Positions 1-33,738 of a stretch of DNA of 33,738 bases are shown here, one piece after another (within the stretch, counting starts at the first letter, position 1; every line of letters begins with the position of its first letter). Under the pieces are notes generated by a model that saw nothing but the letters and a program-made list of their open reading frames with translations, made no database searches and was not told the origin of the DNA. The translations under genes and the position numbers were made by a program. The stretch spans positions 1-33,738 of the forward strand of contig NZ_BAFM01000027.1 of the NCBI RefSeq assembly GCF_000334895.1, in the 5' to 3' direction. Source of the stretch: Halococcus agarilyticus. Lineage in GTDB: Archaea > Halobacteriota > Halobacteria > Halobacteriales > Halococcaceae.

Positions 1-147
1 AACGGTTTTTTACGAAGAAGTCATCAACTCCACTATATAATGGAAGAAGATAGATTATAGTGCCCAAGAATCGCTATAATATAACAAAATCAATCGAATG
101 CGTCCAACACCTGAAAGGCGATTTCGCCAGGTAGTTTTCTCTTCCAT
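1..147 (-). pseudogene. 5' end of second CUT1 sugar permease (MalG/UgpE-like), frame-broken
   Basis: The minus strand from an ATG at 147 reads MEEKTTWRNRLSGVGRIRL and then the hydrophobic start of a MalG-type permease, but the frame changes at least twice. One frame gives LILLYY and hits a stop, a second gives IAILG, and the third gives TIIYLLPLYSGV, which matches the usual first membrane helix and 'LLPLY.G' signature of these permeases. It lies directly behind the other permease (225-1163), as expected for a UgpA/UgpE pair, and runs off the window. Either the gene is dead or the sequence is poor at this edge. The product would pair with the neighbouring permease in the membrane channel. Confident about the family, less so about the cause of the frame breaks. 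Confidence 0.55.
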
Positions 148-150
148 GAT

Positions 151-228
151 TTATCTCACCTCTTCAACTGACTTTTCCATACCCTCATCAACTTGTCTAT
201 GTCCGATAACATCTATTGTGTCTCTCAT
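151..228 (-). CDS. Possible 25-codon ORF between the two permease genes
   Basis: An ATG overlaps the stop codon of the upstream permease (ATGA arrangement) and opens a 25-codon frame ending 3 bp before the ATG of the next permease. The encoded peptide starts MRDTIDVIGHRQVDEG and is acidic. It may be a translational-coupling leader or the original N-terminus of the second permease, cut off by a frameshift. It resembles nothing I recognise and may not be a real gene. Confidence 0.25.
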   Translation of the reverse strand: MRDTIDVIGHRQVDEGMEKSVEEVR

Positions 229-1163
229 AATTCACCTCGCTGATACTGCCAATACAGATATGGTGAAAGAACTGTGATAGTGAGAACGAACAAGATGGTG
301 CCTAGTGCAGCTCCGTAGGCCCATTGGTTGGCTGAAAAAGCTTCTCGATACATCATAGTCCCCAGTATATCTGCTCCTGGACCAGGATTATCACCGAACA
401 CAGTATATAACCAGCTAAATGCTTTCAGAGCAAACACCATTACCACCACAGCTATACTGACAGATGCCGAACTCAGTTGTGGTACAATGATTTTCCGATA
501 GGTGGTAATGAGGGAAGCACCATCGATCTCGGCAGCTTCATAGTGTTCTTGCGGTATCGTCCGTAATGTTGCTAAGTAAATAACCATTGCATATCCGCTA
601 TATTGCCACACTAACGCAATAGTAACCGATACGAGTACAAGACTAGGATTTGAAAGCCAGTATTGGGTTAAGAAATCAAGGCGCGCTGCGCGAAGCAATG
701 AATTGATAACCCCCGTATTGTAATTAAACATCCAAGTCCAGATCACGCCAGTTACAACAAAGGAGAGACTGAAAGGCAGCAGATATATCGTTCGAAAGCC
801 CTTCCCGAACCGAAGTTGCTGGTCAAGGAGTATAGCCAATAGTACCCCGACAAAGAGGCACGCAGCGGTGAATACTATCAATAATACAACAGTATTCCGT
901 GTCGCGTTCCAAAATGTTGCGTCAGAGATCATTCTTGAGTACATCTCAAAGTCAAATTGAGAGATCTGGTACTCTGGGAGTGCTAATCCTGAGAAGTCGG
1001 TTAGCGAAAGAACAAAGCTCCAAGTAATTCCACCGTATACAAAGACACCTATTAGAAGAGTCGGTGGAAGCCAAAACGGCATAGACCGAATTAGTTCACT
1101 TTTGCGGAGTCTCTCAAACTGAGCGAATTTTGCCTGTCTCTTCGCTTCATCCAGGATGGACAT
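225..1163 (-). CDS. Sugar ABC transporter permease (CUT1, MalF/UgpA family)
   Basis: This 312-residue integral membrane protein should form half of the channel of a carbohydrate importer. About six hydrophobic segments are visible (near residues 35-55, 90-113, 125-147, 174-200, 234-255 and 285-305). The ABC-permease EAA loop lies at about 209-230 (YEAAEIDGASLITTYRKI), where the ATPase docks. Length and topology fit the MalF/UgpA/LacF group. It starts 30 bp downstream of the binding-protein gene, so the two are probably co-transcribed, and the partner permease follows at the window edge. No ATPase is seen here; haloarchaeal CUT1 systems often use one encoded further along the operon or elsewhere. 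The DNA is clearly more AT-rich than the middle of the window. The substrate cannot be told. Confidence 0.9.
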   Translation of the reverse strand: MSILDEAKRQAKFAQFERLRKSELIRSMPFWLPPTLLIGVFVYGGITWSFVLSLTDFSGLALPEYQISQFDFEMYSRMISDATFWNATRNTVVLLIVFTAACLFVGVLLAILLDQQLRFGKGFRTIYLLPFSLSFVVTGVIWTWMFNYNTGVINSLLRAARLDFLTQYWLSNPSLVLVSVTIALVWQYSGYAMVIYLATLRTIPQEHYEAAEIDGASLITTYRKIIVPQLSSASVSIAVVVMVFALKAFSWLYTVFGDNPGPGADILGTMMYREAFSANQWAYGAALGTILFVLTITVLSPYLYWQYQRGEL

Positions 1164-1193
1164 TATGGAGTGAGTATGTATAATTTGATTGAC

Positions 1194-2567
1194 TTATTCG
1201 CTCACAATATCGATGATGTTCTGCTGTGCCTTTTGTATATTGTAACCAGAAATGAAATTGGCCATCCCTTCTGTCAGGTTGTTCAGCGTGTCTGGTGGCA
1301 GGGCCAAACCATGTGCGATGGATGGAGGCTGTGCTTCAGAATTGTTGAACTGTTCAATTTGCTTCTTCAAGAATGGACCGAAATCCTCTTTCGGAACATC
1401 GGATCGAGGAGGTATCGAGCCTTTAAGAGGGTTGAAAATTTCTTGAGCTTCAACTGTTCCGACAAATTCGAGGAATTTTCTTGTAGCATTAGGTGATGGG
1501 TTGTTCTTGGGGAAGGGGAAACCGTCCATGTTTAGTTGGTAGTACCCTTTTGTGCCAGGCCAGGGAACATGTCGCCAACCACTTTCATAGTCAAAGCCGT
1601 CGATTGTTTCGAAGTTTCCGGCCTGCCAATCTCCCTGATTCATGAACGCTGCTTCCCCATTGGCTACCTTGTAGCCCGCTTCGTCCTGATTAATAGATCC
1701 TGCATCTTGTGTATAGTACTCGGAATACGATTTGACTGTTTCAAGTGCACTGGTAACGGCATCTTCAATACCATCTGTGTTCCCGCCGATGAACTGCTGG
1801 AAAGTGTCAACCCCAGCCTCGCCAAGCAGAGTTACGCTGAACAACTGAAGTGTCCCTTGAGCCGAACTAGTTTCTTGGCCCATGCCCGCGGCATCAGTTT
1901 CTGATTCGATGGTATCCATAGCATCAATCAGATCTTGCGGGTTGCCAAAGGAGGTTGGATCAACCCCTGCCTCCTCCACTAACTCGACGTTGTAAAACAA
2001 ATTATTAATCCTGTGGATATTAAGTGGGACAGCGTAAAACGGATTCTCTGAATCTCCGGCTCTCGCCTGCAACTTCGGACCATCTAAATATGCGTTCCGT
2101 TTTTTCTCCGTCCAAATATCTCCAATATCTTTTAACTTATCCGCTTGAGCGTACGGTTGTAAATTTTCGCCGGGCCAATCCTGCCATGTACTCGGCGGGT
2201 TATTATTGAGAACTCTGTTTTGGATGACATTGTGGAGGTTTTGTCCACCAGCTCCTCCCACAGGATTCTCCGTGACCTTTATGTTGGGGTTTTTCTCTTT
2301 GAAACGATCAAGCAACGCAGTCATTGCCTCGCCATCACCGCCTGCTGTCCACCAGTGTTGGAGTTCGAGTTCTGAGTTGTTGCTACTACCGTCCCCAGAT
2401 TGGTTACTACTACCCGTGGACTGATTGTTTCTGCCACCTTGTGATTGATTACTACTTCCCTGGTCCTGTCCACCGGTACAACCAGCGAGTGCCATCGCTC
2501 CTCCAGTAGCTGCACTCGCCCACGCTAAATACTTCCGTCGTGAAACATATTCGCTATCGTCTGTCAT
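1194..2567 (-). CDS. Sugar ABC transporter substrate-binding lipoprotein (CUT1)
   Basis: This 457-residue extracellular binding protein catches a carbohydrate and delivers it to the permeases encoded just downstream. The N-terminus has twin arginines at 10-11, a hydrophobic stretch and a lipobox ending at Cys30 (ALAGC), so export by Tat and lipid anchoring are expected, as is usual in haloarchaea. A Ser/Asn/Gly/Gln-rich linker follows (about 31-68). The mature domain starts LELQHWWTAGGDGEAMTAL and contains the GEAAFMNQGDW segment typical of family-1 solute-binding proteins (MalE/UgpB type). A TATA-like box at 2596-2603 sits about 29 bp before the ATG, which supports this start. Ligand unknown. 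Confidence 0.92.
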   Translation of the reverse strand: MTDDSEYVSRRKYLAWASAATGGAMALAGCTGGQDQGSSNQSQGGRNNQSTGSSNQSGDGSSNNSELELQHWWTAGGDGEAMTALLDRFKEKNPNIKVTENPVGGAGGQNLHNVIQNRVLNNNPPSTWQDWPGENLQPYAQADKLKDIGDIWTEKKRNAYLDGPKLQARAGDSENPFYAVPLNIHRINNLFYNVELVEEAGVDPTSFGNPQDLIDAMDTIESETDAAGMGQETSSAQGTLQLFSVTLLGEAGVDTFQQFIGGNTDGIEDAVTSALETVKSYSEYYTQDAGSINQDEAGYKVANGEAAFMNQGDWQAGNFETIDGFDYESGWRHVPWPGTKGYYQLNMDGFPFPKNNPSPNATRKFLEFVGTVEAQEIFNPLKGSIPPRSDVPKEDFGPFLKKQIEQFNNSEAQPPSIAHGLALPPDTLNNLTEGMANFISGYNIQKAQQNIIDIVSE

Positions 2568-2595
2568 GGCTTCGCTATGGCAAATCGGTCCTAGG

Positions 2596-2603
2596 GTAAT
2601 AAA
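2596..2603 (-). promoter_or_regulatory. TATA-like box of the sugar-binding protein gene
   Basis: TTTATTAC on the minus strand lies 29 bp or slightly more before the ATG at 2567, the spacing expected for a leaderless haloarchaeal transcript. Confidence 0.5.
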
Positions 2604-3050
2604 GCTAGTTATTACTGTTAAGAATTCAATTTGATGGAGCTTGATCTGGCATCTGATCCGGAGAGTTACTGAGTTCTACAAGAATCGATCATCACCTGTC
2701 TTTAACTGAGCAAAGAATCACATGACTGCGGCGGTGTTTTCTAGTCAAAGATTTATTATTTCTTCAGCCGGTGTGCGGTTATCGAGTGCTTGATTCGGGC
2801 GCTGATAGTTGTAGTAGAAAGTGAATGCGGCGAGCCAGCGCTGGGCGCTGGCTCTGCCGCCCATCCAGGCTTCGTGAAACCGAACGATCCGCATCGTGAG
2901 CGTCTGGAACCACTTCTCGATCAGATTCCGCATGGCGTAGTCGAGATGACCGCCCGGATCGTTCTGCGCAAGGGCGGTCAGGTAGCCCATACCGTCGACC
3001 AGAAATTCCGTTTCTGAGAGGTCGTGGTGCTCTTTCAACTCGGAAAGGAA

Positions 3051-3082
3051 CGCGCTGGCGGGCCACATGACCCGCCAGCGCG
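3051..3082. repeat. Perfect 12-bp inverted repeat inside the transposase
   Basis: CGCGCTGGCGGG at 3051-3062 and its exact reverse complement at 3071-3082 flank an 8-nt loop. It coincides with the only divergent stretch of the otherwise conserved transposase C-terminus. Confidence 0.9.
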
Positions 3083-3203
3083 AGACCCGCACGCCGAGCA
3101 ACAGCTTCGAATTCACGTCGATCGCGGCGTACACCCAGCACTGTTCGCGACCGATCTGGATCGCGGTCTCGTCGACCGCGACCCGCGACGGATTCGCTGT
3201 CCT

Positions 3204-3251
3204 CAGAAATCAATGATTTCTGATTGGCTGCACGAGAGCTTCGCTCTCGTG
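3204..3251. repeat. Two adjacent perfect hairpins in the transposase remnant
   Basis: CAGAAATCA (3204-3212) pairs with TGATTTCTG (3214-3222) across one base. CACGAGAGC (3231-3239) pairs with GCTCTCGTG (3243-3251) across TTC. Both lie where the transposase reading frame is lost, and the first contains the in-frame TGA. Confidence 0.9.
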
Positions 3252-3521
3252 AACGTCGGCGAGTCGGGAGTCTTCTCCCCAACACGGTGAACCCACTGAA
3301 ACACCGTTTGATACGAGCGGGAGACGCCGAAGCTTTCGAGCGCTCTGAAGGCGCTTGCGGTGCTCTCGTCGTCCCAACACTCAAAAGAAAGCGTCTCTAC
3401 GCTCTTTGTGAGCAGTTCTTAAAGGTTCATCCACCACCACCGAGAACTGATCACTCTTTGACTAGCACTACTTCTGGGGTTTAATCGCCAGACTGACTTC
3501 CCCGACAGAGATATCCGGTAA

Positions 3522-4205
3522 ATGAAAGGCCTTGTCCACAACCAACTCGAAGCTCCGCGGTTTCTCACGGAGTACCAGCCGTCGTTCACAACCAGATCGG
3601 ACGGTTCTTCCTGGCCGAACTGGCAGCAGACGTGGCGTCATGCAACGCGGTATTTCCGCGGACTCACTCGCCCAGGAACCAACAAATCAGTAGCAGGTAT
3701 CGCCAGTATGGTCGATATCAAACAGGAGAAACTGGAGCGGTTTGTCCCGCGAGAACCCGTGGGACTACGAGAACGTCGAGCAGGACCTTCGCACGAACGC
3801 GCCAGAGGCGGCTCCTTGAGCCGCCTCGGCGCTCATCCTCGACAGCATGGGCATCCCGAACAGGGTGACGAGAGCGTCGGCGTCGGCCGCCATTGATGCG
3901 GTGCCACCGGCAAGATGAATAACTGCCAAACCACGACCAATCACACTCTCGCCAATCCTGGCGACCGACGCAATGCTGATCAAGTCAGTTGGCCGCTCGG
4001 TATGCGACTGTTTCTTTCACGCAAATGGGTGAGTGATACTCCATCCGTTTACGACTCGGAGCATCAACAGCAACAGTACGCTGAACGGCGCGAAAAAGCC
4101 GCTCTCCCTGACGATATCAGTTACCAATCAAAACACGATATCGCCGCAGAGCTGGTCGAAGCATCGACGAAGCCCATGTTCTTGGGTGGTGATCTGTGCT
4201 ACTAA
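3522..4205 (+). pseudogene. IS701-like (DDE_5/SRSO17-type) transposase remnant
   Basis: Pieces of one transposase occur in changing frames. The first gives MKGLVHNQLEAPRFLTEYQP and ends near VDIKQEKLERFVP. A shifted frame continues with ENPWDYENVEQDLRTNAPEAA, a TGA stop inside a hairpin, and AASALILDSMGIP, where the Asp after LIL is a candidate catalytic residue. A third frame from about 3915 gives MNNCQTTTNHTLANP, VSWPLGMRLFL and AERREKAALPDDISYQ. The 'DNCQ' and 'P.G.RL(Y/F)LP..W' blocks are typical of IS701/SRSO17 transposases. The gene stops short after KHDIAAELVE, so about the last third is missing. Family assignment rests on remembered motifs. Confidence 0.65.
3805..3827. repeat. Perfect 10-bp hairpin carrying the premature stop of the IS701-like remnant
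   Basis: GAGGCGGCTC and GAGCCGCCTC flank the 3-nt loop CTT. The TGA stop at 3817-3819 spans the loop and the second arm. A further GCGCC/GGCGC match lies outside, separated by one unpaired base, so the whole is a quasi-palindrome. Confidence 0.9.
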
Positions 4206-4933
4206 AAAATATCGACTATCGAGGCATCGAGGACTGATTCTCGACCATCGAATCAGGTGCCTGGATCGATAAACCGCGCTTCAGACAGTTTTCACACCAA
4301 CATTTTCTGTCGAATACGTGTGCCCATCGTCCCGCGTAGCTATCTTTCCTGGACCTGTTGTGGGGTGTATAGTAGTATTCGCCGGCTTGTTCTCGACTAG
4401 CGAATTTCCGTCTTCCTATCGACAGTGGAGACAGTCTCCTGAGGTGGTCCGGACGAGAGTTCCTCGAAATAACACATGTATCAGTGTTACAAGAGTGATG
4501 AGCCTACACACTATGTTGACAGAAGTGAATCAATCCATTTCGAGCGATGGTGCTCAAAACCGACATAGACAGTAGTAGCTGGCCTTTTCGCATCTCCCGA
4601 ACGACCCTATCGAAGAGGTCGGTCGACACGGTGTGCGAATCGGAGTCGGACAAGATCGTTCGAGTAGCGTCGACCCTCAGGAAGTGATTAGATCCCTCTT
4701 GCGTGACGTGCGCATATCAGTTACACCATGGGATTCTGTAGATCGGATGTACTCAACCGTCGGCGATTTCATGGAAACGCTATTGCGATGGTTCTGAATC
4801 GGTACTGATGGCTACACTGATGATTTGGATAGTGTGAATTTGTATCGCCCGGATATCAAACCTATAGTCCTTGAAGCGATGGATTCGATAGGAGAGAACA
4901 AAGTCTAAGTGGCTACAAATCAGTTGGTATGAT
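4206..4933. other. Gene-poor gap with one degraded coding-like stretch
   Basis: No convincing complete gene is present. An open frame without an ATG runs from 4579 to 4798 on the plus strand (pieces EEVGRHGVRIGVGQD, DPQEVIRSLLRDVRISVTPW, MYSTVGDFMETLLRW). Its composition is protein-like, so it may be the tail of a lost gene, but I do not recognise the family. The last 100 bp hold the promoter region of the IclR gene that follows; no clear TATA box stands out. Confidence 0.4.
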
Positions 4934-5698
4934 ATGCCAACAAATACACCACGGAAAATCGAGGCGGTTCACAAGACCTGCCGGATCATCGAAATTCTTC
5001 GAGAGCGTGGTGAAGCCGGTATCACTGAGATCTCCAAGGAGATGGACTTCTCGAAAAGTGCTGTACACGGCCACCTCGCGACGCTAAATGACGAAGGACT
5101 CGTCGTCAAAGACGGTCATACCTATCACCTCAGTCTCCGGTTTCTGGACATCGCAGAGTCAGTGAAAGCACGGATCGCGAAGCGGGATGTTGTCAGAGAG
5201 CAAGTTCGGACGCTCGCCGAAGAGACTGGTGAAGTCGTTCACTTCGGCGCAGAAGAGAACGGGCGTATCGTGTATCTCTCCAAGTCGAAGGGCAACTCTG
5301 CCGTTGAGACTGTATCCCAAATCGGCAAGCGAATGCCAATGCACTCGACATCGATGGGCAAGGCTATTCTGGCCGAGCTACCCCCGGATCGCACCAAAGC
5401 TATCCTCGAACAGTACGAGTTGACCGAACGGACGGAGAACACGATTACAGATCCGGACCAACTGCTAGATGAGTTGGACGACACGCATGAGCGGGGGTTC
5501 GCTATCGACAAGGAGGAGAACATCCCCGGCATACGCTGCATTGGGATGGCTGTTTCGGGTCCGGAAGCAAACGTGTTCGGAGCTCTCAGTGTCTCTGGTC
5601 CGTCTCAGCGTATGACTGAGGAGAGAATCAAAAACGGGCTATCAGAGAAGGTCGCACAAGCAGCCAACGTCATCGAAGTAAACTCGATGTACTCATGA
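4934..5698 (+). CDS. IclR-family transcriptional regulator
   Basis: This 254-residue DNA-binding regulator has a winged helix-turn-helix in the first 75 residues (ITEISKEMDFSKSAVHGHLATLNDEGLVVK, recognition helix KSAVHGHLATL). An IclR effector-binding domain follows (about 80-250), including HSTSMGKAILAELP, the RGFAIDKEENIPGIRCIGMAV segment and GALSVSGPSQRM. IclR proteins sense small organic acids or sugar derivatives through this domain and control nearby catabolic genes. The gene lies upstream of, and in the same direction as, the DapA-type lyase and UxuA genes, so it probably controls them. Its recognition helix is close to that of the second IclR in the window (TIHGHLATL), so the two may bind related sites. 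The effector is unknown. Confidence 0.93.
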   Translation: MPTNTPRKIEAVHKTCRIIEILRERGEAGITEISKEMDFSKSAVHGHLATLNDEGLVVKDGHTYHLSLRFLDIAESVKARIAKRDVVREQVRTLAEETGEVVHFGAEENGRIVYLSKSKGNSAVETVSQIGKRMPMHSTSMGKAILAELPPDRTKAILEQYELTERTENTITDPDQLLDELDDTHERGFAIDKEENIPGIRCIGMAVSGPEANVFGALSVSGPSQRMTEERIKNGLSEKVAQAANVIEVNSMYS

Positions 5699-6059
5699 TC
5701 GCAATTATCCGCATTTATCCATGAACTGTGCTATCGCTCGCGATCATCAGAATACTCAGAGAGAGCTATTGTGAACCACAGCCGAACGAGGGGGCTGGAG
5801 TGTAGTTGCGGTTCCATTCGGTGGATGTAGGAACCGATCGATAGACGTATACCGCGAATCGGGGGATGCCGATCTCAATCCCTGTATATCGACGGAGACG
5901 CTCAACTGGCGCTTCCCGTCGACGAATATTCGGTTTAGAGACTGAGACGACGGATTGCAAAATCACCGTCTGACGACGATTGATGTCCATCTTGACCAAT
6001 TGTCACACCTCTCCGGCTCAAAGGAAGTTTTATGTGGTTGGAACGGATCCGTCTATCCA
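5699..6059. other. Promoter-bearing gap before the DapA-family gene
   Basis: No gene is seen. It holds a perfect 7-bp inverted repeat, CGGTTCC/GGAACCG at 5809-5836 with a 14-bp spacer. A TATA-like box is at 6027-6034, and a 10-bp palindrome ACGGATCCGT lies between that box and the start codon (about 6043-6052). The last two are placed where a regulator could block transcription. Confidence 0.4.
6027..6034 (+). promoter_or_regulatory. TATA-like box of the DapA-family gene
   Basis: GTTTTATG lies 26-33 bp before the ATG at 6060, which favours this ATG over an upstream in-frame start at 5955 and implies a leaderless message. Confidence 0.5.
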
Positions 6060-6995
6060 ATGCCATTAGAGGTAGATGAGGTCAAGCAGTGCCTCAGGGG
6101 CGTCGCCGTCGGCCTCTTGACCCCGTTTGATCGGAACGGTGAGATTGAGTACTGGAAAATTGAGGAGAACGCACAGACCCTCTACGAGAAGGGGGTCCGA
6201 ACGTACCTCGCCGCCGCAAATATCAGCGAGTACCACTCCTTGTCGCAGGAAGAACGGGTCAACGTAACTGAAACGAGCGTCGATAGCCTTCCATCTGATG
6301 CGTGTGTGCTCGCTGGCGTCGGCGGTAGCACGAGCAATGCACAGGAACTGGTCAGGGCGTACGATCGAATTGGTGTTGACGCGATGATGATCATGCCACC
6401 TGATCACACGTACATTCACGAGGAAGGGCTGCTGGAGTACTACCGTGACCTGGCCGCCGTGACAGAGACGCCGCTCGTGCCGTACGTTCGGGGGTTCGAT
6501 CCATCCGTGGAGTACCTCGTCAACCTCTCCCGACTCGATAGCGTAGCCGGGATCAAATACGCACTCGAGAATCCAGTAAAACTCGGTGCGGCCACGGCCA
6601 GAGGTGCAGATGACGTGGTGTGGGTCGATGGATTAGCCGAACCCTACGCAGTCCCCTACTGGGCGGATGGTGTCGAAGGGTTCACTGCTGGTGTGAGTAA
6701 CTTCAGGCCGGAGGTCGGTCTCGCACTGTACGAGGCGCTTTCGAACGAGAATTGGTCCCGTGCCCGGGCGCTCCGCGAGATCTGCCTCCCGTATCAGTAT
6801 TTCAGGGACGAGACAGGACACAAGAACACCATCGAGGGGGCGATCAGCGTTCCGGCAGTCAAGGAAGGACTCGAACTCGCCGGTATGCACGGCGGGGGTG
6901 TGCGAGAGCCAATTCGCCCACTGACCTCGGACGAGAAACAGCGAGCGGAAGCAATCTACAACCAGTTGGACGACAACATTAGTCAATTAGTATGA
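6060..6995 (+). CDS. DapA-family lyase/dehydratase, likely keto-deoxy sugar-acid enzyme
   Basis: This 311-residue TIM-barrel protein of the dihydrodipicolinate synthase/N-acetylneuraminate lyase family has the Schiff-base Lys166 in SVAGIKYALEN, a candidate catalytic Tyr142 in LVPYVRG, and the GVGGSTSNAQELVRAYDRIGVDAMMIMPP block. In catabolic clusters such proteins are typically 5-dehydro-4-deoxyglucarate dehydratases (giving 2-oxoglutarate semialdehyde) or 2-keto-3-deoxy-sugar-acid aldolases. The usual GTTGE substrate motif is replaced by AANISEYHS, so the substrate may differ from the textbook members. The neighbours, a mannonate dehydratase and a uronate-dehydrogenase-like enzyme, support a role in sugar-acid breakdown. 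The promoter position supports the start at 6060. Confidence 0.85.
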   Translation: MPLEVDEVKQCLRGVAVGLLTPFDRNGEIEYWKIEENAQTLYEKGVRTYLAAANISEYHSLSQEERVNVTETSVDSLPSDACVLAGVGGSTSNAQELVRAYDRIGVDAMMIMPPDHTYIHEEGLLEYYRDLAAVTETPLVPYVRGFDPSVEYLVNLSRLDSVAGIKYALENPVKLGAATARGADDVVWVDGLAEPYAVPYWADGVEGFTAGVSNFRPEVGLALYEALSNENWSRARALREICLPYQYFRDETGHKNTIEGAISVPAVKEGLELAGMHGGGVREPIRPLTSDEKQRAEAIYNQLDDNISQLV

Positions 6996-7052
6996 TAATA
7001 TGTCCAACAACAACAATAGAGAATCAGCTGATCCCACACAGGGTTACAGCTC

Positions 7053-8132
7053 ATGACACAGGTCTTATCGAACAGTTTGACCGCTCTCCCGTTGCGGGGT
7101 GGACTCAGAACGAGAACACTCTCAGACGACCGGCTCAAGTTCTGTCGGCAGATCGGCGTCGAGGACATCTTTCTGGATCATCGTGATCCTCGTGGGGACG
7201 TCTTCGCTGATGAGGGGAGTCAAGACGAGGAGACTATCACCATCGACGAGGGCGTCGTCCCGTCCGTCTCGGAACTGGTTCAGGCACGGCGACGTGCAGC
7301 TGATGCGGGCCTTCGTCTCATGGGAATCCAGTCGCTCAGCTACAACGTGTACGGCAAGATCATGCTCGGAAAGGAGGGCAAAGAGCGCCAGCTTGAGACG
7401 ATCAAAGAGCTCGTTCGGAACGTCGGTCAAGCTGATATCCCGATTCTCGGCTATCAGTGGAACCCGCGCGGTGTCGTCCCCATGCGTACCTCACAGACGG
7501 TCAGTCTACGGGGCGACGCGCGTGGCCGGGGGTTCGACATCGATGATCTCGATAACCCGTGCGAAAAAGCACCCGGTGTGGAGCGAGAGTACGACGAAGC
7601 GGAACTCTGGAACAACTACGAGCGGTTCCTCGAAGAAGTGCTCCCTGTCGCCGAAGAGGCAGGGGTCGAGATGGCACTACATCCCGCTGATCCTCCGACA
7701 GCCGAGCAGCTCGGTGGCGTTCCACGACTCTTCCGTAGCTTCGAGGCCTTCCAACGTGCGATGGATCTCGTTCCGAGCGACAACCACGGACTCAAGCTCT
7801 GTCTTGGTTGCTTCTCCGAGATGCCCGATACAGACGTCACCGATGTGATCGGGTACTTTGGCGGGAAAAACGACATCGTATTCGTACACTTCCGCGATGT
7901 CGTCGGTACTTGGCCGAGCTTCACCGAGACGTTCGTCGACGACGAGCGGAGCAATTTCGATGCACTAGAAGCTATCCAAGCATTACAAAATGTTGGCTTC
8001 GATGGAGTGGTGGTTCCCGATCACGTTCCTAAGATCACCGGTGATACGGAGTGGGGCCATCGGTCCCGTGCTCACGCCATCGCCTATCTGAACGGTCTTC
8101 TTGATTGTTCCCGGCACGGCTCTCGTGTCTAA
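7053..8132 (+). CDS. uxuA: Mannonate dehydratase family protein (UxuA-like)
   Basis: This 359-residue TIM-barrel enzyme is close in length to known UxuA proteins (about 350-400). UxuA removes water from D-mannonate to give 2-keto-3-deoxy-gluconate using a divalent metal. Visible blocks are FCRQIGVEDIFLDH near the N-terminus, MALHPADPP, KLCLGCFSEMPDTDV with the conserved Cys, DIVFVHFRDV with the metal His, and GFDGVVVPDHVPKI with the C-terminal metal-site Asp-His. It starts 58 bp after the DapA-type gene on the same strand, so a shared transcript is likely: dehydration here could feed the lyase upstream. The gene symbol denotes family; the true substrate could be another sugar acid. Confidence 0.85.
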   Translation: MTQVLSNSLTALPLRGGLRTRTLSDDRLKFCRQIGVEDIFLDHRDPRGDVFADEGSQDEETITIDEGVVPSVSELVQARRRAADAGLRLMGIQSLSYNVYGKIMLGKEGKERQLETIKELVRNVGQADIPILGYQWNPRGVVPMRTSQTVSLRGDARGRGFDIDDLDNPCEKAPGVEREYDEAELWNNYERFLEEVLPVAEEAGVEMALHPADPPTAEQLGGVPRLFRSFEAFQRAMDLVPSDNHGLKLCLGCFSEMPDTDVTDVIGYFGGKNDIVFVHFRDVVGTWPSFTETFVDDERSNFDALEAIQALQNVGFDGVVVPDHVPKITGDTEWGHRSRAHAIAYLNGLLDCSRHGSRV

Positions 8133-8297
8133 CTCCTCAATCTGATCGATTCCCGTCGCCGAAGAGAACGCCTTGTGGCCATACGACTCTACCAAGTTTC
8201 GTATTGGTGACTGAGCGAACAAACCTGAGAGCCAGCCACGAGAGGGATATCGCCTCCACCACCAACACCAGAGTTGGAAGGGTCGCCATACCACAAA

Positions 8298-8305
8298 TTT
8301 ATTTA
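8298..8305 (+). promoter_or_regulatory. TATA-like box of the uronate-dehydrogenase-like gene
   Basis: TTTATTTA lies 24-31 bp before the ATG at 8329. The 196-bp gap after the UxuA-like gene otherwise holds nothing I can identify. Confidence 0.55.
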
Positions 8306-8328
8306 CGTGGTCGGCGAATTTCTCGTGC

Positions 8329-9189
8329 ATGAACGTCCTCGTCACCGGTGCATACGGACGGTGTGGTACCGCGATAATCGACTATCTGCATGGACTGTCG
8401 GACTACCACTTCACGTTCTTGAATCGCTCCGATCGACCGGCAGACCATCGGTACGGAGAGTTCGATACGTACGTCGCCGACATCACGAACTACGAGGCGA
8501 TCCGACCCGTGTTTGACGGGCAAGACGCCGTCGTCCACCTCGCAGCCTACCCCTATGTCGACGGCGATTGGACGGATGTCTTCGAACCGAACGTCACCGG
8601 GATGTACAACGTGCTCGAAGCGACACGGGAAGCTGAGATCGAATCGTTCGTATTCGGATCGACAAATCACGTACAGGGAATGTACGAAGAAGAATACGCG
8701 CCGGAACTGTATCAGACAGACTACCCTCTCAGGATCGACCACACAGACCCTGTCCGACCTGATTCGTTCTACGGGGCGACAAAATCTTTCGGCGAGGATC
8801 TCGGCCGATACTACGTCGAATCGAATGAGTGGCCCACACGGTTCTACGCCCTCCGGATCTGTTCGGTGCTCGGCGACGGGTCCGATACTCCCTATGCTCC
8901 CGCTGAGGAGCGAGTCGAATCCGGCGATCTCAGCCGCGATAGTGAGGAGTATCAACAACTGGTCATGCGAATGAAGGCTATGTGGCAATCCCGCCGTGAT
9001 TTTGCCCACCTCATCGACTGCTGCCTCAGCGACAACGATGTTACGTACGGTATCTTCAATGGGGTCAGCGATAACGACCGTCGGTGGTTTTCGATCCAGA
9101 ACGTCCGCAACCGACTCGGATACCGACCACAGGACAACGGCGAGGAATGCGATCGGCCATCGACTCCAGCCGATGACGGTCAGTCATAA
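8329..9189 (+). CDS. NAD-dependent epimerase/dehydratase family, uronate dehydrogenase-like
   Basis: This 286-residue Rossmann protein of the extended SDR family has the nucleotide-binding TGAYGRCG (G7, G10, G13), the Asp-rich turn VADIT, HLAAYPYVDGDW, Ser111 in FGSTNHVQG, and the catalytic pair Tyr148/Lys152 in SFYGATK. Length and motifs fit uronate dehydrogenase, which oxidises D-glucuronate or D-galacturonate at C1 to the aldarolactone with NAD. Such a step would provide the aldaric acids used by enolase-superfamily dehydratases (two lie nearby) and by DapA-type KDG dehydratases. It has its own TATA-like box. A broken paralogue of its C-terminus is on the opposite strand at about 10936-11196. 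Substrate is inferred, not shown. Confidence 0.8.
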   Translation: MNVLVTGAYGRCGTAIIDYLHGLSDYHFTFLNRSDRPADHRYGEFDTYVADITNYEAIRPVFDGQDAVVHLAAYPYVDGDWTDVFEPNVTGMYNVLEATREAEIESFVFGSTNHVQGMYEEEYAPELYQTDYPLRIDHTDPVRPDSFYGATKSFGEDLGRYYVESNEWPTRFYALRICSVLGDGSDTPYAPAEERVESGDLSRDSEEYQQLVMRMKAMWQSRRDFAHLIDCCLSDNDVTYGIFNGVSDNDRRWFSIQNVRNRLGYRPQDNGEECDRPSTPADDGQS

Positions 9190-9345
9190 CTGGCACCATC
9201 ACTCAAAAACACTGATCGTTAGAGCGACTCTCGTTGAGAAGCAGCATCCCCGTCGAGTCAACACCGGTTTTCGGATCTTGTGCTTGTCGGAAACAATATA
9301 GCGATCCGTAGAAGTCTTCGCATCTTACGGCGTGTAAAGAGGAGT

Positions 9346-9690
9346 ATGAGCAGTTGGAGCGAGAATTTAGATGGAGTAGACGCAGAGCAGTTGCGCCAGC
9401 AATTGCGCACAGAAACCGACCCGAAGACGGTCAAACGACTGGCCGTTGCCCTTCTCTACGCTGACGGATTCGCTCCCAACCAGATCGAGCAACTGCTCGG
9501 AGTCCCTGTACAGACCGCATAAGACTGGTTAGGTGTAGTCGCCGAGCGCGGTGACCTCGCGCTCGGCGACGGCCCACGATCGGGACGCCTATCATATCTC
9601 ATCCGAGCAACGGAATGAATTGACGGACGTCGACACGCCAGCCTGGCGACCACCATTCGTCTGCGAATACATCGCCGACACCTTCGGTGT
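9346..9690 (+). pseudogene. IS630-family transposase N-terminal remnant
   Basis: From ATG at 9346 the frame reads MSSWSENLDGVDAEQLRQQL, TVKRLAVALLYADGFAPNQIEQLLGVPVQTA, then a TAA where the helix-turn-helix should continue. The same frame goes on as DWLGVVAERGDLALGDGPRSGRLSYL, another stop (TGA), and scrambled remains to about 9690. The block is the N-terminal HTH arm of haloarchaeal IS630-type transposases; the DDE catalytic domain is absent. It lies between the uronate dehydrogenase-like gene and the first enolase-superfamily gene. Confidence 0.7.
9538..9570. repeat. Perfect 13-bp inverted repeat in the IS630 remnant
   Basis: GTCGCCGAGCGCG at 9538-9550 pairs exactly with 9558-9570 across a 7-nt loop. 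It lies inside coding-derived sequence (VVAERGDLALGDG), so it is not a terminator. Confidence 0.9.
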
Positions 9691-9720
9691 CAAACCGAAT
9701 ATTGAGAGGTTTACAGTAAG

Positions 9721-9726
9721 TTAATA
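9721..9726 (+). promoter_or_regulatory. TATA-like box of the first enolase-superfamily gene
   Basis: TTAATA lies 25-30 bp before the ATG at 9751, agreeing with a leaderless start there. Confidence 0.4.
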
Positions 9727-9750
9727 CGTCCTCGACTGCCCGGTACGGAC

Positions 9751-10896
9751 ATGGAGGTCAGATCGATCGACGCGATCCCGCTGGAACACTCGCTCGAAAC
9801 GGGTCGCAAGTTCGGTGGCACGCGCGGGCAGACCGGCACACGAACGACCGCTCTCGTCCGCGTCGAAACCGCGGACGGAACGGTAGGCTGGGGGGAAGCG
9901 TTCGCCCCACCGCGTTCCGTTGCAACGCTGGTTAAAGAGACGATCGCCGATTCGATCGTTGGCGCGGAGCCGATCGTCGCCGAGTCGCTCGCCGAGCGAG
10001 TGTACACCGGGGACATCGGTGGCTATCACTTCGGCCGCGGTGGGTTCGCTCAGGCCGCACTCAGTGGCGTCGAGATTGCACTCTGGGACCTGCGCGGCAA
10101 GGAACAGGGGGCTCCGGTTCACGAACTCCTTGGGGGAGAGCGGACTGAGTCGCTAGTGCCCTACGCCTCGACTATGTACATCACCGAGTGGGGCGAAGAC
10201 CCCGCGGAGCCGATGGCAGCGGCCGTCGACGAGGAGTTTGCCGCGGCGAAGATCAAGATCGGACGGGGCATCGAAGACGACGTCCATCGAACCGCGACCG
10301 CGCGCGAGCACCTCGGCGACGAAGCCCACCTGATGGTGGATTACAACGGCAACTACACGCCGGCGCAGGCGATCCGATCGATCCAAGCCCTTTCGGAGTA
10401 CGACATCACGTGGGCCGAGGAGCCGGTGCCTCCGGAGAACTACTCGGGGTACCGCGAGATCCAGCGCCACGTCGACACGCCGCTCGCTGCGGGCGAGGCC
10501 CACTTCGGCCGGTTCGAGTTCAAGCGCCTTGTGGACGAGCGGTGTGTCGACGTGATCCAGCCCAACCTCGGCCGGTGTGGCGGGTTCGCCGAGGCGCGCT
10601 TTCTCGCCAAACTGGCGACCACCGAGAACGTCGCCGTCCGGCCACACGTCTGGAACAGCGCCGTCGGGACGACTGCGGCCGTCCAGTTCGCGGCCAGCCT
10701 CTCGACGTACCCACACAACCCCGATACCGTGCCCGAACCGGTGTTGTTCGAGTTCGACCGGAGCGAGAATCCCCTTCGGGAGGAGCTGCTCGTGGACCCG
10801 CTCGACCCGACCGGTGGGTCCCTGGAGGTCCCACAGGAACCCGGACTCGGCGTGACCGTCGACGAGAACGCCGTCGAGCAGTATCGGGTCGACTAA
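9751..10896 (+). CDS. Enolase-superfamily sugar-acid dehydratase (mandelate racemase subgroup), altered dyad
   Basis: This 381-residue enzyme has an enolase N-terminal capping domain (about 1-125) and a C-terminal barrel. Visible functional positions are the KxK base at K167/K169 (KIKIG), metal ligands D197 (DYNGN), E223 (WAEEP) and E249 (AAGEAHF), and His299 (RPHVWNS). These lie within two or three residues of the mandelate racemase numbers (164/166, 195, 221, 247, 297). The family removes a proton alpha to a carboxylate, usually to dehydrate galactonate, gluconate, galactarate or similar acids. The Asp that normally orients the His (MR Asp270) is Asn272 here, in IQPNLGRCGG. The neighbours suggest uronate or aldonate catabolism. 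The substrate is unknown. Confidence 0.87.
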   Translation: MEVRSIDAIPLEHSLETGRKFGGTRGQTGTRTTALVRVETADGTVGWGEAFAPPRSVATLVKETIADSIVGAEPIVAESLAERVYTGDIGGYHFGRGGFAQAALSGVEIALWDLRGKEQGAPVHELLGGERTESLVPYASTMYITEWGEDPAEPMAAAVDEEFAAAKIKIGRGIEDDVHRTATAREHLGDEAHLMVDYNGNYTPAQAIRSIQALSEYDITWAEEPVPPENYSGYREIQRHVDTPLAAGEAHFGRFEFKRLVDERCVDVIQPNLGRCGGFAEARFLAKLATTENVAVRPHVWNSAVGTTAAVQFAASLSTYPHNPDTVPEPVLFEFDRSENPLREELLVDPLDPTGGSLEVPQEPGLGVTVDENAVEQYRVD

Positions 10897-10935
10897 TCGG
10901 GCACGGACCGGTTCGATCCGGAGGAGGGTTCGATC

Positions 10936-11196
10936 GGGCGGAGCGTTCCAGTTGCCACCGTTGTCGTGCAGGTCGTAACCAATCCGCGTGCGGGCGTGTT
11001 CGAGGTCGAACCACCGGCTTCGGTTGTCACTCACGCCGCTGAAGATCCTGAACTCGACGACGACACCATCGAGTTCGGCGACGATGACCGAGCGCGCAGT
11101 ATCCAGGTACTGCTTCGTCCGCTCAAAGAGCCCCAGAACGAGTCTGGGGCAGCGAACGCAGTGGCTGGGGCGAACAACGTCCCGGTAGTCAAACAC
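10936..11196 (-). pseudogene. C-terminal fragment of a uronate-dehydrogenase-like paralogue
   Basis: A minus-strand stretch reads AELDGVVVEFRIFSGVSDN, RSRWFDLEHARTRIGYDLHD and NGGNWNAPP (about 11079 down to 10936). This aligns with the C-terminus of the intact enzyme at 8329-9189 (YGIFNGVSDNDRRWFSIQNV and RNRLGYRPQDNGEE). There is no Rossmann domain, and upstream residues (MFDYRDVVRPSHCVRCPRLV) do not match. This is the tail of a second, deleted copy. It lies on the strand of the enolase-superfamily gene at 11421-12662 and downstream of it, suggesting that a dehydrogenase-dehydratase pair once existed there. Confidence 0.65.
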
Positions 11197-11420
11197 GGCC
11201 TTGATCTCGCAGGAACCGTCGATGGTTCGGCTTGCACCCCGTTCTCGGGGCTCTCGGCAGCGGACGAACGGTTTCCGACGATGATGGATCTATATCATAG
11301 GCCCCGAAATCGTCCGACAGAGCGTGTTCGGCGCGCAATCGCTTCGCGCCTGTCCCGTGGTCTCCGTTACGATCCCGCATCTTCCACTGAGTCGTCCCAC
11401 CCTCGCTCCGGCAGCGTATC
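11197..11420. other. Non-coding gap between broken dehydrogenase and enolase-superfamily gene
   Basis: No gene is seen. Several short inverted repeats occur here and just to the left, for example GCCCCAGA/TCTGGGGC around 11131-11151 and CCCCG/CGGGG near 11236-11250. One of the latter could serve as a transcription end for the minus-strand unit, but this is weak. Confidence 0.3.
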
Positions 11421-12662
11421 TCACGCCTTGTCGTACCGGAACTCTGTCCACGCACCCTCCACGAACGGATACTCCTCCACGACGTCGAGATTGACGTCGA
11501 TGCCGAGACCAGGCCCCTCGGGGACGGCGAGGCGGCCGTCGGTGATCTCCGGCTCTCCATCGAGCAAGTCGAACGCGAGGTCGAAGGGGTACATTCCGGG
11601 ATCGGGATCGGCCGCAAGCGCGGGATCGTTCTCGAACACGGGGTACTCCAGCAGCGAGACCTCGGGGGCAGCCGCGACGAGGTGGGCGTTCGCCACGAGG
11701 CCGAGCCACGTCCCGAAGTTGTGCGGGACGAACTCCATGTCGCGGCCTCGGCAGTGCTCGATGGCCTCCTGACAACCCGAGAAGCCCTCGTGGTGGCGCA
11801 CGTCGCCCTGCAGGAAATCCACCGCGCCGGTCTCGGCCAGATCGATCAGGCCCGCGAACGAGGGTTCACTCTCGCCGCCGGCGAGGGCCGCACCGGTCTC
11901 GGCCAGTTCGACGTACCCCTCGTAGTCGTCGGGTTCGACAGGCTCTTCGACCCAGTGGGCCCCGTGGTCAGCGGCGTAAGCGACCAATTCGCGTACGGTT
12001 TCAGGGTCGTAGCTCTCACGGAGCTTCCACCACGTGTGCGAGTCCAGCATGAACGCCATGTCGGTGAGCGCATCGGCCAATCGCTTGACGACCTCGCGGT
12101 CGCGAGCGGGACCGATTCCCGGTCGATACTTGTAGCCGGTGAAACCGAGGTCCTCGAGAACCAAGGCCTGGTCGACGTAGCCTTCGGGCTCCATATACAT
12201 CCCCGCGCTGGCGTACAGCGGGAGATGGGTGGTCGATTGGGTACCGTACTCCTCGGCGAGCAACTCATGGACCGGCGCGCCAAGTTCCTTGCCCCGAAGA
12301 TCATAGAGCGCCACGTCGATCGCCGAAATGGCTTCGCGCTGGAGCCGGGCCGGGAGGTCGGTCTTGCGGAGACGAGCGTGGGCCGCCGGGATTTCCTCGA
12401 TCGTTTCGCCGACGAGCGCGTCGGCGACCGGACCGTTCACGACCTCTCCGAAAGTCCCTAGAGAATCGTCCTCGAAGAACTCTCGCATCGCGGAACTGCT
12501 TGCGCCCGCCGTGGCGAACCCCTGGCGTCCATCTGCCGTCTCGACGACGACCAGTACGACGTCGCGTTTTCGTAGCCGGCGCGAGCCCCCGTGGAACCGT
12601 CGCTCCTGGGGCGGGTCGATTGGCGAAGAGAGTGCGTGTCCCTGCACGTCAGTGATCCGCAT
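11421..12662 (-). CDS. Enolase-superfamily sugar-acid dehydratase (mandelate racemase subgroup)
   Basis: This 413-residue protein has a capping domain (about 1-145) with the DVALYDLRGKELGAPVHELL block, then a barrel with K178-x-R180 (YKYRPG), D207 (LDSHTWW), E240 (WVEEP), E264 (AGGES), D287 (QGDVRHH) and H314 (VPHNFG). D287 and H314 are 27 apart, as in mandelate racemase (270/297), so the Asp-His dyad is complete. Replacement of the second Lys of KxK by Arg occurs in acid-sugar dehydratases of this subgroup. It most likely dehydrates an aldonate or aldarate to a 2-keto-3-deoxy acid. A TATA-like box at 12685-12692 supports the start. It is convergent with the other enolase-superfamily gene. 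The substrate is not predictable here. Confidence 0.87.
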   Translation of the reverse strand: MRITDVQGHALSSPIDPPQERRFHGGSRRLRKRDVVLVVVETADGRQGFATAGASSSAMREFFEDDSLGTFGEVVNGPVADALVGETIEEIPAAHARLRKTDLPARLQREAISAIDVALYDLRGKELGAPVHELLAEEYGTQSTTHLPLYASAGMYMEPEGYVDQALVLEDLGFTGYKYRPGIGPARDREVVKRLADALTDMAFMLDSHTWWKLRESYDPETVRELVAYAADHGAHWVEEPVEPDDYEGYVELAETGAALAGGESEPSFAGLIDLAETGAVDFLQGDVRHHEGFSGCQEAIEHCRGRDMEFVPHNFGTWLGLVANAHLVAAAPEVSLLEYPVFENDPALAADPDPGMYPFDLAFDLLDGEPEITDGRLAVPEGPGLGIDVNLDVVEEYPFVEGAWTEFRYDKA

Positions 12663-12684
12663 GGAAAGGGCAACCCGCTCGGGT

Positions 12685-12692
12685 GTAATAAA
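12685..12692 (-). promoter_or_regulatory. TATA-like box of the minus-strand enolase-superfamily gene
   Basis: TTTATTAC on the minus strand lies 23-30 bp before the ATG at 12662. Confidence 0.5.
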
Positions 12693-12828
12693 CCACGCGT
12701 TCGGAGCGATCGGAACGGGTAGTTCAAGTCAGGAGAATTTGGTGTACAACTCGATAACGTTAGCTGCGTGGGCTGGACGTGTTCGGAGGAGTACCGTGAA
12801 AGCGGTCGGCGGTGAACCGGTTCGACGG

Positions 12829-13524
12829 TAGTGTTCAGATACGCTGGTTCCATACGAAGGCGAACGACCGCAACCACTCGTCAGCAGTTTCTACATTGGT
12901 GTGTCTGAAACAGTTCGAGAACGAGGAAGTGCGTCGTCTTACCTCACGGAAGACACGTTCGACGGCGTTCCGATTTCCGTGGCGTTCGTAACGGAAATCG
13001 AGGCCGTGTCGACGGCAGGCTTCGTGTAGTGGTATCGCACCGTCGACGAGGAACGTGGCATCTGTCGACGTGGTGTTTTTCGCGGAGTTCGGCGAAGAAT
13101 CTGTGAACAAGAGCGTTGTTTCTGGTTGCTTCGAGCTTCGTGTGCAGCAGTTCGTTCGAGTCGGGGTCGACCGCGACGTACAGCTAGTAGCGCTCGTCGT
13201 CGAGTTGGATCACGGTCTCGTCGACCGTGACGTGATCCAGTGTCTTGCCGGATTCGGGCTGTAATTCCGCGCCTTGTGAACCCAGTTGTAGATCGTCGAT
13301 CGAGCGCGGATAACGCCAAACATTTCGAGAATTGAGACAGTATTCGAAAGCGAAAGACCGGCGAGATGTAGCTGAACGTTTGGATCCATCAACAGTCACG
13401 GCGTTGCTTCTCGCCCCACAGAATCTAACTCGATCTCGTCCAAACAACCGTCGAGGCCGGTGGATTTCTGCATGAGACACTGAAATTCCACCGCGCCTCA
13501 CGTTTCAGCCTTATCTGAACACTA
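12829..13524 (-). mobile_element. IS6-family insertion sequence with intact ends and dead transposase
   Basis: TAGTGTTCAGATA at 12829-12841 is the exact reverse complement of TATCTGAACACTA at 13512-13524. The span of about 695 bp matches haloarchaeal IS6 elements, which begin GTGTTCAGAT. The flanking bases show no matching target duplication, so it is old or has recombined. This family differs from the IS6-like elements at 2733 and 13856, which have other ends. Confidence 0.75.
12835..13500 (-). pseudogene. IS6-family transposase, disrupted
   Basis: In order on the minus strand: MMDPNVQLHLAGLSLSNTVS and ILEMFGVIRARSTIYNWVHK (N-terminal HTH). After a frame change come LDHVTVDETVIQLDDERY with the first catalytic Asp and a TAG stop where Trp is expected. 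Next is LYVAVDPDSNELLHTKLEAT, another frame change, and the end ATFLVDGAIPLHEACRRHG, RYERHGNRNAVERVFREVRR, TSSFSNCFRHTNVETADEWL. All catalytic blocks can be traced, but at least two frameshifts and one stop inactivate the gene. Confidence 0.8.
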
Positions 13525-13855
13525 TCACGAACCTCCGCTGATCACGAATTCACTCCCGAGGTGCGCTCAACCGGGTCACTCCAATTGAGAGGCACGCCGA
13601 TCTGTGAGATGGAAGGATTTACCACGATCGCATGGCGATGTTCAGCCGGTATGTCCACTGCCCATTCGTCTTTAGCTAAGTGTAGCTTCAACCGTGAACT
13701 ATCCAGCGTACCGTAAATTGGCTTGTTGATCGTTCATGCCCCCCAGAGGGTTACACAACAATCACAGTTAGCGATAGCTTGGCCGCAAAGCTCACTCGGA
13801 TCATGGTGTCATGATTGCTTTATACACGCTGAAACAATCAAGTACGCGGCGCTGT
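13525..13855. other. Intergenic gap between two insertion-sequence remnants
   Basis: I see no gene, RNA or clear regulatory site. The stretch is bounded by the right end of the IS6 element and the 5' terminal sequence (GGCGCTGTCTAGTTAAG, starting near 13849) of the next IS6-like remnant. Confidence 0.3.
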
Positions 13856-13892
13856 CTAGTTAAGAGTGAGCAGGTCAAAGAGCTGGTTGTCT

Positions 13893-14325
13893 ATGCCACT
13901 CAGCGACCTGCTCGATGAAGCGTTAGGAACGGTAGATACTGACTGTTGGGACCGAGAGCGGACGGCGACGCCCGTCAGCGTTCGCCGTCCGACTCCATTC
14001 AGCGGGGCTCTCGCTCCGGGAAACCGTGGCGATTCTCGATCTCCTCGGCGTTGACCGCTCGCACGGAGCGGTCTGGGACTGGACGCACCGCCTCGCAGAC
14101 GATCAGGATGACCCGCCGCGGAGTGCTCCGCGGCGGGTCGCCGTCGACGAGACGGCGATTCAGATCGGCACGGAGTGGCGGTGGTGTTACGCCGCGATTG
14201 ATCTCGATTCGATGCTGGTGCTCGATGTCGAGGTATTCAGCCGCCGCGGGACCGATCCCGCGTCGGCATTTCTCCACCGACTTACCCGGAACCACGACGT
14301 CTCAGATGCGGAGTTTCTCGTCGAC
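13893..14325 (+). pseudogene. IS6-like transposase, N-terminal half only, fused to amidohydrolase remnant
   Basis: Same family as the remnant at 2745-3450. From ATG 13893 it reads MPLSDLLDEALGTVDTDCW and DRERTATPVS. A single frameshift near 13983 follows, then FAVRLHSAGLSLRETVAILD, LLGVDRSHGAVWDWTHRLAD, RRVAVDETAIQIGTEWRWCY (first Asp), DLDSMLVLDVEVFSRRGTDP and DVSDAEFLVD (second Asp). The match ends abruptly at 14320-14325. From there the sequence is the opposite-strand amidohydrolase fragment, so the third catalytic residue and the C-terminus are lost. The upstream GGCGCTGTCTAGTTAAG near 13849 is the remaining terminal repeat. Confidence 0.8.
14110..14139. repeat. Perfect 14-bp inverted repeat in the transposase remnant
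   Basis: GACCCGCCGCGGAG at 14110-14123 pairs exactly with 14126-14139 across a 2-nt loop (TG). It is read in frame as DPPRSAPRRVA. A shorter hairpin (CGCGGG/CCCGCG) at 14245-14262 occupies the site that became a 12-bp hairpin in the other copy of this transposase. Confidence 0.9.
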
Positions 14326-14505
14326 GTCGGTGAAGCCGCGATTGACCGGGATCCGATTGCCGGCCGCGACGCTTGCGGTGCCCGACCACTTGTGACGCAT
14401 GTAGAGGCGATCGCCGTCGGATTCCAGGCCCACGGCGGTGTCCATCCCGAGGAGCCGTCCGACGTACGGTTCGGGCAGGGAGTGATTGTGGACGTCGATT
14501 CGCAT
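14320..14505 (-). pseudogene. N-terminal fragment of an amidohydrolase (amidohydrolase_2 family)
   Basis: The minus strand from ATG 14505 encodes MRIDVHNHSLPEPYVGRLLG, then VGLESDGDRLYMRH, SGTASVAAGNRIPVNRGFTD and VD. By hand this matches 46 of 62 residues at the start of the intact amidohydrolase at 27907-28917, including the metal-binding HxH (H6, H8). It then breaks off at the GTCGAC junction with the transposase. It starts 66 bp after the last permease gene of the ABC operon on the same strand, so it was very probably the operon's last gene. This ties the transporter to the amidohydrolase's pathway. Confidence 0.85.
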
Positions 14506-14571
14506 ACGGTGCCGTTCCGAGGCGAGGCGTCTAAACGTTCCCGTCGAGACGGATCGGCCCGCAACCGACAG

Positions 14572-15447
14572 TCACTCGACGGTAGCCGGCGGCGTCACTT
14601 TCTTCAGGAGCCAGACGACGGTCTGGAAGAACAGGTAGGCAGCCACCATGATGAACAGGATCACCCCGAACATGTAGCCCAGATCGGCGTTCTTCCAGGC
14701 CAGCACGATCTGGTAGCCGATGCCCTGGGAGGAGGCGATGAACTCGGCGACGATGACGCCGATGATCGACAGCTGAACCGTCGACTTGATCGAGGACGCG
14801 ATGTGTGGCAGCGCCCGCCAGAACCTGAAATACCGCACCATCTGGACCCGTGTCGCACCCAGCACCGTACCGAGGTGCTCGAAACGCTCCTCGAGGGAGT
14901 TCATCCCGGTGACGGTTCCGAGGAAGACGGGGAAAAAGCCGACCCACGCGGCGAAGACCGTGACACCGTTGATGACGAACTGTTGGGTCGCGTCCGCTGC
15001 TGTCACCGAGCTCATCAGGTACGCCGATGGCCCGGTGAACTCGAGCAGCACGATCGGGTCCAGGACCGTGATGAACCAGATGATGAACACTGGCGCCAAG
15101 ACCGGGTGCGGGATCGCATACGCGAAGATCACCATCGGCATCGACATCTCTCGAACGAGGGTCAGCTCCGCAATGACGATGCCGAGTAGCACCCCGAACA
15201 GCACCGCGAGGACGAAGGCGACGGCGATCGAGGTGAACGTCTCCACGACCCTGACGAAGACGGTTTCGGCGTTGTCCACGAGCGAGCTCCAGGTGTACGT
15301 GGGGTAGGCGACGATCCGATTGTTGTCGATCAACATCGCGACGCTCTGCCAGAACAGCAGAAACGCGATCAGGGCAACGAGCGTCGGGACGCGATCGGTG
15401 ACCCAGTAGCGGGCACGCACCGCCAGGTTCCCCTTGTCGGTCGCCAT
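14572..15447 (-). CDS. ABC transporter permease (NitT/TauT, SsuC type), second of pair
   Basis: This 291-residue membrane protein of the BPD_transp_1 superfamily forms half of the channel of a nitrate/sulfonate/taurine-type importer. The N-terminal helix (VALIAFLLFWQSVAMLI), several further hydrophobic segments and the late EAA-like loop EERFEHLGTVLGATRVQMVR (docking site for the ATPase), followed by GVIVAEFIASSQGIGY, are typical of SsuC/TauC. The gene begins 3 bp after the stop of the other permease and so is translationally coupled. Two different permeases, rather than one doubled subunit, imply a heterodimeric channel. GC-rich and fully intact. Confidence 0.9.
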   Translation of the reverse strand: MATDKGNLAVRARYWVTDRVPTLVALIAFLLFWQSVAMLIDNNRIVAYPTYTWSSLVDNAETVFVRVVETFTSIAVAFVLAVLFGVLLGIVIAELTLVREMSMPMVIFAYAIPHPVLAPVFIIWFITVLDPIVLLEFTGPSAYLMSSVTAADATQQFVINGVTVFAAWVGFFPVFLGTVTGMNSLEERFEHLGTVLGATRVQMVRYFRFWRALPHIASSIKSTVQLSIIGVIVAEFIASSQGIGYQIVLAWKNADLGYMFGVILFIMVAAYLFFQTVVWLLKKVTPPATVE

Positions 15448-15450
15448 CTG

Positions 15451-16299
15451 TTACTGCTCCCCCATGAACGAAGAGTCCCGCCAGTGAACCACCCGTCGCT
15501 CGATCAGGAAGATCACCAACACGACGCCCGCGCTGATCACCCCGAGGATGAGGACGATCGCGACGGCGCGTCCCACGGCAGCCCGGCCGATGACGGACTT
15601 TGCCATCGAACCGATTCCGGGCGTCGTGCTGACGAACTCCCCGACGACCGCGCCGATCATCGCGAGGATGAACCCGATCTTCATGCCATCGAAGATGAAG
15701 GGGAGACCGTTCTGGAACCGCACGTACCGGAACTCCTCCCAGGTTCCGGCACCGAGCAGGTCGAGCATGTTCTCGGTCCGCTCGTCGACGCTGCGGAACC
15801 CGTCGATCGCCGCGATCAACATCGGGAAGAAGGCGACCCATGTCGCCATCACGTAGTTGGCGGCCGAGAGTCCGAGGAAGCCGACAAAGCCCATCCAGTA
15901 GATCGCCAGCGGCGTCACCGCGATCCGCGGAATCGTGTTCATGCCGACGACGAACGGCATCAGGGCACTCCGGAGGCGGTCGCTGGCGACGATCGGGATG
16001 GCCACCAGGATCGACAGGATCAACGAGGCGACGTATCCCACGCTCACGGCTGCGAGCGTGTTGGGGAGGACCAACAACATGACTCCCCAGATCCGCTGGA
16101 GTTCCGTGACCACGTCGATCGGTCCCGGGAAGTACGTCGAGGAGACGTCCACGAGGAGCGCCGTTGCCTGCCAGATGACCAGAAAACAGACCAGTCCGAA
16201 GATCGCAAGTCCGTACTGGCGGACCCGTCCGTCGCGTAGCGGCCCTTCACGCTCGCCAGCCAATGCACCTCCGACTTTCTGGATGGCGTCGGCGATCAT
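15451..16299 (-). CDS. ABC transporter permease (NitT/TauT, SsuC type), first of pair
   Basis: This 282-residue membrane protein has five to six hydrophobic segments, the EAA-type loop VDERTENMLDLLGAGTWEEF, and the following GMKIGFILAMIGAVVGEF segment characteristic of SsuC/TauC permeases. Its ATG overlaps the TGA of the ATPase gene (ATGA), a classic coupling arrangement, and the second permease follows after 3 bp. With the ATPase, the lipoprotein and the partner permease it makes a complete importer. The substrates of this class are usually organic anions (sulfonates, nitrate, pyrimidine precursors, phthalate-like acids), which fits a transporter linked to an amidohydrolase. Confidence 0.9.
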   Translation of the reverse strand: MIADAIQKVGGALAGEREGPLRDGRVRQYGLAIFGLVCFLVIWQATALLVDVSSTYFPGPIDVVTELQRIWGVMLLVLPNTLAAVSVGYVASLILSILVAIPIVASDRLRSALMPFVVGMNTIPRIAVTPLAIYWMGFVGFLGLSAANYVMATWVAFFPMLIAAIDGFRSVDERTENMLDLLGAGTWEEFRYVRFQNGLPFIFDGMKIGFILAMIGAVVGEFVSTTPGIGSMAKSVIGRAAVGRAVAIVLILGVISAGVVLVIFLIERRVVHWRDSSFMGEQ

Positions 16300-17138
16300 C
16301 GTTGGCTCTTGAAGTGCTGGTGAACCTCGGTTGATAGTTCGACGAAGCGGTCCGATCCCCGCGTCTCGTCGGTCCGCGGCCGCGGGAGGTCGATATCGAT
16401 GGTGTCGACGACCTGGCCCGGCCGGGACGAGAGCACGACCACCTTATCCGAGAGGAAGACGGCCTCATTCAGGTCGTGTGTGATGAAAAGCACCGTCTTC
16501 TCGGTTTCCTCCCAGATTCGCAACAGTTCGACGTTGAGCTCGTCTTTCGTCATCGCGTCGAGCGAGCCGAAGGGTTCGTCCATCAACAGCACCGACGGGT
16601 CGTAGATCAGTGCCTGCGTGATGGTGAGCCGCTGTTGCATCCCGCCCGAGAGCTCGTTGGGGTAGGCGTTCTCGAAGCCCTCGAGGCCCACCAGCGAAAG
16701 CAGGTCCTCGGCCCGCTCGCGATAGTGGTCCATCGACTCGGAGATGGCGCCGTTGCTCTTGAGAATCTGGACCGGGAGCATGACGTTTTTCTTTACGGTC
16801 CGCCACTCGAGGGCCACCGGTTGCTGGAACACGAGTCCGACCTCGCTCCGATCGTGGTCCTCGCTGTGGACGCTCGTGCCGGCGACATCGACGCTTCCAG
16901 CGGTCGGTTCCAGAATACCCGCCCCGAGGTGCAACAGGGTCGTTTTCCCACACCCCGAGGGGCCGACGACGGAGACGAACTCCCCGTCACCCACGTCCAG
17001 GTCGATGCCCTCCAGTGCAGTGACTGATTCCTCGGTCGGATCGGTACCGTACACCTTGTCCACGTCCGAGAACGATATCTTTGGGTCCGAAGTCGGTGAG
17101 GCGGTGTCCGGCCGCGCGTTTGCAATATCTTTACTCAT
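16296..17138 (-). CDS. ABC transporter ATP-binding protein (SsuB/TauB type)
   Basis: This 280-residue cytoplasmic ATPase powers the importer. Walker A is GPSGCGKTT (59-67), the Q-loop is at Q105 (FQQP), the signature LSGGMQQR at 163-170, Walker B LLMDEPFGSLDA (184-195) and the switch His221. The start at 17138 is chosen because it opens the first ABC-like residues (MSKDIANARP). An in-frame ATG at 17171 would add 11 residues lying within a duplicated start region. The segment containing the ATG occurs twice, 40 bp apart, and the upstream copy opens a 15-codon frame that ends across this start (see findings). A promoter-like TATA box at 17203-17210 suggests the ATPase and permeases can be transcribed apart from the binding protein. 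Confidence 0.93.
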   Translation of the reverse strand: MSKDIANARPDTASPTSDPKISFSDVDKVYGTDPTEESVTALEGIDLDVGDGEFVSVVGPSGCGKTTLLHLGAGILEPTAGSVDVAGTSVHSEDHDRSEVGLVFQQPVALEWRTVKKNVMLPVQILKSNGAISESMDHYRERAEDLLSLVGLEGFENAYPNELSGGMQQRLTITQALIYDPSVLLMDEPFGSLDAMTKDELNVELLRIWEETEKTVLFITHDLNEAVFLSDKVVVLSSRPGQVVDTIDIDLPRPRTDETRGSDRFVELSTEVHQHFKSQR

Positions 17139-17178
17139 TGTCGGTGGGGTGACTCTCGAACGACATAGCATTACTCAT
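17131..17178 (-). CDS. 15-codon upstream ORF overlapping the ATPase start
   Basis: ATG at 17178 opens MSNAMSFESHPTDNE and stops at TAA 17131-17133, overlapping the ATPase ATG (ATGAGTAA shared). It lies 25-32 bp after the TATA-like box, exactly where a leaderless message would begin. Termination there could re-initiate on the ATPase. It may equally be a neutral by-product of the local duplication. Confidence 0.35.
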   Translation of the reverse strand: MSNAMSFESHPTDNE

Positions 17179-17200
17179 TGTTGGTGGGATATTCCTCGAA
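17131..17200. repeat. Imperfect 40-bp tandem duplication of a start-codon region
   Basis: On the minus strand both copies read TTCGAG, then a CCCACC block, then ACAATGAGTAA. About 28 of 40 positions agree. The period of 40 bp (ATG at 17178 and at 17138) changes the frame between copies. Confidence 0.75.
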
Positions 17201-17442
17201 CGGTTTAAATGTGACGTGCGTCTGCCCGCGCGGCGGGACGGCAGGCTCTCCGGCCAGCCTCGCGGCCGTGTACTTTCGATCTCGTGCTCGTTTTCGAAAC
17301 GGCGACCGACACGGGTCGGTTCCCGTTGACGGCCTCATAGGGACCATTGTAATTTGCTATGGATCCGACACTGTATGCGGGCTCCAGTGATCGCGACATT
17401 CGGAACTCGATGCAACGGCTGAAAATGGTTACAACGGTCCCA
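17139..17442 (-). promoter_or_regulatory. Intergenic region with internal promoter between binding protein and ATPase
   Basis: The 304-bp gap holds the duplicated start region, a TATA-like ATTTAAAC at 17203-17210, and GC-rich inverted-repeat-prone sequence (CCCGCGCGGCGGG around 17225-17237, and GGCCGCGAGGCTGGCC on the minus strand near 17253-17268). These may form the end of the binding-protein message. Such a gap lets the abundant binding protein be made in excess of the membrane complex. Confidence 0.45.
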
Positions 17443-18771
17443 TCAATTACCCGACTCGGCCTCTGCGAATATCTCGGCGAACCGGCCACCCGTCTCCATA
17501 ACCTGGGCCCACTCGTCGTCCGTGAACTCGACCGGTTCCGAGGCCTCGAACGGCGCGCGATTGACCATCTCGCTGGCCGCTGGCACGACGGACGGGTCGT
17601 CGAGGAGTGCATTCGCGGCGCCGTCGCGTCCAACCTGGACGCCCTGCTCGGTGAAGTAACCGATTTGCTCCTCCTGGTAGCTGTTGTTGATCATGACCGC
17701 CACGGAGGTTTCGTACTGACCCCGCAGCTCCTCCTCGGTCCAGGTCTGGAGGTTGGGATTGACCTCGTTTTGCATCAGGTTGAGGTATTCGTCGCCGTTC
17801 AGGAGCACCCACTTCATGGTCTTGTGGAACCCGGTGAGCACGGCGGCCATGAACTCCTCGCTGTTCTCCTTGTTCTCGTACCAGCCGTTGTTGACCCAGA
17901 TCGACTGGCCGGGGATCGCACCGAACTGGGTCAGGGGGACGACGCCGAGCTCCACGTCGGCCGCCTCCTCGTAAGCGGTCAGGAGGTCGATCGACCCCCA
18001 GACGGCCTGTACATCGTTGGAGGCCAGGGTCGGTGGGCCGACCTCCTCGCCCGCGGCCCTGGTGCCGATTTCGCTGCCGTCCACGCCGGCGAGTTCGGGG
18101 TACATCGGCCAGGTCGAGGAGGCGAAGCCCGACGCGAGCAGGACGTCCTTGCCCGCGAGGTCGGCGGGACCGGACACCTCGTCGGTCCGGTAGATCAACG
18201 AGAGCAACGGCCGTGCCAGGTAATTGCCAACCAGGCTCATGTCCAGCGCTTCGGCCTCCTCGCCGCCATCCCAGACCGAGATGGCCGTCGCGAAGGAGGC
18301 ATAGCCCATCTCCGTGGTCCCGGTTCCGATGTTCAACGATTCCGTGTCCGAGCCGTTGCCTAGCTGGGCATCGACGTTGGGGACGCCTTCGTCAGCCCAG
18401 TAGCCTTCGAGCTCCGCGATGTGTGGCGTCCCGTGGGTCGGCTCTTTCTTCCAAGAGGCGGTGAACACGACCTCCTCCTCGTCCATGAATCCACTACTAC
18501 TGCCACCACCGCCGGCCGTCGTCTCGGCACCATCACCACCGCCAGCCGTCGTCTCGGCACCATCACTACCGCCAGACGTCGTCTCGGCACCATCACCACC
18601 ACCGCCACCGCCACCACCGTTACCGTCACCGGTACAACCCGCGAACATCATTACTCCCAACATACCTGCCGACCCATGCAGGAACTTTCGTCTGTCTATC
18701 TCACCTGGTAGGGTAGCATCAAGCTCTTCGATGATACTCTCTTTGGCCTTGTCCATGCCTTTGTCTGTCAT
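17443..18771 (-). CDS. NitT/TauT-type ABC substrate-binding lipoprotein
   Basis: This 442-residue extracellular binding protein resembles the NMT1/SsuA group (mature part starts EEEVVFTASWKKEPTHG, with LAGKDVLLASGFASSTWPMY and ENSEEFMAAVLTGFHKTMKW). Twin arginines at 27-28, a short hydrophobic stretch and a lipobox ending at Cys46 (MFAGC) predict Tat export and a lipid anchor. A long Gly-rich linker follows, with three copies of a ten-residue unit containing DGAETT, that should hold the domain away from the membrane. The start at 18771 is preferred over a longer frame because a TATA-like box (18794-18803) lies about 25 bp before it. First gene of the operon. Ligand unknown. Confidence 0.9.
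   Translation of the reverse strand: MTDKGMDKAKESIIEELDATLPGEIDRRKFLHGSAGMLGVMMFAGCTGDGNGGGGGGGGDGAETTSGGSDGAETTAGGGDGAETTAGGGGSSSGFMDEEEVVFTASWKKEPTHGTPHIAELEGYWADEGVPNVDAQLGNGSDTESLNIGTGTTEMGYASFATAISVWDGGEEAEALDMSLVGNYLARPLLSLIYRTDEVSGPADLAGKDVLLASGFASSTWPMYPELAGVDGSEIGTRAAGEEVGPPTLASNDVQAVWGSIDLLTAYEEAADVELGVVPLTQFGAIPGQSIWVNNGWYENKENSEEFMAAVLTGFHKTMKWVLLNGDEYLNLMQNEVNPNLQTWTEEELRGQYETSVAVMINNSYQEEQIGYFTEQGVQVGRDGAANALLDDPSVVPAASEMVNRAPFEASEPVEFTDDEWAQVMETGGRFAEIFAEAESGN
18511..18600. repeat. Three tandem 30-bp repeats in the lipoprotein linker
   Basis: Units share the core GTCGTCTCGGCACCATCA and differ by a few bases. On the coding strand each gives GDGAETTAGG-like ten-residue units. 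A (CCACCG)n-like tract follows at about 18597-18620 and encodes the poly-Gly run. Confidence 0.85.
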
Positions 18772-18793
18772 ACACATCCAGATGTGATGCCGA

Positions 18794-18803
18794 GTATATA
18801 AAT
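18794..18803 (-). promoter_or_regulatory. TATA box of the NitT/TauT operon
   Basis: ATTTATATAC on the minus strand, about 25 bp before the chosen ATG at 18771, is the strongest TATA box in the window. Confidence 0.6.
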
Positions 18804-18835
18804 GTTGCTGTTGATTCCGGCAAGGAAGTATCAAG

Positions 18836-19027
18836 TTTAGGACGTCGCATCGGGAAGCGTTGCGAAGGCGGTGGGTTACGATCCGGTGGGGCAGGTAGTA
18901 CTTCGAAGGGAAACCGGTGCCAGAAGCATCCTGTTCGGTATTTAAGCAGGCCGAACCACGCTTCGACGAACGGGCGAGTTACCCAGGTTTCACGCTTGAA
19001 CCTCCACTCCAACAGATCTAGCGGCAA
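18836..19027 (-). pseudogene. Transposase C-terminal fragment (IS6-like)
   Basis: The minus strand reads LLEWRFKRETWVTRPFVEAW, FGLLKYRTGCFWHRFPF. The expected tail then appears in another frame (STTCPTGS, a stop, PTAFATLPDATS, resembling STT..T.RWLTAFATLHDATS). The LKYR.RRFWHRFP block is typical of a haloarchaeal transposase C-terminus. Only this end is left, just upstream of the promoter of the ABC operon, so the operon's upstream region has been rebuilt by an insertion. Confidence 0.55.
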
Positions 19028-19339
19028 ATCGTATCACGGGCCGCGGTCGGCTCACATCAGTGGACGACCGCGGCCGCGCGAGATCGTCTTCAACATTGAC
19101 GAGCGTGGGCTATTCGTCTCGATGAACCTCAGGCAGAGATCGTTCGAAATAATCGAACGCGCGACTGGCAAAAATCGGTCACTAGGGGACAGATTCCGGT
19201 CTAAAATAACGACAATATCAGTGTTACATCTAGTTTTTACTTATGTTATTCCCATATATCGAACGGACCTTGAGAGAACTCGGCGGACATAGCTACCGGG
19301 AGCGTTCCACGTCCCCACCGATTCGGGAAGGGTAGACAC
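19028..19339. other. Gap with a GC hairpin and a perfect operator-like palindrome
   Basis: No convincing gene. GGCCGCGGTCG and its exact complement near 19041-19077 are separated by 15 bp. At 19142-19160 lies CGTTCGA-AATAA-TCGAACG, a near copy of the site upstream of the IclR gene. An open plus-strand frame (with EIVFNIDERGLFVSMNLRQR) is present but I cannot assign it. Confidence 0.4.
19142..19160. promoter_or_regulatory. Operator-like palindrome, copy 1
   Basis: CGTTCGA and TCGAACG flank AATAA: a perfect 7-bp inverted repeat. It agrees at 16 of 19 positions with the site at 20136-20154. Confidence 0.5.
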
Positions 19340-20107
19340 TCAAACGAGGGATAGTTCCAGTTCGTACTCGCTTACCAGTTCGGTGAGCACCTCCGCGAGC
19401 TGCCGTTCCCGCTCGGAGCCGGCAAAGGAGTGTTTCGGGCCGGTGATGCTGAACCCACCGATGACGTCGCCGGACTGTTCGGTCGCCGCCACGCCGACCG
19501 CGTGGAGATCCTCAATGTTCTCCTCGTGGTTGACGGCATATCCCCGGTCGCGTATCTCCTCAAGTTCCGCGAACAGATCCGCTCGGTTCGTGATCGTCTG
19601 GTTCGTCTCGGCGGGCAATCCCCACCTGTCGAGGATCTGCTCAACGCGCCGTCGGGGCAGTTTCGACAGTATCGATTTCCCGACCGCCGTGCTGTGTAGG
19701 TACAGCCGGTTTCCCATGCGCTCGTGTGCCCATCCCATCTTGTTGCCCGACGCTGAGTGGATGAACACGGCTTTCCCCCCCATCTCTACAGAGAAGTTCG
19801 ACCGGAATCCGACCTGTTCGAACATCTTCTCCGTGAACTCGCGTGCCAGCACGAACGCCTTTTTGCGGGTGCGGACCTCGTTGCCCAGCCGAAGCAACTC
19901 CGGCCCAAGATAGTAAATGTCGCCCCGCTTTATTACGAACTCCGTCGACTTCAGCGTCGCTAGGTGGCCGTGAATCGTGCTCTTCGGGGCCTCCATCAAC
20001 TCCGCGATCTCGGTGACCCGTCCGCCGTCGATTTCTTCAAGCAGTTCGAGTATCTCGATCGACATCGCGGTCGTGTTTAGGGTTTTTGACTCATTGTCGT
20101 CTACCAT
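19340..20107 (-). CDS. IclR-family transcriptional regulator
   Basis: This 255-residue regulator has a winged HTH in the first 75 residues (GGRVTEIAELMEAPKSTIHG HLATLKSTEFVI) and an IclR effector domain with LYLHSTAVGKSILSKLP, RGYAVNHEENIEDLHAVGVA and GGFSITGPKHSF. It is the natural candidate to control the ABC operon to its right (18771-14572) and/or the oxidoreductase to its left (20373-21479), both on the same strand. A palindrome at 20136-20154, just upstream of a TATA-like TTATTAG (20129-20135), suggests self-regulation. The effector is probably a pathway acid. Confidence 0.93.
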   Translation of the reverse strand: MVDDNESKTLNTTAMSIEILELLEEIDGGRVTEIAELMEAPKSTIHGHLATLKSTEFVIKRGDIYYLGPELLRLGNEVRTRKKAFVLAREFTEKMFEQVGFRSNFSVEMGGKAVFIHSASGNKMGWAHERMGNRLYLHSTAVGKSILSKLPRRRVEQILDRWGLPAETNQTITNRADLFAELEEIRDRGYAVNHEENIEDLHAVGVAATEQSGDVIGGFSITGPKHSFAGSERERQLAEVLTELVSEYELELSLV

Positions 20108-20135
20108 ACTCCGCAGAGCCGGCCTTTGCTAATAA

Positions 20136-20154
20136 CGTTCACGATAATCGAACG
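20136..20154. promoter_or_regulatory. Operator-like palindrome, copy 2, upstream of the IclR gene
   Basis: CGTTC and GAACG flank ACGATAATC. It abuts the TATA-like element of the IclR gene, so a bound regulator could block or recruit transcription factors. It is nearly the same as the site at 19142-19160. Confidence 0.5.
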
Positions 20155-20372
20155 ATTTTTGAGGGTCCGACCGTCGATCGATGAGTGTTCGTTCTCAGAA
20201 ATCCCTTTTACAAAGTATCCAAGACCCGAGGAAAGGTGATAGCGAATCTGCCCGACGCTGCGGTGACCATGGAAGTCACAGTCACGTTCCCTTCGTACTC
20301 CGCACCGAACCACCAATTATGTTCGAGAAAACATATCGAGGATACGTGGTTCTTGATACGAAATCGGTGACC

Positions 20373-21479
20373 TCACTCCGCTACTTCGATCCATCCGCCG
20401 CGGTCGTCAGATTCGTAGGCCGCGTCGAGAACGCGAAGCAACTGGACCGCGTCGTCGACGGTCGCCGGCACATCCCCAGTCTCGTAGCCATCGAAGAAGG
20501 ATTTGAAATAGTCCCGAACGTAGTCGCCCCAGGCTGGGAATCGGTCGTATGAGAACTCGTAGTCGATGGTACGGCGGGGAGCACCCGACCAGTCGTGGTG
20601 ATCCGCTGTGAGTTCAAGAGGAACTGTGGGCTCATGCTGAAGCGAGTCATGATGGACCGGGGTCCTAGCCTGGGCGTCGGTTCCGTAGATGCCGAGATGT
20701 GTATCCTTGCCCCGTTCGCTCAGGTAGTAGCCCGTGTGGTACGTCCCCAACACACCACCCTCGGTCTCGAACTGAAGGACCGCGCCCGCCTCAATGTCGA
20801 CCTCGTCCGTTCGGTGGAACCGGGCGTTTACCTCCGAAATCGGATCGTCGAGCACCCAGGGTATCATATCCACCCAGTGGGGACCGATCCACTGGAGTGA
20901 ACCGCCGCGACTCGTCGCTTGATCGTAGATGTAGTGTTCGGTGTTCCGATAGGATAGCTGGCTAGCATTGAACCGACCCTGGACGGTCCAGACGTCGCCG
21001 AAAAAGCCGTCACGGACTCGGTCACGGAGATCCATCGTGACGGGGTTCGCTCGGTAGAACGTCGTCGGCGAGACAGTAATGCCTGACTCGTTCGCCCGCT
21101 TCGCTATCCCCTCCAAGTCGGCAGCCGTCCGCCCGATTGGCTTTTCACTAATGACGTGGATACCCTCATCCACGGCGGTTTCGACGATCGACGGCGTCTC
21201 GTCGTTGCGGTAGGTGATCCAGACTACCTCGATGTCCCCTTCGGTGAGCAAGCGGTGGGGGTTCTCGTAGACCGACGCTCCAGCCACGAGGTCAGCGACC
21301 TCCTGGCTCTCCGTCGTGATCTCGTCCGGTCGCTCATCCATGGCGGCGAGGTTTTCGAGATCGATCCGTCGACCCGGTTCACAGACCGCCGTGATGTCGA
21401 CGCCGAGCCCGCTTGCGATAGCGAAGTACGGATCGCGGTGATGGTGATCAACGCCGATGTACCCTGTTTTCACACCCAT
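20373..21479 (-). CDS. Gfo/Idh/MocA-family oxidoreductase
   Basis: This 368-residue NAD(P)-dependent dehydrogenase acts on sugars, inositols or their acids. The N-terminal Rossmann domain starts VKTGYIGVDHHHRDPYFAIA, where the usual GxGxxG is altered to GYIGVDHHH. The family signature EKPIGRTAADLEG marks the domain junction, and a C-terminal alpha/beta domain follows with the substrate-site region GGSLQWIGPHWVDM. The start at 21479 is chosen because a TATA-like ATATAT (21502-21507) lies 23-28 bp upstream; a longer in-frame ATG (21503) would sit inside that box. It diverges from a second Gfo/Idh gene. Substrate unknown. Confidence 0.88.
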   Translation of the reverse strand: MGVKTGYIGVDHHHRDPYFAIASGLGVDITAVCEPGRRIDLENLAAMDERPDEITTESQEVADLVAGASVYENPHRLLTEGDIEVVWITYRNDETPSIVETAVDEGIHVISEKPIGRTAADLEGIAKRANESGITVSPTTFYRANPVTMDLRDRVRDGFFGDVWTVQGRFNASQLSYRNTEHYIYDQATSRGGSLQWIGPHWVDMIPWVLDDPISEVNARFHRTDEVDIEAGAVLQFETEGGVLGTYHTGYYLSERGKDTHLGIYGTDAQARTPVHHDSLQHEPTVPLELTADHHDWSGAPRRTIDYEFSYDRFPAWGDYVRDYFKSFFDGYETGDVPATVDDAVQLLRVLDAAYESDDRGGWIEVAE

Positions 21480-21501
21480 GGCCACACACCGGGTCGGGAA
21501 C

Positions 21502-21507
21502 ATATAT
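21502..21507 (-). promoter_or_regulatory. TATA-like box of the minus-strand Gfo/Idh gene
   Basis: ATATAT lies 23-28 bp before the ATG at 21479, which decides between two in-frame start codons. Confidence 0.45.
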
Positions 21508-21700
21508 GAAGATTCTGGTCACCGGTACCGCTGATGTGGAATGTCGGGTCGGTGATGGTCCTCCAGCGGACGGAGAACCGTTCGCCTTCCATTCACTCGG
21601 TCGAAACTTCAACCGCCACGGATCTGCCAGGGTGCTCTCCATCAGGTGACCGAAACGTTGTTACCATGTGCCGTGTCATATGAGACGAGGTAGTAGATCC

Positions 21701-22849
21701 ATGCAGGAAATTGGCATTATTATGAACGGTGTGACGGGCCGGATGGGAACGAACCAGCATCTCATCCGTTCGATCCTAGCGCTTCGAGACGAGGGCGGTG
21801 TCGAATTGCCCTCCGGAGAGCACGTGATTCCGGAACCAATGCTCGTCGGGCGGGATGAGCGTAAGTTGCGAGCATTGAGCGAGGAGCACGGCGTCGACCG
21901 GTGGACCGCCGACCCCGACCTCGAATCGTGTCTGGACGGCGACGACGAGATCTACTTCGATTCGCAGATCACGCCACGGCGGCCCGACGCGCTCCGGAGA
22001 GCCATCGAGGCGGGAAAGGACGTGTACTGCGAAAAGCCGCTGGCTATGGACCTAGACAGGGCCCTAGAGGTAACACGTGTCGCCGAACGAAGCGGCGTCA
22101 AGCACGGCATCGTTCAGGACAAACTCTGGCTTCCCGGGTTGATGAAACTCGATCGGCTGATCGATCAGGGATTTTTCGGAGACATACTCTCGGTGCGTAT
22201 CGAGTTCGGGTACTGGGTGTTCAGTGGTCACGGCCAGCCGGCACAGCGGCCCTCCTGGAACTATCGGGCAGAAGACGGTGGAGGGATCATCGACGACATG
22301 TTTTCCCACTGGAGTTACGTTCTGGAGAGTCTCTTCGGTCGAGTCGAGTCTGTGACGTGTCTCGGAAGGACCCACATCCCCAACCGGGTCGATGAGAATG
22401 GCGACGAGTACGAGGCCACCGCTGACGACGCGGCATACGCCATCATGGAACTGGAGGGCGACACCGTCGCCCAGCTCAACTCCTCGTGGACGACACGGGT
22501 CAAGCGCGACGACTTACTCGAGATACAGGTCGACGGCACGGAGGGAAGCGCCGTCGCAGGATTACGGGAGTGCACGACCCAACACCGCGCCAACACGCCG
22601 AAACCCGAATGGAACCCGGACCAGCCGACCGAACACGACTTCCACGAGGACTGGGAGCGGGTGCCCGACAACCGGGAGTTCGAGAACGCGTTCAAACAAC
22701 AGTGGGCCGAGTTCATCCGCTACGTCGTCGCGGACGAACCGTTCCCCTGGGATTTCCGCGCCGGAGCGAAGGGGGTCCAGCTCACCGAGGCAAGCCACCG
22801 CTCTTGGGACGAAAAACGGCGCGTTACGGTCGACGAACTCCGGATCTGA
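21701..22849 (+). CDS. Gfo/Idh/MocA-family oxidoreductase (larger form)
   Basis: This 382-residue protein opens with a nucleotide-binding loop MNGVTGRMGTNQHLIRSI, then has the family signature VYCEKPLAMD at the domain junction, WNYRAEDGGGIIDDMFSHWS with the His-containing active-site helix, and a C-terminal sheet domain. A loop near the N-terminus (DEGGVELPSGEHVIPEPMLV) is longer than in typical members. In-frame upstream ATGs exist at 21668 and 21680, but 21701 gives the normal N-terminus. It is divergent from the other Gfo/Idh gene, so the two dehydrogenases could act on successive or epimeric intermediates. Substrate unknown. Confidence 0.86.
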   Translation: MQEIGIIMNGVTGRMGTNQHLIRSILALRDEGGVELPSGEHVIPEPMLVGRDERKLRALSEEHGVDRWTADPDLESCLDGDDEIYFDSQITPRRPDALRRAIEAGKDVYCEKPLAMDLDRALEVTRVAERSGVKHGIVQDKLWLPGLMKLDRLIDQGFFGDILSVRIEFGYWVFSGHGQPAQRPSWNYRAEDGGGIIDDMFSHWSYVLESLFGRVESVTCLGRTHIPNRVDENGDEYEATADDAAYAIMELEGDTVAQLNSSWTTRVKRDDLLEIQVDGTEGSAVAGLRECTTQHRANTPKPEWNPDQPTEHDFHEDWERVPDNREFENAFKQQWAEFIRYVVADEPFPWDFRAGAKGVQLTEASHRSWDEKRRVTVDELRI

Positions 22850-22932
22850 GGAGGGAGCCGTTCGACGCGAGAGCGCCATCGACCATGGGGTCCATGGAGC
22901 GAAACGGAAGTGTGACGGGTGACGAACGTAGT

Positions 22933-24303
22933 TCACGTGCCTCCCGTATCGGCACTGGCGGAACGCTCGTACGGCGATGGTGCGGTAAAAGCGCCCGATT
23001 CGAAGCGGATCGGTGACGGTTCCTCGAGAACACGGAGGTCGTCGCGATCGCGTGCCTCCTCAACCAGGGCCGTCGAGGCGTACAGGCGTTGGAGGCGCAT
23101 CGTGTCCGTTGCGCGAAGGACGCGAACGGTCGCCGGATCGACGACACCAATGGTCGAGAGCGCCGCCACGAGGCCGGCACGGTCGGTTTCGACGGCCGGT
23201 GGAAGGCGAACGCCCCTAGTAGTGCTCGCCGTTAGTGCGTTGATGAGCGTCGTCGGCATATCCACCTCGGCGAGGAGATCCCGATGGACGAAATCGGCCG
23301 AGCCCATACCCATGGCGTTTCCGTGAGTCGTCTCGGTGAGCGCGCGCGTGTAGATCCGTTTGATACTCGGCGTTTCGGGTTCCGGTTCTTGAATTGCGAA
23401 CGGCCGACGACCGATGACATTAGTATCCATGCCCTGGCCGCTGATGTCCTTTCCCTGGCGGTCCAGGACGAGGACATCGATGTCCTGAAACGGGATTTTC
23501 GGCATGATTTCGTAGGTCCGTTCGAGGAGTTCCACCTCCCGATCGAGGAGCCCTTCCGGTGGAATCCCCTCAATGTGCGTCGTTTCGTCGCGTTGGTCTT
23601 CCAAAACTGCGACGCCACCCACAACGGGCAGTTCCGCGAGCAGCCGTGCGGTGATCTCAGGGAGCATGTCCCGCAGCGACCAGTCGACCGCCCAGTCGTG
23701 AGCGATCTTCGCCCCGCGTTGCTTTCCCATTCCGATAACGAGCATCTTCGAAAGGCCGCTTTCGATCGAGCCGTCGAAATCGGTATGTGGTTTGATCCGG
23801 TTGATCGGGACGATCGCGTCGGCCTCGATCGCGTTGGCGTCGGCGACGACCGGCACGCCCCGCTCGTCGGTGCGACCGACCTCGACAACGTCCATGCTGG
23901 AGCGGATCTCACACTCGATCGCGGGCTCTGTCACGCCGAGATCGTTCAGCATCTCGCGCTGGCCCGCTGCCGTGGCACCGCCGTGGCTCCCCATCGCGGG
24001 GAAGACGAACGGTTCGTATCCGCGGTCGTGCGCCTCCGCGACCACCCCAGCGACGATGGTAGAGAGGTTCGCAATGCCGCGACTCCCGACACCGAGTGCG
24101 ATCTCACCGCCGGCCGGCAGGTCATCCAGCGGGAGCGATCCAAGAGCCTGCGACGCGCGATCCCCGATGGCGTCGGCGGGGATCGGGTCCGTCTCCCAGA
24201 CCTGCTCGATGAGTCCCATTTCCGGAAGCGGCGTCTCACCACATGCCTCACGGATCGACTGTTCCGGGACGGCAAGCGATCCGCGTGATCGGTTCGAATC
24301 CAT
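22933..24303 (-). CDS. LarA-like (nickel-pincer) racemase family protein
   Basis: This 456-residue member of the LarA/DUF2088 family resembles enzymes that racemise or epimerise 2-hydroxy acids with a nickel-pincer cofactor. Characteristic blocks are FPAMGSHGGATAAGQREML (H107), NRIKPHTDFDG (K171, H173), ESGLSKML (K186) and QRGAKIAHDW (H202). These sit close to the Lactobacillus LarA positions I recall (H108, H174, K184 pincer attachment, H200 metal ligand). So cofactor binding is plausible, although no cofactor-synthesis genes (LarB, LarC, LarE) are in the window. It lies between Gfo/Idh and FAH genes, suggesting it inverts a hydroxy-acid centre in the same pathway. A TATA-like box (about 24329-24336) supports the start. 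Confidence 0.82.
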   Translation of the reverse strand: MDSNRSRGSLAVPEQSIREACGETPLPEMGLIEQVWETDPIPADAIGDRASQALGSLPLDDLPAGGEIALGVGSRGIANLSTIVAGVVAEAHDRGYEPFVFPAMGSHGGATAAGQREMLNDLGVTEPAIECEIRSSMDVVEVGRTDERGVPVVADANAIEADAIVPINRIKPHTDFDGSIESGLSKMLVIGMGKQRGAKIAHDWAVDWSLRDMLPEITARLLAELPVVGGVAVLEDQRDETTHIEGIPPEGLLDREVELLERTYEIMPKIPFQDIDVLVLDRQGKDISGQGMDTNVIGRRPFAIQEPEPETPSIKRIYTRALTETTHGNAMGMGSADFVHRDLLAEVDMPTTLINALTASTTRGVRLPPAVETDRAGLVAALSTIGVVDPATVRVLRATDTMRLQRLYASTALVEEARDRDDLRVLEEPSPIRFESGAFTAPSPYERSASADTGGT

Positions 24304-24328
24304 GGTGTACCGCTTGGCAGGTTCACTG

Positions 24329-24336
24329 ATAAATAT
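24329..24336 (-). promoter_or_regulatory. TATA-like box of the LarA-like gene
   Basis: TATTTATC on the minus strand lies about 26-33 bp before the ATG at 24303. Confidence 0.45.
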
Positions 24337-24405
24337 GTCTCAAGCGAATCAGGAGGCGATTGCTGATATGGCTGATGCAGCTCGCCGTTTCGCCGCATAT
24401 ATCGT

Positions 24406-24434
24406 GTGGATGAATGGTTCCACATCCATCACAG
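24406..24434. promoter_or_regulatory. Nested inverted repeats between the LarA-like and FAH genes
   Basis: TGTGGA and TCCACA with an 8-bp spacer overlap TGGATG and CATCCA with a 10-bp spacer. They lie between two divergent promoters and upstream of the FAH TATA-like box (24469-24476). TCCAC-CGTGGA-like symmetry recurs upstream of the next gene (25457-25467). A shared regulator site is possible. Confidence 0.35.
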
Positions 24435-24468
24435 GCTCGGCGGATTTGGCAGAGATCATACCTGAACA

Positions 24469-24476
24469 TTTAAGTA
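24469..24476 (+). promoter_or_regulatory. TATA-like box of the FAH-family gene
   Basis: TTTAAGTA lies 24-31 bp before the ATG at 24500. Confidence 0.5.
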
Positions 24477-24499
24477 CACGTGCCTGTCCTACTTGACCA

Positions 24500-25342
24500 A
24501 TGCAGTTTGTTCGATACAACGGCGGTTCCGGTCCTACCCTAGGTGTCAAGTCGGACTCGGCGATCCACGCCCTTGCTGATCTTCCGGAAGGGATCCCATC
24601 GCTACAGGAGATCACCAACCGGCGATATCTCGATCAGGTGCGGGAAAAACTCCGGAATGGTACACTCTCACGGATCGACGCGAATGAAGCGAATCTTCTG
24701 GCACCGGTTCCACGGCCCGGAAAGATCGTCTGTGCCGGACTCAACTATCGCGACCATGCCGACGAACAGGACGAAGCGATCCCGGACGAACCGCTCCTCT
24801 TTGCGAAGGCCCCGACGACCGTCACGAACCACCGGAGCCCGATCGTTCATCCCCCGAACGAAAAGGTCGACTACGAGGTCGAGCTCGCCGTCGTTATCGG
24901 CCGTACCGCCAAGAACCTCGAAGAGGGGGAGGTATACGACTACATCGCCGGATACACCGTCCTCAACGACGTGAGTGGGCGGAGCGCGCAGTTCTCCGAC
25001 GACCAGTTCTTTAGAGGGAAGAGTTACGACACGTTCTCGCCGATGGGTCCGACGCTGGTCACCGGCGAGGAGTACGATCCCAACTCGGTCGATGTCGCCT
25101 TGCGAGTCGACGGTGACACGAAACAGGCCTCGAACACGCGGCAATTCATTTTTGATGTTCCGGAGTTGGTCTCCTACGTTAGCCGGAACATGACGCTTCG
25201 AACCGGCGACATCGTCTCGACCGGCACGCCGGGCGGCGTCGGAATCTTCCGCGATCCCGTCGATCTGCTCGAACCCGGACAGACGTGTGAGGCCGAAATC
25301 GAGGGAATCGGTACGCTCGTGAATCCGGTTGTCGGCGAGTAA
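24500..25342 (+). CDS. Fumarylacetoacetate hydrolase (FAH) family protein
   Basis: This 280-residue enzyme cleaves or rearranges a diketo acid using a divalent metal. A short N-terminal domain (1-70) is followed by the FAH core with NYRDHADE (82-89), metal ligands E126 and E128 in DYEVELAVVIG and D157 in LNDVSGRSAQ, the catalytic-region Lys174 in FFRGKSYDTFSPMGP, and the GDIVSTGTPGGVG tail. Length matches the bacterial/archaeal group that includes 2,4-diketo-3-deoxy-L-fuconate hydrolase, acylpyruvases and 5-carboxymethyl-2-hydroxymuconate isomerase. Next to dehydrogenases and an enolase-like enzyme, hydrolysis of a 2,4-diketo-3-deoxy acid is the best guess: a dehydratase plus dehydrogenase makes exactly such a compound. 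Confidence 0.9.
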   Translation: MQFVRYNGGSGPTLGVKSDSAIHALADLPEGIPSLQEITNRRYLDQVREKLRNGTLSRIDANEANLLAPVPRPGKIVCAGLNYRDHADEQDEAIPDEPLLFAKAPTTVTNHRSPIVHPPNEKVDYEVELAVVIGRTAKNLEEGEVYDYIAGYTVLNDVSGRSAQFSDDQFFRGKSYDTFSPMGPTLVTGEEYDPNSVDVALRVDGDTKQASNTRQFIFDVPELVSYVSRNMTLRTGDIVSTGTPGGVGIFRDPVDLLEPGQTCEAEIEGIGTLVNPVVGE

Positions 25343-25473
25343 CCCATTCCGGGTTCAGGGCCAAGCATCAGTTCCTCCCGTTGATGATTTCTCGCCACAC
25401 GAGACACCGCTGTCTCGGCACGGACGGTTCGCCGCCCCGCGCCCCAAGTAAGAGCGTCCACCGTGGAAAGGGA

Positions 25474-25479
25474 TATATA
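25474..25479 (+). promoter_or_regulatory. TATA box and palindrome before the enolase-like gene
   Basis: TATATA lies 24-29 bp before the ATG at 25503. The palindrome TCCAC-C-GTGGA ends a few bases upstream, where a regulator could act. Confidence 0.5.
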
Positions 25480-25502
25480 CGCGGCGGGGGTCCATTCCTT
25501 CC

Positions 25503-26951
25503 ATGGCGATTTCAGTATCGACCACGGAGTTCCATGTTCTCGATCTGGAAACCCGGATGCCGTTTCACTTCGGGAACGTCGAGGTCACCGAAATTCCGAA
25601 GGTGTTTCTCCAGATAGAGGCGGATATCAATGGCACGACACAGCAGGGGATAGCGATGGGAGGGCTGCTCCCTGGCTGGTTCTACAAGGACCCTAGCATG
25701 AGCCTCGAGAACGGTTTGCGGAACATGATCGAGGCCTTCCGTTCGGCGGCGGACAGTGCCCGAACGCTCAATCCGGAACCGACCGCGTTTGCCTTCTGGA
25801 AAGCGTTGTACGCGAAGCAGCGTGAGTGGGCGACCGACACCGACCACCCACCCTTGCTCTGGACGTACGGAGTAAGTCTCGTCGAGCAGGCGCTGATAGA
25901 CGCCGTTTGTTGTCATCGAAACGAATCGTTCGGGGAAGCGGTCCGGAAAAACACTTTGGGCATCGACTTGGGAACGATCTACGACGACTTGGCGGTGTAC
26001 GAACCCGCAGACCTCTTGCCGGAGGAACCGCGACGATCGACTGCGATCCGACACACTGTCGGTCATGGCGACCCGCTGACGACCGCCGACGTGACGCCGT
26101 CCGAGCAACTCGACGACGGACTGCCACAAACCCTCGCCGAGTACGTCCGTGAGGACGGCGTGACCTGTTTCAAAATCAAACTTTCCGCCGACCGTGCGTT
26201 CGATGGGGATCGGCTTTCCCGAATCGTCGACTTATTGGACGAACTTGACGTCAACGAGTACCGTTGTACGGTGGACGCAAACGAGGGGTACGATTCCGCA
26301 CGGGAATTCAAGCGTCATTGGGAGACACACACAGCAGACCCGAATCTATCGTCGCTGTTCGACCGTCTCGCGTACGTCGAACAACCCCTCGCGCGAGACG
26401 ACGCGTTCACGCCGGAAACCAAGCGAGTGTTGACGGAGTGGAACGACGCACCACCGATAATCATCGACGAATCGGATAGGTACATCGACAGTGCCGGTAC
26501 CGCGCTGGAGCACGGCTATGCCGGGACGAGTCACAAGAACTGCAAGGGTGTATTCAAGGGAATCGCGAACACATGCTTGATTGCCCATCACAATCGCATC
26601 GATATGGACCGACAGTACGTGCTGAGTGCGGAAGACCTCACGACCGTCGGTCCAGTCGAGTTGTTACAGGATCTCGCCGTCACGGCGACGATCGGCGCGA
26701 AACACGTTGAGCGAAACGGACATCACTACTTTCGGGGGTTAGACGCGTTCCCACAGACGATTCAGGAGACGATCATCGAAGCACACGGCGACCTGTATCG
26801 ACGCCACGAGGACGGATTTGCCATGCTTGATATCAACAGTGGCGAGGTCGATCTAACATCGATCGTCGACGCCCCGTTCGGGATCGCCGCCGAGTGCGAC
26901 ACGAATCAGTTCATGCCGCTTGAGATCTGGCTGGAGGATCTGGAAGAATAA
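25503..26951 (+). CDS. Divergent enolase-superfamily protein, function unknown
   Basis: This 482-residue protein is about 100 residues longer than normal members. The C-terminal barrel shows FKIKL (K224, K226), TVDANEGYD (D258), YVEQPL (E293), IIDESDRY (D322/E323) and GTSHKNCKGVFKG (K345 or K348). The order Lys-x-Lys, Asp, Glu, Asp/Glu, Lys is that of the muconate-lactonising/dipeptide-epimerase side of the superfamily, which has a second catalytic Lys instead of the His of mandelate racemase. Inserts are seen at 150-215 and 265-285. A barrel lyase, cycloisomerase or epimerase acting on a carboxylate is expected, but no known family of this length comes to mind. It follows the FAH gene by 160 bp with its own promoter. 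Confidence 0.75.
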   Translation: MAISVSTTEFHVLDLETRMPFHFGNVEVTEIPKVFLQIEADINGTTQQGIAMGGLLPGWFYKDPSMSLENGLRNMIEAFRSAADSARTLNPEPTAFAFWKALYAKQREWATDTDHPPLLWTYGVSLVEQALIDAVCCHRNESFGEAVRKNTLGIDLGTIYDDLAVYEPADLLPEEPRRSTAIRHTVGHGDPLTTADVTPSEQLDDGLPQTLAEYVREDGVTCFKIKLSADRAFDGDRLSRIVDLLDELDVNEYRCTVDANEGYDSAREFKRHWETHTADPNLSSLFDRLAYVEQPLARDDAFTPETKRVLTEWNDAPPIIIDESDRYIDSAGTALEHGYAGTSHKNCKGVFKGIANTCLIAHHNRIDMDRQYVLSAEDLTTVGPVELLQDLAVTATIGAKHVERNGHHYFRGLDAFPQTIQETIIEAHGDLYRRHEDGFAMLDINSGEVDLTSIVDAPFGIAAECDTNQFMPLEIWLEDLEE

Positions 26952-27432
26952 CGACGTTCTCACTTGTACTTCTGCGGTTGAGGCTGGACGAGTAGCACAG
27001 CCAGAGTTACCGGCACCGCCGTCTATCGGTTAGGAACGTATAGACGTTCAGACGCTCGATTGCCAGTAGGACAAGGGCTCATTCGAGCACCGTTACTGAA
27101 CCCGCTGAAACTGCCCATTCGCTGCAACTGTGACGATCTCCGCAGGAGGTGCGAACAACCCCAAAGCGGTATCTCCGCTCAACCGCAGAAGTACAGGGCC
27201 GACGCCGCCAAAAAATACGGCATCGGTTCTGGAAACTCGGGACACCACGCATCGTCAAATTCATGTCACGAGTGAGAACGGCAACCGTTGGCTTCTACGC
27301 AATCAAAGGCACGAGCGTTTCAGCTACGCCAGCGTATCTACCGCTAACCCGAGAGAGGAGCACTCAAAACATCCTCGAAACCGTACTCTGCTCCAGCTAC
27401 AAGCACGTGCCGAAGAGTGCTCCGCTATTACT
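26952..27432. other. Gap before the glycerate kinase fragment
   Basis: No supported gene, RNA or strong repeat. Open frames exist on both strands but look like chance. A plus-strand frame runs into the kinase fragment from 27130, but the first part does not resemble the family. Confidence 0.3.
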
Positions 27433-27813
27433 ATGGCCGTGTACGTTAGATCGTGGATCGTGAAGCCGAATCCCAACGACATCAGCGACGAACCGCGACG
27501 AGGAGGACTCGAATGTCTCGTGGCGGGGATCCGCGCCACGGAACCGTCGACGGTCGTCGCCGACCACGTTTCTGTCAACGAGGCAAACCTCGTCGTCCGT
27601 GGGGATCGGTACGACCTCGGCGGATACGACGACGTCATCGTTTTCGGTGGTGGCAATGCGGCCGCTACGGTGGCACAGACCATCGAGAAGATCCTCGGCG
27701 TTCGGATCAGGGGAGCGGTCGTGATCGACAATCACGCCGTCGAATCCAACGATGCGGGTGGTTTCCTCGACCGGCATGACGCGACAGTCGTCACCGTACC
27801 GGGACGAACGTGA
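27433..27813 (+). pseudogene. N-terminal fragment of a glycerate 2-kinase-like (DUF4147/MOFRL) protein
   Basis: About 126 residues from ATG 27433: GLECLVAGIRATEPSTVVAD, VSVNEANLVVRGDRYDLGGY, DDVIVFGGGNAAATVAQTIE and KILGVRIRGAVVIDN. This is the N-terminal Rossmann-like part of class-II glycerate kinases (usual length about 420-450), where GGGKAA is normally found; here the Lys is Asn (GGGNAA). The frame ends at TGA after VTVPGRT and the rest of the enzyme is missing, the amidohydrolase promoter following at once. A deletion has removed the catalytic C-terminal domain. An intact gene would phosphorylate glycerate or a related hydroxy acid at the end of a sugar-acid pathway. Confidence 0.65.
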
Positions 27814-27874
27814 ACGATCTCCGCGTGTTCGTCATCCCCGATGCGGGCTCGGACACCCGATGAGGCCGACAACA

Positions 27875-27882
27875 ACTTTATC
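27875..27882 (+). promoter_or_regulatory. TATA-like box of the amidohydrolase gene
   Basis: ACTTTATC lies 25-32 bp before ATG 27907, favouring that start over an in-frame ATG at 27841. The N-terminus MRVDVHNH then matches the paralogous fragment at 14505. Confidence 0.5.
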
Positions 27883-27906
27883 GTCCGTGAAGATGCACTG
27901 CCTGTC

Positions 27907-28917
27907 ATGCGGGTAGATGTCCACAACCACCAGTTGCCCGAACCGTACGTTGACCTTCTCCTTGAATGGGACACGCCAGTCGGGCTAAAAGCCGACGGCG
28001 ACACACTGTACATGGTTCACAGACGTTCAGGCACAGCGAGCGTAGCGGCCGGGAACCAGATCCCGGTGAACGAGGGATTCACCGACATCGACGCACGCAT
28101 CGAGTGGATGGAAGAAAACGACATCGAGCGAACGCTGGTCTCCGTCTCCACCCCGAATCCGCTCGACGAGACGTTCACCACGGACCAATCGACGGAACTC
28201 GTCCACGCGATCAACCGCGGCTACGCCGACCTGCAATCGCGCTACCCGGACCACGTCGCCGGCCTCGGAATGTTACCCCTCCGGGATACAGAGGCGGCGG
28301 TCGCGGAACTCGACCGGATCGCCACTGACCTTGACCTCGCTGGAATTGCGCTGCCGACATCGGTCGGCAGGAAAAAACTCTCGGCGAGCGAACTCGAACC
28401 GGTGTTCGACAGAGTAGACGAACTGGGGTTGACTGCGTTCGTCCACCCGCACGGAAACCCGCTGAGCGACGAACTGGCCGACCACGAGTCGTTTCTGAAT
28501 CCACTCGCCGTCTTCCCGATCGAGACGACGTTCCAGATCATTCGCCTGATCTACGACGGATTCTTCGACCGTCACGACTTCGACATCGTGCTCTCTCACA
28601 TGGGCGGTGCGCTCCTCCAACTGACTGGACGATTCGACCGAGGACGCAGCGAAATCGACGACCCGGTAGCCCAGCCTGATTCTCCCATCCTCGAGTACAT
28701 AGAGCGGTTCTACTACGACTGCATCTCGTTTCACCCGCCTGCGCTCCGGGCAGCCATCGACACTGTCGGAAGCGACCACCTCTTGTTTGGGACGGACTTC
28801 CCATTCGACGAAGAGGATACACAGACGATACTCGCAGACATCGAGACCGTCGTCTCAGACGAAGCGAATCAAGAACGAATCATGCGCTCGACGGCTGTGG
28901 AGCTGTTTGATCTCTAG
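27907..28917 (+). CDS. Amidohydrolase_2-family hydrolase/decarboxylase (ACMSD-like)
   Basis: This 336-residue TIM-barrel metalloenzyme has the metal motif HxH at H6/H8 (DVHNH), H180 and H182 (FVHPHGN), H231 (LSHMGGAL) and the catalytic D297 (LFGTDFPF). Family members include 2-amino-3-carboxymuconate-6-semialdehyde decarboxylase, gamma-resorcylate decarboxylase and 2-pyrone-4,6-dicarboxylate lactonase, so it acts by decarboxylation or C-O/C-N hydrolysis of a carboxylated ring or lactone. A 74%-identical N-terminal fragment sits at the end of the NitT/TauT ABC operon, indicating that substrate uptake and this enzyme belong together. The start agrees with a TATA-like box and with the paralogue. 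The exact reaction is not predictable. Confidence 0.87.
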   Translation: MRVDVHNHQLPEPYVDLLLEWDTPVGLKADGDTLYMVHRRSGTASVAAGNQIPVNEGFTDIDARIEWMEENDIERTLVSVSTPNPLDETFTTDQSTELVHAINRGYADLQSRYPDHVAGLGMLPLRDTEAAVAELDRIATDLDLAGIALPTSVGRKKLSASELEPVFDRVDELGLTAFVHPHGNPLSDELADHESFLNPLAVFPIETTFQIIRLIYDGFFDRHDFDIVLSHMGGALLQLTGRFDRGRSEIDDPVAQPDSPILEYIERFYYDCISFHPPALRAAIDTVGSDHLLFGTDFPFDEEDTQTILADIETVVSDEANQERIMRSTAVELFDL

Positions 28918-29135
28918 CACCGAGAACAACACTAGAGTGATATATGCTGTTTGTCATCGTGAAATCCGTGGAGACCTCTCAAAGTCAGGATCGAGTGAAG
29001 TACTGAAATGTCCTCTGGATCGTTCAGATTTTTCCAGAACACTCCCTCCCTGTCGGCAGTCAACTGTCTATCTACAGCCTGTTGATAGCCCACGTCCCAT
29101 TATGTCGAAAACCCCTGTAGATAAGTCGGTCTCAC

Positions 29136-29887
29136 ATGACGCGCTACGCTACCTACGTTCGTGCCTCGACCAAAGCACGAGAGGCGACCCGCCAATGAAA
29201 CGCCATCGACAAGTGGCTTTCCGAACGCGACATCGATCTCAAGAGCGCCGATCAGTTCGTCAAGCTTGGTCAGTCCGGTGCTGAACCCGGACGTAAGCAA
29301 TTCATCGACCCCGTCGACGCGTTACAGACAGAAAACTGCCAGTGCGTCGTCGTATGGGAGATCCCCCGCCTCGCTCGGCTCGGCAGCATCTATCAGCGGG
29401 TCTTCGAGCACTGTGAGGATACTGGAACCACTGTGATAATCACTGACGGCTGGGTCGACGAGGTTCGACGCGACGGCACCGGAAGGCTCATCGCCGACAT
29501 TTCGACCACGGTCGCCGAGAAAGAACGCCGCCGGCTCACCAAACCCATCCAAGCCGGTATCGATCATGCCCAGCGCGAAGCAAGTGGCTTGGAGCCGTCC
29601 CCAAGTTTCCGGCCCGACGACGGCCACCTCTAGGTGATACGCGAGGCCGATCGCGACGCTAGCGAGATCAGCTACCTCGAAATGCGTACCGCGATCGAGC
29701 ACGTCAATGGGGGCGAATCCTACCGATCGGTCGCGGCTGACACACCCAATCTCGATCGGGTCATCCTCATGGGTGTCGACAAGAACGACGATCACCGAGC
29801 CTAATATCGCCACGTCGAAGTCGACGACCAGCGCGTTCAGCAAGTGCTCCCTCGTGAAACGAGCGGAAACCAAGGATCTATAGAATG
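29136..29887 (+). pseudogene. Serine recombinase/resolvase with three in-frame stop codons
   Basis: One frame from ATG 29136 to TGA near 29885 encodes a resolvase-type protein: MTRYATYVRASTKAREATRQ (the Ser of VRAS is the likely nucleophile), then WLSERDIDLKSADQFVKLGQ, CVVVWEIPRLARLGSIYQRV (the R.AR block), GRLIADISTTVAEKERRRLT, and a C-terminal part with EMRTAIEHVNGGESYRSVAA (HTH-like). The frame is broken only by TGA (29196), TAG (29631) and TAA (about 29802), with no frameshift over about 250 codons. It is dead by the standard code, and recently so. Haloarchaeal resolvases of this kind accompany IS607-type elements or plasmids. Confidence 0.7.
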
Positions 29888-30672
29888 AATTGTAGAATCG
29901 TACTTCGATCCTCCTCTCAAGAATCCGACAGTTTCAGAACAGAATATAGACGTACGCACTGCTGAGGACATATATCTCGTTATTAGGGAATCGGAGACTC
30001 GGTATCAGATAGCATTCGATGTCAGAGTTCGCGACCTGGGTACAGAAAGTTTTGTCGAAATGTTCGAATCGTCGGACGCCCACGTGGTTTGAACTCAAAA
30101 AGTTCCAGCTGTGAGTCAGAGGGGTCCCAGAGAACGCACCGACCTCAGTGATTGAATCAATCGAAGCGAGTGCGAGGAGCAGGATTCGGACCCGCGACCG
30201 CCTGAATGTAATCAGCTCGCCGCCGATCGCCAAGCTACCCTTCGAGAACAGCGCATTCCGGGCACTCACCACATCGATCACGAGTTCACACAGTATCTCT
30301 ACGAGACGCCCCCAGTCACCTATCCCGTCCCGACAGATATCACTAACCTCGTCGAGACGCTTCACAACGCCCAACACGGTGTCGAACGCGCGCTCAACGC
30401 ACGAAACTCCAGGACTCCGAACCCTTAGCTTGGAGCTTCCTCTGACGTCCGTCGCGCTCGGAGGTGTCTCTCCAAACCTCCTGTTCGTCGTTACTCGTGC
30501 TCAACTCTCTAAGCGCGAGTAACGGTGGTATGATTTCTGGACGCAGCAGCAGGACGGCCGAATGATTCGCTCGACCCACTCTGGAACCGTCCAGCTACAA
30601 TCGAAAGTTCGTGTCTGAGTCAGTAATCGGTATCGTTCCCTGTTCAACCGCCTGCTCAGTCGACAACCGGTC
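29888..30672. other. Degraded stretch with a coding-like fragment of unknown family
   Basis: No complete gene. A plus-strand frame without ATG (about 30156-30428) reads REQRIPGTHHIDHEFTQYLY, ETPPVTYPVPTDITNLVETL and HNAQHGVERALNARNSRTPN and ends in TAG. Its composition is protein-like, and it may be the C-terminus of a lost gene. I cannot name it. The rest has stops in all frames. Confidence 0.35.
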
Positions 30673-31074
30673 CTACATCACGAACACGGTATTGCTCCCT
30701 CGGCTCGTGTGGTACACCGAGTTCCGGAGGCTGTTCGCGTGGTCGGTATACTTCTCCTTTACCACGCAGAACGGCTCGATATCGTTGGGTGGCAAGCGAG
30801 TGACCTGATAGAAATACTCGTCCAGAAACGACTCTATCCGGTCCATCTTGTCGGTGGGCACTTCAAAACGATACTGCTCGCTGTCATACCACTCGCGCAA
30901 CTCGCCGAAGACCTCCTCCTGATTGAAGTACTGGCTGAAGATATACAAATCGGCGTCTTCGACTTCGAACGCGTTGATATCCGTTGTGTCGGCATCGAAC
31001 GTGGGCATGAGTTGAACGTCACTCTGGTTCCGGGCGCTCTCGTCGTCCTGTGCTGGTTGGGCAGCGATACTCAT
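30673..31074 (-). CDS. Small acidic protein of unknown function
   Basis: This 133-residue, strongly acidic protein (MSIAAQPAQDDESARNQSDV, then FEVEDADLYIFSQYFNQEEV, EWYDSEQYRFEVPTDKMDRI, LDEYFYQVTRLPPNDIEPF) has no signal peptide or membrane segment. Composition and lack of stops fit a cytoplasmic haloarchaeal protein, but I recognise no family. It is divergent from the sarcosine-oxidase-like gene, 76 bp apart. It could be a real conserved hypothetical or the tail of a larger lost protein. Confidence 0.5.
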   Translation of the reverse strand: MSIAAQPAQDDESARNQSDVQLMPTFDADTTDINAFEVEDADLYIFSQYFNQEEVFGELREWYDSEQYRFEVPTDKMDRIESFLDEYFYQVTRLPPNDIEPFCVVKEKYTDHANSLRNSVYHTSRGSNTVFVM

Positions 31075-31150
31075 TCCGAGCGTAAAGCGTTTTGCTACCG
31101 ATCACCATGATCGCAGCAATGCATTTCTCTTTCCACCGCTGGCGTTGGGT

Positions 31151-32296
31151 ATGAACGTCTCCCGCGAGCAGTACGATGCAATCGTCGTCGGTGTCGGCGG
31201 GATGGGGAGTGCTGCTGTCTATCGATTCGCCGAGCGCGGGCTTGACGTTCTCGGCATCGAGCGCTTCGACGTCCCGCACGCCCGCGGGTCGAGCCACGGG
31301 AGTACCCGCATCGTCCGGCTCACACAGCCCGAAGACCCCTCTTACGTACCGCTTGCACGAGCCACCTTCGAGAACTGGCGCGACCTCGAAGCGGCAACCG
31401 GCCACGACCTCCTCACCACCACCGGCTCGATTCACGCCAGTCCCGCCGACGCGGACCTGTTTACTGAGGCTCGCCGCTCGGTCGAGGCACACGACATCGA
31501 CCACGAGGTGCTCACTGGGACGGAGGTGAATGAGCGCTTTCCGGGGTACGACCTGCCATCAGATCATCGAGCGGTCTACCAGCCCGACGGCGGCTTCGTC
31601 GACTGCGAACAGGCCGTGATCGCCCACGTCGAAGCTGCCCATGCCGAAGGAGCCACCATCAAAGCCCGCGAGCGGGTCCTCGACTGGCGCGAAACCGGCG
31701 ACGGTGTCCGAGTGAAAACCGACAAGGGTCGCTACGAGGCCGACGATCTGGTGGTGACCGCAGGCGCGTGGGCCAGCGAGTTCTTCCCCGACCTCGCGTC
31801 GGAGCTCACACCATGCCGGCGGATCATGGCGTGGCTCCAGCCCGACGAGCCCGAGCAGTTCCAGCCGGAGACGTTCCCCGTGTTCAGCCTCGCCGGCGAG
31901 CACGGCGACGGGTACGGCTTCCCGATCCACGACGTGCCGGGGTTCAAGTTCGGTCGCGAGCCGTCGCTGCCGAACGCCGTCGATCCCGACGAAATGCCAC
32001 GAGAGCCGACGACCATCGAGGAGGAACGCCACCGCGAGTTCGCCGAAGCGTACTTTCCGGATGGAGCCGGACCGACGATGCAGCTCCAAACTTGCGTGAT
32101 CACCGAATCATCCGACGGCCACTTCGTGCTCGGCAGTCACCCGGATTACGAAAGCGTCCACGTCGCCGCCGGATTCACCGGCCACGGGTTCAAGTTCACC
32201 GCCGTCGTCGGCGAGATTCTTGCGGATTTCGTTACTGCTGACGATACCGACCACGCCGTCGATCTCCACCGAATCGACCGGTTCTTCGACTCGTAG
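31151..32296 (+). CDS. FAD-dependent oxidoreductase, monomeric sarcosine oxidase/SoxB family
   Basis: This 381-residue DAO-family flavoenzyme oxidises the C-N bond of N-methylated or secondary amino acids such as sarcosine, N-methyltryptophan or pipecolate, giving H2O2. Visible are the FAD-binding VVGVGGMGSAAVYRF (G14, G16, G19), GIERFDVPHARGSSHGSTRI (the family's flavin-contact segment), and Cys315 in LQTCVITESSDGHFVLG. The same number is the covalent flavin Cys in Bacillus monomeric sarcosine oxidase. A second conserved block is VHVAAGFTGHGFKFTAVVGE. The ATG at 31151 is chosen over a TTG two codons earlier. No clear TATA box is seen. The substrate cannot be fixed, but covalent FAD attachment looks conserved. 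Confidence 0.9.
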   Translation: MNVSREQYDAIVVGVGGMGSAAVYRFAERGLDVLGIERFDVPHARGSSHGSTRIVRLTQPEDPSYVPLARATFENWRDLEAATGHDLLTTTGSIHASPADADLFTEARRSVEAHDIDHEVLTGTEVNERFPGYDLPSDHRAVYQPDGGFVDCEQAVIAHVEAAHAEGATIKARERVLDWRETGDGVRVKTDKGRYEADDLVVTAGAWASEFFPDLASELTPCRRIMAWLQPDEPEQFQPETFPVFSLAGEHGDGYGFPIHDVPGFKFGREPSLPNAVDPDEMPREPTTIEEERHREFAEAYFPDGAGPTMQLQTCVITESSDGHFVLGSHPDYESVHVAAGFTGHGFKFTAVVGEILADFVTADDTDHAVDLHRIDRFFDS

Positions 32297-32385
32297 AACC
32301 TCCAATCGAAATCCCTCGGAGCACTCTGCACTCCCACAGGGCCCTCACCAAGGTATTGTATACGAGCGACTGCTGCTGGCAACTA

Positions 32386-33179
32386 ATGGCTACGAGAGGC
32401 CCCTCGTCGGTAACTGCATCTGCCCCTGGTAGTGTGACGCCGATCTTCGTCCCACCGCAATCTCCACAAGACGGGTCGTTTGGAGTGAGTTTCGCCATCG
32501 AAGACGGCGTCGATGCTATGGTCGAGTCCAGTGCCGATACATCGGTCAGCCTTGACGAAGAGCCCACTACCTTCGAGCCCGTCGAGAACGTCCTTCGACA
32601 GCTCGACGTCTCGGCAACGGTATCGCTGACCGCGTCGGTTCCGGTCGGGTATGGGTTCGGGGCCAGCGGTGCCGCAACCCTCGCCACTGCGCTTGCTGCC
32701 AACGACGCGTTCGATCTCGAACGGAGCCGCGAGGACCTCCTCGAAGCGGCCCATCGCGCAGAGATCGAAGCCGGGACCGGTCTCGGCGATGTCTTCATTC
32801 AGGATCGTGGCGGTCTCGTCTGGAACACTGGTGACGGACCCCAGCGCTCGGAGTTGTCGGCCGATCTCGCGTACACCGCGATCGATGGCATCACTACCAG
32901 CACTGTCCTCGATGACGAGCAGACACTCGAACGAGTTCGTGAGTGCGGGCGGGAGAGTCTGTCGCGTTTCTCTCCCGAGAACTCCTCGACCTGTCATGGG
33001 AGTTCGTGCAGCGGAGTGAGCTCGCAACTGATCGGATCAGCGAGGAAGTTCAGCGCGTCGAACGAGACGGTGGTGCCGCCAGCATGGCGATGCTCGGCGA
33101 AACCGTCATCGCTACCGGCGCGCAGAACCTCCTCGACCGAACGACTCGAATCACGAACGAGGGAGCGCGAATTTGCTGA
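32386..33179 (+). pseudogene. Pantoate kinase (GHMP family), frameshifted
   Basis: From ATG 32386 the frame reads TASAPGSVTPIFVPPQSPQD, SVPVGYGFGASGAATLATAL (GHMP ATP loop) and AEIEAGTGLGDVFIQDRGGL, all as in archaeal pantoate kinase, which phosphorylates pantoate on the way to CoA. After RECGRESLSRF the frame is lost. The expected C-terminus (SRELLDLSWEFVQRSELATD, MAMLGETVIATGAQNLLDRT) continues in another frame to the TGA at 33177-33179. Removing one TC from the TTCTCTCC tract near 32965 would join the two frames. A TATA-like TATTGTATA (32354-32362) precedes the ATG. The enzyme is essential for CoA in archaea, so this is probably a spare copy, or a sequencing error. Confidence 0.75.
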
Positions 33180-33643
33180 TTTGAGGACTCAGAGAGAGAA
33201 AGGTTACACCTTCCTGCACAACTGTGGCGGTGAATCCGACCTCTGCGACGACATCCGTGCCAATTGGCAACAAGATCTAAGGGATAGCCACCCATAACGA
33301 GACGTGCAGGCGTGTTTGCCTGTGCTACGTGCGGTCAACATGGGAACACCGTGCGTAGGAGTATACGCGAACCACGGGCCGGGGGGCAAACCGACCGGCC
33401 CACTTTCCAGCCGGATACTCGCCAAGGGATGGGACCAGGGTGACGCACTCATTGATAGTTCTGATGGCGAGATCGCGCTGTTGGTCATGACTCGTACCGT
33501 ACTGGCTACTGTGAGCTAACGGATACGCCTCTGTGGCATTCTATGTCGCGCAGAACCCAGCGGACCTCTCTCGTATCATCACCTTGTCGCCAGAATCACT
33601 TAAAAAATCAGCGGCCATACAACGATAGTGCCAGTGGATCAAT
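33180..33643. other. Intergenic gap at the right end
   Basis: No supported gene. An inverted repeat CAGGCG-TGTTTG-CCTG-like patch lies near 33308, and a GC hairpin (GGGCCGG/CCGGCCC) near 33376-33402. The stretch separates the pantoate kinase remnant from the convergent partial gene. Confidence 0.3.
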
Positions 33644-33738
33644 TCAGGGGGCTGTGGTGAGTTCTCCATCGTCTTCGAGCATCGACTCTGCTGCGAGAGC
33701 CGCGTTGAAACCGATGATGCCCACATATCCGTCCTGAT
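33644..33738 (-). CDS. C-terminal end of an unidentified gene running off the window
   Basis: The minus strand reads QDGYVGIIGFNAALAAESML and EDDGELTTAP before a TGA at 33644-33646. The acidic, coding-like tail continues beyond the window edge. About 30 residues are too few to name the family. Confidence 0.45.
   Translation of the reverse strand, partial: QDGYVGIIGFNAALAAESMLEDDGELTTAP

Follow-up and report, generated by a model that had tools for sequence, protein, structure and literature searches.

Which reaction would be catalysed by the protein encoded at positions 25503..26951 on the plus strand of the window (the whole 33,738-nucleotide stretch of DNA that was analysed) is the question raised by this locus. 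The enolase superfamily, to which the gene was initially assigned, is a standard test case for one chemical step reused in many reactions, and its members of the muconate-lactonising (MLE) and mandelate-racemase (MR) types are routinely misnamed. The reading frame starts with ATG and runs uninterrupted for 482 codons (482 aa) with no internal stop, while the longest opposite-strand ORF inside it has only 205 codons and a TTG start. The gene is present as a single copy in its 3.48-Mb, 58-contig haloarchaeal genome. Full-length homologues were found in 11 other genomes among the 292 searched in the class, with 51-70% identity over about 474-480 aligned residues and a patchy distribution. The ORF of the initial annotation is thus real and intact.

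The active site was then compared residue by residue. The initial annotation had placed K224-x-K226, D258, E293, D322/E323 and K345/K348 in the order typical of MLE and dipeptide epimerases. All eight residues were found as described, in the contexts FKIKL, VDANEGY, YVEQPL, IIIDESD and GTSHKNCKG, respectively, and 8/8 were invariant in alignment A3, which contains 15 homologues from haloarchaea, alphaproteobacteria and one actinobacterium with 29-68% identity to the query. As 55 of the 482 positions are invariant in A3, the chance of finding all eight named residues among them is about 1.8e-8. When the A3 profile was aligned by hmmsearch with 1nu5, a chloromuconate cycloisomerase, K224/K226, D258, E293-Q-P, D322-E-S and K345 (in S-x-K) all met their counterparts. 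Hence, the metal-ligand positions at the ends of beta 3, 4 and 5 are occupied by D258, E293 and D322, which match 1nu5 and are invariant, and the MLE-subgroup signature is present, with K224-x-K226 on beta 2 and K345 on beta 6.

These alignments show a two-domain architecture with the D258/E293/D322 ligand set and opposed lysines on beta 2 and beta 6. The N-terminal capping domain covers approximately residues 1-140 (25503..25922, plus strand) and carries the invariant F21/G24 and W59-F60-x-K62-x-P64 loops; it was delimited by the paralogue profile alignment from residue 5, the strand/helix order in a partial model and the invariant positions. The barrel core from beta 2 to beta 6 comprises residues 211-372 (26133..26618, plus strand) with all eight named residues, as judged by the 1nu5 alignment, invariance and predicted strands.

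The second lysine was initially described as sitting in an unusual block, GTSHKNCKG, and this claim did not hold. The dipeptide-epimerase-like paralogues of the same genome, L050 and L051, carry I-N-V-K-L-M-K-S-G and I-K-L-M-K-C-G-G at the corresponding place, and the pattern common to all three is Lys, two residues, a second Lys and then Gly. GTSHKNCKG is a shortened form of the ordinary beta-6 K-x-x-K-x-G motif. In the 1nu5 alignment, K345 is the one that corresponds better to the catalytic lysine, though gap placement differs among alignments.

Profile searches placed the protein in the superfamily at a distance. The query scored 20.9 bits against Pfam MR_MLE_C (PF13378), under the gathering cut-off of 29.4, while the same model matched 12 of the 15 A3 members with a best E-value of 1e-11. 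None of the NCBIfam models matched the query at E<=1; its relatives gave weak matches (best E 1.4e-6), none of them at equivalog level, with PRK02901 found in 11 members, menC in 4 and the muconate model TIGR02534 in one only. The lack of an NCBIfam match and the sub-threshold Pfam score agree with the earlier view that the protein forms a family of its own. A single-sequence PDB search with the query gave no match at E<=1, and the A3 profile retrieved 1nu5 first (E 2.8e-6), followed by a second chloromuconate cycloisomerase and then by dipeptide epimerases and N-acylamino-acid racemases. Comparison of A3 with the K/K-type paralogues L050 and L051 by hhalign gave 96% probability and E 4e-9 over residues 5-340, a span that corresponds to the capping domain plus the (beta/alpha)7-beta barrel up to beta 6, whereas the controls DHDPS, UxuA, amidohydrolase and Gfo reached about 0.1% or less. 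MLE-subgroup families are therefore the nearest by profile, but remote. Together with the ORF, the homologues and alignment A1, the two-domain profile homology, aligned catalytic residues and fold-library matches described below bear out the superfamily and MLE/dipeptide-epimerase layout first proposed, and the protein is almost certainly a Mg2+-dependent enolase-superfamily enzyme with an MLE-type (KxK/K) active site that belongs to a divergent and hitherto uncharacterised subfamily.

Structure prediction, which had been proposed as a check, gave a partial answer: the best PDB matches were all from the enolase superfamily, but the AlphaFold models were of low confidence (pLDDT 40-48). Model 1, made with four family members as the alignment, had a pLDDT of 40.4, and the best matches of this model of the family alone were 2qdd, 1jpm, 3tte, 3rit and 1nu5. 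Model 2, in which the two MR-type proteins of the window were added, reached 47.7 and was led by 3r0u and 1jpm, a result biased by the presence of other superfamily rows in its alignment. Its predicted strands 222-226, 254-258, 289-293, 319-322 and 341-343 end close to the named residues. Because the TM-scores of the fold-library matches were low (0.14-0.37), the predicted models support the fold class only and not the active-site geometry, such as a meeting of the named residues at the barrel mouth.

Some public names of the relatives point in another direction. Searching plasmid records (PLSDB) by tblastn yielded 128 records with relatives, mostly from Rhizobium and Sinorhizobium, and further ones from Halosolutus, Haladaptatus, Natronococcus and other haloarchaea, Nitratireductor, Chelatococcus and the actinobacterium Glaciihabitans. 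These relatives are about 30-40% identical to the query, most across nearly the whole length, and are called 'hypothetical protein', 'mandelate racemase', 'enolase' or 'enolase C-terminal domain-like protein'; their superfamily link is already in public annotation, and their function is not. The names 'mandelate racemase' and 'enolase', and the presence of about 20 MR_MLE_C proteins in the same genome, would fit an ordinary MR-subgroup sugar-acid dehydratase. However, such names are routinely misannotations (PMC7246345), no NCBIfam dehydratase equivalog was matched, and the query has its lysine on beta 6 but lacks the P-H-N/P-H-V His block found in the MR-type paralogues of the genome. The known sugar-acid dehydratases of the superfamily (fuconate, rhamnonate, gluconate/galactonate), with which a pathway context is probably shared, belong to the MR subgroup, in which a His on beta 7 (His-Asp dyad) takes the place of the lysine on beta 6. 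Membership of that subgroup is hence highly improbable. Two sugar-acid dehydratase-type (MR) proteins of the superfamily are encoded in the window itself, at 9751-10896 and 11421-12662. In total 21 MR_MLE_C matches were counted in the genome; although a few are weak or cover fragments, this is a large repertoire for a 3.5-Mb haloarchaeon.

Haloarchaeal loci with the gene include those of Halobacteriales archaeon YIM A00010 (72% identity), Actinarchaeum halophilum (56%) and YIM A00013 (56%). No relatives were found in viral contigs when alignments A1 and A3, one rhizobial member and the MR protein of the window served as queries, and the protein was not found in the literature on the family, on haloarchaeal enolase-superfamily enzymes, on the rhizobial 'mandelate racemase' with 5-deoxy-glucuronate isomerase, or on DUF993. 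Some copies look decayed. At L035 8104-10441, on a Haladaptatus pallidirubidus plasmid, the enolase-like gene is split into three short annotated ORFs and the FAH matches lie in two frames, so both are probably pseudogenes or sequencing errors; at G289 C1:1803173-1803642 (L013, L016, L063), only N-terminal fragments with an in-frame stop remain, apparently a relic.

The protein had also been described as unusually long with extra segments. It does exceed L050 and L051 (352 and 348 aa) by about 130 residues, mainly in the capping domain, at residues ~150 to 210 and toward the C-terminus, but this length is common to the whole family, in which the aligned stretches cover 449-492 aa. Besides F21, G24 and W59-F60-x-K62-x-P64 in the N-terminal loop, the family-specific invariants include R183-x-T185-x-G187 at beta 1, E377-D378-L379-T380 and E403-R404-N405-G406; by inspection, the last appears in place of the beta-8 D-L-D-G (D-x-D-G) of the paralogues, in a stretch that aligns uncertainly. 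The W-F-x-K-x-P, R-x-T-x-G, E-D-L-T and E-R-N-G blocks are more distinctive than GTSHKNCKG. As the N-terminal domain largely sets specificity in the enolase superfamily (PMC9795676), these family-specific loops argue for a different substrate, one of the family's own.

The closest sequence and fold matches suggest one alternative. Dipeptide epimerases and N-acylamino-acid racemases use two opposed lysines, one as acid and one as base, at a carboxylate's alpha-carbon, and the protein might likewise be a racemase or epimerase acting on a hydroxy acid, an N-acyl amino acid or a peptide-like conjugate. KxK/K dipeptide epimerases, N-acylamino-acid racemases and muconate enzymes are indeed the nearest matches, and GNAT, aminotransferase, amidase or peptidase genes occur in some haloarchaeal neighbourhoods. 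The L-Ala-D/L-Glu (dipeptide) epimerases 1jpm, 3r0u and 3rit, top fold-library matches, share the catalytic layout and the beta-6 K-x-x-K-x-G motif. The D-x-D motif on beta 8 of these enzymes binds the amino group of the dipeptide; here it appears as E403-R-N405-G, although the alignment is uncertain there, the N-terminal loops differ, and the query is about 130 residues longer. With o-succinylbenzoate synthase (OSBS) and N-acylamino-acid racemase the KxK/K chemistry is held in common, while the PRK02901 and menC matches are weak and below equivalog level, and no menaquinone genes were found near the query gene. Moreover, no NCBIfam epimerase or racemase model matched the protein and its relatives scored weakly, the adjoining nickel-pincer isomerase already offers epimerisation of 2-hydroxy acids, and sugar genes dominate the bacterial clusters. 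A racemase or epimerase, though compatible with such an active site, is therefore rather unlikely.

As for the window's own cluster, the enolase-like gene is preceded on the same strand, 160 bp upstream, by a gene for an FAH-family hydrolase (24500..25342, plus strand), whose nearest model is 2,4-didehydro-3-deoxy-L-rhamnonate hydrolase at 198 bits, under the cut-off of 500. Next comes a nickel-pincer-nucleotide isomerase of LarA homologue group 22 (22933..24303, minus strand; NCBIfam NF052515, 483 bits, cut-off 400), which is syntenic in L018 and L035 and stands beside the Gfo gene in G158; the accessible part of the LarA literature gives no assayed function under the name of this group, and in the window the isomerase adjoins genes for sugar acids. 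Conserved in-frame stops in the isomerase copies were considered and rejected, the counted stop being the terminal one. A Gfo/Idh/MocA dehydrogenase (21668..22849, plus strand), a second one in the cluster (20373..21503, minus strand), an IclR-type regulator (19340..20107, minus strand) and an NMT1/NitT-TauT-type ABC importer with binding protein, two permeases and ATPase (14572..18834, minus strand) complete the block, the regulator and the importer being conserved with the cluster.

This block recurs whole or in part in L018, L035, L021 and G269. Beside the enolase-like gene, FAH survives as a decayed remnant in L018 and as a broken copy in L035, and G269 has none there; it was therefore dropped as an obligatory partner. 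The partnership with the dehydrogenase at 21668..22849 reaches further: orthologues with 56-61% identity adjoin the enolase-like gene on alphaproteobacterial plasmids of Nitratireductor, Chelatococcus, Sinorhizobium, Phyllobacterium and Pararhizobium (L026 10416, L029 10377, L030 6645, L033 6668, L034 6653). Among 24 haloarchaeal genomes tested, just three have orthologues at this level, namely the window's genome, G269 and G158, and the enolase-like gene is present in each of them. The dehydrogenase is more conserved across domains than the enolase-like protein itself, and its adjacency in a haloarchaeon and in alphaproteobacteria suggests inter-domain transfer of a pathway core.

In the bacterial clusters there are also aldolase-like proteins of the DUF993 or DHDPS type, as well as sugar phosphate isomerase/epimerases. 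The DUF993 proteins, scoring 617-622 bits, are encoded either between the Gfo and enolase-like genes or next to them (L033 7820-8983, L029 11576-12760); a DHDPS-like G-I-K-V-S lysine motif was seen by eye in that of L033, and the DUF993 protein is a candidate 2-keto-3-deoxy-acid aldolase. Across haloarchaea, alphaproteobacteria and Glaciihabitans, the neighbours include Gfo/Idh/MocA dehydrogenases, sugar phosphate isomerase/epimerases, DHDPS or DUF993 proteins, FAH, regulators of the IclR or other types and sugar/carboxylate importers, which point to the catabolism of sugar acids or polyol acids. The neighbours differ in a second group of haloarchaea, which has an LLM flavoprotein, a different Gfo type, a DegT aminotransferase, GNAT and esterases. 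The search for relatives and their neighbourhoods suggested at the outset thus revealed homologues in both domains, with a shared Gfo partner and sugar-acid-type clusters.

Some of these neighbours would also suit a cycloisomerase or lyase, in which the enediolate expels a ring oxygen and thereby opens a sugar lactone or an anhydro-sugar acid. Muconate, aldarolactone and anhydrogalactonate cycloisomerases are known to expel a ring oxygen in this way. Among solved structures, the best relative is a chloromuconate cycloisomerase; 1nu5 and 4m0x share with the query the KxK on beta 2, the D/E/D ligands and the S-x-K on beta 6. The models closest to the Gfo partner are inositol 2-dehydrogenase and levoglucosan dehydrogenase, both for cyclic substrates, with scores far below cut-off, and the Rhizobium leguminosarum cluster also encodes a GH39-like glycosidase together with a protein resembling 5-deoxy-glucuronate isomerase. 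On the other hand, neither a lactonase gene nor a gene of the muconate pathway is a consistent neighbour, no catechol or muconate genes were found near the query gene, TIGR02534 was matched weakly by a single member, and the muconate enzymes have about 370 aa against 482 here, the query having extra loops and family-specific blocks. Ring opening, with which such an active site would likewise be compatible, is hence quite improbable.

Taken as a whole, the best explanation is that the protein is an MLE-subgroup enzyme dehydrating a polyhydroxy acid to a 2-keto-3-deoxy acid, to which we give a probability of roughly 0.45. Binding of a metal to the carboxylate and removal of the alpha-proton are the common partial reaction of the superfamily (PMC7246345). 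By analogy, Mg2+ would bind the substrate carboxylate, one lysine would take the alpha-proton and Mg2+ would stabilise the enediolate; as suggested by the neighbours, the enediolate of a sugar- or cyclitol-derived acid would then lose its beta-hydroxyl. The 2-keto-3-deoxy acid might be cleaved in bacteria by the DHDPS/DUF993-type aldolases, and in the window's cluster it might be oxidised by the Gfo/Idh/MocA dehydrogenases and then cut by the FAH-family hydrolase. In the non-phosphorylating breakdown of fucose and rhamnose, a dehydratase yields a 2-keto-3-deoxy acid that undergoes either aldol cleavage or the action of a 4-dehydrogenase and a 2,4-diketo hydrolase (PMC11199699), and the bacterial and window neighbour sets resemble these two routes. 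OSBS provides an MLE-subgroup precedent for dehydration; it is the MR, GlucD, ManD and GalD subgroups, rather than MLE, that contain most acid-sugar dehydratases in the superfamily (PMC7246345). The latter is a weak point of the dehydration proposal, as are the dispensable FAH and the second haloarchaeal group with different neighbours.

The initial annotation had further suggested that the protein may define a family with a new reaction. The subfamily is real, coherent and uncharacterised within a known superfamily, which by itself is not evidence of a new reaction; such a reaction is possible and unproven. We tentatively entertain that the enzymes form a new reaction family and perhaps even a separate subgroup of the superfamily. 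They would dehydrate, ring-open or epimerise an oxidised cyclic polyol or sugar acid in a step so far undescribed, within a pathway common to haloarchaea and alphaproteobacteria; their partners would be a specific Gfo/Idh/MocA dehydrogenase and, on the bacterial side, a DUF993 aldolase-like protein. The haloarchaeal and rhizobial members form a well-conserved and experimentally accessible set, and the cross-domain gene partner narrows the substrate. The reaction, if solved, would help to assign a function to DUF993 and give context for nickel-pincer isomerase group 22.

On the other side of the enolase-like gene, a 227-aa ORF (27130-27813, plus strand) aligns with DUF4147 over just the first third of that domain and seems to be truncated, and the related Halosolutus cluster (L021) contains a 1.3-kb DUF4147 gene.
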